From: Rhodobacterales bacterium LSUCC0387
GTDB taxonomy: Bacteria > Pseudomonadota > Alphaproteobacteria > Rhodobacterales > Rhodobacteraceae
Assembly (NCBI GenBank): GCA_015689775.1
Contig: WVSR01000001.1
Location: 310,001 to 374,000 of the forward strand
Reading direction: 5' to 3'
Length of the DNA: 64,000 nt
Below, piece by piece: positions 1-64,000 of the stretch (position 1 is the first letter of the stretch; each line of letters opens with the position of its first letter). The translations under genes and the position numbers were made by a program. A model generated the notes under the pieces. The model did not search any database and was not told the origin of the DNA. It worked only from the letters and a program-made list of their open reading frames with translations.

Positions 1-2
1 TT

Positions 3-2183
3 CGTTTGGTTGATCTGGGCCGTGATGCGCAGGTCAATGCCGAACAGCGGTTGCGCAGCCTGTCGCAGATGCGCCGCTTGTTTCACGATTATCCCCGCGC
101 CCTTGCGGCAACGCGCTTGATTGCACGGCGCTGCCAGTTTCAGCTGGATCAATTGCGCTATGAATACCCATCCGAGATTTCTGATGGCGAAACCTCACAG
201 TCCCGTCTTGAGCGATTGGCGTGGAAGGGGCTTGCATGGCGCTACCCAAGGGGCATCCCTGAGCGCGCGCAGATCCTCATGAATCATGAATTGGCGTTGA
301 TTGATAAACTTGGCTATGCGCCCTATTTTTTGACAGTTCATGATATTGTCGCTTTCGCGCGTGGGCGTGGGATTTTGTGCCAAGGGCGCGGGTCGGCGGC
401 CAATTCCATCACCTGCTATGCTTTGGGCGTGACCTCTGTCTCTCCTGAAATTGGTACGATGGTGTTTGAGCGGTTTGTCTCGGAAGCCCGCGATGAGCCA
501 CCCGATATTGATGTTGATTTCGAGCATGAACGCCGCGAGGAGGTGATCCAATGGATTTACGCCCGCTATGGTCGTCACCGCGCAGGGATTTGCGCCACAG
601 TGATTCATTATCGCGGCAAGCGTGCCATTCGTGAAGTTGGCCGCGCTATGGGCTTAAGCGAAGATATCCTATCTGCGCTTTCAAGCCAGATTTGGGGGTC
701 ATGGGGGTCGGGTGAATTGCAAGACGCTCGACTGCGCGAAATCGGTCTTGATCCTGATAACCCACATTTACGGTTGGTGATGGATTTGGTGGGCCAGATC
801 ATCGGCTTCCCGCGCCATTTAAGCCAGCATGTGGGGGGATTCGTGATTACCGAAGGGCGGCTTGATGCGCTTGTGCCCATAGAAAATGCCACGATGGAGG
901 ATCGCACAATCATCGCATGGGATAAGGATGATATTGATGCCTTGGGCATTTTGAAGGTCGATGTTTTGGCCTTGGGAATGCTCAGTTGTTTGCGCAAATC
1001 CTTTGACCTTTTGCAGGGTCATTATGGGCGGAATTTTGATCTGGCCACCCTGCCCGCTGAGGATGGCCGCGTCTATGATATGCTGTGCAAGGCAGACAGT
1101 CTGGGTGTGTTTCAGGTGGAGTCGCGCGCGCAGATGAACTTTTTGCCGCGTATGCGCCCACGTTCTTTCTATGATCTGGTGATCCAAGTGGCGATTATCC
1201 GACCTGGGCCTATTCAGGGTGATATGGTGCATCCCTTCATTCGCCGCCGCAATGGGGAGGAGGCGGTCGAGTTTCCATCTGATGCGTTGGGCGCTGTGTT
1301 GCGCAAGACCTTGGGCGTGCCCTTGTTTCAAGAACAGGCAATGCAAATCGCAATTGTAGGGGCCAGTTTCACCCCGACTGAGGCCGATGCGCTGCGCCGT
1401 GCCTTGGCTACGTTCAAGAAAAAGGGCCATGTCTCGGAATTTCGGGCGCGGTTTTTGCGCGGCATGCAGAATAATGGGTATGACCCTGATTTTGCCGCGC
1501 GCTGCTTTGCACAGATCGAAGGGTTCGGCGCCTATGGTTTCCCTGAAAGCCATGCTGCGAGTTTTGCACTTTTGGTTTATGCCAGCGCGTGGATCAAATG
1601 CCATTACCCTGCCGTTTTTGCCTGTGCTTTGCTGAACAGCCAACCGATGGGGTTCTATTCCCCTGCACAGATTGTGTGTGATGCACAGGCGCATGGGGTG
1701 GAGGTGAGACCTGTTTGCGTCAATCTCAGCGCATGGGATCACACGCTAGAACCAGATGGGACGGGTGCGCTTGCGCTAAGATTGGGGCTGCGACAGATCC
1801 GAAGCTTGTCTGAGGAGGACGCGCATTGGATCATTGCCGCGCGTGGTAACGGCTATCTCAGCCCGCGTGATTTATGGCGTCGTGCTGGTATGTTGCAAAA
1901 ACCTTTGCGTGCTTTGGCCGAAGCAGATGCCTTTGCCGCGCTTGGGTTTGATCGCCGCGCGGCGCTTTGGGAATTGCGCGGGCTTGGCCCTGCACAAGAT
2001 TTGCCGCTTTTTGCCCGTGACCTTGAGGGTGAGGCGCATAATGAGGTCTCACCAAATTTGCCACAGATGACAGAAGGTGAAGCCGTGATCGAAGATTATG
2101 CGAGCCTGCAGCTGACGTTGAAACGCCACCCTGTTGCGTTTTTGCGTGGAAAATTGAGCCCCAATTGGGTGGTGCGCTTATAG
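3..2183 (+). CDS. dnaE2: Error-prone DNA polymerase DnaE2/ImuC, 5' truncated by window edge, C-terminal tail apparently missing
   Basis: DnaE2 (ImuC) is the polymerase of the SOS-induced ImuA-ImuB-DnaE2 translesion synthesis system. The reading frame is open from the first bases of the window. From the position of conserved blocks, about 370 N-terminal residues (most of the PHP domain) lie outside. The palm motif PDIDVDF near position 500 and the block LKVDVLALGML near 955 carry the catalytic aspartates, and fingers and helix-hairpin-helix regions follow. The protein stops after the block LKRHPVAFLR, which in family members is normally followed by roughly 100-150 residues with an OB-fold. Here a TAG at 2181-2183 overlaps the stop of the converging pip gene by 6 bp. 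I infer a 3' deletion, so the gene may be a truncated or dead polymerase. imuB is not next to it downstream but lies at 51145-52836. Confidence 0.9.
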   Translation, partial: RLVDLGRDAQVNAEQRLRSLSQMRRLFHDYPRALAATRLIARRCQFQLDQLRYEYPSEISDGETSQSRLERLAWKGLAWRYPRGIPERAQILMNHELALIDKLGYAPYFLTVHDIVAFARGRGILCQGRGSAANSITCYALGVTSVSPEIGTMVFERFVSEARDEPPDIDVDFEHERREEVIQWIYARYGRHRAGICATVIHYRGKRAIREVGRAMGLSEDILSALSSQIWGSWGSGELQDARLREIGLDPDNPHLRLVMDLVGQIIGFPRHLSQHVGGFVITEGRLDALVPIENATMEDRTIIAWDKDDIDALGILKVDVLALGMLSCLRKSFDLLQGHYGRNFDLATLPAEDGRVYDMLCKADSLGVFQVESRAQMNFLPRMRPRSFYDLVIQVAIIRPGPIQGDMVHPFIRRRNGEEAVEFPSDALGAVLRKTLGVPLFQEQAMQIAIVGASFTPTEADALRRALATFKKKGHVSEFRARFLRGMQNNGYDPDFAARCFAQIEGFGAYGFPESHAASFALLVYASAWIKCHYPAVFACALLNSQPMGFYSPAQIVCDAQAHGVEVRPVCVNLSAWDHTLEPDGTGALALRLGLRQIRSLSEEDAHWIIAARGNGYLSPRDLWRRAGMLQKPLRALAEADAFAALGFDRRAALWELRGLGPAQDLPLFARDLEGEAHNEVSPNLPQMTEGEAVIEDYASLQLTLKRHPVAFLRGKLSPNWVVRL

Positions 2184-3167
2184 GCCGAATTTTGTGGCGT
2201 GCTCGCCCACAGATTTCATTACCCGCACCAATTCTTTGCCGATGCCAGGCTCAGACAAAGCATGGCCCGCAGCCTTGACCATCTGCAAGTGACCCGAAGG
2301 CCAACGCGCCGCAAGACTATAGGCGGATTGAGGCGGACAAATCATGTCATAGCGCCCCTGTACAATCACGCCATGAATATGGGCGATGCGATGCATATTT
2401 TTTAAAATCTGCCCGTCTTCTTCGAGAAAGCCGCGATTGACGAAATAATGGTTTTCAAGCCGCGCGAAGGCGCGGGCGTAATCGGCGGGGCAATCACCCC
2501 CTTGTCCATCGCTTTCGATAGACGCCAAGGCGTTTTCCCATGCTGTCCAAGCACGCGCGTAACGGGTTTCGACCATCATATCGCCTGAGAAAAGGCGGCG
2601 GTTATAGGCGGCAATTAAATCGCCACGTTCATCTTCGGGGATCAGCGATACGAAGCGCTGCCATTGTTCTGGCCAGAATTGACCCGCGCCGCTGCCATAA
2701 AACCAATCCAATTCGCGTTGCATTGATAAAAACACACCGCGTAAGGCCAAATAGGCCACAGATTGCGGGTGGGTTTGCGCATAGATCAAGGCAAGGGTCG
2801 CACCCCAAGAACCGCCAAATACGGCCCATTTCTCAATGCCAAGCGTATTGCGGATGCGCTCAATATCTTCGACAAGATGCCAAGTATTGTTGCCTCGAAT
2901 GGCGGCATGGGGCCGCGAGCGGCCACAGCCGCGCTGATCAAACAGGATAATTCGCCAGACCGAAGGGTCAAAATAGCGCCGCATGGCAGGGCTGCACCCG
3001 CCGCCCGGGCCGCCATGCAGCACCGCAACGGCAGGGCCGTTTGGGTTTCCGCATTGCTCCATATAAATTTGGTGACCTTCGCCAACATCCAACATACGCT
3101 GATCGAACGGGTCGATCGGCGGGAAGAGGTGCTGCACTGCGCGCTTTTGGCCCGTGAACTTATCCAT
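2178..3167 (-). CDS. pip: Proline iminopeptidase (prolyl aminopeptidase)
   Basis: This is an alpha/beta-hydrolase of peptidase family S33 that removes N-terminal proline from peptides in the cytoplasm. The 329-residue length is normal. The oxyanion-hole motif HGGPGGG is near residue 50, DQRGCGRS near 100, and the nucleophile elbow GGSWGATLAL carries the catalytic Ser. The late Asp (GRYDMICP) and His (AAGHALSEPG) complete the triad. The start ATG at 3167 is 70 bp from the divergent ubiG start, so a shared promoter region lies between them. The stop overlaps the dnaE2 stop by 6 bp. Confidence 0.93.
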   Translation of the reverse strand: MDKFTGQKRAVQHLFPPIDPFDQRMLDVGEGHQIYMEQCGNPNGPAVAVLHGGPGGGCSPAMRRYFDPSVWRIILFDQRGCGRSRPHAAIRGNNTWHLVEDIERIRNTLGIEKWAVFGGSWGATLALIYAQTHPQSVAYLALRGVFLSMQRELDWFYGSGAGQFWPEQWQRFVSLIPEDERGDLIAAYNRRLFSGDMMVETRYARAWTAWENALASIESDGQGGDCPADYARAFARLENHYFVNRGFLEEDGQILKNMHRIAHIHGVIVQGRYDMICPPQSAYSLAARWPSGHLQMVKAAGHALSEPGIGKELVRVMKSVGEHATKFGL

Positions 3168-3237
3168 AAGCTTCCTATATAGGACGTAAGACTCAACCTA
3201 ACAGTCCCAAACCCCTTGGCAAGGCTTTGAGCATAGA

Positions 3238-3981
3238 ATGACTGACAAGACTGGTACAATTGACCCTGCGGAAATCGTGAAATTCGAGGCGATGGCCGCT
3301 GAATGGTGGGATCCGAACGGGAAATTCCGTCCGTTGCACATGATGAACCCTGTGCGGCTTGACTACATCACGCGCCAGATCGCGGCCGAATTCGGGCGGG
3401 ATCTAACGGCAGAGCGACCCTTTGAGGGGTTGCGTATCTTAGATATTGGCTGTGGTGGTGGGCTTCTGTCTGAACCTATGGCGCGGCGCGGCGCCGATGT
3501 GGTGGGCGCAGATGCAGCTGAGCGCAACATTCCTGTGGCACGAGTTCATGCCGAGCAATCAGGTCTGACAATTGATTATCGTCACACAAGTGCTGAGGCC
3601 CTCACGGCCGCAGGTGAGCAATTTGATGTCGTCCTCAATATGGAAGTGGTTGAACACGTGGCCGATCCGCAGGCTTATTTGACCGCTTGCCATGATTTGC
3701 TGAAATCAGGTGGGCTGATGCTATGCTCAACCATCAACCGAAATCCCAAAAGCTTTGCCATGGCGATTGTGGGCGCGGAATATATCATGCGTTGGCTGCC
3801 GAAAGGCACACATGAATGGTCAAAATTCATCACGCCTGATGAGCTGTTCAAAATGATCGAGATTGCAGGACTGAGGCCTGTGGATCGCAAGGGCTACGTG
3901 TTCAATCCGATTTCTTGGGGTTGGTCGATCTCGGATCGCGATTTGTCGGTGAATTACGTCACCGCGTCCATTCGCCCTTAA
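3238..3981 (+). CDS. ubiG: Bifunctional 2-polyprenyl-6-hydroxyphenol methylase / 3-demethylubiquinol 3-O-methyltransferase
   Basis: UbiG carries out both O-methylation steps of ubiquinone synthesis, using S-adenosylmethionine. The 247-residue protein begins with the family signature around [19 protein letters not shown], has the SAM-binding motif LDIGCGGG near residue 70, and the conserved [14 protein letters not shown] block near 190. It is a single gene, divergent from pip. Its stop overlaps the stop of the convergent MarR gene by 4 bp. Confidence 0.96.
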
Positions 3982-4433
3982 CTGCTCGGGTCAGTGTCAT
4001 TTTCAAGGCGCACCCGTATCTCGCGCAAAACGGGCAGGGCTGCACGTACTTTGGCCGCACCAATAGCTTCAATCGTATCCAATAAAACAGGTGCAATCGC
4101 CCGCAGCGCGGCATCTCGCGCTGAACGTCCTGCGGGGCTTATGGTCACAAATTTACGGCGGGCGTCGTCCCAATCGGGACGAATATGGATATGTCCCGCC
4201 CATTCCAAACGGTTCAGTGTATTGGTCATTGCACCGCGGGTGACGTGAAACAGCCGTGCAAGCTGTGCAGGCGTGCGTTCCTCATTGGCGCGCGCCAAAT
4301 GGTTCAGCACGGAAAAATGGCTCAGCTTCATACCTTTCGGCAGCGCTTTGGACAGGCGGTGTCGAGCCAGTTGATCAGCCATAAACAATTCGCTGAACAA
4401 TGCGATGGAGAGGGGATCACTGGCGTCACTCAT
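3978..4433 (-). CDS. MarR-family transcriptional regulator
   Basis: This is a winged-helix repressor-type protein of about 151 residues. The block [25 protein letters not shown] followed by [23 protein letters not shown] is the MarR helix-turn-helix, and [16 protein letters not shown] is the wing; both are clear when read in pieces. I chose the ATG at 4433 (MSDASDPLS). A longer frame would need a TTG at 4469 without a good ribosome binding site. The ligand and target genes are not evident. The neighbours are ubiG (convergent) and grxC (downstream on the other side), neither of which is an obvious target. Confidence 0.85.
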
Positions 4434-4495
4434 GGCTGGACTAGACCCTATGGCAGCCTTTTGGTGCAAGGGAAATCGTTAAAAACACTGTAAAT

Positions 4496-4753
4496 TTAAG
4501 AAGAAAGCAATGGATCAAGCTTGCCGTGACGCTCAAGTGCCGCAAGGTCATCATAACCGCCTACATGTTGGTCATTGATAAAAATCTGCGGCACTGTGTG
4601 CCGACCATGGGCGCGTGCCATCATATCTTGGCGCAGTTTTGGGTCACTGCTGACATCAGTCTCGACAAAGCTGACATCTTTGCTTGCCAACAGGCGTTTG
4701 GCAGCGTGGCAATAGCCGCAAAGTGGGCTCGTGTAGATTTCAATCTGTGTCAT
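4496..4753 (-). CDS. grxC: Glutaredoxin 3 (GrxC)
   Basis: This is a small dithiol glutaredoxin of 85 residues. The active site is CGYC (residues 12-15), where most GrxC have CPYC. The glutathione-binding TVPQIFIND and GGYDDL blocks follow. It starts 18 bp after the last stop of the comF remnant on the same strand. comF-grxC is a common order in this bacterial group, so grxC probably uses the promoter that once served comF. Confidence 0.93.
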   Translation of the reverse strand: MTQIEIYTSPLCGYCHAAKRLLASKDVSFVETDVSSDPKLRQDMMARAHGRHTVPQIFINDQHVGGYDDLAALERHGKLDPLLSS

Positions 4754-4771
4754 CTGCCTGTCTCCTATCTG

Positions 4772-5274
4772 CTACGCTGCTTTTGCCGCGCGGGACATAA
4801 GCAGCACATATATCGGCCCTGCACCGCCCAAGCGCAAGGCGTGGGTTGAAGATCGAACGATCGCGCCTGAGATCATTACATCATCAACCAAAATGACCGC
4901 CCGCCCCTACAGCATTTCACGCTAGCCCGGGGTTAGGGTCAGCGCATCGTCTAAATTGGCAAACGGGCCTCGGCGCTCAGCCCATCTTGGGGGCTGTCCT
5001 GTCCCCTCGTATCGCAGCGTGGTGCGGCCTGCATCCCAAGGGGGCGGGCGCATGAGGCATGCATCACAAAGATTACTAGGCGCAGCCTCCTCGCTAATCA
5101 ATTCATAGCCGCAGGCGTTACAAAGGATTTGCCGATAAACTGGGCCTCTGCTCAACAGGGGCCACAGAGACCATAAGGAATTTCAACCCTGTCACCGCAG
5201 CGCAGGCAATCAGGCGGAAAGGCCTATGTTTTGGCCCGATCAAGGATTTGCAAAAGGGACGCGAACACTTACAT
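4772..5274 (-). pseudogene. comF: comF (ComFC competence phosphoribosyltransferase) remnant with internal deletion and four in-frame stops
   Basis: Read on the minus strand from an ATG at 5274, one frame gives a recognisable ComF. It has a Zn-ribbon with paired cysteines (CLRCGD, LCGP, LCNACGYEL, LCDACL), then a jump to the C-terminal blocks FANLDDALTLTP and VILVDDVMISGA, the PRPP-binding loop of phosphoribosyltransferases. The frame is broken by TAA at 5271-5269 and by TAG at 5226-5224, 4924-4922 and 4909-4907. About 70 codons are missing between the Zn-ribbon and FANLDDA (near 4965-5000), judged against a usual length near 240. ComF helps internalise DNA during natural transformation. The remnant cannot make a working protein. 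A 77-codon open piece (4922-5155) lies inside it. Confidence 0.85.
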
Positions 5275-5312
5275 AACCCCTCTAAGTTTTCAAAAAGCCT
5301 GAGCCCATAGTC

Positions 5313-6161
5313 GTGACTGAACCCCTTCCGCCAAAATTGACCGACCCGCAGGCCTTGGCCTGTGCCCGCGCGCGTGCGCGATTGGATCGGGCTGGGTTCT
5401 TGCATGACGAGGTCAAGCTTGAGCTTGAAGAAAGACTGGCAGACGTCAACAGGCGCTTTACCGCGCCCGTTTTGATTACGCCTTTTGTGGAGTATTGGGC
5501 AGATTTTATGCCCGAAGCCTCCCGCGTTTTGCCCCAAGATGACTTGGGCTTGATCGAAGGGGCCCATGATCTGGTGATCCACGCGATGGCGTTGCATTGG
5601 GTCGATGATCCCGTGGGGCAACTTGTGCAATCGGCCCGTGCGCTGAAACCTGATGGGCTGTTTTTAGGGGTATTTTTTGGCGGCGAAAGCCTGACCGAAC
5701 TGCGTGATGTTTTGCGCCAAGCCGAAATTGCGGTGATGGGCGGCTTGTCGCCGCGCGTGGCCCCGATGGGAGATTTGCGTGATATGGGCGGGCTACTGGG
5801 GCGCGCGGGGTTTGCCCTGCCTGTGGCTGATACATTGCGCAAAACCATCAGTTATCGGGATATTTTTCACATGATTGGTGATTTGCGCGATATGGGAGAA
5901 ACCAATGCGCTTGACGCGCGTCACCGCGCCGCCCCCCCGCGTGATTTTTTTAAGCGCGCCGATGAGATTTACAAAAAAACTTATCCATTCGAAGAAAATC
6001 GCATCCGATCTACTGTTGAGATCGTATTCCTTTCAGGATGGAAACCAGATGCCGGTCAACAAAAGCCTCTTCGACCTGGATCGGCGCAGGCGAGATTGGC
6101 AGACGCGCTTGGCGTGACTGAATTTGATGAAACCGCCCGACCCGTAGAAAACGGGTCGTAA
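5313..6161 (+). CDS. Class I SAM-dependent methyltransferase, BioC/NDUFAF5-like
   Basis: The protein has 282 residues. It resembles the NDUFAF5-type methyltransferases kept in Rhodobacterales: LVNRRFT-like N-terminal block, then HDLVIHAMALHWVDDPVGQL near residue 85, and the C-terminal LRPGSAQARLADALGV. The usual glycine-rich SAM motif I (GxGxG) is not seen in the expected N-terminal region. Relatives, as far as I recall, also lack it, so activity is uncertain. GTG at 5313 is the reported start. The gene is divergent from the comF remnant and upstream of hemH. Confidence 0.75.
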   Translation: MTEPLPPKLTDPQALACARARARLDRAGFLHDEVKLELEERLADVNRRFTAPVLITPFVEYWADFMPEASRVLPQDDLGLIEGAHDLVIHAMALHWVDDPVGQLVQSARALKPDGLFLGVFFGGESLTELRDVLRQAEIAVMGGLSPRVAPMGDLRDMGGLLGRAGFALPVADTLRKTISYRDIFHMIGDLRDMGETNALDARHRAAPPRDFFKRADEIYKKTYPFEENRIRSTVEIVFLSGWKPDAGQQKPLRPGSAQARLADALGVTEFDETARPVENGS

Positions 6162-6177
6162 AAGGGTGGCCGTTTTT
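6138..6177 (+). terminator. Hairpin and T-rich tract after the BioC-like gene
   Basis: An 8-bp perfect inverted repeat (CGACCCGT at 6138-6145 and ACGGGTCG at 6151-6158, loop AGAAA) spans the end of the coding sequence. A T-rich stretch (GTTTTTTG) begins about 14 bases later. The distance to the T tract is longer than in a textbook intrinsic terminator, so the call is tentative. Confidence 0.4.
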
Positions 6178-6221
6178 TGTTGTTTGGGTTAGTCAGGCTG
6201 AAGAAAGAAGTGCGATAAAAG

Positions 6222-7289
6222 ATGAATATGATGCAAAACGCGACCGAAGCTGCTCTGCCCCATGCACCTGCTGATCACCCAAAGGTAAAGTTCGGCAAGA
6301 TTGGTGTGCTTTTAGCAAATTTGGGCACGCCAGATCATTATGACTACTGGTCAATGCGCCGCTATTTGAACGAATTTCTCTCAGATCGCCGCGTGATTGA
6401 CTACAGCCCGTGGATTTGGCAACCGCTTTTGCAATTGGTGATTTTGACCAAGCGTCCGTTTTCCTCTGGGGCCGCGTATAAATCTATTTGGAATGAAGAG
6501 CAGGGCGAAAGCCCGCTGATGACCATTACCAAAGACCAGACCGCAAAGATTAAGTCTGAAATGGCGGCGCTTTATGGGGATCAGGTCGAGGTGGATTTCT
6601 GCATGCGTTATGGCAACCCATCGACCAAGTCCAAAGTGGATGAGATGGTTGCAAAAGGTTGCACAAAAATCTTGTTTTTTCCCCTTTATCCACAATATGC
6701 GGGCGCGACTTCGGCCACAGCTTGCGACCAATTCTTTCGTGCGCTTACGGATATCAAATGGCAACCGAACGTGCGCACAGTCGAGGCCTATTACGAGCAT
6801 CCGCTGTATATCGAGGCTTTGGCGCAGTCGGTTGAGCGGGCCTATGCCAAGATTGTAGACCGCCCTGATGTCTTGGTGGCCTCCTATCACGGCGTTCCCA
6901 AGCGTTATTTGATGGAGGGCGATCCCTATCATTGCCAGTGCCAAAAAACCTCACGCCTGCTGAAAGAGCGTTTGGGTTGGTCTGACCGTGAGATTGTCAC
7001 GACATTCCAAAGCCGTTTTGGGCCTGAAGAATGGCTAAAGCCCTACACAGTCGAAGAAGTGGCGCGATTGGCCGAAGCGGGCAAGAAAAAGATTGCGGTG
7101 ATTGCCCCTGCATTTTCGGCCGATTGCATCGAGACTTTGGAAGAGATCAACGAAGAAATCCACGAAAGCTTTGAAGAGGCGGGCGGCGAGCAGTTTACCT
7201 ATATCCCCTGCCTCAACGATGATGACGCGCATATCAAGGCATTGGTCGCTGTCGCGCAGGATCACCTCAAAGGGTGGATTGGCGGCTAA
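6222..7289 (+). CDS. hemH: Ferrochelatase
   Basis: HemH inserts ferrous iron into protoporphyrin IX, the last step of haem synthesis. The 355-residue protein has the N-terminal VLLANLGTPD block, the active-site histidine in VASYHGVPKRY, and the conserved FQSRFGPEEWLKPYT and SADCIETLEEI segments. The cysteine pair in HCQCQKTSRLL is typical of proteobacterial members. The two early methionines (MNMM) leave the exact start open by a few residues. Its end overlaps the end of the convergent mutT by 4 bp. The haem product also serves petB and petC in this window. Confidence 0.96.
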   Translation: MNMMQNATEAALPHAPADHPKVKFGKIGVLLANLGTPDHYDYWSMRRYLNEFLSDRRVIDYSPWIWQPLLQLVILTKRPFSSGAAYKSIWNEEQGESPLMTITKDQTAKIKSEMAALYGDQVEVDFCMRYGNPSTKSKVDEMVAKGCTKILFFPLYPQYAGATSATACDQFFRALTDIKWQPNVRTVEAYYEHPLYIEALAQSVERAYAKIVDRPDVLVASYHGVPKRYLMEGDPYHCQCQKTSRLLKERLGWSDREIVTTFQSRFGPEEWLKPYTVEEVARLAEAGKKKIAVIAPAFSADCIETLEEINEEIHESFEEAGGEQFTYIPCLNDDDAHIKALVAVAQDHLKGWIGG

Positions 7290-7684
7290 AGCCAGTCGCG
7301 CAGGATCGGAATCAGAGGGATATCTGCAGGTGGCATTGGGTAGTCGCGCAAATCTTTTGCGCGCACCCATTTCAGCGCCTGCCCTTCGCGCGATTGGGGG
7401 ATACCGTCCCATTTGCGGCAGACAAAGAGCGGCATAAGAAGATGGAATTTCTCGTAGCTGTGGCTGGCAAAGCACAACGGCGCAAGGCAGCTTTGCCACG
7501 TTTCAATGCCCAATTCCTCGTGCAATTCTCGGATCAAGGCGGCCTCGGGTGTTTCGCCCTGTTCGACCTTGCCGCCTGGAAACTCCCAAAGACCGGCCAT
7601 TGATTTCCCCTCAGGCCGTTGCGCTAAAAGCACACGGCCCTCGCCATCAATCAACGCCGCTGCAGAGACAAGGACTGTTTTCAT
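7286..7684 (-). CDS. mutT: 8-oxo-dGTP diphosphatase MutT
   Basis: This is a Nudix hydrolase of 132 residues that cleans the nucleotide pool of oxidised dGTP. The Nudix box is complete: GGKVEQGETPEAALIRELHEELGI (read as GGK...GE...RELHEELGI), near residues 37-60, preceded by GLWEFPG. It overlaps the argJ stop by 4 bp, forming the operon ppiC-argJ-mutT. Confidence 0.95.
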   Translation of the reverse strand: MKTVLVSAAALIDGEGRVLLAQRPEGKSMAGLWEFPGGKVEQGETPEAALIRELHEELGIETWQSCLAPLCFASHSYEKFHLLMPLFVCRKWDGIPQSREGQALKWVRAKDLRDYPMPPADIPLIPILRDWL

Positions 7685-8940
7685 GAGCGATAATCCGCAT
7701 TGATGCTGATATAGCCATGGGTCAGGTCACAGGCCCAAACTGTAGCCGCCCCCATGCCAAGGCCCATATTCACGGCGATCCGCAATTCCTGCTGTTTCAT
7801 ATAGGCGGCCCCTTGCTCTTCGCGGTAATCGGGGCTGACCCAGCCATTTTCTGCCACCAAAATATCACCGAACTTGATGGTCAGGCGGTCACGATCTGCG
7901 ACTGCGCCAGATTTCCCAACCGCCATGACAACACGGCCCCAATTGGGATCCTCACCCGCAGCCGCGGTCTTCACAAGCGGGCTGTTGGCAATTGCGCGGG
8001 CAACACGATCTGCATCCGCGTCATTCACTGCGCCTGTGACCTGCACTTCGATCAGTTTGGTCGCGCCTTCCCCATCGCGCACCAATTGCAGGGCAAGGTC
8101 TTTGAGAACCGCCTCAAGTGCCGCATAAAACGCCTTTGCATCTGCGCTGTCCAAATCGGTAATCTGGGGATTGCCTGCCTTGCCTGTCGCTGCCACCATC
8201 AAGCTGTCCGAGGTTGAGGTGTCGCTGTCCACTGTCACCGCGTTAAAGCTGAGTTTGGTTGCTTGCGATAACATGGATTGCAGCGTGGCACGCGAAATCG
8301 CGGCATCGGTAAAGACATAGGCTAACATTGTTGCCATATCTGGCGCGATCATGCCCGAGCCTTTGGCAAAGCCCGCGATTTTCACCTCATGGCCCGAGAG
8401 GGTCAGGGTTTCTGTCGCGCCTTTGGGAAAAGTGTCGGTGGTCATAATCGCCCGTGCCGCGCCATCCGCCCCGTCAGCATCCAGCTTGCCCACCAATTCC
8501 GTTAAGATATGCGTGATTTTTTCAGGGGCGAAGGGCTCACCAATCACCCCCGTTGACGCGCTGAAGACATGAGCGGTAGGAATATCCAAAACACGGCCCA
8601 CCTCGGCGGTTACGACCGCGACCGTCTGATCGCCCACGCGGCCTGTAAAGGCGTTGGAATTTCCAGAATTTACAATAATTCCAAAGCCTTGATCGCTGCT
8701 TTCCCCCAAAGCGGCCAACTTGCGCTCACAATCGAGGACAGGTGCGGAGCGCGTGGAGGATCGGGTAAAGACACCTGCGACAGACGCCCCTGCGCAAATC
8801 TCGATCAACATGACATCGGTGCGGTTTTTATACCGCACCCCCGCCGCGCCACTGGCAAAGCGCACCCCATCAATGCGGGGCAATGCAGGAAACCCACCTT
8901 TTGGGGCGAGGGGGGAGACAGGAAGCGGGGCTTTTGCCAT
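7681..8940 (-). CDS. argJ: Bifunctional glutamate N-acetyltransferase / ornithine acetyltransferase
   Basis: ArgJ moves the acetyl group from N-acetylornithine to glutamate in the cyclic arginine pathway. The 419-residue length is normal. The self-cleavage site is in GSGMIAPDMATML, where the Thr after Ala becomes the nucleophile of the beta chain. It lies second in a three-gene minus-strand operon. argG, a later arginine step, is at 60976-62196. Confidence 0.96.
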   Translation of the reverse strand: MAKAPLPVSPLAPKGGFPALPRIDGVRFASGAAGVRYKNRTDVMLIEICAGASVAGVFTRSSTRSAPVLDCERKLAALGESSDQGFGIIVNSGNSNAFTGRVGDQTVAVVTAEVGRVLDIPTAHVFSASTGVIGEPFAPEKITHILTELVGKLDADGADGAARAIMTTDTFPKGATETLTLSGHEVKIAGFAKGSGMIAPDMATMLAYVFTDAAISRATLQSMLSQATKLSFNAVTVDSDTSTSDSLMVAATGKAGNPQITDLDSADAKAFYAALEAVLKDLALQLVRDGEGATKLIEVQVTGAVNDADADRVARAIANSPLVKTAAAGEDPNWGRVVMAVGKSGAVADRDRLTIKFGDILVAENGWVSPDYREEQGAAYMKQQELRIAVNMGLGMGAATVWACDLTHGYISINADYRS

Positions 8941-8962
8941 GATCGGGCCTATGTGCGAGGGG

Positions 8963-9793
8963 TTACTGTGTCAAAAGATCAATGTTGCGGATGAGGCTCA
9001 TGTCAATCTCAACCTCTGGCCGCGTGATTTCGGCCGTTTCGGTCAATTCTGCAAGATAGGCATCAACGCGCTGACGGCGCAGTTCTTCCTCAAGATCGGC
9101 GCGCACATCTCCTAGCGCGGGGGGCATACTGAAGCGCGACTCGTTCAGTTTCACAACGTGCCAACCAAATTGGGTTTGGACAGGCGCAGAAATTTCCCCC
9201 GCCTCTAGGCCTGCCACCGCAGTTTCAAATTCTGGCACCATCATGCCTGCGCCAAACCACCCCAAAGCGCCACCATTTGGGCCAGAGGGGCCCGTTGAGA
9301 ATTCCTGTGCCAAAGCAACAAAATCAGCTCCGTCATTCAATTGTTCAACGAGGCTTTGCGCCTCTTCTTCGGTTGCGACCAGAATATGGCTTGCATTCCA
9401 TTCCAGATCACCGCCTGTATCCGCGAAATTTGCGTCATAGAGGGCTTGGATATCCGCATCTGCGATTGTGTCAAAGGCAATCGCATCAATGGCGACACTG
9501 GCCAAAAACGCACGATCTTCGTTTTCCATGGTCAGTTTTGTGCGCGCGTCTTCCGAGCCGCGCAGCGAGTCTGCGACCACCTCCTGTTGGATCAACTGAT
9601 CCAACATTCCATTATAGAGAACCTCGTCTGGCAATTCCTGATATTGAGCGGGCAGCATCGCGCGCATTGCAATCAAATGACCCAAAGTGATGTCGGTGCC
9701 GTTGACCGTTGCCAAGACCGTGCTGGCCTCTTGCGCCGCGACAGGGGCTGCGAGGGAGAGGGAAATTGCGGCGGAGACAAGCAGGCGTTTCAT
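8963..9793 (-). CDS. PpiC-type (parvulin) peptidyl-prolyl isomerase, periplasmic
   Basis: The 276-residue protein starts with a Sec signal peptide (MKRLLVSAAISLSLAAPVAAQ). An N-terminal SurA-like helical part precedes a parvulin domain at about residues 130-225, with ASHILVATEEEA, GGALGWFGAGMMVPEFE and QTQFGWHVVKL. It probably helps outer-membrane or periplasmic proteins fold. An AAAGGA ribosome binding site lies just before the ATG. It is the first gene of the operon ppiC-argJ-mutT and is divergent from secA across 209 bp. This spacer holds the promoters of both and no gene I can recognise. Confidence 0.93.
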   Translation of the reverse strand: MKRLLVSAAISLSLAAPVAAQEASTVLATVNGTDITLGHLIAMRAMLPAQYQELPDEVLYNGMLDQLIQQEVVADSLRGSEDARTKLTMENEDRAFLASVAIDAIAFDTIADADIQALYDANFADTGGDLEWNASHILVATEEEAQSLVEQLNDGADFVALAQEFSTGPSGPNGGALGWFGAGMMVPEFETAVAGLEAGEISAPVQTQFGWHVVKLNESRFSMPPALGDVRADLEEELRRQRVDAYLAELTETAEITRPEVEIDMSLIRNIDLLTQ

Positions 9794-10002
9794 AGAACAG
9801 TCCTTTTGTTACGGGCGTAATCCTTCGCGCCCACGTTGACAGGCCAAAAGCGGGCGCTTATGTCCCATTGCGGTTGGGGACGTTGGCACAGCTTCCTTGA
9901 TGGGTCTTCTAGACCGCCGCGCGGATGCAAACAACCCGCGCGGAGATCACATTCTATTGGGTCTGCCACAGCGTGGATCAACTCTGACATAAGGCGTTTT
10001 GC

Positions 10003-12705
10003 ATGCTTGGGCTTGGATCTATCGCAAATAAGATTTTTGGCAGTTCAAATGATCGATTACTCAAAGCGCAGAGGCCGCTTATTGCAAAGATCAACGCACT
10101 TGAGCCCGAGTTTGTCGCCCTTGATGATGCAGGGCTGATAGCCAAGACCGAAGAATTTCGCCAGCGCCACGCCAATGATGAAAGCCTTGATGCGCTATTG
10201 CCCGAGGCCTTTGCCAATTGCCGTGAAGCCGCCAAGCGCGCTTTGGGTTTGCGCGCTTTTGATGTGCAGTTGATGGGGGGCATTTTCCTCCATCAAGGGA
10301 ATATTGCCGAGATGAAGACAGGCGAAGGGAAAACTTTGGTTGCGACCTTTCCCGCCTATCTCAATGCTCTGAGTGGCGAAGGCGTGCATGTTGTCACTGT
10401 GAACGATTACCTTGCACGGCGAGATGCGGAATGGATGAGCAAGGTTTTCGCCGCGCTTGGCATGACAACGGGTGTGGTTTACCCGCGCCAACCCGAAACC
10501 GAAAAGCGCGAGGCTTATGCCGCCGATATCACCTATGCGACCAATAACGAGCTTGGTTTTGATTATTTGCGCGACAATATGCGCGGCTCGCTGCCTGAGA
10601 TGTCGCAACGCGGTCACAATTTCGCGATTGTGGACGAAGTCGACTCGATCCTCATCGATGAGGCGCGCACGCCATTGATCATTTCTGGCCCATCTCAAGA
10701 TCGTTCCGATCTTTATGTGGCGATTGACAAGGTGATCCCTAACCTGACCGAAGAGCACTATACGCAGGACGAGAAAACACGCAACGCGACCTTGACCGAG
10801 GAAGGCAATGACTTTCTCGAGCAGCGCCTTGCCGAAGTGGGCCTCTTGCCCGAGGGGCAAAGCCTCTATGACCCCGAAAGCACATCGCTTGTGCATCACG
10901 CGACCTGCGCGCTGCGGGCGCACAAGGTGTATCTAAAAGATCGCGATTATCTTTTGCGCGGCGATGAGGTGGTCTTGGTCGATGAATTCACGGGCCGTAT
11001 GATGCCTGGTCGGCGCCTGTCTGATGGTCTTCATCAGGCCATCGAAGCCAAGGAAGGCGTTGCGATCCAACCTGAGAATGTGACGTTGGCTTCGGTGACA
11101 TTCCAAAATTATTTCCGTCTCTACAAAAAATTGGGCGGCATGACGGGCACAGCTGCGACCGAGGCTGAAGAATTTTTTGAAATTTATAAACTTGGTGTTG
11201 TTGAGGTTCCAACCAACCGCCCTGTGGCGCGGATTGATGACCATGATCAGGTCTATCGCACCGCCGCTGAGAAATATAACGCGATAGTTGAGTCGATCCG
11301 CGAGGCGCATGAAAAGGGCCAACCTGTTTTGGTCGGCACAACCTCGATTGAGAAATCTGAGATGCTGAGCGGCCTTTTGAGCAAGGTAAAGTTGCCGCAC
11401 AATGTTTTGAACGCGCGCCAGCATGAGCAAGAAGCGCAGATTGTGGCCAATGCGGGCAAATTGGGCGCGATCACTATTGCGACCAATATGGCGGGGCGTG
11501 GCACTGATATTAAACTGGGCGGTAATGTCGAGTTGAAGGTGATGGACGCCATTGCTGCACACCCTGATGCTGACCCTGAAAAACTGCGCGCTGCAATTGA
11601 AGAAACCCACAAGACCGAGGAAGAGGCCGTGAAGGCCGCAGGTGGTCTGTATGTTCTGGCAACAGAGCGCCATGAAAGCCGCCGCATCGACAACCAGTTG
11701 CGCGGTCGTTCGGGCCGTCAGGGCGATCCGGGTCGTTCGGCGTTTTACCTGTCGCTCGAGGATGACCTGATGCGGATTTTTGGGTCAGAACGTCTTGAAA
11801 AGATGCTGACCACGCTCGGTCTGGCCGAAGGTGAGGCGATTGTGCATCCTTGGGTCAACAAATCCTTGGAGCGGGCGCAGGCCAAGGTTGAAGGGCGCAA
11901 CTTTGATATCCGCAAGCAGTTGCTGAAATTCGATGATGTGATGAATGAGCAGCGCAAAGTCATCTTTGGCCAGCGTATGGACATCATGGCCTCCGATGAT
12001 ATCGAGGATATCGTCAAGGATATGCGCTATGAGGTGATCACCGATATGGTCGACACTTATATGCCACCGCGATCCTATGCAGATCAGTGGGATGTCGAGG
12101 CGATCGCACAGGCCTGCCGCGAGACATTGTCACTCGATCTTCCGATCCCCGCATGGGCCGAAGAAGACGGCGTAGATCAGGAAGTGGTGATTGAACGCCT
12201 TGAGGAAGCCGCCGATAAATTCATGGGCGACAAAGCCACTGCATTTGGTGCCGAGCAGATGCGCAATATTGAAAAACAGCTATTGTTGCAGACAATCGAC
12301 CAAAAATGGCGCGATCACCTACTGAAATTGGAACATTTGCGTTCAGTCGTGGCATTCCGTGGTTATGCGCAGCGTGACCCCTTGAACGAATATAAATCTG
12401 AGGCATTTCAATTGTTCGAGGGCCTGTTAGATGGGCTTCGTCAAGAAGTGACGCAGAAACTTGGCCGCATCCAACCGCTCAGCCCCGAGCAGCAGGTAGA
12501 ATTGATCCGTCAAATGCAAGCACAGGCCGCAGCGCAGCAGCAAGCCGCCCTGAAAGCTGCAGATGAGGCTGAAGCGAAAGCAAGCGGTGACGATACAGGC
12601 TTTGATGAGACGCGCCCTGAAACATGGCGCAATCTTGGCCGCAATGATGCCTGCCCCTGTGGATCGGGCAAGAAGTTCAAGCATTGTCATGGGCGTTTGG
12701 CCTGA
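10003..12705 (+). CDS. secA: Preprotein translocase ATPase SecA
   Basis: SecA drives protein export through SecYEG. The 900-residue protein has Walker [11 protein letters not shown] near residue 105, the DEAD-like [14 protein letters not shown] near 210, the second nucleotide-binding fold with [13 protein letters not shown] near 500 and the arginine-rich [13 protein letters not shown]. The C-terminal zinc finger [13 protein letters not shown] binds SecB or ribosomes. The ATG at 10003 follows an AAGGCG ribosome binding site. Confidence 0.98.
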
Positions 12706-12719
12706 GTTTAAATCAGGCC
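12699..12719. terminator. Perfect hairpin over the secA stop codon
   Basis: GGCCTGA (12699-12705) and TCAGGCC (12713-12719) form a 7-bp perfect stem with loop GTTTAAA. The secA stop TGA is part of the stem. There is no T tract on either side, so it may be a weak or bidirectional transcription end between secA and the radC remnant. Confidence 0.4.
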
Positions 12720-13190
12720 CTCTGTGCGAAAGCTGACCTCACCGTTTGGCGTGATGATGATATGATCATGTAGGGCCAGACCCATCATTTTACTTGCGTC
12801 GCCCAACTGTCGGGTCAGGGCGATATAGCCCGTACTTGGGGTCGGGTCGCCTGACGGATGATTGTGAACCACAACCAGCGCTGAGGGGCTCATTTCAAGC
12901 GCGCGGTTGATGACCTCGTGGGGATAGAAGAGCGCGTGATCGACTGTGCGGCGGCTATGTTGCTCATCGGCGATCAGGTGGTTTTTGCGATCAAGTTCGA
13001 AGACCCGCACCTATTCAACATCGCGATGCGCCATAGTTGTGCGGTAATAATCTATCACCGTTTGCCATGAGCCCAAGATCGGGGGGTCATCAAGCTGATT
13101 TAGGGTAATCGTTTCCGCCCCGGCCTACGTCAGGCGCACATGGGCAAAGATCAACTCTTGCTTTGTCATGCCCGCACCATCCACCACAAT
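12708..13190 (-). pseudogene. radC: radC remnant: JAB/MPN domain with stops, N-terminal loss and a mutated metal ligand
   Basis: The open part (12708-13010, 100 codons from a GTG) is the C-terminal JAB domain of RadC: LDRKNHLIADEQ, RRTVDHALFYPHEV and VVHNHPSGDPTPS. In the JAMM motif HxHx7SxxD the last ligand is Tyr (PSTGYI where the family has PSxxDI). Upstream in the same frame the RadC text goes on (GSWQTVIDYYRTTMAHRDVE) but is cut by TAG at 13013-13011 and TAG at 13127-13125. The N-terminal 100 or so residues are gone. RadC-type proteins are linked to recombination and, in relatives, to the competence regulon. I call it a decayed gene. Expression of the short JAB piece cannot be excluded. 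Confidence 0.85.
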
Positions 13191-13192
13191 GG

Positions 13193-13207
13193 TTAATCAG
13201 CGATTAA
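13193..13207. promoter_or_regulatory. CtrA-type site TTAA-N7-TTAA
   Basis: TTAATCAGCGATTAA matches the CtrA recognition pattern TTAA-N7-TTAA known from Caulobacter and Rhodobacterales. It sits just upstream of the radC remnant and 6 bp from the map stop. Competence and recombination genes are CtrA-controlled in related bacteria. A chance match is possible. Confidence 0.4.
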
Positions 13208-13212
13208 ACGCG

Positions 13213-14040
13213 TTAGCGCCAAGTGGGATGGAACGTCCCAGAGGGTGACAGGGTGAAAATTTCGAACCCGTCCGCAGTCACGCCAATCGAATGTTCAAAC
13301 TGTGCCGAGAGGGATTTATCTCGTGTCACGGCTGTCCATTCATCTGCCAAAACTTTTGTTTCGGGGCGGCCAAGGTTCACCATGGGCTCAATGGTGAAGA
13401 ACATCCCTTCTTCCAAAATGGGGCCTGTGCCTGCGCGGCCATAATGAAGCACATTTGGAGGCGCATGAAAGACCTGACCCAACCCATGACCACAGAAATC
13501 ACGCACCACGCTCATGCGATTGGCTTCGACATAGGTCTGGATTGCATGGCCTATATCTCCGAAAGTGGCCCCAGGGCGCACGATCTCAATCCCTTTAAAG
13601 AGGGCATCATGGGTCACTTGTATCAGGCGTTCTGCTTTGCGGTTTAGACTGCCTGCCACGTACATGCGGCTTGTATCGCCAAACCATCCATCCACGATTA
13701 CAGTCACATCAATGTTGAGAATGTCTCCATCCTTAAGGGTTTTGGGGCTGGGGATGCCGTGGCAGACCACATGGTTAACCGAGATGCAGCTTGCGTGTTG
13801 ATACCCACGATATCCAATGGTGGCCGATTTCGCGCCTGCTGCATTGACCATATGCTCAATCGTTTGATCTAAGTCTTCGGTTGTGACGCCTGGTTCCACC
13901 ATGGGCGCGATGTCGTCAAGAATGCCCGCGGCCAATGCGCCGGCTGCATGCATTCCAGCAAAGCCCGTATGATCGTGAATGCGAATTCCGTCTTTGGTCA
14001 AGCGGCCTTTGAAATCGTCCACAACATCTGCTCCTGTCAT
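13213..14040 (-). CDS. map: Methionine aminopeptidase, type I
   Basis: Map removes the initiator methionine from new proteins. Five metal ligands are visible: the two Asp in NIDVTVIVDGWFGDTSRMY, His in GHGLGQVFHAPP, Glu in FTIEPMV and Glu in QFEHSIGVT. I prefer the ATG at 14040 (MTGADVVDDFKGRL), giving 275 residues, the usual length. A GTG at 14091 would add 17 residues that the family lacks. The ribosome binding site is weak for both. Confidence 0.95.
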   Translation of the reverse strand: MTGADVVDDFKGRLTKDGIRIHDHTGFAGMHAAGALAAGILDDIAPMVEPGVTTEDLDQTIEHMVNAAGAKSATIGYRGYQHASCISVNHVVCHGIPSPKTLKDGDILNIDVTVIVDGWFGDTSRMYVAGSLNRKAERLIQVTHDALFKGIEIVRPGATFGDIGHAIQTYVEANRMSVVRDFCGHGLGQVFHAPPNVLHYGRAGTGPILEEGMFFTIEPMVNLGRPETKVLADEWTAVTRDKSLSAQFEHSIGVTADGFEIFTLSPSGTFHPTWR

Positions 14041-14166
14041 CTCGCACCAGATTAAGGTTTTTGGCGCTTGAATTCTAGCCAAGCTCGCCACGCGGTGACG
14101 CGTTGCGGCATGACAGGGCTTGGCCTATACCGCCGGCAGGGTGCATGACAAGTGGGGGGTCTCAAA

Positions 14167-14895
14167 ATGGCACAACCAACCGCAGCGATGTTGGTAATCG
14201 GGGATGAAATCCTATCAGGACGCACGCGCGATGCGAATATGCACCATTTGGCCAATGAATTGACGGCAAAAGGGATCGCGCTGAAAGAGGTGCGTATCGT
14301 CTCTGATGATCATGCGGGCATTGTTGAGGCACTTAATGCGTTGCGCGGGTTGTATGATCATGTGTTTACCTCTGGCGGCATTGGACCAACACATGACGAC
14401 ATCACCGCTGATGCGGTTGCAGTGGCCTTTGGGGTGCATATTGATGTGCGCGCGGATGCGCGGACGTTGTTGCAGGCCCATTATGATGCCCGCGGGCAAG
14501 AGTTGAACGAAGCCCGCCTTCGTATGGCGCGTATTCCCGATGGCGCGGCTTTGATCGACAATCCAGTTTCCACTGCACCTGGGTTTCAGATCGAAAATGT
14601 CTATGTGATGGCGGGTGTGCCTTCGGTCTTTCAGGCAATGGTAGCTTCGGTGATGCCGCGCTTGACGGGCGGCGCGCCCTTGATCAGTCGCAGCATCCGC
14701 CTAGAGATGGGTGAAGGTGATATTGCAGGCCCCTTGGGTCAGATTGCCGCTCAATTTCCCGATGTCTCAATTGGCTCTTACCCCTATCAATTGAACGGGG
14801 TGTATGGGGCAAATATCGTGCTGCGAAGCGCCAATGAGACGATGCTTCAACGCGCCATTGCAGAAATGACGCGCGTTTTTCCGCATGGCGTTTGA
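14167..14895 (+). CDS. Molybdopterin-binding (MoaB/CinA N-terminal-like) protein
   Basis: This is a single MoaB/MogA-like domain of about 242 residues. AAMLVIGDEILSGRTRDAN starts the fold, followed by VFTSGGIGPTHDDIT and GVPSVFQAM, as in CinA. The nicotinamide amidase domain of full-length CinA is absent, which is common for this stand-alone family in Alphaproteobacteria. The exact substrate is unknown. I chose ATG 14167 because a GGGGGG ribosome binding site lies about 7 bases before it; a GTG at 14152 is in frame. The end overlaps the next gene. Confidence 0.85.
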   Translation: MAQPTAAMLVIGDEILSGRTRDANMHHLANELTAKGIALKEVRIVSDDHAGIVEALNALRGLYDHVFTSGGIGPTHDDITADAVAVAFGVHIDVRADARTLLQAHYDARGQELNEARLRMARIPDGAALIDNPVSTAPGFQIENVYVMAGVPSVFQAMVASVMPRLTGGAPLISRSIRLEMGEGDIAGPLGQIAAQFPDVSIGSYPYQLNGVYGANIVLRSANETMLQRAIAEMTRVFPHGV

Positions 14896-15646
14896 TATGG
14901 GTACGACCTGTTCTGATAAGCGGCCGGAAGAGGCCCGGTTATTTATGGCGTTAGATGCCACTTGGCCTGCTAAAACTTACCAAACTGAAGGGCTTTTCAC
15001 CTTTCGCGATGGAGCAGGTGGCGGCAGCCGTGTATCTGCAGCCAGTTGGGACGGCCAAGATGCACCCAACGAGGCAACGCTCTTCAAAGCTGAGGCCTTT
15101 ATGCAGGCTATGGAGCAGCCGCGTTTGTTTATCATTCGCGAAAGCCAAGCGGCTTTGGATGCCGCCCTTGTGGTGCGCGGCTATCAGATCAAAGACCCCG
15201 TGTGGTTTTACGCGATGGATCTGCGCGAGTGGGATCTGCCTGCGGCGTCCGAGTGCTTTGCCCTTTGGCCGCCTTTGGCCTCGCAAGCTGCAATTTGGGC
15301 TGATGGCGGGATAGGGCCTGCCCGCCTAGAGGTCATGGTGCGAGCGCGCGGCCCGAAAACCACAGTTTTTGCACGGCAGCAGGATCGCATTGCTGCAACT
15401 GGCTTTATCGCTTGCGATGGAGATATCGCCATGTTGCACGCGTTAGAAACCGCCCAATCGGCCCGCCGTCAGGGCGTGGGGCGGCGTGTTATGTGGCACA
15501 TGGCGCATTGGGCGCAGGCGGAAGGGGCGAATTGGTTAACACTTGTAACGACCAAGGCCAATCAAGCGGCAAATGGGCTCTATCTATCCATGGGCTTCGA
15601 GGTGGTCAGTGCATATCACTATCGGATCCACCCTGAAGATGCCTGA
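14885..15646 (+). CDS. GNAT-family N-acetyltransferase
   Basis: This is a 253-residue protein with a GNAT core in its second half: MLHALETAQSARRQGVGRRVM, containing the acetyl-CoA-binding RRQGVG loop, and the closing LYLSMGFEVVSAYHYR. The first 120 residues form a family-specific N-terminal domain. The substrate is unknown. The start at 14885 overlaps the previous gene by 11 bp. ATG at 14897 is an alternative, so the two genes are probably co-translated. Confidence 0.85.
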   Translation: MAFDMGTTCSDKRPEEARLFMALDATWPAKTYQTEGLFTFRDGAGGGSRVSAASWDGQDAPNEATLFKAEAFMQAMEQPRLFIIRESQAALDAALVVRGYQIKDPVWFYAMDLREWDLPAASECFALWPPLASQAAIWADGGIGPARLEVMVRARGPKTTVFARQQDRIAATGFIACDGDIAMLHALETAQSARRQGVGRRVMWHMAHWAQAEGANWLTLVTTKANQAANGLYLSMGFEVVSAYHYRIHPEDA

Positions 15647-15654
15647 TACATTGA

Positions 15655-15810
15655 TCACCAATCCATTGGGCCTTTATCTTTGAGAGGATCAACTGGAAAA
15701 TCAATGAAGGCGTTCAATTTGGGCTGTGTATAGCGCCCAGGCGGGTAGCCTGCGTGCAGGCTTTATATCTCCATTGGCAGATTCGGTATCGTTTCCAAAT
15801 GGTGCGCCAT
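15655..15810 (-). pseudogene. C-terminal remnant of a LysR-type regulator
   Basis: On the minus strand, one frame reads SLHAGYPPGRYTQPKLNAF then IDFPVDPLKDKGPMDW and a stop at 15657-15655. This closely resembles the end of the LysR effector domain (Y-P-x-G-R-x-x-x-P-K-L-x-A-F-I-D-F). The same frame upstream is interrupted by TAA at 15765-15763 and ends at a meaningless ATG at 15810. The DNA-binding half is gone. The rest of the gap up to the dapD terminator (15811-15940) shows nothing I can assign. Confidence 0.7.
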
Positions 15811-15940
15811 TAGGGAAAGGAACGGGCTAAAGATGGGAATTATGAGGGAGTGTTGAGGGCAAAAAGGCAAATTTGGGCGTAATTTCTTTGATTTGCCGTA
15901 ATTCTGCCGATTTTGTTGCCGCATCGTTAACAGTTACCAC

Positions 15941-15966
15941 AAAAAAAGGGGCCGCGCCTGCGACCC
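15941..15966 (-). terminator. Intrinsic terminator of dapD
   Basis: On the minus strand GGGTCGC (15966-15960) and GCGGCCC (15955-15949) pair with loop AGGC and are followed by C and seven T. This is a standard rho-independent terminator 29 bases after the dapD stop. Confidence 0.85.
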
Positions 15967-15994
15967 GTTTTAAATTTGATACGTGCCGTGCGAT

Positions 15995-16825
15995 TTAGTC
16001 CCGCAGCAGCTCGTTTATACCCGTTTTAGAGCGGGTTTTCTCATCAACGCGCTTTACGATGACCGCACAGTAGAGGTTAATTCCGTTCTTTGAGGGCATA
16101 GAGCCTGCAACAACCACAGAATAAGGTGGAACCTCGCCGTAAAAGACCTCGCCCGTTTCGCGGTCTACGATCTTGGTGGATTGGCCGATGAAAACGCCCA
16201 TCCCCAAAACCGATCCTTCACGCACGATTACGCCTTCCACCACTTCAGAGCGCGCCCCGATAAAGCAATTATCTTCGATGATGGTGGGGCCTGCCTGCAT
16301 TGGCTCCAAAACGCCGCCAATGCCCACGCCGCCCGATAGGTGGACATTCTTGCCGATCTGCGCGCAAGATCCGACCGTGGCCCATGTATCCACCATTGTG
16401 CCGCTGTCTACATAGGCGCCAAGGTTTACGAAGGATGGCATCAGAACCACGCCGGGCGCGATATAGGCAGACCGTCGCACAATGCAATTTGGCACCGCAC
16501 GGAAGCCTGCGGATTTCCAATCGCTGTCCGACCAGTCTTTCCACTTGCTGTCGACCTTATCCCACCAGCTGCCGCCTTGGGGGCTGCCCGATTGCATTTC
16601 CATGTCCTTCAGACGGAAGCCTAAAAGAACGGCTTTCTTAGCCCATTGATTGACATGCCATGTGCCATCAACCCCGCGCTCTGCAACGCGCAAGCTGCCT
16701 TTGTCGAGGGCGCGGAGGGTTTCTTCAATAGCGTCACGGGTTTCGCCAGTGGTAGAAGGCGTGATGCTGTCGCGCGCGTCCCATGCGGCTTCAATCGCCG
16801 TTTCCAGTTTCTGAATATCGGTCAT
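15995..16825 (-). CDS. dapD: 2,3,4,5-tetrahydropyridine-2,6-dicarboxylate N-succinyltransferase
   Basis: DapD acts in the succinylase branch of lysine and diaminopimelate synthesis. The protein starts [15 protein letters not shown] at 16825 and has 276 residues, the family length. Left-handed beta-helix hexapeptide repeats run through [20 protein letters not shown] and [12 protein letters not shown]. The frame is open for 76 more codons upstream, but that extension has no family counterpart. A strong terminator follows. Confidence 0.95.
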
Positions 16826-16961
16826 AGGTTTTATCCTTAGCTCGGGCTGTTTGAAAGGCGCTATAGCGCCAAGGAGGGATTTGCGCAACGCGCCGCCCTC
16901 TGGCCGCATGATGCGAATATAGGTATGAGATAAATATGGCGAGACCAGCGGGAGACAAACG

Positions 16962-17789
16962 ATGAGCAGCAAGAAACATCCGATGCGGGATGCAAGTTTG
17001 GATCTACGCGAAGCTGACCGCACGCCAGACACGCCACAAACCCAAAGTCCCACCTTTAGGCTTGCATTCGCAGACCCTGATTTTCTGTGTCAGAACGCGC
17101 TGCGCCCAGTGCGCCTTCAGCTTGAGCTTTTGAAAACGGAAATGGGAATGGATGCAGAAGGCATTCGGTCAACCATTGTTATGTTTGGCGGCGCGCGTAT
17201 TCCTGCGCCTGATGCGATAGACGGCACCCCCCCCGCGATTGCCGCAATGGCCCGTTATTACGAGCAGGCGCGCCGTTTTGCCTACCAAATCACGCAACGT
17301 GGTGCGCGCGGTGAGAATGTTATTGTCACGGGTGGTGGCCCAGGCGTCATGGAGGCGGGTAATCGCGGCGCGTATGAGGCAGGGGGTCTCTCTGTTGGGC
17401 TTAACATTATGCTGCCCCACGAGCAGGCCCCGAATGCATATGTCACCCCTGAGTTGAGTTTTAATTTTCACTATTTTGCCATTCGCAAAATGCATTTTCT
17501 GCTGCGCGCGCATGCTCTTGCGATTTTTCCTGGTGGTTTTGGCACGATGGATGAGCTGTTCGAAAGCCTAACCTTGATCCAAACAGGGCGGATGGAGCAG
17601 GTGCCCGTTCTGCTGTTTGGCCGAGATTATTGGACGCGCCTTGTCGATTGGGACATGCTGGTTGAAATCGGCACGATTTCACCTGAAGATCTCGACCTCT
17701 TCCGCTTTGTGGAAACCGCGGAAGAGGCGCTAGACGTAATCGACACTTGGCCCTTATCAGGACGGCGCTGCGGCATTCCCGGCCGCTAA
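16962..17789 (+). CDS. LOG-family protein (TIGR00730, Rossmann fold nucleotide hydrolase-like)
   Basis: The 275-residue protein carries the two family signatures: [19 protein letters not shown] near residue 125 and [12 protein letters not shown] near residue 190. LOG proteins cleave the N-glycosidic bond of nucleoside 5'-monophosphates. The bacterial role is not settled. A GGGAGA ribosome binding site precedes the ATG. It is divergent from dapD across 136 bp. Confidence 0.9.
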
Positions 17790-17800
17790 GGCTTGGGGCG

Positions 17801-18715
17801 CTACAACTGACTGATCGCCTGACATTGCGTAGGCAAATCACCAAGCCTCAGGGCGCGACGCGGTTCGGGATCAGGTGCATCGGGGTCAGGGGGCGGTGGG
17901 TTCAAAATATTGTTGACCCAAGCCTGCGCATCTGCGCAGCCATCGCCTGCAGGTGGCGCATCTTGCGCCTCGCAATCGCTTGCGCTAAGCGGGCAGCTCA
18001 GGCGCACATGGATATGGTAGTGATGCCCAAACCATGGCCTGATTTTGCGAAGATAGCTGCGATCCCCCGTTTCATTTTCACACATCCAGACTTTGGCGGC
18101 TGGAAAGACGAAAATGCGCGACACGCGCGGATCACTGGCGGCAAGACGGAGCAACGTGGCGTGTTCTGCCGTCCAATTTTCATTCACGGCTGCCCCCCGT
18201 TGCGCCTGCATCGAAATGGATGACAGGGTTTCACGCGCGGCTTGGGATAGGTTCAGGTTTCGCGCGGGCAATAGCCAGATATCTGCATCTAGCCCCGATT
18301 GATGGCTGGCATGGCCTGACAGCATAGGCCCGCCGCGCGGCTGGCTCATATCGCCAATATATAGTCCGCTCCAAGAGGTTGCAGCCGCCATTCTTGCGCT
18401 TAGATCTTGGACGAACGTCACTGTGTCAGGGTGGGCCCAGTTGCGATTGCGCGATAGGCGCATCGCCTGCCAAGTCGGCCCTGTTTCCGCCAGTTGCATG
18501 GCCCCTGCCACGCATCCGCCTGCATAAGCGCCGAACACATTTGCGGTTGTCGCGGCGGGTGTTGGCAGATTGCCAAAGACAAGCCGAGCTTCGCGGCTCA
18601 GATCGGCACTTGAGAGTGTCACTTGTGGCAGATCATTGCTCACAGGCGGTGCGCTTGGAGCGCAGGCAGCAACTGCCAGAAGACACAAACCTGTAGAGGC
18701 GATATATTTGCGCAT
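17801..18715 (-). CDS. mepA: Penicillin-insensitive murein endopeptidase, lipoprotein-like signal
   Basis: MepA (peptidase M74) cuts DD- and LD-crosslinks in peptidoglycan. Zinc-ligand regions are GHASHQSGLDADIW and HHYHIHVRLSCP. The start at 18715 gives MRKYIASTGLCLLAVAACAP, a signal ending in a lipobox-like LAVAAC. A longer frame from 18754 would overlap the upstream MFS gene. The protein has about 304 residues. With ctpA and the lytic transglycosylase at 52908-54191 it forms the wall-remodelling set left in this window. Confidence 0.9.
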   Translation of the reverse strand: MRKYIASTGLCLLAVAACAPSAPPVSNDLPQVTLSSADLSREARLVFGNLPTPAATTANVFGAYAGGCVAGAMQLAETGPTWQAMRLSRNRNWAHPDTVTFVQDLSARMAAATSWSGLYIGDMSQPRGGPMLSGHASHQSGLDADIWLLPARNLNLSQAARETLSSISMQAQRGAAVNENWTAEHATLLRLAASDPRVSRIFVFPAAKVWMCENETGDRSYLRKIRPWFGHHYHIHVRLSCPLSASDCEAQDAPPAGDGCADAQAWVNNILNPPPPDPDAPDPEPRRALRLGDLPTQCQAISQL

Positions 18716-18728
18716 GGCCCGATTTCCC

Positions 18729-20087
18729 CTATTCATGCTGCCGCGGATCGGCATTCACCCCGCGCAACAGCCACAACCCAAGTAAGAATAGCATAATCAG
18801 CGGTGTTATGCCCCAATTTTGACTGTCGGCGAGGGAGGTCATAACCGCGATGAGAAATGGGGCGAGGAAAGCAGTGGCCTTTCCTGCAAGGGCATAAAGG
18901 CCAAAATGTTCGGTTATTGCGGCAGGATCCGCTTGGCGCAGCATCATGTGGCGGGATGCGCTTTGCACGATACCACCTGCCGCACCAATGCCGATGCCGA
19001 TCAGGTAGAACATCAAGCTTGGCAGGTTTGAGCCTTCGGCAAGCGCAAGACCAAACAGGCTATCGCGCTCGATAAAGGGGATGAGAAGGGATAGACCACT
19101 CAGGCACAGAACTGACCACCAAATGACTCGGTATGGCCCGAAACGATCATCCCATTTTCCACCCATCCATGCCGCAACGGCCCCCGAGATGATGGCAAGA
19201 ATCCCGAAAATTCCGATATCTGTGATCGACCAACCCAAGACACCCACCGCATAAATGCCGCCAAAGGCATAAAGACCGTTCAAAGCATCGCGGTAGAACA
19301 TAGATGAGAGCAGATAGCGCAGCAGGCTTGGGTGATTGCGCAAGGATCTCAGCGAGTGTGCAAGCTCAGGCAGTGCTTGGCGCATGGTTTGACCAAGGCT
19401 TGGGCCAGAGTGCGGCTTGGCTTTGTGCGGTTCTCGCAGCCAGAGAAAGAAGGGGATCATAAAGATTACATACCAAAGCGCGGTAAAGGGCCCCACGGCG
19501 CGTGTCCCCTCGCGAGCGGTGGCGTCCAGACCAAAAGCCGGTGACAGGCCAAAAAGCGTGCGCCCCGTTTCGGCTTTTTCAGCGAAAAATCCGAGCACAA
19601 GGATCATCGCCACCAATCCACCCAGATATCCAAGGGCCCATCCTGTCCCAGAGATGCGCCCCATTTGCGCGCGGGGGCCAAGGTCAGGCATCAGCGCATT
19701 GGTGAAAATCGTGGCGCATTCCATCCCAAAAAGGCCGAGGGCAAATAGGATCAAAACTATCCAGATTTGCATCCCATCGGGAGCAGCAAACCAACAGCCA
19801 CATGCGCCGATGACATAAAAGGCGGAAAACACCCAAATGAATGGCAATTTGCACCCGCTTTGATCCGCGATTTTGCCCAATATGGGCGCGGCGATGCCAA
19901 CCAATAGGCCTGCCGCCCCGATACTATAGCCCCAAAGGCTTTGGGCGCGGGTGCCATCGCCCAAGATTTGCGCGAAATAGGGCGCGAAAATGAAGGTCAG
20001 AAGCAACGTGTTATAGGGCTGACTTGCCCAGTCAAATGCCCACCATCCATAGATGCGTTTCTTGCTTTCGATCATCCTGCCCGCCAT
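18729..20087 (-). CDS. MFS transporter, UMF1/Atg22-like
   Basis: This is a 452-residue membrane protein with about 12 hydrophobic segments. The N-terminal YGWWAFDWASQPYNTLL is the signature of the UMF1 (Atg22-like) branch of the major facilitator superfamily. The substrate is unknown; relatives have been linked to amino acid efflux. It lies 13 bp upstream of mepA on the same strand. The gap before the next gene (20088-20258) holds divergent promoters and no recognisable gene. Confidence 0.85.
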   Translation of the reverse strand: MAGRMIESKKRIYGWWAFDWASQPYNTLLLTFIFAPYFAQILGDGTRAQSLWGYSIGAAGLLVGIAAPILGKIADQSGCKLPFIWVFSAFYVIGACGCWFAAPDGMQIWIVLILFALGLFGMECATIFTNALMPDLGPRAQMGRISGTGWALGYLGGLVAMILVLGFFAEKAETGRTLFGLSPAFGLDATAREGTRAVGPFTALWYVIFMIPFFLWLREPHKAKPHSGPSLGQTMRQALPELAHSLRSLRNHPSLLRYLLSSMFYRDALNGLYAFGGIYAVGVLGWSITDIGIFGILAIISGAVAAWMGGKWDDRFGPYRVIWWSVLCLSGLSLLIPFIERDSLFGLALAEGSNLPSLMFYLIGIGIGAAGGIVQSASRHMMLRQADPAAITEHFGLYALAGKATAFLAPFLIAVMTSLADSQNWGITPLIMLFLLGLWLLRGVNADPRQHE

Positions 20088-20258
20088 GGCCGTTCTCTCA
20101 TCGTTACTGTGGGGGGCTTTCTTGATTTGGCAAAGGAAATCCGAAATAATGATATAAAAGCACTTTAAAAATCGGCAAAAATGCCCGATCCCTTGCGCTT
20201 GGGTTGGACAGGGCTTAGATCATTCAGACTGGGATTTCCGATGTAGGGGGCCTTTGCC

Positions 20259-20546
20259 GTGACTTCGCTCTTTATGATTTTGATGCTGCTGCTCAATGTG
20301 GCGACCTATATCATCATCGCCCATATCATCATGAGTTGGCTGATCAATTTCGGCGTGCTGAACATTAGGCAGCCTTTGGTCTATCGAATTTGGCAAGGTC
20401 TTTCGAACCTCCTTGAGCCGATTTATGGCCCCATTCGCCGTGTTTTGCCCCAAATGGGTGGGCTGGATTTAGCACCGCTGATTGTGATCTTGGGGATCTA
20501 TGCGCTAGAGATCATCCTGCGCAACAATGCAATGATGTTCATGTAG
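20259..20546 (+). CDS. YggT-family membrane protein
   Basis: The 95-residue protein has two hydrophobic segments with the family text IIAHIIMSWLINFGVLN and LEPIYGPIRRVLPQMGGLDLAPL. YggT proteins may support osmotic tolerance or cell-division-linked processes; the role is unclear. The start is GTG at 20259, preceded by a TAGGGGG ribosome binding site. It ends 4 bp before the DadA-like gene, so they are co-transcribed. Confidence 0.88.
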   Translation: MTSLFMILMLLLNVATYIIIAHIIMSWLINFGVLNIRQPLVYRIWQGLSNLLEPIYGPIRRVLPQMGGLDLAPLIVILGIYALEIILRNNAMMFM

Positions 20547-20550
20547 GCTT

Positions 20551-21804
20551 ATGTCCACGCCCCGTTCACATTTTGACGCCGTCATTGTTGGCGCGGGTGT
20601 GGTGGGCGTGGCCAGCGCTCTTTGGGCGCAGATGCGTGGGCAATCTGTGGCCTTGATTGATCCCGCTCCTGTTGGATCAGGGGCAAGTTCGGGCAATGCC
20701 TGCACTTTGGCCACCTATGCCTGTCTGCCCGTCAACGACCCGTCCGTCTTTGCCAATCTGCCCTATTATCTGTTTTCAAATGACAGCCCGCTTGCTTTGT
20801 CTTGGGTTCACGCGCTGCGCCATCCTATCTGGATGATGAAGTTCTTGGCCAATTGTCGCGCTAAGAAATCCCGCCAGATTTCTCAGGAATTGGCGGCGTT
20901 GCTGGCCCATGCCGATGCCGGGTTGAACCCGCTAATTGAGGCCGCCGCGGCCGAGGATTTGATCATTGCAAATGGGCAATTGACAGTCTGGCGCAGCGCA
21001 ACTGCCGCCGATGCGGATCGGCCAGGCCTTACGTTTCGCCGCGACCAAGGCATTCCCTTTGAGGAATTAAGCGGGGCCGAAGCTCATGCGATGGAACCTG
21101 CCTTGGCGTTTCAACCCGCGCGTGGGGTTTATTATCCGCTGGCGCGTCATATCCGTGATCCGTTACTTTTGACGCAAAGATTGCATCAGAAATTTACAGA
21201 ATTGGGCGGGGAGACGATCGCCAAAGCGGTGACCGAACTCAGCAATGAAGGCGTCCAGGTGCGGGTGCATCTTGGGCAGGATGATGTCACCGCGGCGCGT
21301 GTTGTTCTGGCCGCAGGGGCCTATTCGGCGCAGATCAAAGGCGGCGGGGCGGAACATCTGCCCTTGCAAACCGAACGGGGCTATCACTTGATATATAAAG
21401 ATTTTGGCCATTATGCCGCGCGCCCCGTGGGTTGGGTTGAGGGTGGGTTCTATACAGCCCCTATGGCGCAAGGTCTGCGTTTGGCGGGAACTGTGGAGAT
21501 TGCGGCACTGAACGCGCCACAAAACCCGCGCCGTTTGGATTATATCGCGCGCAAAGGGGCCGAGCTATGGGGCGATCTGCCCGCGCCTGATGCCACATGG
21601 ATGGGATGCAGGCCTACCTTGCCGGATGCCTTGCCTGTTATAGGGCCAAGCCCAAGCTGCTCAAAGATTATCCATGCTTTTGGCCACCAGCATTTGGGCC
21701 TCACTTTGGCAGGTGTGACCGGGCGGATCGTGGCTGATTTGCTCGACGGACGGCAGCCTAATCTTGCTATTGGTGGATTATCAGCGGCACGGTCTTTTCT
21801 TTGA
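20551..21804 (+). CDS. FAD-dependent D-amino acid dehydrogenase-like oxidoreductase (DadA family)
   Basis: The protein has 417 residues. The N-terminal dinucleotide-binding motif is AVIVGAGVVGVASALWAQ, and the C-terminal FAD-contact block is GCRPTLPDALPVIGPSP followed by FGHQHLGLTLAGVTG. This is the DadA branch of the DAO family, which oxidises D-amino acids to 2-oxo acids and passes electrons to the membrane. It may work with the D-amino-acid operon at 48282-51124. Substrate range cannot be read from sequence. Confidence 0.85.
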   Translation: MSTPRSHFDAVIVGAGVVGVASALWAQMRGQSVALIDPAPVGSGASSGNACTLATYACLPVNDPSVFANLPYYLFSNDSPLALSWVHALRHPIWMMKFLANCRAKKSRQISQELAALLAHADAGLNPLIEAAAAEDLIIANGQLTVWRSATAADADRPGLTFRRDQGIPFEELSGAEAHAMEPALAFQPARGVYYPLARHIRDPLLLTQRLHQKFTELGGETIAKAVTELSNEGVQVRVHLGQDDVTAARVVLAAGAYSAQIKGGGAEHLPLQTERGYHLIYKDFGHYAARPVGWVEGGFYTAPMAQGLRLAGTVEIAALNAPQNPRRLDYIARKGAELWGDLPAPDATWMGCRPTLPDALPVIGPSPSCSKIIHAFGHQHLGLTLAGVTGRIVADLLDGRQPNLAIGGLSAARSFL

Positions 21805-21807
21805 TTC

Positions 21808-22056
21808 ATGGCCCATCAACCCCTGACCCTCATTCTGCCTTCAGCAATGTGGAGGCGCAGAATACCCGTTTTGTTGGTTGGTGCAGGGTTTTCAGAGGCC
21901 ACTCTTGCGCGTAAATGTGCAGAAGCGGGGCTGAAGGTCACAATGATCGAGGCGCGCAGTTTGGCGCGCGCTGCATTGGCAGCATTTTGCGTGGGGCAGC
22001 GGCCTCCGGTGTTTGCGCGTGAGGTTGAACTTGCCTCTCTTACCAACCCATCCTAG
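21808..22056 (+). pseudogene. glf: Fragment resembling the N-terminus of UDP-galactopyranose mutase (glf)
   Basis: An 82-codon open frame contains VLLVGAGFSEATLARKCAEAGLKVTMIEAR (seen in pieces around 21865-21955). This matches the FAD-binding start of Glf, where the family has GAGFSGAVIARELAEAG. After that the text loses any match (ARAALAAFCVGQRPP), and the rest of the roughly 370-residue enzyme is missing. A Glu replaces the second conserved Gly of GAGFSG. I read it as a truncated relic between the DadA-like gene and gpmI. A new small protein is less likely. Confidence 0.6.
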
Positions 22057-22087
22057 TAACAGAACAGGTTGGCAGAAAGGCACCGCA

Positions 22088-23614
22088 ATGCATGTGAATA
22101 ACCAGAAAAAACCAGTTATTTTATGCATTTTGGATGGGTGGGGCATCGGCACAGAAGCCGAAGGCAATGCGCCGATGCAGGCTAAAACCCCAAATTTTGA
22201 TCGCCTGATGTCCACCTGCCCCAATGCAAAACTGGTGACCTTCGGCCCTGATGTTGGTTTGCCGACTGGGCAGATGGGCAATTCCGAGGTGGGCCACACC
22301 AATATCGGCGCAGGGCGCGTGGTAGCCATGGATTTAGGCCAAATTGATCTGGCGATTGAGAATGGCTCTTTCTTTCATAACCAAGAGTTGCATGATTTCA
22401 TTACGACTGTGAAAGCCGCAAAAGGGCGAGCCCACATTGCGGGTCTTACATCCCCTGGCGGTGTTCATGCCCATCAGGCACATATTTTGGCCGCTGTTCA
22501 GGCCTGTGCAGATGCAGGGCTAGAGGTGGTGATCCATGCGATCACTGATGGGCGGGACGTTGCCCCGAAATCCGCAAAAGAGCAGATCGCGGGTCTTGAG
22601 GCGGGATTGCCCGGCCACGCGCGCGTTGGGACTGTCACGGGGCGCTATTTTGCGATGGATCGCGACAATCGATGGGAGCGGGTCGAGACAGCCTATCGCG
22701 CAGTAGTCGATGGCAAAGGTGCAACGGCCCAGTCAGCTCAGGCGGCGATTGATAAGGGTTATGCTGCTGAGAAAACGGATGAATTTCTGCCCGCGACAGT
22801 GATCGGTGACTATTCTGGAATGAAGACAGGCGATGGTCTGTTTTTTGTCAATTTCCGCGCCGACCGCGCGCGCGAAATATTAGCCGCAATTTGCGCGCCT
22901 GAGTTCACAGGGTTTGAGCGTGGCGCTCGCCCTGATCTATCGGCGCGATTAGGGATGGTGAATTATTCGACCGACCATGATCGCTACATGCAGGCGGTAT
23001 TTCCCAAGCAAGAATTAAAAAATACGCTTGGAGAATGGGTTGCGGCACATGGTTTGCGTCAATTTCGGATTGCTGAAACAGAGAAATATCCTCATGTGAC
23101 CTTCTTTCTTAACGGGGGGCAAGAAAGCGCGGCTGAGGGGGAGGATCGGTTTATGCCGCTCTCGCCAAAAGTGGCTACCTACGATCTGCAACCCGAGATG
23201 AGTGCCGCCGAGGTGACCGAGCATTTGGTTGCAGCGATTAACGCGGAGTATGACCTGATCGTGGTCAATTACGCGAATCCTGACATGGTGGGGCACACGG
23301 GGGACCTTGGGGCTGCAATTTCCGCTTGCGAGGCAGTGGATCAGGGCCTTGGCTCGGCTTTGGCAGCCCTTGAGGATAAAGGCGGCGCGATGATCGTGAC
23401 GGCGGATCATGGCAATTGCGAAACAATGATCGACCCTGTCACGGGTGGCCCACATACGGCACATACCGTCAATCTCGTGCCTGTTGTGGTATATGGCGCG
23501 CCCAAAGGCACAAGCCTTGCAGATGGTCGATTGGCGGATTTGGCGCCAACTGTTCTTTCGCTGATGGGCCTGCCGCAACCGCCCGAAATGACGGGGCAGT
23601 CTCTGTTACAATGA
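22088..23614 (+). CDS. gpmI: 2,3-bisphosphoglycerate-independent phosphoglycerate mutase
   Basis: GpmI interconverts 3- and 2-phosphoglycerate in glycolysis and gluconeogenesis using two Mn ions. The protein has 508 residues. PVILCILDGWG starts the alkaline-phosphatase-like fold, the phosphoserine nucleophile lies in MGNSEVGHTNIGAG, and metal ligands appear in NYANPDMVGHTG and TADHGNCE. The ATG at 22088 (MHVNNQKKP) follows an AAAGG ribosome binding site. The frame is open further upstream without family similarity. The stop overlaps the ATG of the envC remnant (ATGA). Confidence 0.96.
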   Translation: MHVNNQKKPVILCILDGWGIGTEAEGNAPMQAKTPNFDRLMSTCPNAKLVTFGPDVGLPTGQMGNSEVGHTNIGAGRVVAMDLGQIDLAIENGSFFHNQELHDFITTVKAAKGRAHIAGLTSPGGVHAHQAHILAAVQACADAGLEVVIHAITDGRDVAPKSAKEQIAGLEAGLPGHARVGTVTGRYFAMDRDNRWERVETAYRAVVDGKGATAQSAQAAIDKGYAAEKTDEFLPATVIGDYSGMKTGDGLFFVNFRADRAREILAAICAPEFTGFERGARPDLSARLGMVNYSTDHDRYMQAVFPKQELKNTLGEWVAAHGLRQFRIAETEKYPHVTFFLNGGQESAAEGEDRFMPLSPKVATYDLQPEMSAAEVTEHLVAAINAEYDLIVVNYANPDMVGHTGDLGAAISACEAVDQGLGSALAALEDKGGAMIVTADHGNCETMIDPVTGGPHTAHTVNLVPVVVYGAPKGTSLADGRLADLAPTVLSLMGLPQPPEMTGQSLLQ

Positions 23615-23826
23615 AAGCGCACTTTATCCATCTTTTGTTGATGTTTTTGATAGGTGTGCCTGTGGTGCTACACGAGAAGTTTAATCCAAGCGCCGCAGTC
23701 GCGCGCGCAGATTTGATCACTGAGACACCAGATCAGACTGGCGCTGCGCTTTCAGAAACTATTTATATTGAACTGAGATAGGTTGGCGAGGTTATTGATC
23801 TGCGACCATGCTTTAATTGGGAATAA
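23611..23826 (+). pseudogene. envC: envC (murein hydrolase activator, M23) remnant: head and tail only
   Basis: The frame starts at ATG 23611, overlapping the gpmI stop in the usual ATGA way. It gives a signal-peptide-like start (MKAHFIHLLLMFLIGVPVVL) and then jumps within about 30 codons to SETIYIELR, the C-terminal block of EnvC/M23 proteins. It stops at TAG 23779-23781. Past the stop, the same frame reads VGEVIDLRPCFNWE and a stop at 23826, matching the family tail (x-G-x-x-I-D-P-x-P-W-F). Most of the roughly 380-residue gene has been deleted. In related genomes envC stands exactly here, between gpmI and ctpA. A 56-residue secreted peptide could still be made. Confidence 0.7.
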
Positions 23827-23867
23827 GTGCGCCGTGCGAGACGCGCGGTTGGAAAGGACCGAAAAAG

Positions 23868-25196
23868 ATGAAGAAACTGGTTATTGCGGGCTTAGGGGGC
23901 GCGGTTGCTGGTGTCATCTTGGCATCGCAATTTGTCGCCCCGCTCTTGGCGCAAGAGCAGATACAGCAGCGCAGTGTTTACGAGCAGCTTGATTTGTTTG
24001 GGGACGTCTTTGAGCGTATCCGCTCGAATTATGTTGAAGAGGTAGATGAATCCGCGCTGATCGAAGCTGCGATCAACGGCATGCTCACTTCGCTTGATCC
24101 GCATTCAAGCTATCTGCCGCCGCGTGATTTCGACTCGATGCAAGTGCAGACCCGTGGCGAGTTTGGCGGTCTTGGCATAGAAGTGACGCAAGAAGATGGC
24201 TTTGTGCGTGTCATCACGCCGATGGATGACACGCCTGCGATGGAAGCCGGTGTTGAGGCGGGCGATTTCATTACCCATGTTGATGGCGAGGCACTGCTTG
24301 GACTGACATTGGAAGAAGCGGTTGATCTGATGCGCGGGCCTGTTGCCTCGGAGATTGTTATCACTGTCGTGCGGGAGGGTGTTGATGAACCCTTCGACAT
24401 TTCCATCATCCGCGACCGCATCCGTCTCACCGCTGTGCGCACACGCCTAGAGGGGAATACCGCGATTTTGCGCGTTTCGACCTTCAATGATCAAACCTAC
24501 CCTAATTTGGAGGAGGGTTTGTCTGATGTGATTTCAGAGCTTGGCGGGGTCGAAAATCTGAACGGTGTCGTGCTTGATTTGCGCAACAATCCTGGGGGTC
24601 TTTTGACTCAAGCAATTCGTGTGTCCGATGCATTTTTGGAACAGGGCGAAATCGTTTCTACCCGTGGCCGCAATGGCGCGGCTGGGGATCGCTACAATGC
24701 AACGGCGGGCGATTTGATTGACGGATTGCCGATGGTGGTTTTGGTTAATGGTGGCTCGGCCTCAGCCTCCGAGATCGTGGCGGGCGCGTTGCAAGATCAT
24801 CGCCGCGCTGTGGTCGTGGGCACAAATACATTTGGCAAAGGGTCGGTGCAGTCCGTGATGCCTGTGCAGGGCGAGGGCGCAATTCGACTGACCACTGCGC
24901 TATACTACACCCCTTCGGGCCGCTCGATTCAGGCATTGGGTGTGGCCCCCGATATTCTGGTGGAACAGCGTGACCCTGTCGAGGATGCGCCGACCGAGGA
25001 TAGGTTCACCCGTTCAGAGGCTGATTTGCGCGGTGCTTTGCGCAACACCACCCTGACGGAAGATGAGCAGCGCCTGCGCGATGAGGAGCAAGCAATCGCC
25101 GAGGAAACCGCACGTCTGCGCAATCAAGATTATCAACTAGCCTACGCGATTGATATTCTGACGGGGCTAAACGCCTTGGGGCCAAACGCCCGATGA
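23868..25196 (+). CDS. ctpA: S41-family carboxy-terminal processing peptidase
   Basis: This periplasmic serine protease (442 residues) has a signal or anchor segment at the start (MKKLVIAGLGGAVAGVILA), a PDZ domain around residues 85-170 (RGEFGGLGIEV) and a catalytic domain. The catalytic Ser is in VNGGSASASEI and the Lys in FGKGSVQ. CtpA trims penicillin-binding or wall hydrolase regulators in relatives. The ATG at 23868 follows a GGAAAGGA ribosome binding site. It overlaps rppH by 4 bp. Confidence 0.94.
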   Translation: MKKLVIAGLGGAVAGVILASQFVAPLLAQEQIQQRSVYEQLDLFGDVFERIRSNYVEEVDESALIEAAINGMLTSLDPHSSYLPPRDFDSMQVQTRGEFGGLGIEVTQEDGFVRVITPMDDTPAMEAGVEAGDFITHVDGEALLGLTLEEAVDLMRGPVASEIVITVVREGVDEPFDISIIRDRIRLTAVRTRLEGNTAILRVSTFNDQTYPNLEEGLSDVISELGGVENLNGVVLDLRNNPGGLLTQAIRVSDAFLEQGEIVSTRGRNGAAGDRYNATAGDLIDGLPMVVLVNGGSASASEIVAGALQDHRRAVVVGTNTFGKGSVQSVMPVQGEGAIRLTTALYYTPSGRSIQALGVAPDILVEQRDPVEDAPTEDRFTRSEADLRGALRNTTLTEDEQRLRDEEQAIAEETARLRNQDYQLAYAIDILTGLNALGPNAR

Positions 25197-25684
25197 GCGT
25201 AGTTCTTTCGCCTGCTGATATTGCAGCGCTGCCCTATCGGCCCTGTGTTGGTATTGTGATGGTCAATGCAGCGGGTGGTGTTTTCGCGGGCACGCGCGCT
25301 GATATGAACAAACTTGCATGGCAAATGCCGCAGGGCGGTATTGATGCGGGCGAAACCCCGCGCCAAGCCGCTGTCCGCGAATTGCTTGAGGAAACTGGCA
25401 TCGCAGAAGATCAGACGCGGTTTATAAGGCAGACCGCCGATTGGCTGACCTACGAGCTGCCCCCTGAGGTGATCCCGTATCGTTGGGGTGGCAAATTTCG
25501 CGGGCAAAAGCAACATTGGGTTATGGTTGAATTAACTGCCCCTGATGATGCGATTGATCTCAGCTATCAGGATGTTGAATTTTCTGATTGGCAATGGATC
25601 GGGGCGCAGGATCTTTTGGTGAAGATTGTGCCGTTCAAGCGTGACATCTATGCCGCCGTGTTTCAAGAATTTGGTTTAATCTAA
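25193..25684 (+). CDS. rppH: RNA pyrophosphohydrolase
   Basis: RppH removes pyrophosphate from the 5' end of mRNA to start decay. The 163-residue Nudix protein has YRPCVGIVMVNAAGGVFAG at the start and the Nudix box GGIDAGETPRQAAVREL-LEETGI (residues about 45-67). It is translated from an ATGA overlap with ctpA. Confidence 0.95.
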   Translation: MSVVLSPADIAALPYRPCVGIVMVNAAGGVFAGTRADMNKLAWQMPQGGIDAGETPRQAAVRELLEETGIAEDQTRFIRQTADWLTYELPPEVIPYRWGGKFRGQKQHWVMVELTAPDDAIDLSYQDVEFSDWQWIGAQDLLVKIVPFKRDIYAAVFQEFGLI

Positions 25685-25703
25685 GCCCAAAAGGACAAGA
25701 CAA

Positions 25704-26312
25704 ATGGCGCAATTTCAGGTTCTTGGCTCTGCTGCATCGCCCTTCGTGCGGAAGGTTCTTGTGATGGTCAAAGAGGCGGGCATGACGGATGTGGTGTTCG
25801 AAACTGTCAAAGCCTCACCCATGGGTGGAGATGCTCATCTCAACGACGCCAATCCTTCAGGCCGTATTCCTGTGCTTTTGCGCGAAGGGGATAGCCCGAT
25901 TTTTGACAGCCGTGTGATCACCCGCTTTTTGGATCAGCATGCGCAAGCGGGGCTGTACCCTGAAAACCGCCTTTGGGAGGTGCTGACCACCGAAGCGGCG
26001 GCAGATGGTATGATCGAGGCTGTGGTGGCCATGGTGTATGAAAAACGTTTCCGCCCCGAAACACATTGGTATGAGCCTTGGTATGAAGGCCAATGGGCCA
26101 AAGTAGACCGTGCGCTTGATTATTTCGAAACCCTAGTGCCCAGCTTTGATCAGGCGCTTGATATGGGCCAAATCGCGATTGGTGCGGGCTTGGGCTATTT
26201 TGATTTCCGCCAAGACCAATTTGATTGGCGCGCGACCCGCCCAAACTTGACCAAGTTTTTTGATCGGTTGAGTGCGCGCCCCTCTTTCAAAGACACATTC
26301 CCAATGGGATGA
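25704..26312 (+). CDS. Glutathione S-transferase family protein
   Basis: This 202-residue protein has an N-terminal thioredoxin-like domain (SAASPFVRKVLVMVKEAGM; NPSGRIPVLLREGDSPIFDS) and a helical C-terminal domain. The Ser in the SPF motif is the expected active-site region. The substrate is unknown. It is 19 bp after rppH and overlaps the next GNAT gene by 4 bp. Confidence 0.9.
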   Translation: MAQFQVLGSAASPFVRKVLVMVKEAGMTDVVFETVKASPMGGDAHLNDANPSGRIPVLLREGDSPIFDSRVITRFLDQHAQAGLYPENRLWEVLTTEAAADGMIEAVVAMVYEKRFRPETHWYEPWYEGQWAKVDRALDYFETLVPSFDQALDMGQIAIGAGLGYFDFRQDQFDWRATRPNLTKFFDRLSARPSFKDTFPMG

Positions 26313-26764
26313 GTAGTTCACCCGAATTTTGTCTTGTGCAGACACAGGCGGATTTGGATCTGTGCTACGAGATCCGCCGCGCTGTCTTTGTGGCTGAGCA
26401 ATCTGTTCCGCTTTCAGAGGAATTTGATGCGATTGACGCAACAGCCACCCATATTTTGGGTTCTAGGGCGGGACGGCCTGTGGCAACAGGGCGGTTCTAT
26501 CGCACAGGGCAGGCGTGGAAGATTGGACGCATCGCTGTTGTCGCAGACGCGCGGGGCGCGGGCTATGGTGCGGCGCTTATGCGGTTTGTGATGGCGCATA
26601 TTCGCCACATCACTGCGAAAACAGATCCGTACCAGATGGAATTGGACGCGCAATTGGGCGCGATATCTTTTTATGAGCGCTTGGGATTCACCGCAACAGG
26701 CCCTGAATTTGATGATGGGTCGGGTATTTTGCACCGAAAAATGTCCCTAAACTTTGGGAAATAA
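26309..26764 (+). CDS. GNAT-family N-acetyltransferase (ElaA-like)
   Basis: This 151-residue acetyltransferase has the ElaA-type start LCYEIRRAVFVAEQSVPLSEE, the core KIGRIAVVADARGAGYGAALM with the acetyl-CoA loop, and AISFYERLGFTATGPEFDDG near the end. The substrate is unknown. It is the last gene of the ctpA-rppH-GST-GNAT run. About 220 bp of AT-rich spacer follows before petA, including the short inverted repeat ATGAA-AAC-TTCAT. This spacer should hold the pet promoter. Confidence 0.88.
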   Translation: MSSSPEFCLVQTQADLDLCYEIRRAVFVAEQSVPLSEEFDAIDATATHILGSRAGRPVATGRFYRTGQAWKIGRIAVVADARGAGYGAALMRFVMAHIRHITAKTDPYQMELDAQLGAISFYERLGFTATGPEFDDGSGILHRKMSLNFGK

Positions 26765-26985
26765 GCGGGCTTCGCGAAATTTTTTTCGTATGAAAACTTC
26801 ATGTTTTTCGCTTAGAGGCGGAAAATTCATTACAAACCGCGACATTTCGGCCAAACTGCGCGCGTTTGTCCGCTAGACGCTTATCATTTGATTGCATAAA
26901 CAGCCGAGAAAAGCTGCGGGGGATTCTTGTGGCTTCGATTCAATTGGCCCCGTTTGGTGGGTCGCTGACAAGGGAGACGCTTTCA

Positions 26986-27564
26986 GTGTCACACGCAGAA
27001 GACCAGTCCAGCACACGCCGCGACTTTCTGTACTATGCGACAGGCGGTGTAGGTGCTGTTGTAACCGGCGCCGCCGTCTGGCCGCTGGTCAACCAAATGA
27101 ACCCTTCGGCAGATGTTCAAGCCGCATCTACGATGCGCGTTGATGTCTCGGGTGTGCAGGAAGGAACGCAGTTGACCGTTCTGTTCCTTGGCAAGCCTGT
27201 TTTCATCCGCCGCCGCACGCAGGATGAGATTGAAACAGCGCGCGCGGTAAACATGAATGACCTTGTTGATACCGATAGCCGCAATCCAAACATCGCGGCA
27301 GGATCAGATGCGCATGACGAAAACCGCAGCCTAACCACACCTGAGGGTGAGAACACAGGCGAGTGGTTGGTGATGCAGGGCGTTTGTACCCATTTGGGCT
27401 GTGTGCCTTTGGGTGATGGCGCGGGCGAGTTTGGCGGTTGGTTCTGCCCTTGCCATGGTTCACATTACGATACGGCAGGCCGTATCCGCAAAGGCCCCGC
27501 GCCGCAGAATTTACACATTCCGAACGCGTCTTTCGTAGACGATACAACAATTTTGCTCGGTTAA
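26986..27564 (+). CDS. petA: Ubiquinol-cytochrome c reductase, Rieske iron-sulfur subunit
   Basis: PetA carries the 2Fe-2S cluster of the bc1 complex. The cluster ligands lie in CTHLGC and [10 protein letters not shown] twin-arginine-like start ([17 protein letters not shown]) acts as signal anchor. I chose GTG at 26986 ([13 protein letters not shown]), which follows AAGGGAG and gives 192 residues, the family length. A longer frame begins at 26866 with no family match. It is the first gene of petABC. Confidence 0.95.
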
Positions 27565-27579
27565 CGGAGGAAACGACCG

Positions 27580-28929
27580 ATGTCTGGCATTCCCCACGAC
27601 CATTACGAACCGAAGTCCAACGCTGAGAAGTGGTTGCATTCGCGCCTTCCAATAATGGGTCTTCTTTATGACACATTGATGATCCCAACCCCAAAGAACC
27701 TGAACTGGATGTGGATTTGGGGCATCGTTCTGGTGTTCTGCTTGGTCATGCAGATCGTCACAGGGATCATCCTTGTGATGCACTACACCCCGCATGTCGA
27801 TCTCGCTTTTGCAAGCGTTGAACACATTATGCGCAACGTGAACGGGGGATGGGCGATCCGCTATATCCACCAAAACGGGGCGTCTTTGTTCTTTATCGCG
27901 GTTTATCTGCATATTTTCCGTGGTCTTTACTACGGCTCCTACAAGGCGCCACGCGAAGTCACATGGATTGTCGGTATGCTGATTTACCTGCTGATGATGG
28001 GAACAGCCTTTATGGGTTATGTCCTTCCTTGGGGGCAGATGTCCTTCTGGGGCGCGACCGTGATCACGGGCCTGTTTGGTGCGATCCCTTTTGTGGGCGA
28101 AGCGATCCAGACATGGCTCTTGGGTGGGCCTGCGGTGGACAACGCCACCCTAAACCGCTTCTTGTCGCTGCATTATCTGTTGCCATTCGTGATCTTGGGT
28201 CTGGTGATCGTTCATGTTTGGGCGTTCCACACAACGGGTAACAACAACCCAACAGGTGTGGATGTGCGCCGCGCCTCTAAGAAAGAAGCTGAAGCAGATA
28301 CGCTGCCGTTCTGGCCATATTTCGTGATCAAAGACCTGTTCGCCTTGGCGGTCGTTCTGGTGGCTTTCTTCGCCATCGTGGGCTTTATGCCAAACTATCT
28401 AGGCCACCCCGATAACTACATCGAGGCTAACCCACTGGTCACGCCTGCGCATATCGTGCCTGAATGGTATTTCTTGCCCTTTTACGCCATCCTGCGCGCC
28501 TTTGATGGAGAAGTTTGGGTTGTGATTGCGGCGGACTTCCTAACGGGCGGGATTGTTGACGCGAAATTCTTCGGTGTTCTCGCCATGTTTGGTGCGATCA
28601 TCGTGATGGCCTTGGTGCCATGGCTTGATACATCTTCGGTGCGCTCTGGCCGCTACCGCCCGATGTTTAAGCCTTGGTTCTGGGTTTTCGTGATCAACTT
28701 TTTCGTACTGATGTGGGCGGGTGCTATGCCTGCGGAAGGGATTTACCCCTACATCGCTTTGATCGGTTCGGCCTATTGGTTCGCCTATTTCCTCGTGATT
28801 CTGCCACTTCTGGGGGTTCTGGAAAAGCCAACCATACCGCCTTCGACCATCGAAGAGGATTTCAACGCACATTACGGCAACGCAAGCGTGGGCACGGGCC
28901 CTGCCTCGGCGAAAATTCCTGCTGAGTGA
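27580..28929 (+). CDS. petB: Cytochrome b subunit of the bc1 complex
   Basis: This 449-residue protein has about eight membrane segments. Haem-ligand regions are [17 protein letters not shown] and [20 protein letters not shown]. The Qo-site PEWYF motif is in [17 protein letters not shown]. It lies 15 bp after petA and 18 bp before petC. Confidence 0.98.
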
Positions 28930-28947
28930 GAGAAAGGATAGTCTGAC

Positions 28948-29748
28948 ATGTTCAGGAAACTTGTGATCAGCACAATTGCTGCGCTCAGCCTCTCGACTGG
29001 AGCGGGACTTGCAGCAGGTGCATCGGGCTATGTCGAGAATTATGAATTCTCGTTCCAAGGGCTATTTGGTCGCTATGACCAAGATCAGCTTCAGCGTGGA
29101 CTTCAGGTCTTCACCGAAGTCTGCTCCGCCTGCCATGGTCTGCAATATGTGGCCTATCGCAACCTAGCCGATGAAAATGGGTTGGGATATACTCCCGAAC
29201 AGGCTCGCGCCTATGCGGAACAGTTCGAGGTTTATGACCCTTCCATTGATGATTGGCGCACTGCGACCCCGAATGACCGCTTCCCTCAGTCGGGTTTTGA
29301 AGGTGCACCTGACCTGAGCCTAGTGGCCAAGGCACGTGCTGGTTTTCATGGGCCATATGGTCTAGGTCTGAACCAGTTGTTCAACGGCATTGGCGGCCCA
29401 GAATATATTGCATCTCTTCTGACCCATTATACGGGCGAAGAGGTAGAGCAGTATGGGGCATACTTTTATGAGAACGAAACTTACCCTGGCGGCTTGATCG
29501 CAATGGCCCCTCCCTTGTGGGATGGCGCGGTTGTGTTCGCGGATGGTGCGCCCAATGATATCGAAAGCATGGCCAAAGATGTGGCCACGTTCCTAACTTG
29601 GGCAGCAGAACCCCGCATGATGGAGCGTAAGCAGCTTGGCTTTACCGCGATTATTATGCTCGGTATTCTCGCTGTGATGCTGTATCTGACCAATAAGAAA
29701 CTTTGGGCGCCGATCAAATCGCGCGTCAAAGCGGGCGAGGCGAAATAA
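28948..29748 (+). CDS. petC: Cytochrome c1
   Basis: This 266-residue protein has a cleavable signal, the haem c attachment motif CSACH near residue 56, the axial-ligand region LIAMAPPLWDG, and a C-terminal membrane anchor (LGFTAIIMLGILAVMLYL). It completes the bc1 complex that passes electrons from ubiquinol (ubiG product) to cytochrome c. Confidence 0.97.
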   Translation: MFRKLVISTIAALSLSTGAGLAAGASGYVENYEFSFQGLFGRYDQDQLQRGLQVFTEVCSACHGLQYVAYRNLADENGLGYTPEQARAYAEQFEVYDPSIDDWRTATPNDRFPQSGFEGAPDLSLVAKARAGFHGPYGLGLNQLFNGIGGPEYIASLLTHYTGEEVEQYGAYFYENETYPGGLIAMAPPLWDGAVVFADGAPNDIESMAKDVATFLTWAAEPRMMERKQLGFTAIIMLGILAVMLYLTNKKLWAPIKSRVKAGEAK

Positions 29749-29778
29749 GCCACGCCCCCGAAGGGAAGATAAAAATCC

Positions 29779-29816
29779 AAAAGCGTCTCTGATCCCAGAG
29801 GCGCTTTTTCTTTTGC
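29779..29816 (+). terminator. Intrinsic terminator after petABC
   Basis: AAGCGTCTCTG (29781-29791) pairs with CAGAGGCGCTT (29796-29806) around loop ATCC, with one G-T pair, followed by TTTCTTTT. This is a strong rho-independent terminator. It also borders the end of the thi operon coming from the other side. Confidence 0.9.
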
Positions 29817-30506
29817 CTAAAGCCATGGTGCCAATCCCGCAGGGGGTGCCGCGCGTAGGCCTGCGATGGGGCAATCTTCTGTAATCCGCCCTTCGGTCAA
29901 AAGCATTACGCGATCACACATCCGTTCGGCATCCATGAAATCATGAGACGCGAGGATCAAGGTCAGGCCCAAATCGCGGCATAATGTGCTGATCAATTCT
30001 GCCATCTCGCGCCGCAAAGCGGGATCTAGGGCTGCAAACGGCTCGTCCATCAGCAAGATTGGACGATTTTGCAAAAGTACCCGCGCAATGGCTGCGCGCG
30101 ATTGTTGCCCACCTGACAGGCTTGCGGGGAGGCGGCCCTCAAACCCGCTTAAGCCCACTTGCGCCAAGGCGGTGCTGATCTGTGTCTCCATCGCCGCGTT
30201 CATCGCCAATCGCGGCGAGAGGGCTAGACCCAGATTTTCCCGCAAAGTCAGATGGGGGAAAAGATTGCTGTCTTGAAACAAGATGGAGATGGGTCGTTTG
30301 GATGGATCGCTATGGGTGAGGTTCGCACCTTCAAGCCAGATCTCTCCAGCATTTGGACTGAGAAATCCTGCGATAAGGCTGATCAACGTGGATTTTCCGG
30401 CGCCTGATCGCCCCATCAAAGCTAGCCTTTCTCCCCGCTGCACGCGGAAGGCGGCGTTCAATTCAAAGCCCGCGCTGCAATAGGTTAGGTTTGTAACCTC
30501 AAGCAT
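29817..30506 (-). CDS. thiQ: Thiamine ABC transporter, ATP-binding protein
   Basis: The 229-residue ATPase has Walker A GRSGAGKST, the signature LSGGQQSR, and Walker B PILLMDEPFAALDP. I chose the ATG at 30506 (MLEVTNLTY), which overlaps thiP by 8 bp. The upstream extension in the frame has no family match. It is the third gene of the riboswitch-controlled thiBPQ operon. Confidence 0.93.
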   Translation of the reverse strand: MLEVTNLTYCSAGFELNAAFRVQRGERLALMGRSGAGKSTLISLIAGFLSPNAGEIWLEGANLTHSDPSKRPISILFQDSNLFPHLTLRENLGLALSPRLAMNAAMETQISTALAQVGLSGFEGRLPASLSGGQQSRAAIARVLLQNRPILLMDEPFAALDPALRREMAELISTLCRDLGLTLILASHDFMDAERMCDRVMLLTEGRITEDCPIAGLRAAPPAGLAPWL

Positions 30507-32052
30507 GGTGATGGCCCCCACGGTCAAATATCCAAAATAAGCCAAGGCTTAGGATCAAGAGCAGCAATGCGGCCCCTTGGGCATCCGCCATACGATAGGC
30601 ACCCATGAGGCGCAGCATCTCTAGGGGCAGAGTGGCTTGATCAGGTGCTGCGAATAGGGCAATCACGCCCAAATCCCCCATCGATAAAGCCGCGCACAGA
30701 CCCGCCGCAAAGCCCAAAGGGCGGGCAAGGCGGGGCAGGATCGCGTGCCGAAATCTGTGCCAGCCAACAAGACCCAGTGCCGTGGCGAGGCGTGCTTGAC
30801 TTGTTTCAGCCTCTCGAAGGGTGGGCAAAACTGCACGCAGCACGAAAGGTAGTGCCATAAGGGCGTTGGCGCATACAGTGATGGGCAAGGCCCATGTCAC
30901 GGGATTGGTGATTGAGCGCAGGATTAAAAACCATCCTGTACCGAGGGCCAAAGGTGAAATGACCAATGCAAGCAGGCAAAGGGCCTCAAACATTGCGGCG
31001 CGGCGCAGGCGGATTAAGGCCATGGCGATTGGCAGTGCCATCGCAATCGACAGGATGGTCGCAGATAACGCCATGATCAGCGAGCGCAGCGCCGCAATCC
31101 AAATGGCTGTGGGTAGTTCTATGAGATTTGGCAGGCCAAGGATCACGATCCGCGCCAAGGGCAACGCGAGAAAAACCCCCGCAGCCACGATAACCAGAGT
31201 ATCAACAAACGCGCACCCTTCTGTGGGCAGGGCCAATGCGCGATCCAGCCCCGTACCAAGCCCTGTCTCGCGGGCAGACAACCGCAGTGCAAACGCGCCG
31301 AGGCTAAGGCACAGAAGGGCTTGCACGGCCGCCAAAGTCGCAGCGCGCCCAAGATCAAAATCAAATCGAAACGTTTGATAAATGGCCAATTCAATCGTGG
31401 TCGCACGCGGGCCGCCGCCCAATATTAACGCGACCGCGAAACTTGAACAACACAACAAAAAAATCACCACAAAGGCACCAGGAACAGCGGTTCGCAAAAT
31501 GGGCCATTCGATATGTCGAAAAAAAGCGCCACCCTTCAGCCCCAAAGACTGTGCAAGGCGTATGCGTTCCTGAGGTATTGCTTGCCACTCTTGCAGGATC
31601 AAGCGCGCAGCAAGGGGGAGGTTGAAGAACACATGGGCCAGAACAACGCCGTGCAGTCCATAAATTTCAGGAAGATCTAGGCCGATAACCTGTACGGTGT
31701 GCGCAAGCCACCCGTTATGACCGTAGCTTGCGATCAGCCCGATCACCGCAACGATGACGGGAAGGATAAATGGTGCGCCCATTAGACTAATGAAAAGGCC
31801 CCTTCCAATAAACCTTCGCCGCGCAACAGCGCGGGCCAGTGGAATGGCAATGACAAGGCTCAAGATTGCGGAGAGGCCTGCCTGTAGGAGCGTAAAGTGG
31901 ATTGCGGCCCAGTCGGCCGCGCGCAATTTAAATCCCTCCTCCGCCGTGACGGCAATCGCCACAAGCGGGGCAAGGGTCGCGGTCAGGACAAGTGCCAAAG
32001 CGCCGGTCCCGACCCAAACCAAGGTTCCTAGCGGCTGAGTGCGGTTTGCCAT
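30499..32052 (-). CDS. thiP: Thiamine ABC transporter, permease
   Basis: This 517-residue membrane protein is a tandem of two permease halves, each with an EAA-type loop (SLGLKGGAFFRHIEWP; ALGLVGWHRFRHAILP). This matches the family. It overlaps thiB by 25 bp and thiQ by 8 bp, consistent with coupled translation. Confidence 0.93.
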   Translation of the reverse strand: MANRTQPLGTLVWVGTGALALVLTATLAPLVAIAVTAEEGFKLRAADWAAIHFTLLQAGLSAILSLVIAIPLARAVARRRFIGRGLFISLMGAPFILPVIVAVIGLIASYGHNGWLAHTVQVIGLDLPEIYGLHGVVLAHVFFNLPLAARLILQEWQAIPQERIRLAQSLGLKGGAFFRHIEWPILRTAVPGAFVVIFLLCCSSFAVALILGGGPRATTIELAIYQTFRFDFDLGRAATLAAVQALLCLSLGAFALRLSARETGLGTGLDRALALPTEGCAFVDTLVIVAAGVFLALPLARIVILGLPNLIELPTAIWIAALRSLIMALSATILSIAMALPIAMALIRLRRAAMFEALCLLALVISPLALGTGWFLILRSITNPVTWALPITVCANALMALPFVLRAVLPTLREAETSQARLATALGLVGWHRFRHAILPRLARPLGFAAGLCAALSMGDLGVIALFAAPDQATLPLEMLRLMGAYRMADAQGAALLLLILSLGLFWIFDRGGHHHA

Positions 32053-33014
32053 CTGTCAATCGTTGCATCGCGAAGCGCTGCAGCCTCATCCCCTGGGAAG
32101 TGCAGAACTTTTTCAGGGGCAATCAAGGTGTCAAACCCATCGGGTAGGGCCGAAGCGGGCAAAGCGGCAGGATACATCCAGTTTGTTGTAGGGATTACGG
32201 ATTGGAATGCAGGCGAAAGCATGAAGTCCAAGAACGCACGCGCCAGATCGGGCTGATCGCTCGCTTCAGTGATGCCTGCAATTTCAATCTGCATATAATG
32301 ACCTTCGTCAAAGGCAGCGGCGGATTTGCTGGGATCTTCCTCAGCAATGAGGTGATAGGCGGGGGATGTTGTGTAGGAGAGAACCATATCGGCCTCACCC
32401 TCTAGGAACAGGCCATAGGCCTGTGACCATCCCGGGGTAACGGTGACGATGTTATCCGCCAAATCCTGCCAAATCTGCGCAGCGCCATCGCCGTAAGCAG
32501 CCTCAATCCAGTAAACGAGGCCCAAACCAGGGGTCGAACTGCGTGGGTCTTGGATCAAGATACGCAGATCACTTGCGGCCAAATCCTCAAAACTTTTTGG
32601 GGGAATGGGCAAATCAGAGTTATGTACAAAGGCAAAATAGCCCCAATCAAAAGGCAGAAATTCTGCGTCATCCCATGTGATTGGCAGGGTCAGCCTCTCT
32701 GCGGAGATACCATGCGCTGCGAATAGGCCTGTATCGCGTGCGGCTGTCATCAGGTTTGTATCAAGGCCTAAGACCACATCCGCTTCGCTGCGGCTGCCCT
32801 CAAGCTGAAGCCGCGACAGCAGCGCCGCGCCATCTCCCGCGCTGATAAATTGCAGATCACAGCCGCAGCTGCCTTCGAAAGCAGCCTCGATCTGTGGCCC
32901 TGGCCCCCAGTCAGCAATAAATGAATCATAGGTATAGACATGCAAAACCGGGCTTTCGGCCATTGCCGCCCCCGCAAAGATGCTCATACCCGCTGCTGTG
33001 ATGGTGTGTTTCAT
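32028..33014 (-). CDS. thiB: Thiamine ABC transporter, periplasmic binding protein
   Basis: The 328-residue protein starts with a Sec signal (MKHTITAAGMSIFAGAAMAES). The TbpA family text follows: LHVYTYDSFIADWGPGP, FDWGYFAFVHNS and IEIAGITEASDQPDLARAF. It binds thiamine or its phosphates. A GGAGGAG ribosome binding site precedes the ATG. The TPP riboswitch lies 70 bases upstream. Confidence 0.95.
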   Translation of the reverse strand: MKHTITAAGMSIFAGAAMAESPVLHVYTYDSFIADWGPGPQIEAAFEGSCGCDLQFISAGDGAALLSRLQLEGSRSEADVVLGLDTNLMTAARDTGLFAAHGISAERLTLPITWDDAEFLPFDWGYFAFVHNSDLPIPPKSFEDLAASDLRILIQDPRSSTPGLGLVYWIEAAYGDGAAQIWQDLADNIVTVTPGWSQAYGLFLEGEADMVLSYTTSPAYHLIAEEDPSKSAAAFDEGHYMQIEIAGITEASDQPDLARAFLDFMLSPAFQSVIPTTNWMYPAALPASALPDGFDTLIAPEKVLHFPGDEAAALRDATIDRWQTALSR

Positions 33015-33083
33015 TTTTCTTCACTCCTCCATTGCGACGGGCGAAGTGAAGATGGAGCTTGGGCAGTTTGCCATTTTTCCAAA

Positions 33084-33175
33084 GCCTTCCCTCCGCCGGT
33101 CCTAACCGGTTCAGGTTCAACGGGTTTACGCAGAATTGCGCATCTCAGGCCCAATGATGGGCCACCCCGAGACAA
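33084..33175 (-). promoter_or_regulatory. TPP riboswitch (THI element) controlling thiBPQ
   Basis: Read on the minus strand, the leader starts CTCGGGGTGGCCC, has CCTGAGATGCGC, then GTAAACCC, GAACCTGAACCGG and ends GGACCGGCGGAGGGAAGGC. These are the conserved blocks of the THI box (GGGGUG, CUGAGA, ACCC, GAACCUGA and GGAGGGAA) in correct order. Binding of thiamine pyrophosphate should shut down thiBPQ expression. Confidence 0.93.
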
Positions 33176-33275
33176 GAACTGATCTAGGCAGTTTTTCTGT
33201 GGAACGCAAGGGTCTTGGCATTTTGCCTCAGGAAGGCTAACCCCTGTGGAGGTTAAAATTGTGCAGGTCACGCCA

Positions 33276-34376
33276 ATGTCGATGAACACATTCGGTCATC
33301 TTTTTCGGGTTACCACGTGGGGTGAAAGCCACGGGCCCGCTCTTGGTGCGACTGTTGACGGCTGCCCCCCCGGTGTCACGATAGATGCGGCAATGTTGCA
33401 GCATTGGCTGGATCGCCGCAAACCAGGGCAGAATAAATACACCACGCAACGCCGTGAACCTGACGCGGTGGAAATCCTCTCTGGCGTTTATGAGGGCCAG
33501 ACGACAGGCACGCCCATACAGTTGATGATCCGCAATACAGATCAGCGGTCTAAAGATTATTCTGAAATTGCCGAGAAATTCCGTCCGGGCCATGCCGATA
33601 TTACCTATTGGCAAAAATATGGTATCCGCGATCCGCGTGGAGGCGGGCGATCAAGCGCCAGAGAAACAGCAGCACGCGTAGCCGCGGGAGGGGTGGCGCG
33701 TGCAGTTTTGGCCACTCTGCTGCCTAATCTGCAAATCACTGGTTTCATGGTGCAAATGGGCCCATATCAGATTGACCGTACGCGATTTGATTGGGATCAG
33801 ATTGACCAGAACCCGTTTTGGACGCCCGACCCCAAGGCAGCGACAGATTGGGCAAGCTATTTGGATGATCTTCGCAAATCGGGCGATAGTGTCGGCGCGG
33901 TGATTGAGGTGGTCGCGCGTGGTTTGCCTGCAGGGCTTGGCGCGCCGATTTATGGCAAGCTTGATACTGATTTGGCTGCAGCCATGATGTCGATCAATGC
34001 CGTGAAAGGTGTTGAGATTGGCGAGGGTATGAACGCCGCTGCCTTGCAGGGCAGTGAAAATGCAGATGAAATCACGATGGGAGCACATGGCCCGCAATAT
34101 GCCTCTAATCACGCGGGCGGGATTTTGGGCGGGATTTCCACTGGCCAAGATGTTGTTGTGCGTTTTGCGGTGAAACCTACGTCCTCCATCCTAACACCGC
34201 GCCAGACGATTACGAAATCGGGCGAATCGGTGGAGATCATCACAAAAGGGCGGCATGATCCTTGTGTGGGTATTCGTGCTGTTCCCGTGGGTGAAGCGAT
34301 GATGGCCTGTGTGGTTCTAGATCATTTGTTGCTGCATCGCGGACAAATAGGTGAAAGTTATGGTAACATCGGCTGA
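33276..34376 (+). CDS. aroC: Chorismate synthase
   Basis: AroC makes chorismate from EPSP with reduced FMN as cofactor. The protein starts [20 protein letters not shown] and has 366 residues. [20 protein letters not shown] and the C-terminal [18 protein letters not shown] are family signatures. I chose ATG 33276; ATG 33282 is also possible. A frame from 33246 adds ten residues outside the family. Confidence 0.96.
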
Positions 34377-34392
34377 TCGGTTTGTGGATTAG

Positions 34393-34602
34393 TTGCAATT
34401 GCTTAACGCCCATAACAAAGCTAATGAGTCAGCCGACGCAGCGAGTGCCAATACGCGTTTATCTTTGCGCATTGCGGTTGGTAGCTATGAAGCAGAAAGA
34501 GAAATCATTCTATTTAGCATTGATTATACGGATACACCCTACTGCATCGCGATTGACAAACTTTGGGTTATTGTTAGCGATACGCCGCTTCAAGTGGCCT
34601 AA
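34393..34602 (+). CDS. Orphan small ORF of unknown function
   Basis: This frame of 69 codons begins with TTG and reads LLNAHNKANESADAASANTR, then REIILFSIDYTDTPYCIAID and VIVSDTPLQVA. The composition looks like soluble protein, but I recognise no family. The DNA is visibly richer in A and T than the flanking genes. No ribosome binding site is clear. It may be a small acquired gene, a relic, or chance. It fills the gap between aroC and the convergent DMT gene. Confidence 0.25.
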   Translation: MQLLNAHNKANESADAASANTRLSLRIAVGSYEAEREIILFSIDYTDTPYCIAIDKLWVIVSDTPLQVA

Positions 34603-35483
34603 CTGCTTAGCGGTGTTGGGGTGACGCGGGCCAGTTGCACTGCCAAGATCCCGCCTGCGATTATGGCGACCCCAATGATATCGGCCAACGATAATTGCTC
34701 CCCAAGTAACGCCGCTGCAATCGCAACGCCAAAAAAAGGGTTCAAGAAATGAAAAGTTGCGGCGCGCGTAGCCCCAATGCGGACGACCAACAAAAACCAA
34801 ATCCATGTTGCTAAAAGACCTGGGGCTAACGTTGTGTAAGTGAACGCCCAAAAAAGACGCAGCGACATGTCAAACTCTGGTGTTTCGAAGATCAAGGCAA
34901 AGGGCAGCAAGACAATCGAGCCAACTGCCATTTGGAAGCCAACGGTCATGATCACATTTCCGCCCGAGGCTGAGGCGCTGCGCACGGCCAATGTTGCAAT
35001 GGTCAAGGCCACCGCCGCTATGACGCAGAGCGCAAGACCCATGACATCCGCCCCGCCTTTTAGGCGCTGTGACATAATCAGCGCCACCCCAGTAAAGCCC
35101 GCAATCAGGCCGAAAATCCCAATTTTGGGAAGGGTTTCGCGGAAGAACGCCCAATTTGCAGTCGCCACCAAGAGCGGCATACTGGATGCGATGATCGCGG
35201 CAAGCCCTGCCTCGACCGTTTGCATGGCGATAAAATTCAGACCTAGATAGATCGCGTTTTGGCAGGTGCCAAAAATCAAAATGCCGCGCCATTGTTTAGC
35301 AGAGAATTTCCAATGTTGTCCAAGGGCTTTGGCAATGGCCACACCAATCAGACCCGCTAGTCCAAAGCGCAAAGCCAACGCGTATAGGGGTGGTGCGGCC
35401 TCAACGATCATCCGCGCAGAGGTGAAAGCCGAGGACCATATAAGGGCAAAAATTAGCCCCATTCCAATTGCGCGAAAATCCAT
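34599..35483 (-). CDS. EamA/DMT-family membrane transporter
   Basis: This is a protein of about 294 residues with ten predicted membrane segments in two EamA repeats (LIFALIWSSAFTSARMIVEA; LWAFTYTTLAPGLLATWIWF). Such proteins export metabolites; the substrate is unknown. I chose the ATG at 35483 (MDFRAIGMG), with GGCAGG about 9 bases before it. ATG 35492 and a frame to 35537 are alternatives. Confidence 0.85.
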   Translation of the reverse strand: MDFRAIGMGLIFALIWSSAFTSARMIVEAAPPLYALALRFGLAGLIGVAIAKALGQHWKFSAKQWRGILIFGTCQNAIYLGLNFIAMQTVEAGLAAIIASSMPLLVATANWAFFRETLPKIGIFGLIAGFTGVALIMSQRLKGGADVMGLALCVIAAVALTIATLAVRSASASGGNVIMTVGFQMAVGSIVLLPFALIFETPEFDMSLRLFWAFTYTTLAPGLLATWIWFLLVVRIGATRAATFHFLNPFFGVAIAAALLGEQLSLADIIGVAIIAGGILAVQLARVTPTPLSS

Positions 35484-35535
35484 GCCATGCATCCTGCCGA
35501 AATCTGCTGGCGACACAGAAGCATGAAACCCGCCC

Positions 35536-35570
35536 AAGAAAAAGGGCCGCCCAAAGAGGCGACCCTTAAA
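35536..35570 (-). terminator. Intrinsic terminator of the HU gene
   Basis: On the minus strand AAGGGTCGCC and GGCGGCCCTT form a 10-bp stem with one G-T pair around a short loop, followed by TTTCTT. It lies 20 bases after the HU stop. Confidence 0.85.
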
Positions 35571-35589
35571 ATTTCAAAACTGCTAAGAC

Positions 35590-35880
35590 TTAGCCGTTTA
35601 CGCTGTCCTTCAACGCCTTCGCGATTGTGACCTTCACAACCTTGTCGGCAGGCTTTTTGATCTGCTCACCCGTTGCTGGGTTGCGCACCATACGCTCGGG
35701 ACGTGCGCGGCAGTATACTTTGCCAATCCCAGGAAGGGTTACTGCACCGCCGCCTGCGACTTCTTTAGTGACCACTGCGATCACTGCATCCAGAGCGGCT
35801 GCTGCGGTTTTCTTGTCACTGCCCATTTCGTCGGCAAGCGCGGCGACAAGCTGTGTCTTTGTCATCGGTTTCTGTGCCAT
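35590..35880 (-). CDS. HU-family DNA-binding protein
   Basis: This is a 96-residue nucleoid protein. TKTQLVAALADEMGSDKK starts the fold, LPGIGKVYCRARPERMVRNP forms the DNA-binding arm with the family Arg-Asn-Pro, and KKPADKVVKVTIAKALKDSV closes it. An AAAGGAGATAAAAG ribosome binding site precedes the ATG. The promoter should lie in the AT-rich 35881-36009, where the direct repeat AT(T/G)GTGCAGA occurs twice, 32 bp apart. Confidence 0.93.
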   Translation of the reverse strand: MAQKPMTKTQLVAALADEMGSDKKTAAAALDAVIAVVTKEVAGGGAVTLPGIGKVYCRARPERMVRNPATGEQIKKPADKVVKVTIAKALKDSVNG

Positions 35881-36009
35881 CTTTTATCTCCTTTACTCCC
35901 CGAACCCTTGGGCTCGCTAGTACGAAATTAACCTAATATTGTGCAGAGACACAACTATTAGTAGACAAAATGGTGCAGAAAACATGCATATTGATAGAAA
36001 TTTATATAT

Positions 36010-37494
36010 TTATAGAAAAGCTGTTTCCTCAAAAGACCGTAATTTTCGGCTATGGAGGCGTTCAAGCGGCATTTCGCGCAATTTTTCCATGGCGCGAATG
36101 CCAATCAGCAAATGTCGCGTCACTTGGGTTTTATAAAATTCTGATGCCGTTCCTGGCAGCTTCAATTCGCCGTGCAGCGGCTTGTCTGAGACACAAAGCA
36201 GCGTTCCATAAGGCACCCGAAAGCGAAATCCATTGGCGGCGATTGTTGCGCTTTCCATGTCGAGTGCGATGGCGCGGCTTTGGCTGAGGCGTTTTATGGG
36301 GCCAGATTGATCGCGCAATTCCCAATTACGATTGTCAATTGTGGCGACTGTGCCCGTGCGCATGATCCGTTTCAATTCATAGCCAGACACTTGGGCCACA
36401 TCTGCCACCGCATCCTCAAGTGCGATCTGAACTTCTGCCAATGCGGGGATGGGAACCCATGCGGGTAGGTCATCATCAAGAACATGATCTTCGCGCAAAT
36501 AGGCATGTGCCAAGACGTAATCGCCAAGCGCCTGCGTGTTGCGCAGACCTGCGCAATGGCCAACCATCAGCCATGCATGGGGTCGCAGAACTGCAATATG
36601 GTCGGTCGCGGTTTTTGCGTTTGATGGCCCAACTCCAATATTAACCAAGCTAATACCTGCATTGTCTTTGCGGGTGAGGTGGTAGCTTGGCATCTGGGGC
36701 ATTTTTGCGGGATGAGTAAGATCAGCATCAGACATCATCAAAACCTGATTTCCTGGCCCAACTAGGGCGGTGTAGCCACTACTTGGGTCGGCTAACATGG
36801 CACGCGCATAGGCGATGAATTCGTCAATATAGAATTGGTAATTGGTGAACAGAACATGGTTCTGGAAATATACAGGATCAGTCGCCGTGTAATGAGCGAG
36901 CCTTGCCAGAGAATAGTCGATCCGTTCGGCGGTAAAGGGCGCGAGTGGCCCTGATCCGTCTGGATGCTTAAAGCCAAACGAATTGACAATCTCGTCATGA
37001 ATGCCGCCGAGATCAGGCACATCAAACATATCGCGCAAGGGGAAGGTCAGCGCAGCTTCTTGTGGGACGTTGAGATTGGGATCAGTTAGCACCGCGAAAT
37101 GCAGCGGGATTGGCGTTGAGGACACCCCAATTGCGACCTCAACATTATGGTTTCCGATGAGCAGGGCGATTTGCTGTGTCAGATAATTGGCAAATAGATC
37201 TGGGCGTGTGACGGTTGTGGAATAGGTACCAGGCTCTGCGACATGACCAAAAGAAAGGCGGGTGTCGATCTTACCAAAGCCTGTAGTAGTAATCCGTATC
37301 TCAGGATAAAAGGCGCGATAGCGGGTGTTCTCGCACGGCGCCTTCAAGGCCTCAGAAAATGCGTCATAGAGGAATTTTGTGGCGGTTTGATACAGTACTT
37401 GCAACTCTGCGACTGCGTCTGCGGCCTTGCCGAAATATTTGGGTTGAGGTGCAGGGGGGAATAGGATTTGCTCGTCTTTGGCTGATTTTCGCAT
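36010..37494 (-). CDS. amn: AMP nucleosidase
   Basis: Amn splits AMP into adenine and ribose 5-phosphate. The 494-residue protein has the N-terminal Amn domain and the phosphorylase-like C-terminal domain: LVNIGVGPSNAKTATDHIAV, LRPHAWLMVGHCAGLRNTQ, and the catalytic-site region ALDMESATIAANGFRFRVPYGTLL (in pieces). A GGGGGAG ribosome binding site lies before the ATG. The 130-bp spacer to the HU gene is AT-rich. Confidence 0.95.
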   Translation of the reverse strand: MRKSAKDEQILFPPAPQPKYFGKAADAVAELQVLYQTATKFLYDAFSEALKAPCENTRYRAFYPEIRITTTGFGKIDTRLSFGHVAEPGTYSTTVTRPDLFANYLTQQIALLIGNHNVEVAIGVSSTPIPLHFAVLTDPNLNVPQEAALTFPLRDMFDVPDLGGIHDEIVNSFGFKHPDGSGPLAPFTAERIDYSLARLAHYTATDPVYFQNHVLFTNYQFYIDEFIAYARAMLADPSSGYTALVGPGNQVLMMSDADLTHPAKMPQMPSYHLTRKDNAGISLVNIGVGPSNAKTATDHIAVLRPHAWLMVGHCAGLRNTQALGDYVLAHAYLREDHVLDDDLPAWVPIPALAEVQIALEDAVADVAQVSGYELKRIMRTGTVATIDNRNWELRDQSGPIKRLSQSRAIALDMESATIAANGFRFRVPYGTLLCVSDKPLHGELKLPGTASEFYKTQVTRHLLIGIRAMEKLREMPLERLHSRKLRSFEETAFL

Positions 37495-37517
37495 CCCGCA
37501 CTCCCCCTGATTTGACC

Positions 37518-38225
37518 TTAGGCTGTGTTTTTTAGACTGCTCATTTGTTCGTAATATTCAAGCGCCTCAGTCAGCAGCCCATGATATTCTTTGGGCAAAT
37601 CAGGCAATGGCCCTTCGGGATCAGAAATTCCTGTTGATCGATGCACAGCCCCATACCAATGCTTCGCCCATATCCCGTCTTGGACCCGCGGCCCTGCGGG
37701 CCAAGATAACATCGCCGCGTCAAATGGAAGGTTGGCCGCCGCGCAGATCACGCGCAACATTGCCTCTGGGTTGGCGCGAATATCTGCACTGTCGAAAATT
37801 GGGCCAGGAAGGAGTTTGTAAAGCGTCCATTGTTGAGGATAGCCGATATCAAGCAGGCTCGGCATATCGCGTTTGGCGAGATAGGAGGCAATGACGCGCG
37901 CAGGGTGACGGATCAGATGCATATTAACGCAGTCCTCAGCCCAAGTCAGGTCAAACCCATCCAACATATGGTGGGGCATATGTTTCATATACCAATGCTC
38001 TTTTCCGTTAGGTGGGTTGCGTGCGCAGCGCTGCGCCACAGTCTTAGCATCGCTTTCATGCGCAGCAAGAATCTCGGATCGCATGGGGTGGTCTAGCCCC
38101 GTCTCGGCCAAATAAGGGGCATAGAAAGGCTCGTCCCACACTGCGCAATCGGCGCGCGTCCCAAAGGCATACATCATCGCAGTCGAAAGGTTGCGTGGTC
38201 CTGACCACATGGCTAATTTTGTCAT
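37518..38225 (-). CDS. Sulfotransferase-like protein
   Basis: This 235-residue protein starts MWSGPRNLSTAMMYAFGTR, resembling the PAPS-binding 5'-phosphosulfate loop (SxPRxxST), and has CVNMHLIRHPARVIASY, which resembles the 3'-phosphate binding loop. This places it in the sulfotransferase fold group, though the acceptor is unknown. It is translated from an ATGA overlap after a class IV aminotransferase, suggesting joint function. An alternative is a plain nucleotide-binding homologue without transferase activity. Confidence 0.75.
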   Translation of the reverse strand: MTKLAMWSGPRNLSTAMMYAFGTRADCAVWDEPFYAPYLAETGLDHPMRSEILAAHESDAKTVAQRCARNPPNGKEHWYMKHMPHHMLDGFDLTWAEDCVNMHLIRHPARVIASYLAKRDMPSLLDIGYPQQWTLYKLLPGPIFDSADIRANPEAMLRVICAAANLPFDAAMLSWPAGPRVQDGIWAKHWYGAVHRSTGISDPEGPLPDLPKEYHGLLTEALEYYEQMSSLKNTA

Positions 38226-39130
38226 TCTATTTCAGCGACTTGATCAATCATGTCTTTGTAAAGCGCGCGGATGCGTGTGGTCAGCGGCCCCAAAGTGCCT
38301 GTTCCGATTACACGGCCGTCAATCTCGCCCACGGGGGTTTGTGCGCCGAATGTTCCCGTCAAAAACGCCTCATCTGCGCTATAGGTTTCGACCAAGGAAA
38401 AGTTTTTCTCAAAGGTGGGGATGCCATTGCTACGGCATAGGTCAATGACCTTCTGCCGAGTGATCCCATTCATGCAATAATCGCCTGTGCTTGTCCAAAC
38501 CTCGCCCTTGCGAATGATGAAAAAATTGCACGCATTTGTGGTGTTCACAAAGCCATGGATATCCAACATCAGCGCTTCATCTGCCCCCGCCTTTTCCGCG
38601 GCGATGCAAGCGAGAATACAATTCAATTTGGAATGAGAGTTTAGCTTGGGGTCTTGCGTCATCGGCAAGCCGCGCAGATGCGGCACTGTGGCAAGACGAA
38701 TGGGGCGCGGGATGGAGGGTTTGGAATGTTCCATGATGATCGCAACAGTCGGGCCGGAGCGCGACAGGGCAGGATGCTGAAACGGGCGCATCTTGACCCC
38801 ACGCGTGACCATCAATCGGGCATGGGCATTGGTCTGCATCCCGTTGGCGCGACGGGTTTCCTCAAGGGCCGCAATCACTTCGGCGCGGTTCATGCCGATA
38901 TCAAGATCAATCGCTTTGGCAGCCTCAAATAGGCGATCCATATGATCGCCCAAAAAGGCCCATTTCCCATTATAGAGACGCAACCCCTCCCAAACGCCAT
39001 CGCCAAGCATAAAGCCGCTGTCATAGACGCTTATCATTGCCTCGGCGCGGGGTTTGAGCGTTCCGTTGATCCAGATCAGGATGTGTCCATTGCGCGCGTC
39101 TTCTTCGCTTTGATGTGTGCTGACCATCAT
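38222..39130 (-). CDS. Class IV PLP-dependent aminotransferase (D-alanine/branched-chain type)
   Basis: The protein has about 302 residues. The fold-type IV start ILIWINGTLKPRAEAMISVYD, the PLP-binding Lys in NSHSKLNCILA, and FVNTTNACNFFIIRKGEV and GITRQKVIDLC are present. It may act on branched-chain or D-amino acids; sequence cannot decide. I chose ATG 39130 (MMVSTHQ) with GAGCGAGG before it. A longer frame reaches 39154. A second class IV enzyme is at 50261-51124. Confidence 0.85.
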   Translation of the reverse strand: MMVSTHQSEEDARNGHILIWINGTLKPRAEAMISVYDSGFMLGDGVWEGLRLYNGKWAFLGDHMDRLFEAAKAIDLDIGMNRAEVIAALEETRRANGMQTNAHARLMVTRGVKMRPFQHPALSRSGPTVAIIMEHSKPSIPRPIRLATVPHLRGLPMTQDPKLNSHSKLNCILACIAAEKAGADEALMLDIHGFVNTTNACNFFIIRKGEVWTSTGDYCMNGITRQKVIDLCRSNGIPTFEKNFSLVETYSADEAFLTGTFGAQTPVGEIDGRVIGTGTLGPLTTRIRALYKDMIDQVAEIE

Positions 39131-39253
39131 TTGCCTCGCTCTTGCCCTAGTCACCTTCGCGTGAGGAGACAGGATGCCGTCTTGATGTGCAATATCAATC
39201 GCAGTTCTGTACAGCCAGTTTCCGAATTTTCCAAAAGGGATGTGAGCCAGGCT

Positions 39254-39508
39254 ATGACACGGACTGACAATAAATCAATGCGCAGCGGGTTTAAACTTGT
39301 CGCTTTGAACGTGGCCATTTGGCTGGCGTTTGTGTTGCAGATGCTTTCGCCTCACGATCATGGTGCGGCGATTGTTCAATCTTTGTTGGAGGGGCAAATG
39401 CCCATCTTTGGACACAGAGTGCCCTGTGATTTGGTCTGCAAAGGCCCGCAGATTTTACCCGCGACAGGCGATCTTAACGCGCACGTGCCGCGTTTGCGGG
39501 ATATCTGA
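39254..39508 (+). CDS. Small hypothetical protein with one membrane segment
   Basis: This 84-codon frame starts MTRTDNKSMRSGFKLVALNV and continues with the hydrophobic AIWLAFVLQMLS, then HDHGAAIVQSLLEGQMPIF. The rest holds two Cys (VPCDLVCKG). It looks like a single-pass or secreted small protein, but I recognise no family. The frame extends upstream to 38942 without support. It is divergent from the aminotransferase pair. The remaining 39509-39628 shows nothing. Confidence 0.4.
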   Translation: MTRTDNKSMRSGFKLVALNVAIWLAFVLQMLSPHDHGAAIVQSLLEGQMPIFGHRVPCDLVCKGPQILPATGDLNAHVPRLRDI

Positions 39509-39628
39509 GCGCTACGAAAGCATAGCCTTTTGGGCTTTGACGGCCTCATTCGAGTCATCGCCCTTCTTGGCCTCTAGCGTGAAATCTCAATCGCGGCAAA
39601 GTTCGGATTTTTTGCTTAAGGAAAAGTT

Positions 39629-40099
39629 TCAAACGCGGTGATAAGGCGTACCCGCAAGTATTGACGCCGCGCGGTAGAGCTGTTCAGACAGCATCACCCG
39701 CACCAACATATGCGGCCAAACCATACGACCGAAGGAAATACTCCGTGCGGCTTCGTTGCATAGGCTCGGATCAATGCCATCCGCCCCGCCAATGATCAGC
39801 GCCAAATCGCTTGTTCCTCGGTCGCGCAATTGGCCTAGGCCAGTGGCGAATTCCGGAGAGCTAAGGGTCTCTCCCCGTTCATCCAGCGCCCAGATCACAG
39901 AGGATTTTGGCAACACGCGGCGCAGCAAATTACCTTCTGCCGTAATGCCCTGATTCTTCTTATCTTCTACCTCAAGAACGTCGCCTAAGGTCAGGCCAAA
40001 CGCGCGGCCTGTGCGATCAAATCGCGTCAGATAATTAGCAATCAGATCGTGCTCGGGGCCTTGCCGCAGGCGCCCGACACAATATATGGACACGCGCAT
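39629..40099 (-). CDS. rlmH: 23S rRNA pseudouridine-1915 N3-methyltransferase
   Basis: RlmH (SPOUT family) methylates pseudouridine 1915 in helix 69 of 23S rRNA. The 156-residue protein has LIIGGADGIDPSL at the SAM knot and the C-terminal ARSISFGRMVWPHMLVRVML and EQLYRAASILAGTPYHR. It lies 6 bp after rsfS. Confidence 0.96.
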   Translation of the reverse strand: MRVSIYCVGRLRQGPEHDLIANYLTRFDRTGRAFGLTLGDVLEVEDKKNQGITAEGNLLRRVLPKSSVIWALDERGETLSSPEFATGLGQLRDRGTSDLALIIGGADGIDPSLCNEAARSISFGRMVWPHMLVRVMLSEQLYRAASILAGTPYHRV

Positions 40100-40105
40100 G
40101 GCCGG

Positions 40106-40501
40106 TCAGGCCTGCGCCGTGCCATTTGGCAGCCACATCTTTTCGATTTGGTAGAAATCCCTTACTTCGGGACGGAAGACATGCACGATTACATCGCCCG
40201 TGTCGATTAAAACCCAATCGCCGGCGTCTTTGCCCTCGATTTTGGACAAAAGCCCATAATCTTGCTTGAGGCGATCCACCAAATTTGTTGCTATGGCGGC
40301 CACTTGTCGTGTCGAACGCCCGGAAGCAACGACCATATAATCGGCCATCGAGGATTTCCCCGCCAGTTCGATCGTGATTACGTTTTCAGCTTTATCATCG
40401 CTCAGAGAGTCAAGCACTTGGTCTAGCAGATCTTTACCACCAATGCGGGGTGCATGCGGGTCCGCATACGGCGCAATTTCTGCGGTGTCTGTTACCGCCA
40501 T
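40106..40501 (-). CDS. rsfS: Ribosome silencing factor
   Basis: RsfS binds L14 and keeps ribosomal subunits apart in starvation. The 131-residue protein has DLLDQVLDSLSDDKAENV, DYMVVASGRSTRQVAAIA and GLLSKIEGKDAGDWVLIDTG. ATG at 40501 (MAVTDTAEIAP) is chosen; upstream codons to 40594 do not match the family. rsfS-rlmH is a common pair. Confidence 0.94.
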   Translation of the reverse strand: MAVTDTAEIAPYADPHAPRIGGKDLLDQVLDSLSDDKAENVITIELAGKSSMADYMVVASGRSTRQVAAIATNLVDRLKQDYGLLSKIEGKDAGDWVLIDTGDVIVHVFRPEVRDFYQIEKMWLPNGTAQA

Positions 40502-40594
40502 TCTCGGTCTAGTCAGGGCGAAGGCCCTCCGTTTCGTGGCGTCAGTCTGAGATGGAAAGCCATCTGGCGCTGACGAATGGGGACATGATACCAC

Positions 40595-41217
40595 CGCTTT
40601 GGGGTGATCTCAATGCATAGGATAACACCCGAAGCAAGCCCATATTCATAGTCATCGCCAAGGCCAGAGGCATTGCCAAAACCTGGCTAGCTGCGTTTGA
40701 GGCGGAAAAATCCACATGAGAAGCCCCTGTGCAAGGCGGATAAGCGCCCGCGGTTCCAGATCAGATGCTTGATGTTCAAGACGCTCAAAACCGCAATCCG
40801 CACTATAGCCCTTAAGATCATAGTCTGCTGTGAAAGCGACCCTTTGGTTAACCTAGCAAGGTTGTTTTCGAAGATCAGAAAGAGTTGTTCAAGATGCGGC
40901 ACCCAAAACATCATCCACATGGAGAATGAAATGGCCAAGCACCCAGCACGAAGCGACGCAAGAAAGTAGAGCGTTGGGTATCGATTTTGAGCATGTTATA
41001 TCGCTAGTCCCCTTTGACGAACAGTGATAATCAAATTCCGAACTATTTGGTTTAGTTTAGTGACAGATGAAATGTCACAGGGCAGGAAATTGGCCAAATT
41101 TGACTATATCTTGTGGAAAACTGATTAAAATTATCCACATCATGGGGTTCCTGATTGACTCTGCGATGGCAGCGGCGAGACAGTAAGACTGGATAAGAAT
41201 CACCGAAGGGTTTGCCT
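40595..41217. other. Gene-free region upstream of smc with DnaA-box-like sites and a palindrome
   Basis: About 620 bp have no gene I can recognise on either strand. Frames at 40687-40938 (minus) and 40697-40969 (plus) are open but show no family signal. The stretch is richer in A and T than its surroundings. It holds TTATCCACA at 41131-41139 (perfect DnaA box), its relaxed inverse TGTGGAAAA at 41112-41120, TCATCCACA at 40911-40919 (one mismatch), AAATCCACA at 40708-40716 (two mismatches), and the palindrome GTGACA-N7-TGTCAC at 41060-41078. The smc promoter must lie here. Confidence 0.5.
41112..41139. promoter_or_regulatory. Pair of inverted DnaA boxes
   Basis: TGTGGAAAA (minus-strand TTTTCCACA) at 41112-41120 and TTATCCACA at 41131-41139 both fit the consensus TTWTNCACA, in opposite orientation with 10 bp between. 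They could bind DnaA to control smc, or be part of a replication-related site. Confidence 0.45.
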
Positions 41218-44200
41218 GTGCGGTTTTCCAGATTACGATTGAACGGCTTTAAAAGCTTTGTTGACCCGACCGAATTGGTGATTTCGGACGGGCTCACAGG
41301 CGTGGTTGGCCCCAATGGCTGTGGCAAGTCTAACCTTCTGGAAGCGTTGCGTTGGGTCATGGGCGAGAACCGGGCCTCTGCGATGCGCGGCGGCGGTATG
41401 GAAGATGTGATTTTCGCGGGGGCGGCCACGCGGCCTGCGCGTAACTTCGCAGAAGTATCCCTTAGCATCGACAATCAAGACCGTCTCGCACCCGCAGGGT
41501 TTAACGAGGATGACACCCTTGAAGTCGTGCGCCGTATTACCCGCGATGCAGGATCTGCCTACAAGGCCAATGGCAAGGACACGCGTGCGCGCGATGTGCA
41601 GATGCTGTTTGCGGATGCCTCAACAGGCGCGCATAGCCCCGCCTTGGTGCGGCAGGGTCAGATTTCGGAGTTGATCAACGCAAAACCACGCGCAAGACGG
41701 CGGGTTCTTGAAGAGGCTGCGGGTATCTCGGGCCTCTATCAGCGCCGTCATGAGGCCGAGCTAAAGCTGAAGGGTGCAGAAACCAATCTCACCCGTGTTG
41801 ATGATGTGATTGAACAACTGGCGGGGCAATTATCCTCGCTTGCTCGGCAGGCGCGCCAAGCCGCGCGGTATCGCGAGATTGGGACAGAGCTGCGCCAAGC
41901 CGAAGGGATGCTGTTATATTTGCGGTGGCGAGAGGCAGATCAGGCCCGCGCACGCGCTGAGGAAACCTTGCGCTTGGCCGTGCAATCTGCGGCGCAGGCT
42001 GAGGCGGCCGCGGTCAAGGCCGCCCAAGCTCGTGAGGAGGCCGAAGCCGCCCTTCCCCCTAAACGGGAGGAGGAGGCAATTGCCGCCGCAATTTTGCAGC
42101 GGCTGACTGTAGAGCGCGAAACGCTGCAAGCCGAAGATTTCCGTGTTCGTCAAACGATTGAAGGTTTGGAAGCACGGATTGAGCAAATGACCCGTGACAT
42201 TGGTCGCGAGGACAGCCTTAACACGGATGCAAGCGAAACAGTGGCCAAGTTGATGGAGGAGCGCGAAGCCCTCTTTGAGGCGCGTAAAGGCCATGATGAG
42301 GCGCTGAAGGCAGCGTCACTTGCGGCCGCTGATGCCGCTGAGGTTTTGGCCGATTGTGAAACGGGCCTCAGTCAGCTGACAGAAGACGCGGCGCGTCTTG
42401 CAGCGCGCCATCAATCCGCAGAGCGCATTGTTTCTGACGCCCGCGCGGCCCTTGAGCGGAACCGCGCCGAGGCGGAAAAGGCACGGCTTGCGGCGGCGGA
42501 AGCCGAAGAGCGCTTGGCCGAGGTGAGCCACGATGTAGACACAGCACAAACCGCTTTGGCCAGTGCGACAGAGCAAGCAAACCAAGCTGAGGCTGCATTG
42601 GCACAGGCCGAAGCAGATCGCGCCACCGCACAAAGCGAAGAGGGCGAGGCCCGCGCGGCTTTGGCTGAGGCCAATGGCACGCTCAGCACGCTTGAGTCCG
42701 AAGTGCGCGCATTGCGCCGCCTGCTTGAGCGTGAACAGGGCGCGGCGGAGCAATTGCTGGATCATGTGAAGGTGGATGTGGGTTTTGAGGCCGCCGTTGG
42801 GGCGGCCTTGGCCGATGACCTCAAGGCCCCGATCCGCGCAGATGGTCTGGCAACACGGCTGACGGGGTGGCTTGGTCTGGATCAATATGCCAATCCCCAA
42901 CCCTTGCCCCAAGGGGCGATTTGTTTGGCCGATGTCACCCGCGCGCCGCGCGTATTGGCGCGGCGTTTGTCGCAGGTCGGTATTGTCGATGCGGCAGATG
43001 GGGCGCGGTTGCAAAAGGATCTTTTGCCAGGTCAGCGCTTGGTCAGCCGCGAGGGGGATCTCTGGCGGTGGGACGGCTATAGCCTTGCATCTGAGGATAG
43101 CTCAAGCGCGGCCGCACGGCGCATGCAGCAGGTCAATCAACTGGAAAAGTTGGGTCAGGAATTGACCGCAGCCAAGGATGCTGCCGATGTGGCTCGCAGC
43201 CGTCATAACGAAATTTCAGCACGCCTCACTGTTGCAAGCGAGGCAGATAAAACTGCCCGCCAATCGCGCCGTGACGTCGATAGCGCGATGGCCGAAGCCA
43301 GCCGCCTCTTGTCGCGCGCCGAAGCAGAGCGCAATATTTTGGCGGGTCGTCTTGAGACATTGACCCAAGCCGTCAGCCGCCATGGCGAGGAAGCTGCAAG
43401 TGCCGAGCGGCAATTGGTTGAAGCTGAGGCGGGGCAAAAAGCCCTTGAAGACCTCACGACAATGCGCGCGCGGGTTGAAAGTGCGAAATCGACAGTCGAG
43501 GCTGCGCGCCTGACGATGTTGGCCAAACGCACGGCGCATGACGAGATCAAACGCGAAGGCGAAGCGCGGGAACGCCGCATTGACCAAATTGCAAGCGAAG
43601 TAGATGGGTGGCAAAAGCGTCTTGATACCGCCAAGTCCCGCATGGCAGAGTTGAACACCCGCCGCATTGAGGCCGAGGCTCAATTGCAAGATGCGAAGAA
43701 CAAACCCGACCATCTTGCGGGCCAGCGCGCAGAATTGGCGCAAAAGATCAAAGATGCCGAGGCACGCAAGGCGGCTGCCGCAGATGCGTTGAGCGTTGCA
43801 GAAGGTATTGCGCGCACCGCGACATCTGCCGAGCGTGATGCCGAACGCAGCGCCTCGGATGCCCGCGAAGCCCGTGCGGCTGCCGAAGCGCGGCGCGATG
43901 GTGCGGCAGAATCCGTTGCCCATGCAGCAGAGCGCATCCATGAGGAGATGGAAGTCACCCCTGACGCGTTGTTAGAGCAATTAGAGACAGACCCGACCGA
44001 TATGGCCTCGGCTGAAAAGCTTGAAGGCGATGTTATGCGCCTGCGCCGTCAGCGCGATGCGCTTGGTGCGGTTAACCTGCGGGCTGAGGAGGATGCGCGC
44101 GAAGTCCAAACCGAGCATGACACGTTGCTGTCAGAAAAGCAGGATCTTGAGGCTGCCATTTCAAAGCTGCGTTCGGGGATTGCGGCCTTGAACAAAGAAG

Positions 44201-44682
44201 GGCGCGAGCGTCTTTTGACAGCCTTTGATGAGGTCAACCGCAATTTCGGACAGTTGTTTAGTCACCTCTTTGGCGGTGGTGAAGCGCGGCTTGTTTTGGT
44301 CGAAAGCGATGACCCTCTGGAAGCGGGGCTTGAGATCCTGTGCCAACCGCCGGGCAAGAAACTCTCGACCTTGTCACTGTTGTCGGGGGGGGAACAAACC
44401 CTTACCGCGCTTGCGCTTATCTTCGCGGTATTCTTGGCCAATCCTGCGCCAATCTGTGTGTTGGACGAGGTGGATGCGCCTTTGGACGATGCCAACGTGA
44501 CCCGTTTCTGCGATATGTTGGACGAGATGACACGCCGCACCAAAACGCGCTTCTTGATCATCACGCACCATGCTGTGACGATGGCGCGGATGGATCGCTT
44601 GTTCGGCGTCACAATGGCTGAGCAAGGTGTCAGCCAATTGGTAAGCGTTGATCTGAAAAAGGCCGAGGCCTTGGTCGCCTAG
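41218..44682 (+). CDS. smc: Chromosome segregation protein SMC
   Basis: SMC is the condensin ATPase. The 1154-residue protein has Walker A GPNGCGKSN near residue 36, a first coiled coil, a hinge around residues 510-650 (VGFEAAVGAALADDLKAPI), a second coiled coil, the signature LSLLSGGEQ and Walker B CVLDEVDAPLDD. I chose GTG at 41218 since GAAGGG lies 7 bases before it; TTG at 41212 is too close to the same site. It overlaps the convergent cbiB stop by 4 bp. Confidence 0.97.
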   Translation: MRFSRLRLNGFKSFVDPTELVISDGLTGVVGPNGCGKSNLLEALRWVMGENRASAMRGGGMEDVIFAGAATRPARNFAEVSLSIDNQDRLAPAGFNEDDTLEVVRRITRDAGSAYKANGKDTRARDVQMLFADASTGAHSPALVRQGQISELINAKPRARRRVLEEAAGISGLYQRRHEAELKLKGAETNLTRVDDVIEQLAGQLSSLARQARQAARYREIGTELRQAEGMLLYLRWREADQARARAEETLRLAVQSAAQAEAAAVKAAQAREEAEAALPPKREEEAIAAAILQRLTVERETLQAEDFRVRQTIEGLEARIEQMTRDIGREDSLNTDASETVAKLMEEREALFEARKGHDEALKAASLAAADAAEVLADCETGLSQLTEDAARLAARHQSAERIVSDARAALERNRAEAEKARLAAAEAEERLAEVSHDVDTAQTALASATEQANQAEAALAQAEADRATAQSEEGEARAALAEANGTLSTLESEVRALRRLLEREQGAAEQLLDHVKVDVGFEAAVGAALADDLKAPIRADGLATRLTGWLGLDQYANPQPLPQGAICLADVTRAPRVLARRLSQVGIVDAADGARLQKDLLPGQRLVSREGDLWRWDGYSLASEDSSSAAARRMQQVNQLEKLGQELTAAKDAADVARSRHNEISARLTVASEADKTARQSRRDVDSAMAEASRLLSRAEAERNILAGRLETLTQAVSRHGEEAASAERQLVEAEAGQKALEDLTTMRARVESAKSTVEAARLTMLAKRTAHDEIKREGEARERRIDQIASEVDGWQKRLDTAKSRMAELNTRRIEAEAQLQDAKNKPDHLAGQRAELAQKIKDAEARKAAAADALSVAEGIARTATSAERDAERSASDAREARAAAEARRDGAAESVAHAAERIHEEMEVTPDALLEQLETDPTDMASAEKLEGDVMRLRRQRDALGAVNLRAEEDAREVQTEHDTLLSEKQDLEAAISKLRSGIAALNKEGRERLLTAFDEVNRNFGQLFSHLFGGGEARLVLVESDDPLEAGLEILCQPPGKKLSTLSLLSGGEQTLTALALIFAVFLANPAPICVLDEVDAPLDDANVTRFCDMLDEMTRRTKTRFLIITHHAVTMARMDRLFGVTMAEQGVSQLVSVDLKKAEALVA

Positions 44683-45608
44683 GCCGCCAATAACGCCAGA
44701 AGCAAGACAGCCATCAGAAATGCGGCCCATGATTTCCACAGGATGGTAACCGCGTTCGAAATATCTCTGCGCGTGGCTTCTGTGCGTCCCGCCGCGTGCA
44801 GGCTTGGGTGATCGCTGAGATGCCCATGATATCGGCGCGGGCCTGCCAATGTGATATCAAGTGCGCCTGCCATCGCGGCTTCGGGCCACCCTGCATTGGG
44901 GCTTGGGTGCTTTGAGGCGTCCTGGCGCATCACCGCCCAAGCCGCAGGTTTTCCGAAAACGGTGGCAATCAATGCCCCGCTGAGACGGGCAGGGATGTAG
45001 TTGAGGATGTCGTCAAACTTGGCGGCAGCAAACCCAAATTCCTCATGTCGCGGGGTGCGGTGGCCAATCATACTGTCGGCTGTGTTCACGAGTTTGTAGA
45101 GCAACACGCCAGGTAGCCCTAGGATGAGAAACCAAAAGGCAGGGGCAATCACCCCGTCTGAAAAATTTTCAGCCGCAGATTCAATCGCGGCACGGCTGAT
45201 TTCGCTTTCACCCAATTCAGCCGTGTCCCGCCCTACGATATCGCTGAGCGCGCGGCGGGCTTCGGGCAGCGATAGGCCCAAAGCATCGCGCACGGCCAAG
45301 ACATGGGATATGAGGCTGCGATGTGCGATAAGGATGGCTGCAAGCAGGATTGAGATCACCTCTCCATAGGGCAAGAGCGCGATTGTGGCCCCAAGCCCCA
45401 AAGCGCCAAGGGACAGAAGCGCCATAACCGTCACGCCTGCGCTGCGTGCAGCCGCGTTTTCGGTGTTGTAGCGGCGATCTGCCCAAGCAATGATCCGCCC
45501 CATCACCACGGCAGGATGGGGGATGCGCTGCCACAGCATGCGCGGTTCGCCAAATAGGGCATCAAGGCCAAGCGCCAGAACCAAGAGGGCAGCGGTTTCC
45601 GTGATCAT
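44679..45608 (-). CDS. cbiB: Adenosylcobinamide-phosphate synthase (CbiB; CobD in the Pseudomonas naming)
   Basis: This is a membrane enzyme of 309 residues that attaches aminopropanol phosphate to adenosylcobyric acid. It starts MITETAALLVLALGLDALFGEP, with the family blocks HPAVVMGRIIAWADRR, ESAAENFSDGVIAPAFW and NTADSMIGHR. ATG 45608 overlaps the cobC stop (ATGA). The frame upstream lies inside cobC and is not used. Confidence 0.94.
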   Translation of the reverse strand: MITETAALLVLALGLDALFGEPRMLWQRIPHPAVVMGRIIAWADRRYNTENAAARSAGVTVMALLSLGALGLGATIALLPYGEVISILLAAILIAHRSLISHVLAVRDALGLSLPEARRALSDIVGRDTAELGESEISRAAIESAAENFSDGVIAPAFWFLILGLPGVLLYKLVNTADSMIGHRTPRHEEFGFAAAKFDDILNYIPARLSGALIATVFGKPAAWAVMRQDASKHPSPNAGWPEAAMAGALDITLAGPRRYHGHLSDHPSLHAAGRTEATRRDISNAVTILWKSWAAFLMAVLLLALLAA

Positions 45609-46564
45609 GCCAATGCCTTTTCCAACCTTGTCCAGTCTTCGGGTGCATGGGGTAAGCCCATTCTGATCATAGAGGTGGAATAGGGAAAGATGCGTGTCCA
45701 GATGTGATGCTGCGCAAGCTTGGATTGCAGGGCCGCAGCGTTGCCAACATGGAACAGTCGAAACAGGCTTGTGCCGCACTGATCATTTGCACCTGCCGCC
45801 GCCATCAGCGCATCAAGCCGCGCCGCATTTTGCGCCAATCTGCGGCGGGTATCTTCGGCCCATGCGGGATCACGCAAGGCCCGCGCCCCGATCACAAGAG
45901 CGGGGCCTGAAACAGACCATGGGCCCATGACCGCCCGCAAACGGGCAATCGTGTCGGGGGGGGCGATGACAAAGCCAAGGCGCAGACCTGCAAGGCCCCA
46001 GAATTTCCCAAAGCTTTTAAGCACAATATCGCGACTGTTTTCTGCGATTTTGGGCAGGTGGCTTGCCTCAGGCATCACATCGCAGAAACTTTCATCATAG
46101 ATGCGGATTTTGTCACTGACTGGTGCAGGCGCGAGGCGACCATCGGGGTTGTTGGGGTGGACATAGATCTCAAGCGTGGCGCTGCCTTGGGATATCCTCC
46201 AACCTGCACCCTCGAAACTGGCCGCCCATTCATTATAGGTGGGCATGGTGATCTGCATGGATTTGTCCAAATCCCGAAAAATCGTGGGCAATCGCGCAAT
46301 TGCCGCAGAGGCGCCATGTGTTGGCAGAATATCAAGATATGCGGGAACCGACCAAAATGCGCGCGCGGCGGCAATCAGCGCGGCCTCAGCCCCTTGATCG
46401 GGCAGGGCGCGCCATGCATCGGCAGGCAGGTCACCGATTGGATAGGGGCAGGGGTTGATCCCTGTTGAAAGATCAAGCCAATCTGCGCGCGCCCCGCCAT
46501 ATTGGGCAGCCGCGGCATCAATGCCGCCCCCATGGTCGCGGCTATGTTGGGTTTTGGTCGTCAT
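45605..46564 (-). CDS. cobC: Threonine-phosphate decarboxylase (CobC in the Pseudomonas naming; CobD of Salmonella)
   Basis: This is a fold-type I PLP enzyme of 319 residues that makes aminopropanol phosphate for the cobalamin side chain. It reads LDLSTGINPCPYPIG at the start, with PNNPDGR in the middle and the PLP Lys in IVLKSFGKFWGLAGLRLGF. Its product is the substrate of CbiB, the next gene. No cobalamin riboswitch is visible in the short upstream spacer. Confidence 0.93.
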   Translation of the reverse strand: MTTKTQHSRDHGGGIDAAAAQYGGARADWLDLSTGINPCPYPIGDLPADAWRALPDQGAEAALIAAARAFWSVPAYLDILPTHGASAAIARLPTIFRDLDKSMQITMPTYNEWAASFEGAGWRISQGSATLEIYVHPNNPDGRLAPAPVSDKIRIYDESFCDVMPEASHLPKIAENSRDIVLKSFGKFWGLAGLRLGFVIAPPDTIARLRAVMGPWSVSGPALVIGARALRDPAWAEDTRRRLAQNAARLDALMAAAGANDQCGTSLFRLFHVGNAAALQSKLAQHHIWTRIFPYSTSMIRMGLPHAPEDWTRLEKALA

Positions 46565-46597
46565 GCCGCCTTAGATAGGCGATTTGTCCCGCCCCGC

Positions 46598-47578
46598 CTA
46601 GAGGTGGTCGCGCTCATGTGGGGCGTTGAAATCCAGCTCAGGGTTAATCGGCAGGATGCGTGCGGGATTAATCATATCGTGGCTGTAATGGTAATGGCGC
46701 ACGATATGATCAAAATGCACCGTATCTGCCACACCCGCCCATTGATATAGCTCGCGCGTGTAGCCCCAAAGATTGGGGTAATCGATGATCCGCTTGCGGT
46801 TGCACTTGAAATGCAGGTGATAGACCAGATCAAATCGGATCAACGTGGTAAACAGCCGCCAATCGGCCTCGGTGATGCGTGCGCCGATCAGATAGCGGTT
46901 GCGACTGAGGCCGTCATCCAACCAATCGAGCGCCTCAAAAAGCGTATGCACAGCATCATCATAGGCCGCCTGTGAGGTCGCGAACCCTGATTTGTAGACG
47001 CCGTTATTCACCTCGTCATAAATGCGCGCATTCACTTGGTCGATCTCTTGGCGCAGTTCTTCGGGGTAGAAATCCTGCGTGTCGCCTGTGATCCCGTTAA
47101 AGGCCGAATTGAACATTCGGATGATTTCCGAACTCTCATTCGAGACGATTTTCGCGCGCTCTTTGTCCCAAAGGATTGGAACCGTAACGCGGCCTGTCAT
47201 ATCTGGCGTGTCTTTGAGATAGACATCACGGGCGAAAGGCAGGCCGTAGAGTGTATCCCCCGTAGCGCCGTCAAAATCTGTGGAAAATGTCCACCCATTC
47301 CCGAGCATATCGGGGTGCACAACGCTGAAGCTGATATGGTCAGTCAGACCCTTGATAGCGCGAAAAATCATGGTCCGATTGGCCCAAGGACACGCATGCG
47401 AAACATAAAGGTGATAGCGACCCGATTCTGCCTTGAAGCCAGCCTCACCAGAAGGGCCTGCACTGCCATCTTCGGTCACCCAGTTGCGAAACGAGGCCAC
47501 ACTGCGCTGGAATGCGCCGCCTGATTTTTCGGTGTCATACCAAACATCTTGCCATGTGCCATCGACCAAAAGACCCAT
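46598..47578 (-). CDS. Glutathionyl-hydroquinone reductase (ECM4/YqjG-type GST)
   Basis: This 326-residue xi-class GST has the active-site Cys in YVSHACPWANRTMIFRAIKG, the family motif NNGVYKSGFATSQAAYDDAV, and WRLFTTLIRFDLVYHLHFKCN. It reduces glutathionyl-hydroquinones. It is divergent from a hypothetical gene across 204 bp that contains a palindrome. Confidence 0.93.
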   Translation of the reverse strand: MGLLVDGTWQDVWYDTEKSGGAFQRSVASFRNWVTEDGSAGPSGEAGFKAESGRYHLYVSHACPWANRTMIFRAIKGLTDHISFSVVHPDMLGNGWTFSTDFDGATGDTLYGLPFARDVYLKDTPDMTGRVTVPILWDKERAKIVSNESSEIIRMFNSAFNGITGDTQDFYPEELRQEIDQVNARIYDEVNNGVYKSGFATSQAAYDDAVHTLFEALDWLDDGLSRNRYLIGARITEADWRLFTTLIRFDLVYHLHFKCNRKRIIDYPNLWGYTRELYQWAGVADTVHFDHIVRHYHYSHDMINPARILPINPELDFNAPHERDHL

Positions 47579-47690
47579 TGGTTCCGCCTCTTCTCGCTGT
47601 TTCCTGTTGCCTCAGACCTAATGCGTGTGGCCTTTTCGTCCAACCCTAGGTCATGCAGAGGCACTCTGCGTATATGCACAGAACCCATGT

Positions 47691-47713
47691 TGCAAATTGG
47701 CAACGAATTTGCA
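47691..47713. promoter_or_regulatory. Palindromic operator-like site
   Basis: TGCAAATT (47691-47698) and AATTTGCA (47706-47713) are perfect inverted repeats 7 bp apart, in the spacer between the divergent ECM4-type GST and the hypothetical at 47783. The shape suits a dimeric repressor. No regulator is encoded nearby. Confidence 0.4.
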
Positions 47714-47782
47714 GGTTGGTTAACCCGATGTTGACCAAAACCAAGCATGATCCATGTTACAGTGGGAGTTGATAGGTGTGTT

Positions 47783-48127
47783 ATGAACGATTTTTTGCCC
47801 AAAGATGTCGTAGATGGCCTGCGCCGCGCGAAGATGCGCGATCTCAAGCGCCGCGCGACCCGTTCGGTTCAGATCGGGGATGATGTTTATGCAATCCTAG
47901 AATTCACGCCCTCAGGTTTCGCGGTTGACGCGGAAACTACCCCGCATTTGCGCGGTTTGGTGGATGTTTACGAAGGCTCTCGTCACCAATGTCAGGCGTT
48001 GATTATCGCCTCAGAACAAGATGGTGATTTGATGCGCTATGAATTCAAGCGCAACACCGCCGCCTCTAATCGCGCCGCTTTGGATTTTGAAGAAGTGACG
48101 CCACAGGTTTCGGGATACTTGACCTGA
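47783..48127 (+). CDS. Conserved hypothetical protein of Rhodobacterales
   Basis: This 114-residue protein starts MNDFLPKDVVDGLRRAKMRD. It continues with SVQIGDDVYAILEFTPSGFAV and DVYEGSRHQCQALIIASEQDG. The pattern resembles short PilZ-like beta proteins, and similar proteins occur in related genomes from memory, but I know no function. ATG 47783 is chosen. The frame is open to 47747. Confidence 0.7.
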   Translation: MNDFLPKDVVDGLRRAKMRDLKRRATRSVQIGDDVYAILEFTPSGFAVDAETTPHLRGLVDVYEGSRHQCQALIIASEQDGDLMRYEFKRNTAASNRAALDFEEVTPQVSGYLT

Positions 48128-48174
48128 TTCGACTGGAATGACGTAATAAACCACCGCTTGTGGCCTATTTTCCA

Positions 48175-48228
48175 AGAAATTCGTGCGAAAATTGCGTGCA
48201 GGTCGCGTGATTTTGCGAAAGAATTTCT
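48175..48228. other. Long imperfect hairpin upstream of dgcN
   Basis: AGAAATTC (48175-48182) pairs with GAATTTCT (48221-48228), then a 3 x 3 internal loop, then CG with CG around a one-base bulge, and an 11-bp stem (48188-48198 with 48204-48214, with G-T pairs) closed by a 5-base loop. In total about 21 pairs in 54 bases. It lies 54 bp before the dgcN start, with no T tract after it. It could be a leader structure, an operator or an imperfect terminator. Confidence 0.5.
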
Positions 48229-48281
48229 GACGGCTTGGATTATCCTGTGACAAAGCTTCACCTCTTTGTCGGAGAGCCAAG

Positions 48282-49283
48282 ATGATCAAGACCCCTTACC
48301 TTTTGTTTTTGGGCGATGCGCCCGACCCTTTGGCGGCCAAAGTGGCGCAAGGTATTCGTGATTGGCGTCCTGAGAACGCAATAGGCCAATTCCGCATGGA
48401 AGGGTGTCAGGCCGATATGCGCTTGCCCGATATGACTTTGGCCGAGGCGCGCGCCGCTGGTGCGGAAACCCTCGTGATTGGCGTTGCCAATCGTGGCGGG
48501 GTGATCTCGCCTGCATGGAAAAAGGTTTTGATCGCGGCCCTAGAGGAAGGGTTTGATCTGGCCTCTGGGTTGCACAATCTGTTGCGTGATGAGCCTGATT
48601 TGGTCGCCGTAGCCAAGGCGACAGGGCGCAGTCTGCATGATGTGCGGGTGCCAAATGTGCAATATCCCATCGCTAATGGCGTAAAACGCAGCGGCAAGCG
48701 TTGCCTTGCCGTTGGCACGGATTGCTCGGTTGGGAAGATGTATACGGCGCTGGCCATGGATGCCGAGATGAAGGCGCGCGGGTTGAAATCCAGTTTCCGC
48801 GCCACGGGCCAGACAGGTATTCTGATCACAGGCGAAGGCGTGCCATTGGATGCGGTCATCGCGGATTTCATGGCAGGGGCGGTGGAATGGTTAACCCCTG
48901 ATAATGACCCAGATCATTGGGATATGATCGAGGGACAGGGCAGCCTGTTCCACATTTCCTATTCTGGTGTGACCATGGCTTTGGTGCATGGGGGGCAGCC
49001 CGATGCACTGATCCTGTGCCATGAACCAACCCGCCCCCATATGCGTGGTCTGCCCGATTATGAAATGCCAAGCCTTGAGGCGCTGCGTGATCTGGCCCTG
49101 ACACTTGCACGCCAATCTAATGCGGCGACGCAAGTGGTGGGGGTTTCAATCAACACCGCCGCATTTGGCGAGGATGAAGCCTTGGCCTATCTTGCAGAGA
49201 TTGAAAAGCGCATGGGCTTGCCTGCTGTCGATCCTTTCCGCCAAGGTGCTGGACGTCTTTGTGACGCATTGGAGGCGATATGA
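48282..49283 (+). CDS. dgcN: DUF1611 protein, N-acetyltransferase DgcN of D-glutamate catabolism
   Basis: This 333-residue protein starts MIKTPYLLFLGDAPDPLAAK and has a P-loop-like GTDCSVGKMYT near residue 143, FRATGQTGILITGEGVPLD and EGQGSLFHISYSGV. The family is DUF1611; marine homologues called DgcN were reported to acetylate D-glutamate. It overlaps dgcA by 4 bp, and that pairing supports the role. Confidence 0.8.
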   Translation: MIKTPYLLFLGDAPDPLAAKVAQGIRDWRPENAIGQFRMEGCQADMRLPDMTLAEARAAGAETLVIGVANRGGVISPAWKKVLIAALEEGFDLASGLHNLLRDEPDLVAVAKATGRSLHDVRVPNVQYPIANGVKRSGKRCLAVGTDCSVGKMYTALAMDAEMKARGLKSSFRATGQTGILITGEGVPLDAVIADFMAGAVEWLTPDNDPDHWDMIEGQGSLFHISYSGVTMALVHGGQPDALILCHEPTRPHMRGLPDYEMPSLEALRDLALTLARQSNAATQVVGVSINTAAFGEDEALAYLAEIEKRMGLPAVDPFRQGAGRLCDALEAI

Positions 49284-50254
49284 GTTTTACCATCACGGCC
49301 ACGCCCGAAACCTTTCGCTTGGCCGAGGTTTTTACGATTTCACGCGACTCGCGCAGTGAGGCGCAGGTGGTCACAGTCCATATCAGCCGCGATGGGATCA
49401 CGGGGCGGGGCGAATCTGTGCCCTATGCGCGCTATGGCGAAAGCATTGCCTCGGTCGTGGCGCAAATAGAGGGGCTGCCTGCAGGGATTGATCGTAAAAG
49501 CTTGCAGGACGCATTGCCCGCAGGGGCCGCGCGAAATGCAGTCGATTGTGCGATGTGGGACTGGGACGCAAAATCAACGGGGCGGCCCGTTTGGGATTTG
49601 GCGGGGCTTGCGTCCGCGCCGCGCGCTGAGATTACAGCCTATACCCTGTCGCTTGATACGCCCGAGCGCATGGAGGCTGCGGCAGCGCGCCATCAATCCC
49701 GTCCGCTGCTTAAGATTAAATTGGGCACGCCCGATGACATGCCGCGTCTTGAGGCGGTGCGCCGTGGTGCGCCACGCGCGCGGATCATCGTGGATGCCAA
49801 TGAGGGATGGACTGTGGACAGCTACAATGATCTTGCGCCGCATCTGATCCGTCTGGGGGTCGAGATGGTGGAGCAGCCCCTTCCTGCTGGTGCCGATGAT
49901 CTTTTGGCCGAAATCGCTCGCCCCTTGCCAGTTTGCGCCGATGAGTCCGCCCATGATCGTGCAAGCCTGCCTGATCTGGTGGGCAAATACGATATGGTGA
50001 ACATCAAATTGGATAAAACAGGCGGTTTGACGGAGGCGCTTGCGTTGCGCTATGCGGCTGTGGCGGAGGGCTATGGGGTTATGGTGGGCTGCATGGTCGG
50101 CAGTTCTCTTGCTATGGCCCCTGCGCTTCTCGTGGCACAAGGCGCGGCAATTACCGATCTTGACGGGCCGCTTCTTCTGGCAGAAGACCGTGAGCACGCT
50201 TTGACATTTGACGCAGACGGGGTGCATCCTGCGCGTCCAGAATTATGGGGATGA
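49280..50254 (+). CDS. dgcA: Enolase-superfamily epimerase DgcA (N-acetyl-D-glutamate racemase / dipeptide epimerase-like)
   Basis: This is a 324-residue mandelate-racemase/muconate-cycloisomerase-type enzyme. Catalytic features are all present: acid/base Lys in LLKIKLG, metal ligands Asp in IIVDANEGW, Glu in MVEQPLP and Asp in CADESAHDR, and the second Lys in NIKLDKTGG. Annotated alone it would be an L-Ala-D/L-Glu epimerase. Next to DgcN it fits a D-glutamate route. Confidence 0.82.
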   Translation: MSFTITATPETFRLAEVFTISRDSRSEAQVVTVHISRDGITGRGESVPYARYGESIASVVAQIEGLPAGIDRKSLQDALPAGAARNAVDCAMWDWDAKSTGRPVWDLAGLASAPRAEITAYTLSLDTPERMEAAAARHQSRPLLKIKLGTPDDMPRLEAVRRGAPRARIIVDANEGWTVDSYNDLAPHLIRLGVEMVEQPLPAGADDLLAEIARPLPVCADESAHDRASLPDLVGKYDMVNIKLDKTGGLTEALALRYAAVAEGYGVMVGCMVGSSLAMAPALLVAQGAAITDLDGPLLLAEDREHALTFDADGVHPARPELWG

Positions 50255-50260
50255 GTTGAG

Positions 50261-51124
50261 ATGACGCGCATCGTATATGTGAATGGCGAATATCTGCCCG
50301 AGGATCAGGCCAAAGTTTCGGTGTTTGATCGGGGGTTTCTGTTTGCCGATGGCGTCTATGAGGTGACCAGCGTCTTGGATGGCAAACTTATTGACTTCGA
50401 AGGCCACGCAAAACGCCTTGCGCGTTCCTTGAACGAATTGGATATGCGCGCGCCATGTGACAGTGATCGTTTGCTTGAAATTCATCGCGAACTGATCGCG
50501 CGCAACGCCTTGGTCGATGGTATGATCTATCTGCAGATTACCCGCGGCGCGCCGAATGATCGCGATTTTGCCTATCCTGCCCGTGAGACGGAGCCAACCT
50601 TAGTACTTTTCACCCAGTCCAAACCAGGGTTGGCAGAGAACCCCATGGCAAAGACAGGGATGAAGGTGATCTCTATTGAAGATCAGCGATGGGGTCGGCG
50701 CGATATTAAGACCGTGCAGTTGCTCTACCCTTCCATGGGCAAGATGATGGCAAAGGCGGCTGGCTGCGATGATGCGTGGATGGTTGAAGACGGTGCCGTG
50801 ACAGAAGGCACGTCAAACAATGCTTATATCATAAAGGATGGCACGATTATCACCCGCAATATCGGCACGGAAATTCTGCATGGGATCACTCGCGCAGCGG
50901 TGCTGCGTTTTGCCCGTGAAGCACAGATGAAGGTAGAAGAACGCGCCTTTACAGTGGCTGAGGCGCAAGCGGCAGATGAGGCATTTATCACCTCGGCCTC
51001 AACCTTTGTGATGCCTGTGGTTGAACTAGATGGAAAGCCTATCGGCACAGGCAAACCCGGCCCTGTGGCCGCACGGTTGCGCGAGGTCTACCTTGAAGAA
51101 AGCCGCAAAGCGGCAATGCATTGA
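50261..51124 (+). CDS. dat: D-amino-acid transaminase
   Basis: This fold-type IV PLP enzyme of 287 residues starts IVYVNGEYLPEDQAKVSVFD, with the PLP Lys in GRRDIKTVQLLYPSMGK, and TEGTSNNAYIIKDG and ILHGITRAAVL as cofactor contacts. These match D-alanine aminotransferase. It lies 6 bp after dgcA, forming a three-gene D-amino-acid operon that ends before the convergent imuB. Confidence 0.9.
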   Translation: MTRIVYVNGEYLPEDQAKVSVFDRGFLFADGVYEVTSVLDGKLIDFEGHAKRLARSLNELDMRAPCDSDRLLEIHRELIARNALVDGMIYLQITRGAPNDRDFAYPARETEPTLVLFTQSKPGLAENPMAKTGMKVISIEDQRWGRRDIKTVQLLYPSMGKMMAKAAGCDDAWMVEDGAVTEGTSNNAYIIKDGTIITRNIGTEILHGITRAAVLRFAREAQMKVEERAFTVAEAQAADEAFITSASTFVMPVVELDGKPIGTGKPGPVAARLREVYLEESRKAAMH

Positions 51125-51144
51125 ATTTGTTTGAGTTTCGTCTT

Positions 51145-52836
51145 TTAGGTAAAGTCGCCATGGGCAAGCCAACCGCCTGTTATCGCACCCCCATGGGCAT
51201 AAAAAAGCCATAATCTGACGCCCTGCTCGGTGGTAATGCACCAATAGTCCCGCAATCCTGTGCGCCAATTGGGGTCATCAAGCCACCATTCCGGCGCGAT
51301 TCTTTCAGGCCCAATATAGGATTTCACAGTGAAATTTTGTCGCCGCCATGCAAAGCGAAATGGCGGTTCTGGGCTGTTGGGGGCATCAATAAACTCTGGT
51401 TTGAATAGGGTTAAGGGGCGCGGAAGATGCGCGCGCGGCCATAGCCCCTTAAACGGGTCTGACCATGCGGCCGTAAGAGACTTTTGCGATTTTTCGGGCA
51501 GATGGCTTTCTGCCGGATGGGGTCGGGTGATTGCTTCTAGCCCAATCCTTGTGCCAATGCTCGTGATCAGATCGTCCAAGGCGCTGCGCGCCGCATGGGC
51601 GCGCGCGGAACTATCCCCGCCTTGATGTGCGATGGCATTGCGTGCTTCGATTTGTAGCGCCTCAAGGCGGATCATATCAAAGGCTGTAGAAGGTTCTAAA
51701 TCTTTGAGGCCTTGTTCCATCTGTAATTTCAACAGGCTGTAAACGGTGCGCGCATCGGTATGGCTGCGCGCAAGCCGCAAAGTGATATGACGGCGCGCTT
51801 CGGTCATTTCGGCAAGATCAAGACGTAGGCTGCGCAGATTTCGCCCTGCTTTGTCAAGCTTTTGACACAGCGCTTCGGTTAAACGCAGGATCGCTGCATC
51901 AAGATCATCACTTGTGCCAATGGGTTCGGGAAAGCTCATGCGCACCGCGAAATAGGGCGTGCTGCGCGCGGGCGAGACAGGTTCGGCAAGACTTCCCAAA
52001 GCTTGGTCAAGGCGCTGGAGTAAAAACGGGCCAAAGCGCCGTGCCAGACCTGCGCGGGGCTGCGCAAGCAGATGGTGAATCTGATGCAGGCCAAGCCGTG
52101 CCAACCCGTCTATCGTTTCGTCCCCAAGCCGCAAAGCGGCGATAGGCAAGGGCAAAACTGCCGCGCGGGTTTCTAAAGGGGGTGCGATATGTATGGGCGC
52201 CTCTTTGCTTTGGCGGGCGGGTGGTGCAAATTTTGGGCCCATGTCACGCCTGCGCAAAGCGGCGCGTGCCCGCGTAGCGCGCGCTTCTTGGCTGATGGCA
52301 TCACCACGGGCTTGTTGCGCTCTGCCACGACTATGTCCAAAGCGGGCCAAGGCCCAAGCTGCCCCGCGCGTATCGGCAAGCCCGATTTCCGCACTAAGGC
52401 CCAATGCCGCGAGGTCGGCGCAAATGGTCTCTGCCATGGCGGTTTCCCCATCAAAAAGATGGGCGCAGCCAGAAATATCCATCACCAGACCATCTGTCCC
52501 CTCCGCCGCGATCCAAGGCGAGAATTTCTCTGCCCATCGACACAGCGCCTTGTGAAAGGCTTGTTCTTGCGCGGGGTTTTGACTGCGGGTGATCAGATTT
52601 GCACATAGCGCCATAGCGGCGCTTAACGCCTGCCCACGATAAAGCCCTGCGGCTTGTGCTTTTGGGCAGAGCGAGGAGAGAACTTGCCGATTGCGCGCTT
52701 CCGCAATCACGGCAAGTGGTTGCAGGCTCGTGCCGCGATGCAGGCGCAAGATTTGCTCCGCAGCAAGATGCGGCAAATAGATCGACAAAATGCGGCGCGT
52801 TTTGGCACGGGCCATTTGGGGGGCGGGGGCGGACAT
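51145..52836 (-). CDS. imuB: ImuB, catalytically inactive Y-family polymerase of the mutasome
   Basis: ImuB links ImuA and DnaE2 to the beta clamp in SOS mutagenesis. The 563-residue protein starts ILSIYLPHLAAEQILR, where active Y-polymerases have Asp residues, and has VMDISGCAHLFDG and LPIAALRLGDETIDGLARLG. The C-terminal part ends RDYWCITTEQGVRLWLFYA, typical for the family. So it appears full length. Unlike the usual imuA-imuB-dnaE2 run, its neighbours are dat and a transglycosylase gene; imuA is not in the window and dnaE2 is at 3-2183. A LexA-type box lies 20 bp upstream. Confidence 0.9.
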   Translation of the reverse strand: MSAPAPQMARAKTRRILSIYLPHLAAEQILRLHRGTSLQPLAVIAEARNRQVLSSLCPKAQAAGLYRGQALSAAMALCANLITRSQNPAQEQAFHKALCRWAEKFSPWIAAEGTDGLVMDISGCAHLFDGETAMAETICADLAALGLSAEIGLADTRGAAWALARFGHSRGRAQQARGDAISQEARATRARAALRRRDMGPKFAPPARQSKEAPIHIAPPLETRAAVLPLPIAALRLGDETIDGLARLGLHQIHHLLAQPRAGLARRFGPFLLQRLDQALGSLAEPVSPARSTPYFAVRMSFPEPIGTSDDLDAAILRLTEALCQKLDKAGRNLRSLRLDLAEMTEARRHITLRLARSHTDARTVYSLLKLQMEQGLKDLEPSTAFDMIRLEALQIEARNAIAHQGGDSSARAHAARSALDDLITSIGTRIGLEAITRPHPAESHLPEKSQKSLTAAWSDPFKGLWPRAHLPRPLTLFKPEFIDAPNSPEPPFRFAWRRQNFTVKSYIGPERIAPEWWLDDPNWRTGLRDYWCITTEQGVRLWLFYAHGGAITGGWLAHGDFT

Positions 52837-52855
52837 TCGAAACCATCCATCAAAT

Positions 52856-52870
52856 GTTCACATTTTGTTC
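52856..52870. promoter_or_regulatory. LexA (SOS) box GTTC-N7-GTTC
   Basis: GTTC at 52856-52859, seven bases, and GTTC at 52867-52870 match exactly the alphaproteobacterial LexA operator, a direct repeat GTTC-N7-GTTC. It lies 20 bp before the imuB ATG in the 71-bp spacer. It predicts damage-induced imuB. Confidence 0.85.
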
Positions 52871-52907
52871 TTATTTAGTCCACGCCCCAGAAAGAGTCGA
52901 GTCTCAC

Positions 52908-54191
52908 CTATTGCAGGCGGCGTAAAAGATCGGGGCTGGCATAGCCATCAGGTAGGAGGCCATTGGCAATCTGATAGGCGCGGATTGCTGTCACGCTATT
53001 GGGGCCAATCCGCCCATCGACCCCGCCTGTATCAAACCCTGCCGCGGTGAGTAGTGTTTGCAATTCTGCACGCTCGCTCCGCGTTAGGGCGCGGTCATTG
53101 CGGGGCCATGTGGCGCGAAATCCGTTTGAACGCCCCACGATCCTATCTGACAAATGACCTAGCGCGATCACATAGCTGTCAGCGGGGTTATAGCGCTCTA
53201 GGACACCAAAATTATCATAGACCATAAGCGCCACACCATTCGCCCCAACAGGGAGCAGTAGCGCAGAGGGCCCATGATCTGGCAGGGGCGTGCCATCCGC
53301 GAGGGTGACTGCGCGGTTACGCCAAAAACTGGCACCGCGTTTTTCCTCACGACTGGCAAGGCGATAGTCAAATCCTTGTGGCAACCGCACCTCTAACGCC
53401 CAAGGTTGCCCGCGCCGCCATCCTGCTTCGCTCAGGAAATTGGCGGCTGAGGCCAAGGCATCGCGCGGGTCATCGCCCCAAATATCTGCGCGACCATCGC
53501 CCGTGTAATCGACCGCATAGGCCAGATAGCTGGTTGGCATGAATTGCGTATGCCCCATTGCCCCTGCCCATGACCCTGCAAAGGCGCGGGGGCTAACCGC
53601 CTCGATCTCTAGGATTTGCAAAGCGGCAAGAAGTTCGGCTTCGAAATAGGCGCGCCTGCGCCCTTCCCATGCCAGCGTGGCCAATGCGCGCAATGTGTCT
53701 GTGTTTCCACGGAAACTGCCATAGGATGTCTCGACCCCCCAAATGGCGACAACCACCTCTCCGGGAACGCCAAATTGAGATTCGATTCGCACCAAATCTT
53801 CGCGCCACCTTTGGTAATTGGCCCGCCCGCCTTCGATGCGTTGCGTGGAAACGGCGCTGTCGAGATAGTCCCAAATGGGGCGCACAAATTCGGATTGATT
53901 GCCATCAAGACGCACAACCTCATCTAACGGGGTCATTCGGCCAAGGGCGGCATCTACGACTGCGGGCGAAATACCTTGTGCCACGGCGCGGGATACGAAA
54001 TCTGCGCGCCATCGAGAAAAACTTTCGCGGGGTGCAGGGTTGGATTGGGTGCTGAGCGTGGCAGGTCGTGGGTAAGGCAAGGGTGAACTGCTGACCGCTA
54101 ATCCCTGAGCCAAGCTTACCTCTGCGCCAAGCGATATGAAAATGGCGGCCATAGGCGTGCACCATTGCAAGGCGTTTTGCTTCACCTGCAT
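52908..54191 (-). CDS. Lytic murein transglycosylase (MltB/SLT-type) with peptidoglycan-binding domain
   Basis: This secreted muramidase-like enzyme has about 427 residues. After a signal peptide (MQVKQNALQWCTPMAA-IFI) come the catalytic domain with VVAIWGVETSYGSFRGNTD (catalytic Glu), SWAGAMGHTQFMPTSY, and at the C-terminus a peptidoglycan-binding domain (LLTAAGFDTGGVDGRIGPNS). I prefer ATG 54191; ATG 54248 would add 19 basic residues. It lies 71 bp upstream of imuB. Confidence 0.9.
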   Translation of the reverse strand: MQVKQNALQWCTPMAAIFISLGAEVSLAQGLAVSSSPLPYPRPATLSTQSNPAPRESFSRWRADFVSRAVAQGISPAVVDAALGRMTPLDEVVRLDGNQSEFVRPIWDYLDSAVSTQRIEGGRANYQRWREDLVRIESQFGVPGEVVVAIWGVETSYGSFRGNTDTLRALATLAWEGRRRAYFEAELLAALQILEIEAVSPRAFAGSWAGAMGHTQFMPTSYLAYAVDYTGDGRADIWGDDPRDALASAANFLSEAGWRRGQPWALEVRLPQGFDYRLASREEKRGASFWRNRAVTLADGTPLPDHGPSALLLPVGANGVALMVYDNFGVLERYNPADSYVIALGHLSDRIVGRSNGFRATWPRNDRALTRSERAELQTLLTAAGFDTGGVDGRIGPNSVTAIRAYQIANGLLPDGYASPDLLRRLQ

Positions 54192-54295
54192 TTTTATTCC
54201 CCGATACAAACCAGCAAAAGCCCGCTGGCGCTTGGTTTTGCCGCTCATGGACGACCCTAGCGCGCAGAATACATTCCGCCTAGGGGCAATCGAGA

Positions 54296-56554
54296 TTAGG
54301 ATTTTTGCTTTTTCAATTTGCGCAGTTTACGCTTTTTGGCTTCAGATTGGCCCGATCTGCGCCCGACAAAGCCGCGCTTGCCGCGTTTGCCGCCCGTGTT
54401 GGGGCGGTGTTGCGTGCCGTGAATTTCTAGTAGCTCAAGACCGATGCCGCCTGTGACGGGCAAGGCCTCCGTCAGGCGCACCAAGACGCGATCCCCAATG
54501 CCTAAGGTTAAACCCGTATCCGCACCCATCAATGTCTGGGTGTCTGCATCAAAATGGAAAAACTCGCGGCCCAAGCTGCGCACGGGCAATAAGCCGTCTG
54601 CGCCTGTTTCGTCCAGTTTCACAAAGGCACCGAACCGCGCCACACCTGAAATGCGACCTGTGAATTCCGCCCCCACGCGATCCTTGAGATAGGCGGCCAG
54701 ATAACGGTCGGTCGTGTCTCGCTCGGCCACCATCGCGCGGCGCTCAGCTTCGGAGATTTGTTTGGCGGTGGCATCTAGCGTTTCGATATCTTCGGCGCTC
54801 AAGCCATCCTTGCCAAATCCGTGAGACGAGATCAGCGCCCGATGCACGATCAAATCTGCATAACGGCGAATGGGGGATGTGAAATGGGCATAAGCCCGCA
54901 GAGCAAGGCCAAAATGGCCAAAATTTTCGGGGTGGTAATAGGCCTGCTGCATTGAGCGCAAGGTTGAGATATTGATCAGCTCATCGTGATCCGTCCCCTC
55001 GGCCTGCGCCAAAAGTGCATTGAGATGACGGGTCATGAACACCTGACCTTTTGCCAAAACAAACCCCGCTGTGGCGGCCGTCTCGCGCAAAGCGTCCAGC
55101 TTGTCGGGATCGGGTTCTTCGTGAACGCGGAACAACAGTGGCGATTTTTTCGCAATCAAAGTTTCAGCTGCTGCGACATTGGCCAGAACCATGAATTCTT
55201 CAATCAGGCGATGCGCGTCTAGCCTGTCGCGGAAGGCCACGCTTTCAACCTCGCCTTCTTCGGAGAGAATGATACGCCGCTCTGGAAGATCAAGGTCAAG
55301 CGGTTGGCGGCGCGCCCGTGCCGTTATGAGTGCCTCATAAGCCGCAAAGAGGGGCGCGATGACGGGCTCCATCAAAGCCTCGCAACGCGGGGTTGGGGCG
55401 CCGTCTTGGGCGGCCTGCGCCTCTTCGTAGGACAGAGATGCGACCGAGCGCATAAGCCCGCGATGAAAGCTTTGCGCCTTTTTCTCACCCATTGCATCAA
55501 TGACCATGCGCACGGCAAGACAGGGGCGCAAAACGCCTTCATGCAAAGAGCAAAGATCCCCCGACAGTCGGTCAGGCAGCATCGGCACAACGCGATCTGG
55601 GAAATAGGCAGAATTGCCGCGCTTTTTTGCCTCGCGATCAAGCTCACTGCCCGCGCGCACATAATGCGCGACATCGGCAATCGCGACCCAGATGACATGA
55701 CCGCCTTTGTTCTTCGGGTCAGGGTCTGCATGCGCATAGCACGCATCATCATGGTCGCGCGCGTCTGAGGGGTCGATGGTCACGAAAGGCAGATTGGTTA
55801 AATCTTCGCGACCTGATTTTGACGCTGGTTTGGCTTTGTCAGCCTCTGCGATGACCTCGTCTGGGAAATTATCACGCAGCCCATGTTCATGGATTGCAAT
55901 AAGGCTGACCGCCTTCGGCGCGGTTGGATCGCCGAGCCGTGTCACGATGCGCGCCCGCGGCAGGCCCATGCGGGACTTTGGCCCTGCAAGCTCTGCCTCG
56001 ACCAACTCGCCATCTTTTGCGGATAAGGTGGCATCCGAGGCCACGCGCCATTCTTTGTCTGAGCCTTTGGTGACGGGCAAAATACGCCCACCTTCCGAGG
56101 TCGTGCGGAAAATACCAATGAATTTGCGGGGATTGGTGCCGATGCGCCGAATGAGGCGCGCGAGGTAACCGTGATCTTCGCCATGAACCTCTTGCAAACG
56201 AGCAAGGATACGGTCGCCTTCACTCAAGGCATGATCAGCCTCACGGGGAACATATAGAATTTTTGGCGCGTCCCCCTCGCCCTGCCATTCCATCGGACGG
56301 CAGAATTGATCCCCTGCGCTATCTTCGGCCAAAACTGTCAGGATGGCCACGGGTGGTAATTTATCGGGGTTGGCATAGGTTTTCTTGGCACGGCGCAGAT
56401 GGCCTTCTTCCTCAAGCTCTTTGAGAAGGCGCTTGAGATCAATACGCACTGCCCCTTTGATACCAAAAGCCTTCGCGATATCGCGTTTTGAACTGGCATG
56501 TGGATGATCGGAAATCCATTGTAGAATTTCGTTTTTTGATGGGATTGCGCTCAT
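54296..56554 (-). CDS. rnr: Ribonuclease R
   Basis: RNase R degrades structured RNA from the 3' end. The 752-residue protein has an N-terminal winged helix (AKAFGIKGAVRIDLKRLL), a cold-shock-like part, the RNB catalytic motif IDPSDARDHDDAC near residue 265, and an S1 domain near the end (FTGRISGVARFGAFVKL). A basic tail (KKRKLRKLKKQKS) closes it. It is a single gene between the transglycosylase and cca. Confidence 0.96.
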   Translation of the reverse strand: MSAIPSKNEILQWISDHPHASSKRDIAKAFGIKGAVRIDLKRLLKELEEEGHLRRAKKTYANPDKLPPVAILTVLAEDSAGDQFCRPMEWQGEGDAPKILYVPREADHALSEGDRILARLQEVHGEDHGYLARLIRRIGTNPRKFIGIFRTTSEGGRILPVTKGSDKEWRVASDATLSAKDGELVEAELAGPKSRMGLPRARIVTRLGDPTAPKAVSLIAIHEHGLRDNFPDEVIAEADKAKPASKSGREDLTNLPFVTIDPSDARDHDDACYAHADPDPKNKGGHVIWVAIADVAHYVRAGSELDREAKKRGNSAYFPDRVVPMLPDRLSGDLCSLHEGVLRPCLAVRMVIDAMGEKKAQSFHRGLMRSVASLSYEEAQAAQDGAPTPRCEALMEPVIAPLFAAYEALITARARRQPLDLDLPERRIILSEEGEVESVAFRDRLDAHRLIEEFMVLANVAAAETLIAKKSPLLFRVHEEPDPDKLDALRETAATAGFVLAKGQVFMTRHLNALLAQAEGTDHDELINISTLRSMQQAYYHPENFGHFGLALRAYAHFTSPIRRYADLIVHRALISSHGFGKDGLSAEDIETLDATAKQISEAERRAMVAERDTTDRYLAAYLKDRVGAEFTGRISGVARFGAFVKLDETGADGLLPVRSLGREFFHFDADTQTLMGADTGLTLGIGDRVLVRLTEALPVTGGIGLELLEIHGTQHRPNTGGKRGKRGFVGRRSGQSEAKKRKLRKLKKQKS

Positions 56555-56598
56555 GGCACTGCCCTAGCATGGTGCGGGCCTGCCGTCATGGGGTAATC

Positions 56599-57765
56599 TT
56601 AAAGCGCCAGAAGATCGCTGCGGGTCAGGCGAAAGCCTGAGGCAATCCAACGTGCTTCCAACTTCGCAAGGGTTTTGCCCAAGTCTGGCCCCTGCAACTT
56701 TGGCATGAGATCGGCTGCACGAATTGGAAACTCTGCCTGTGCGCCCAATGTTGCGGCGGCCCATTCAGAGAGATCAAGCGGAGTTTCAAGGAAGGCATGG
56801 CGCAGCATCAGCGCCGCGTGGGCCACTGTCTCACCATGGCGATAGCCCAATTCTGCGCCCGCCATGTAGCCCGTAGCTGTCTCGCGCAAAACTGCCACAT
56901 TTTGGGTCATAGATTTGGACAGACGGAGTTCCGTTTGCAGATCTTCACCCCCAATTGCGGCAAGCCTAAGGGTGGGGTCAGGTGCAAAGCCGTGCTCCGC
57001 CTCAAAATGTAAAAGTGGCCCTAAGGCGCGCAGATTTGCGCCTGTAATGCAGTGGTACAAAATTCCCGTTTGCTCCATCGCGGCCAAGGCGGGGGCGGGG
57101 TTTTCGGCGCCGAGAAGCTTGATCATCTCTGCCCCAATCCGTTCGCGAGACAACTGGTTTAGCCCATCTGCCAGTGCCGCACAGGCCGCAAGTATGTCGG
57201 GATCAAATCCAGCTTTTGGCGGTGCATAGTGTGCATGAAATCGGAAGAAGCGTAAAATACGAAGATAATCCTCACGGATGCGTTGAGGCGCTGACCCAAT
57301 AAAGCGCAACAGACCCTTGCGCAGATCGTCCACGCCTTGGCCCGTGGGGTCAGATATTGTACCGTCTGCATCAACATAGAGCGCGTTGATCGTGAAATCC
57401 CGCCGCATGGCATCCTCGGTCAGGCTTCTGCCAAAGGCTACAGTCGCATGGCGGCCATGGGCTGCGACATCGCGGCGAAAGCTGGTCACTTCATAACTTT
57501 GCCCCGATAGGATCAGGGTTACGGTACCGTGTTCAACACCAGTTTCCACGCATTTTACGGAGGCCGCTTGCGCCAATTCGATCACCTGCTGTGGGGTTGC
57601 ATCTGTGGCGATATCAATATCTCCCACCGCGTGACCCATCAGGTGATTGCGCACCGCACCCCCCACAACACAGGCTTGGTGGCCTGCATCGTTCAAAAGT
57701 GCCAAGGCCGCTTGCGTGGTGCTATTGGAAAGCCAATCTGCGGATATGATGGGGGATTGGCTCAT
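56599..57765 (-). CDS. cca: CCA tRNA nucleotidyltransferase / poly(A) polymerase family
   Basis: This 388-residue protein has the nucleotidyltransferase start CVVGGAVRNHLMG with GDIDIATDATP, then RRDFTINALYVD and the RNA-binding RIREDYLRILRFFRFHA. The ATG at 57765 (MSQSPIISADW) overlaps the upstream Nudix stop by 4 bp. It adds CCA to tRNA ends or acts in polyadenylation; sequence alone does not separate them. Confidence 0.92.
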   Translation of the reverse strand: MSQSPIISADWLSNSTTQAALALLNDAGHQACVVGGAVRNHLMGHAVGDIDIATDATPQQVIELAQAASVKCVETGVEHGTVTLILSGQSYEVTSFRRDVAAHGRHATVAFGRSLTEDAMRRDFTINALYVDADGTISDPTGQGVDDLRKGLLRFIGSAPQRIREDYLRILRFFRFHAHYAPPKAGFDPDILAACAALADGLNQLSRERIGAEMIKLLGAENPAPALAAMEQTGILYHCITGANLRALGPLLHFEAEHGFAPDPTLRLAAIGGEDLQTELRLSKSMTQNVAVLRETATGYMAGAELGYRHGETVAHAALMLRHAFLETPLDLSEWAAATLGAQAEFPIRAADLMPKLQGPDLGKTLAKLEARWIASGFRLTRSDLLAL

Positions 57766-58370
57766 GTGATCCGATCCGCAAGAGATTTCAATATCCGCGC
57801 GGTCGCGCCCCAAATGTAATAGGGGCCATAGGGCACAGCATAGAATTTGCGCCACTGTCCCTGCCAGCGGCGGGCCTCGATACGGAAATTACGCGGCTCC
57901 ATCACGAAAGAAAGTGGGGCGCGAAACACTTCGTCTACTTCGTTCGCTTCTGGCTTTGCTGTGAAGGGCGCGGTGATTTCAGACAAGATCGGGGTGATCA
58001 GATAGCCCGTGACTGTTTCATGCGGCAACAGATGGGACAGCACATTGACCTGTGCCGCAGGCAGACCGATTTCCTCATGCGCCTCGCGCAGGGCCGTGTG
58101 ATCTAGGCTAGCATCGGTTTCGTCCTGCTTGCCGCCGGGGAAAGCGATTTGTCCAGGGTGATGGGCTAAATGCGAGGCGCGTTTGGTCAATACAACCTGT
58201 GGCGTGGCCCCAAAGGCTTCGATGCCGAAAAGCACAGCGGCAGGGCGCAGTTTGCGCCCCACAGGCAATTTGATGTCAGGGTTCAAATCATAATCGGAGG
58301 AGGGCTTGGCGGGCCGCTCAAGCGCCGCCATGACCTGATCTAGAGTGATCTTTCCTGCCACCCCCGCCAT
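57762..58370 (-). CDS. CoA pyrophosphatase (Nudix family)
   Basis: This 202-residue Nudix hydrolase has the box GGKQDETDASLDHTALREA-HEEIGL near residues 100-122 and the CoA-type block LTKRASHLAHHPGQIAFPGG just before it (UPF0035-like). It starts at ATG 58370 (MAGVAGKITL). It sits between hslO and cca in one operon with 4-7 bp spacings. Confidence 0.9.
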   Translation of the reverse strand: MAGVAGKITLDQVMAALERPAKPSSDYDLNPDIKLPVGRKLRPAAVLFGIEAFGATPQVVLTKRASHLAHHPGQIAFPGGKQDETDASLDHTALREAHEEIGLPAAQVNVLSHLLPHETVTGYLITPILSEITAPFTAKPEANEVDEVFRAPLSFVMEPRNFRIEARRWQGQWRKFYAVPYGPYYIWGATARILKSLADRIT

Positions 58371-58377
58371 TGGCCCT

Positions 58378-59379
58378 TTACGCCTCTGGCACGGGTTTTG
58401 TCGCCTCGAACCCAAGGGTTTTGGGATCGAATTCATAATGCGCCCCGCAGAATTGGCAATCGGCCAATACCTGCCCGTCTTCCGTGGTCATATGCGCGAT
58501 ATCTTTGGCCGAATAGATCGACAGGCTTTGACGCACCCGCGCCTCTGAACAGGTGCAGCCAAACCGCACAGGTAGCGGATCAAAGACGCGTGGAGATTCC
58601 TCATGGAAGAGGTGCAGCAAGAGATCAGTCGGGCTCAGAGAGGGGCCAATCAATTCAAATGTGTCTACAGTATCAAGAAGGATATTGGCGCGGTTCCAAT
58701 TCTCGCCCTCATCCTCATTGAGAAGATCGGTCGCTGCCAAAAGCCCCGCTTCGCCTGATCCGCCTTCGCTAGTGACACATGGGCTGGCTTTGGGCATATG
58801 CTGCAGCATCACGCCGCCTGCGCGCCAGTTCTCCCCCTCCTGCCCTGGAGTGGAGGAGCGACCATAGCCCAACATAAACCGTGTCGGTAATTGTTCGGAT
58901 TGTGCGAAATAAGCCTCAGCGCAGCCGCGCAAGGCATCGCCCGTGAGGGGGGTGATGCCCTGGTAAGGCGCGCTGCCCGTGCCTTGATCCAACAGAAGTG
59001 CGAAATAGCCTTTGCCCGTCTGTGGGAAGGGTGCCGCGCTGTTGTTAAATTTGTCTTTGTCATAACTCGCATAGGCGCGGATGCGGGCGGGTTTCCCTTC
59101 GCCCTCAGGGGCGTAAAAGTCTGTCGCAATCAAACGCAACGGGCCATCACCGCGCAATTGCAGCGACAATTTCCAACGCAGTTTTATGGTCTGTCCGATC
59201 AAGGCAGTCAAAAGCACCATCTCGGCCACCATAGCCTCGACACCTGAGGGGTAATCATGTTGGTTGAGAATTTGATCCAGCGTCTGATCCAGGCGCACCA
59301 CGCGCCCCCGAATATCGGAAGCATCTAATTGAAATGGTAAAACCACATCATCCCAAGCGGCATCCGCGCCAACATTCAT
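58378..59379 (-). CDS. hslO: Hsp33 redox-regulated chaperone
   Basis: Hsp33 is a cytoplasmic holdase switched on by oxidation. Zinc cysteines are GCTCSEARV and CQFCGAHYEF (pattern CxC and CxxC). I chose ATG 59379 (MNVGADAAWDDVVLPFQLD), preceded by AAGGA; a frame to 59433 adds 18 residues. The protein has about 333 residues. It is first in the operon hslO-nudix-cca. Confidence 0.93.
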   Translation of the reverse strand: MNVGADAAWDDVVLPFQLDASDIRGRVVRLDQTLDQILNQHDYPSGVEAMVAEMVLLTALIGQTIKLRWKLSLQLRGDGPLRLIATDFYAPEGEGKPARIRAYASYDKDKFNNSAAPFPQTGKGYFALLLDQGTGSAPYQGITPLTGDALRGCAEAYFAQSEQLPTRFMLGYGRSSTPGQEGENWRAGGVMLQHMPKASPCVTSEGGSGEAGLLAATDLLNEDEGENWNRANILLDTVDTFELIGPSLSPTDLLLHLFHEESPRVFDPLPVRFGCTCSEARVRQSLSIYSAKDIAHMTTEDGQVLADCQFCGAHYEFDPKTLGFEATKPVPEA

Positions 59380-59529
59380 TCTCTTACGTCCTTCGCTTAA
59401 AATTATCGCGCTTTTTTGTGCAGGGTCAGCCAAAGGTTGAGCCCCGTCAACCGCAGTCTGCTTTCATATAGGTCATCCAAGGGCAAGACCTAAACCACGC
59501 TTCGGGCCGCAAAGCCGCCATTCGTCTAC

Positions 59530-59890
59530 CATAATCTTGGCAAATTTCGATGGTCATTTACGGGCCATAATTTTGTTTTGTCTGGATCTTTTCTTGAATC
59601 GATGTCGATGCAATCACCAATTGTGGCCTCTGATACGATCCCCGTGCGTGAGATCGTCAAGGATGACAAAACAGGGCTTATCTTGCATTTCTTGGACCCT
59701 GAAGAGATCCCCGAAAAGGCGATCCAACTTTTGTCGGATTACAAACCCGGTGAGAGGCTCGGCAAGGCCGCTGACGCCCATGTAGTGAAGTCCTATGACT
59801 TTAAAACAAGTCTACCCGCCCCAGCATGTGCGCCAGATCAATGCGCTTGTTCCAAAGGCCAAAGCGATAGCGCTGCCCAAAAGCAAATAG
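59530..59890 (+). pseudogene. C-terminal remnant of a GT4-type glycosyltransferase, frameshifted
   Basis: The frame around 59578-59800 reads VLSGSFLESMSMQSPIVASD, then PVREIVKDDKTGLI, RLGKAADAHVVKSYDFK. This is the C-terminal part of a GT4 glycosyltransferase (family: LLEAMA...IVASDTPPVREV). At about 59800 (GACTTTAAAACAAG) a one-base shift is needed to go on with QVYPPQHVRQINALVPKAK and a stop at 59888-59890. The N-terminal half is missing. It lies just upstream of galE. The preceding 59380-59529 shows nothing clear. Confidence 0.75.
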
Positions 59891-59965
59891 CGATCTTGGG
59901 TTTGACCGCGCGGGTGTTTTCTGACAGCAGGGTTGACAATACCGCAGTTTCCGCACGGGTAATCC

Positions 59966-60979
59966 ATGGCAGAGCAAATTCTGGTAACAGGTGGGGCGGG
60001 CTATATTGGCTCGCATGTTGTGGTCGCTTTGCATGAGGCGGGCTATACCCCCGTCATATTCGATAATTTTAATAACGCCCGCCGCGATGTGCCTATGCGT
60101 TTGGCACAGATTATGGGCAGGGCCCCAAGCATTATCGAAGGGGATATTCGTGACGGCGCCTGTCTTGATCAGGCCTTTCAGGCACATGAATTTGCAGGGG
60201 TGATACATTTGGCCGCCCACAAAGCGGTGGGCGAAAGCGTTGCCAAGCCATTGGCGTATTTTGACAATAACGTGAGTGGTTTTTTGAACTTGCTAGGCGC
60301 GATGGAGCGGGCGGGGTGTAAGTGCCTTGTGTTTTCGTCATCCGCCACCGTTTATGGTGAGCCTGATGAAACCCCAACGCCCGAAACTGCGCCGCGCCGC
60401 GCGATGAACCCTTACGGGCGCACCAAAATTATCTGCGAAGAGATGTTGCAGGATCTCTGCGCGGCTGATCCAGAGTGGGCCGTGGGTGTTTTGCGTTATT
60501 TCAACCCTGCTGGGGCGCATGGCTCGGCGTTGATTGGCGAAGACCCAACGGATATCCCGAACAATCTGATGCCTTACATTGCCAAGGTAGCCACGGGCGA
60601 ACTGGCAAAAATCTCAGTTTTTGGAAATGATTATGACACGCCCGATGGCACGGGCGTTCGGGATTACATCCATGTTGAAGATTTGGCAGAAGGACATGTT
60701 CTGTCCTTAGCGCAGTTGCGGCATGGGCATGGGCATTTGGTTAATCTTGGGACAGGGCGGGGTTACTCGGTGTTAGAAATGATCGCTGCTTACCAGCGCG
60801 CCACGAACCGCCATTTACCCTATGAGATTGTCGCACGCCGCGAGGGGGATGTGCCAATTTATTGTGCCAAAACAGAAAAAGCCCGCGATCTGCTTGGATT
60901 TGAAGCAAAGCGTGGGCTTGATGATATGTGCGCTAGTTCATGGGCATGGATGCAGGCCCAAGAGCGCGGGAAAGATTAA
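59966..60979 (+). CDS. galE: UDP-glucose 4-epimerase
   Basis: GalE interconverts UDP-glucose and UDP-galactose. This 337-residue SDR protein has the NAD motif GGAGYIGSH, the catalytic region [11 protein letters not shown] and YGRTK, and RYFNPAGAH. It is intact although the glycosyltransferase in front of it and a glf-like gene elsewhere are decayed. It overlaps the convergent argG stop by 4 bp. Confidence 0.96.
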
Positions 60980-62196
60980 CCTTTCAGGCGGCGGTTGCGC
61001 GCGGCCAATAGTTTCAACCGCAGCGCGTTCAGTTGGATAAAGCCCTGCGCATCTTTTTGGTCATAGGCGCCCGCATCCTCTTCGAAGGTCACATGAGCCT
61101 CTGAATAAAGGCTGTGATCAGACCACCGCGCCACAGTGCGTGCCGCACCTTTGTAGAGTTTGACTCGCACAGTGCCTGATACATGCTCTTGGCTTTTGTC
61201 GATCAACGCTTGTAGCATTTCGCGCTCAGGACTGAACCAAAAGCCGTTATAGATCAGTTCCGCATAACGCGGCATAATTGAATCTTTCAAATGGCCCGCG
61301 CCGCTGTCCAAGGTGATCTGTTCAATCCCACGATGGGCCTCAAGCAAAATCGTGCCACCCGGCGTTTCGTAAATGCCGCGCGATTTCATACCAACAAAGC
61401 GGTTTTCCACTAGATCAAGGCGCCCAATGCTGTGCTTACCGCCTAATTCATTGAGCTTGGTCAGGATTGTGGCGGGGCTCATTGCGGTGCCATTGATTGC
61501 AACTGCATCGCCGCGCTCAAACGTGATTTCTACCATTTCAGGCATGTCAGGCGCGTCTTCAGGATGGACGCTGCGCTGATAGACGTAATCGGGTGCTTCC
61601 TGTTCGGGGTCTTCAAGAACTTTCCCCTCAGACGAGGTATGCAAAAGGTTTGCATCAACAGAAAATGGGGCTTCGCCACGCTTGTCTCTGGAAATAGGGA
61701 TTTGATTTTTTTCCGCAAAATCTAACAATTTTGTGCGGCTGGTTAAATCCCACAACCGCCAAGGCGCAATGACTTTAATGTCTGGGTTCAGAGCGTATGC
61801 GGCCAATTCAAAGCGCACTTGGTCATTGCCCTTGCCCGTTGCTCCATGCGAGATCGCATCGGCCCCAGTGGCTTCGGCAATCTCAACCAACCGCTTGGAG
61901 ATCAGCGGGCGCGCGATGGATGTACCAAGAAGATAAAGTCCCTCGTAAAGCGCATTGGCGCGGAACATCGGGAAAACGAAGTCGCGTACAAATTCTTCGC
62001 GGAGGTCTTCAATGAAAATTTCGGACACGCCCAGCAACTCGGCCTTTTTACGTGCGGGCTCCAGTTCTTCGCCTTGACCCAGATCAGCGGTAAAAGTCAC
62101 GACCTCGCAGCCATATTCGGTCTGCAGCCATTTCAGGATGATGGATGTATCAAGACCACCTGAATAAGCGAGAACAACTTTCTTGGGCGCAGACAT
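60976..62196 (-). CDS. argG: Argininosuccinate synthase
   Basis: ArgG joins citrulline and aspartate in arginine synthesis. The 406-residue protein has the PP-loop [15 protein letters not shown] at the start, [15 protein letters not shown], and the family block [16 protein letters not shown]-like ([17 protein letters not shown]). It is a single gene; the 131-bp spacer to ilvA carries both promoters. Confidence 0.97.
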
Positions 62197-62327
62197 CGTT
62201 TAGCTCCGAATTTGAAAGGGATTGGCGCGCGATAACGGGTTTTGGCGAGGGACGCAAGTTGGCGCAGTATCCGCTTGGCGCATTGCGCAGGCTAGACAGG
62301 CGGCAATCTTTAAGGCAGGCCTAGGGG

Positions 62328-63566
62328 ATGAATGATTTTCAACATAATGCCAAAGCCGCGGAACAGGCAATGCGCGCCTTGTTTGCGCCCACGCCTTTGC
62401 AGAAAAACATTTATCTGTCTGAACGCTATGGCGCAGATATTTGGCTCAAGCGCGAGGACCTTAGCCCTGTACGCTCCTATAAAATTCGAGGTGCTTTTAA
62501 CGCAATGCGCAAAGCGTTAACCGTGGATGCCACACGGCGGCAATTCGTCTGCGCCAGTGCTGGCAATCACGCACAAGGCGTGGCCTATGTCTGCCAGCAT
62601 TTTGGGGTTGAGGGTGTTATCTTCATGCCTGTCACCACGCCACAGCAGAAGATTGCCAAAACCCGTGCCTTTGGTGGTGCCAATGTACGCATTGAATTGG
62701 TTGGGGATTATTTTGATGAAACTCTGGCCGCAGCGCAGGGATTGTGCGCGCGCGAAGGCGCACATTTCCTTTCACCTTTTGACGATGAAGACGTGATTGA
62801 GGGGCAGGCTTCGGTGGCCGTTGAGATGGTTCAGCAACTAGGCCGCGCCCCGGATTGCTTGGTGCTGCCTGTGGGAGGCGGGGGGTTGTCAGCGGGTATG
62901 CTGTCCTACTTAGGGCGAGATCAGGCAGTGAACTTGGTTGAACCTGTAGGAGGCCCAAGCCTGACTGCTGCATTGGCTGAAGGTGCGCCGAAGACAGTCA
63001 AAATTGAAGATACTTTTGTTGATGGCGCAGCTGTTGCGCGGATTGGTGAAAAAACCTTTGAACGGCTCAATCATGTAAAATCAGAACATGTGCATTTGGC
63101 GCCTGAAAACCGGATCTGCGTGACGATTCAAGAGATGCTCAACATAGAAGGCATTGTGCTTGAACCTGCGGGGGCCTTGTCGATTGATGTTTTGCCTGAA
63201 ATTGCTGATGATATCGCGGGTAAATCTGTGGTTTGTGTGACCTCTGGTGGAAATTTTGATTTTGAGCGATTGCCCGAAGTAAAAGAACGCGCAATGCGGT
63301 TCTTGGGTGTTAAGAAATATTTCATCCTGCGCATGCCGCAGCGTCCAGGGGCCTTGCGCGAGTTTTTGAACCTGCTGGGGCCAGATGATGATATTGCGCG
63401 ATTTGAGTATTTGAAGAAATCAGCGCGCAATTTTGGGTCAGTTTTGATTGGGATTGAGACCAAGGATGCCGCACATTTCCCTGACCTTATGGCGCGGATT
63501 GAGGCGCGTGGATTTGCCTGTCGCGATATCACCAATGACGAGGTTTTGGCCGAATTTCTGATTTGA
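62328..63566 (+). CDS. ilvA: Threonine ammonia-lyase (threonine dehydratase)
   Basis: IlvA deaminates threonine to 2-oxobutyrate, the first step to isoleucine. The 412-residue PLP enzyme has the Lys in PVRSYKIRGAFNAM, the phosphate-binding LPVGGGGLSAGM, and a C-terminal ACT-like regulatory domain from about residue 330 (YFILRMPQRPGALREFLNLL). A CTCGGC-N5-GCCGAG hairpin at 63583-63599 follows without a T tract. Confidence 0.93.
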   Translation: MNDFQHNAKAAEQAMRALFAPTPLQKNIYLSERYGADIWLKREDLSPVRSYKIRGAFNAMRKALTVDATRRQFVCASAGNHAQGVAYVCQHFGVEGVIFMPVTTPQQKIAKTRAFGGANVRIELVGDYFDETLAAAQGLCAREGAHFLSPFDDEDVIEGQASVAVEMVQQLGRAPDCLVLPVGGGGLSAGMLSYLGRDQAVNLVEPVGGPSLTAALAEGAPKTVKIEDTFVDGAAVARIGEKTFERLNHVKSEHVHLAPENRICVTIQEMLNIEGIVLEPAGALSIDVLPEIADDIAGKSVVCVTSGGNFDFERLPEVKERAMRFLGVKKYFILRMPQRPGALREFLNLLGPDDDIARFEYLKKSARNFGSVLIGIETKDAAHFPDLMARIEARGFACRDITNDEVLAEFLI

Positions 63567-63576
63567 AAAGCTTAGT

Positions 63577-63666
63577 CTAAATCTCGGCGTTAAGCCGAGT
63601 GATATGGCGTGCCAGCGCCGCAAGACCTGTCGAAAGTAATTGCGCTATCAGGCTAGACGTGGCCAT
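63577..63666 (-). CDS. Possible 29-residue small ORF
   Basis: A minus-strand frame reads MATSSLIAQLLSTGLAALAR then HITRLNAEI and a stop. A GGAGG lies upstream but about 17 bases away, so translation is doubtful. No family is known to me. It otherwise lies in a spacer with no sign of another gene. Confidence 0.15.
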   Translation of the reverse strand: MATSSLIAQLLSTGLAALARHITRLNAEI

Positions 63667-63752
63667 GATCTATTTTCCGCCCTGACCTCCGATCTTGAGA
63701 CCTAGGCGGCTAGTTATAAATTTGTAGACGATATCTCTGCCGCAATGTTGGC

Positions 63753-64000
63753 CTATCGGCCATAATGGGCCAAGAGCCGCGCCACAAAATACCGATCCCC
63801 TGACACGGCCAATAGCGTTTCAGCCTCGTCCCACCGCAGGAAAATCGCGCTATGACCCGCATCTGTTGGATCATCCATACGTCGCCCCAGACGGGCATAG
63901 AAGATGTGGCATTGCTTATGTGCATGATAGCCATAATCGGGCATAAAAGTATGGCGATGAAACATCCCCAAACGGCGAATTCCATGGATGCGATATCCTG
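63753..64000 (-). CDS. NUDIX hydrolase, C-terminal part (5' end outside window)
   Basis: The frame is open from the window edge and reads GYRIHGIRRLGMFHRHTFMP, then HKQCHIFYARLGRRMDDPTD and a C-terminal SGDRYFVARLLAHYGR before the stop at 63753. This resembles the C-terminal half of a Nudix hydrolase family seen in Rhodobacterales. The Nudix box itself is out of view, so the call rests on that resemblance only. Confidence 0.5.
   Translation of the reverse strand, partial: GYRIHGIRRLGMFHRHTFMPDYGYHAHKQCHIFYARLGRRMDDPTDAGHSAIFLRWDEAETLLAVSGDRYFVARLLAHYGR

Follow-up and report, generated by a model that had tools for sequence, protein, structure and literature searches.

The window (the whole 64,000-nt stretch of DNA analyzed here, from Rhodobacterales bacterium LSUCC0387) opens inside a dnaE2 gene, whose start lies before it (G000:C1:309274) and which in full (L003:6275-9184) encodes 969 residues. 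The reading frame within the window (6–2183, plus strand) ends ...LTLKRHPVAFLRGKLSPNWVVRL and is followed by TAG; the C-terminal end of the frame is also given as ...LKRHPVAFLRGKLSPNWVVRL. Judged by its sequence, the product is DnaE2, an error-prone polymerase of the C family. The part in the window alone scores 1074 bits against the DnaE2 model NF004225 (cut-off 939) and stays below the cut-offs of the DnaE1 models; the other 12 models listed for the protein all remain below theirs. Pfam assigns it NTPase/palm, finger and HhH domains; an OB domain is not detected. The palm motifs PDIDVDF and KVDVL are both intact, as the initial annotation had stated, and they recur in the other short forms described below (PDIDVDF in 21 of 22; K[VI]D[VI]L in all 22).

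The end of the chain is what sets this protein apart. It stops 11 residues past HPVAFLR, with neither an SRDFH tail nor the OB domain that is usually part of the same DnaE2 chain and is here found in a separate gene, and it stops before any tau-binding C-terminal domain. Since the match to NF004225 covers positions 228–940 of 1047, ~107 model positions are missing, and 17 of 19 long loci fetched for comparison carry 141–166 residues more than the short form; the early stop after LKRHPVAFLR and the C-terminal deficit of more than 100 residues, both claimed in the initial annotation, are thus confirmed. An overlap of the dnaE2 stop with that of pip had also been reported; the two frames do overlap, by 6 nt, because their stops (TAG at 2181–2183 and, on the reverse strand, TAA at 2178–2180) are neighboring codons, so that the stop codons themselves are adjacent and do not overlap.

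Table 1. Features in the window and related genes elsewhere in the same genome
Feature	Position	Strand	Remarks
dnaE2 core, last 725 of 969 residues	1–2183	+	palm, fingers, thumb, (HhH)2 and clamp motif; OB domain absent
Palm motif PDIDVDF	501–521	+	in dnaE2
Putative beta-clamp motif QDLPLF	1995–2012	+	in dnaE2; xLPLF type of PMC3919608 (accessible text)
LKRHPVAFLR	2118–2147	+	final block common to long DnaE2; split point after block
LSP	2154–2162	+	in dnaE2; equals [LI][TS]P following HPVALLR in 22/22 short forms
TAG, stop codon of dnaE2	2181–2183	+	adjoins pip stop on reverse strand
pip (prolyl aminopeptidase)	2178–3167	-	tail-to-tail with dnaE2; outside the system
imuB	51145–52836	-	563 aa; lineage of short-DnaE2 genomes
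Exact LexA-type box GTTCACATTTTGTTC	52856–52870	.	sole exact box in window; 19 nt from imuB
OB gene	G000:C2:342545-342904	-	120 aa (P0001)
imuA-like gene	G000:C1:970060-970719		219 aa; 52.9 bits

With the window protein as query, 79 of 81 genomes gave a match (for many of the matches at ~30–35% identity the length is that of a second, DnaE1-like gene). The short end was found in the 21 best-scoring genomes (69–100% identity) and in the partial G001, and the standard DnaE2 end in the next-ranked genomes, at 70% identity and below. The loci fetched comprised that of the window, 20 other short ones, G036 as a further short locus, and the 19 long ones. All 21 further short loci (57–98% identity) end like the window DnaE2, and three other genomes of the genus (L028, L033, L034) end at the same position, which eliminates a sequencing error past 2181 as the source of the short end. 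Short forms have 6–64 residues after HPVALLR (6–15 in 12 of 22), and all 20 additional long-type loci, mostly from other families, continue for 110–190 residues beyond the block. A loosened SRDF[H/R] pattern is met in 35 of 39 long DnaE2 and in none of the 22 short ones. Two of the 19 long loci, both from G012, which holds three long-type DnaE2, depart from the usual length: L063 is cut by a contig end, its OB part lying at the opposite end of the same contig, and L069 continues for 269 residues, running into a hydrolase-like frame with no SRDFH tail.

A survey of the family (159 genomes, one per genus, with a long DnaE2 as query) gave matches in 136 genomes, with a short end in 64, a match into the OB domain in 68, both in one (G038) and pieces only in five. 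The same short C-terminus is therefore shared by the most similar relatives and by 64 of 159 genera, an outcome that the initial annotation had itself named as refuting its reading. In a tree of the core (61 rows, tail left out; a quick tree without bootstrap, in which the chosen outgroup is not one group and G036 sits on a long branch) the 22 short forms lie on one side of a single branch (SH-aLRT 100), so that one change suffices; their nearest relatives are the long DnaE2 of G007 and G020 (97). When the pip–dnaE2 junction was checked in relatives, as the initial annotation had advised, it proved common to only 4 of the 22 short loci (G000, G002, G003, G014), with no pip found beside dnaE2 in the other 18; the truncation is thus older than the junction. 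Between G000 and G003, two genomes of one genus, dN/dS is 0.070 for the dnaE2 core and 0.064 for the OB gene, compared with 0.152 for imuB, 0.134 for imuA and 0.034 for pip; the short DnaE2 is under purifying selection. It looks like an old, intact form of a two-part polymerase in a group of mostly marine bacteria.

The missing domain had been taken as lost; it is encoded instead by a separate gene. With the 145 C-terminal residues of the long G038 DnaE2 (OB domain and tail) as query, such a gene was matched in 21 of the 22 short-form genomes (E 4e-42 to 5e-21, 43–68% identity), located elsewhere in the genome than dnaE2. The best NCBIfam match of P0001, the product in the genome studied here, is the DnaE2 model itself, at positions 950–1039, directly behind the stretch matched by the core, so that the two proteins are neighboring parts of one model; Pfam assigns it an OB-fold domain. 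The OB proteins open with a short WPRPP-type leader before the OB domain. AlphaFold2 applied to 30 of them predicts an OB barrel (mean pLDDT 77.5, pTM 0.70), and Foldseek matches the model to OB proteins, among them aspartyl-tRNA synthetase, Stn1-Ten1 and RPA; Pol III alpha is not among the 50 matches listed. A sequence comparison ranks E. coli Pol III alpha (983–1075) first among solved chains, at a weak E of 0.021. In a tree of OB domains (54 rows, five fused rows that lack the motif having been dropped) the stand-alone and fused domains of the family group together (97) and are parted from each other weakly (75). Altered partner binding of the short DnaE2, also suggested in the initial annotation, is possible, as SRDFH is absent from all 22 short DnaE2 and from 80 of 80 OB proteins.

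Presence of the stand-alone gene follows the form of the polymerase. With P0001 as query, the family survey found an OB gene of ~120 aa in 61 of 64 short-form genomes and in none of 67 long-only genomes (small frames in G012, G126 and G190, contig-end pieces of the fused gene, having been set aside). It was not found in short-form G047, G099 and G177, nor with the short-type piece of G133 or the short DnaE2 of G001, which is outside the 159; completeness is 99% for G047, 98% for G099, 84% for G177 and G133, and 69% for G001. Six genomes in neither form group also have a small OB frame. In G103 and G153 the OB gene accompanies short-type DnaE2 pieces and in G096 an N-terminal DnaE2 piece; the frame of G130 is a broken fused gene and that of G024, from coordinates only, a piece of one. 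The sixth, G086 (rated 100% complete), has ImuB and an OB gene (G086:C4:2083570-2083908; L240) behind an exact LexA-type box, with no DnaE2 match found, and the pairing of OB gene and DnaE2 is therefore not obligatory.

A contig scan with 17 OB proteins extended this distribution. Among the best 80 of 582 confirmed stretches, which were those used, record titles name Rhodobacteraceae, Paracoccaceae, Rhodobacterales or their genera (Ruegeria, Roseovarius, Roseivivax, Marivita, Salipiger, Mameliella, Rhodovulum, Gemmobacter, Shimia, Tropicimonas and others), and Alphaproteobacteria alone in three. All 12 named genomes picked for the OB gene carry a short DnaE2, and Rhodovulum visakhapatnamense (L205) has a long one as well. 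Outside the family an OB match was obtained in 62 of 140 genomes of the class. Three places fell within frames that are small or odd: G244:C154 covers the (HhH)2 side and is interrupted by a contig end, G233:C12 is a broken fused gene, and L237 (G218:C114) is a 129-aa OB frame that ends in RSFH and opens 54 nt from a contig end, for which a second fission and a cut gene are both conceivable. The phage records searched with the OB protein gave no match, and the annotated rows listed for plasmid records (25 of 799 records) are fused error-prone polymerases. The OB gene of L139 (G003) has ATC where relatives have ATG, which makes the choice of its start codon tentative. A lipoprotein-like frame lies downstream of the OB gene at L137:3204-3968, L140:3137-3757 and L143:4291-4896, and is a possible operon partner.

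Control sites were sought as GTTCN7GTTC, the alphaproteobacterial LexA box. (GTTC and GAAC consensus groups are described in PMC6473078.) Of 20 loci, 19 have an exact box ahead of the OB gene, as do 79 of 80 from named records (the two sets have at least L176, L199, L208 and L211 in common), against 2 of 1212 random windows, and in 73 of the 79 the start codon follows the box by 1–5 nt. Exact boxes were likewise found at imuA in 17 of 20 loci and at imuB in 19 of 20 loci from short-form genomes, the latter in a search that spanned 350 nt before and 700 nt behind a mechanically chosen start. At dnaE2, 19 of 22 short loci have a box with no more than one mismatch, six of these being exact, and the version GAACAAAACGTGAAT recurs between genera. 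The genome studied here has exact boxes at imuA, imuB and the OB gene and a one-mismatch box at dnaE2; the latter is weak by itself, because 159 of 4400 random 75-nt windows (~3.6%) carry a one-mismatch box. The motif at the OB gene is likely to act as its own DNA-damage switch.

The imuB gene and its box lie 49 kb from dnaE2, with a lytic-transglycosylase-like gene upstream (52908–54248) and no imuA found beside imuB in the window. An ImuA-like gene (200–294 aa, with mechanical starts) was located in all 20 short genomes fetched, again at another place; its model scores are weak, and the ImuA of the genome studied here does not reach the curated cut-off of NF033429 (150), which holds for all 81 genomes searched in this way. 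Here imuA, imuB, dnaE2 and the OB gene thus occupy four separate places and not one cassette. A DnaE2 without ImuA and ImuB, considered since neither is in the neighborhood of dnaE2, was discarded when the window proved to contain imuB, and another part of the genome imuA. The ImuB of 21 short-form genomes aligns with the cassette-type ImuB in two blocks that are separated by extra residues (~47 in the genome studied here), and therefore represents a separate lineage. Dispersal of the cassette was considered as cause or consequence of the split and shows no strict link, since G007 and G040 have a long DnaE2 with imuB on another contig. In G036 (L072:4532-9983) imuB, a methyltransferase-like gene and a short dnaE2 are consecutive on one strand, and the OB gene lies on a different contig, preceded by a LexA-type box (L241).

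The genome with both versions, G038, can very probably be assigned to Dinoroseobacter shibae: its contig C4 and NC_009957.1 share the coordinate 63489 as the end of the OB match, and an imuA-imuB-dnaE2 cassette is placed on the 126-kb plasmid of D. shibae in the accessible text of PMC9426580. The chromosome-sized contig C1 of G038 carries the split set of dnaE2, OB gene, imuB and imuA. D. shibae therefore appears to carry the short, split version together with the long one, which makes the fission reading testable.

The explanation preferred here, at a probability of roughly three in four, is that dnaE2 was divided by gene fission and that its core now cooperates in trans with an OB subunit, within a mutasome that is dispersed in the genome and under SOS control. 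Gene fission as such is well supported, with the short clade, the stand-alone OB gene, their co-occurrence, the boxes and purifying selection all resting on data, and induction, physical re-association of the two parts and a role in translesion synthesis would build on it. The cut would have fallen in the linker that connects HPVALLR to the OB strands, leaving the polymerase core (PHP, palm, fingers, thumb, (HhH)2, clamp motif) as dnaE2 and giving the OB domain a ~120-aa gene of its own, with a start codon usually at most 5 nt behind a LexA-type box. Upon DNA damage, cleavage of LexA would raise imuA, imuB, dnaE2 and the OB gene together; the OB protein, held at the core directly or via ImuB/ImuA, would rejoin it non-covalently at the damaged site and bind the single-stranded template beside it, replacing the fused domain. 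Counted against this explanation are the weak separation (75) of stand-alone and fused domains in the OB tree, the short DnaE2 for which no OB gene was found (G047, G099, G177, G133, G001), the reverse case of G086, the mismatch in the dnaE2 box, the dispersed imuB of the long-form G007 and G040, the ATC in the OB gene of G003, and AlphaFold models in PMC12926913, as far as its accessible text goes, which place the ImuB contacts of DnaE2 on the PHP and (HhH)2 parts. Because short DnaE2 retains both of these parts, loss of the fused OB domain need not break the complex; the accessible text of the same paper describes ImuA, ImuB and DnaE2 as co-evolving.

Several of these observations could also be accommodated if the OB gene came from dnaE2 and is now a lone small SOS-induced single-strand-binding protein, with a core that works OB-free. 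Such an uncoupling would explain the OB gene of G086, which has no DnaE2 match, and the near-complete G047 and G099, with short DnaE2 and no OB gene found, and it comports with DnaE2 and DnaE3 sequences without an OB domain reported in the accessible text of PMC3919608. It is nevertheless considered unlikely, as an OB gene in 61 of 64 short-form against 0 of 67 long-only genomes, and the similar constraint on core and OB gene, fit a joint function better. A recent deletion at the pip junction that truncated and inactivated dnaE2, which is how the initial annotation read the short C-terminus and the touching stop codons, is highly improbable: the short form spans 64 genera and one branch of the tree, and 18 of 22 short loci have other downstream neighbors. 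The dN/dS of 0.07 and intact catalytic motifs argue against an inactive polymerase and against a newly pseudogenized gene. Still less credible is a split intein that rejoins core and OB domain into one chain, as in cyanobacterial DnaE; the accessible text of PMC3919608 offers that enzyme as a precedent for a two-gene C-family polymerase, but the short-form ends and the short OB leader leave no room for intein halves, and on these lengths the possibility was rejected.

Relative to the canonical ImuA-ImuB-DnaE2 cassette, the system described here shares the polymerase core, its palm and LPLF motifs, the presence of ImuA and ImuB in the genome, and LexA-type boxes; it differs in its separate OB gene, the absence of the SRDFH tail and the four gene places. 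The mycobacterial cassette, split into imuA'-imuB and dnaE2, is alike in that dnaE2 is apart from imuA and imuB, but there it is the cassette that is split, and a divided DnaE2 chain is not mentioned in the accessible text of PMC6511836. Cyanobacterial DnaE is a C-family polymerase in two pieces as well, but these are joined by an intein (PMC3919608, accessible text). The loss of the domain was partly foreseen in print: the accessible text of PMC3919608 treats an OB domain in the DnaE2 chain as usual and not universal, lists several DnaE2 sequences without OB domain and CTD, among which the present clade may be included, and gives SRDF[H/R] as a putative C-terminal interaction motif in ~77% of DnaE2. 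Its main text, as far as accessible, has no mention of a separate OB gene or of fission, and no published description of such a gene for DnaE2 was found in a search of the main texts of largely open-access papers.

The short gene is ordinary as a truncation and notable as a divided polymerase. If fission with action in trans is correct, a large group of bacteria encodes a DNA polymerase by two separately switched genes, and their SOS mutagenesis machinery gains a small protein that has so far had no name. A more tentative extension is that the OB protein might be a dissociable fourth subunit of the mutasome with its own SOS promoter, by which the cell could adjust how much of its DnaE2 is OB-bound and how much OB-free, and hence processivity or lesion reach, and that it might act on the long plasmid-borne DnaE2 where both forms are present. 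More generally, a relocated domain should be looked for before a short polymerase gene is called truncated, and the role of the OB domain in C-family polymerases would become testable by the removal of one gene.
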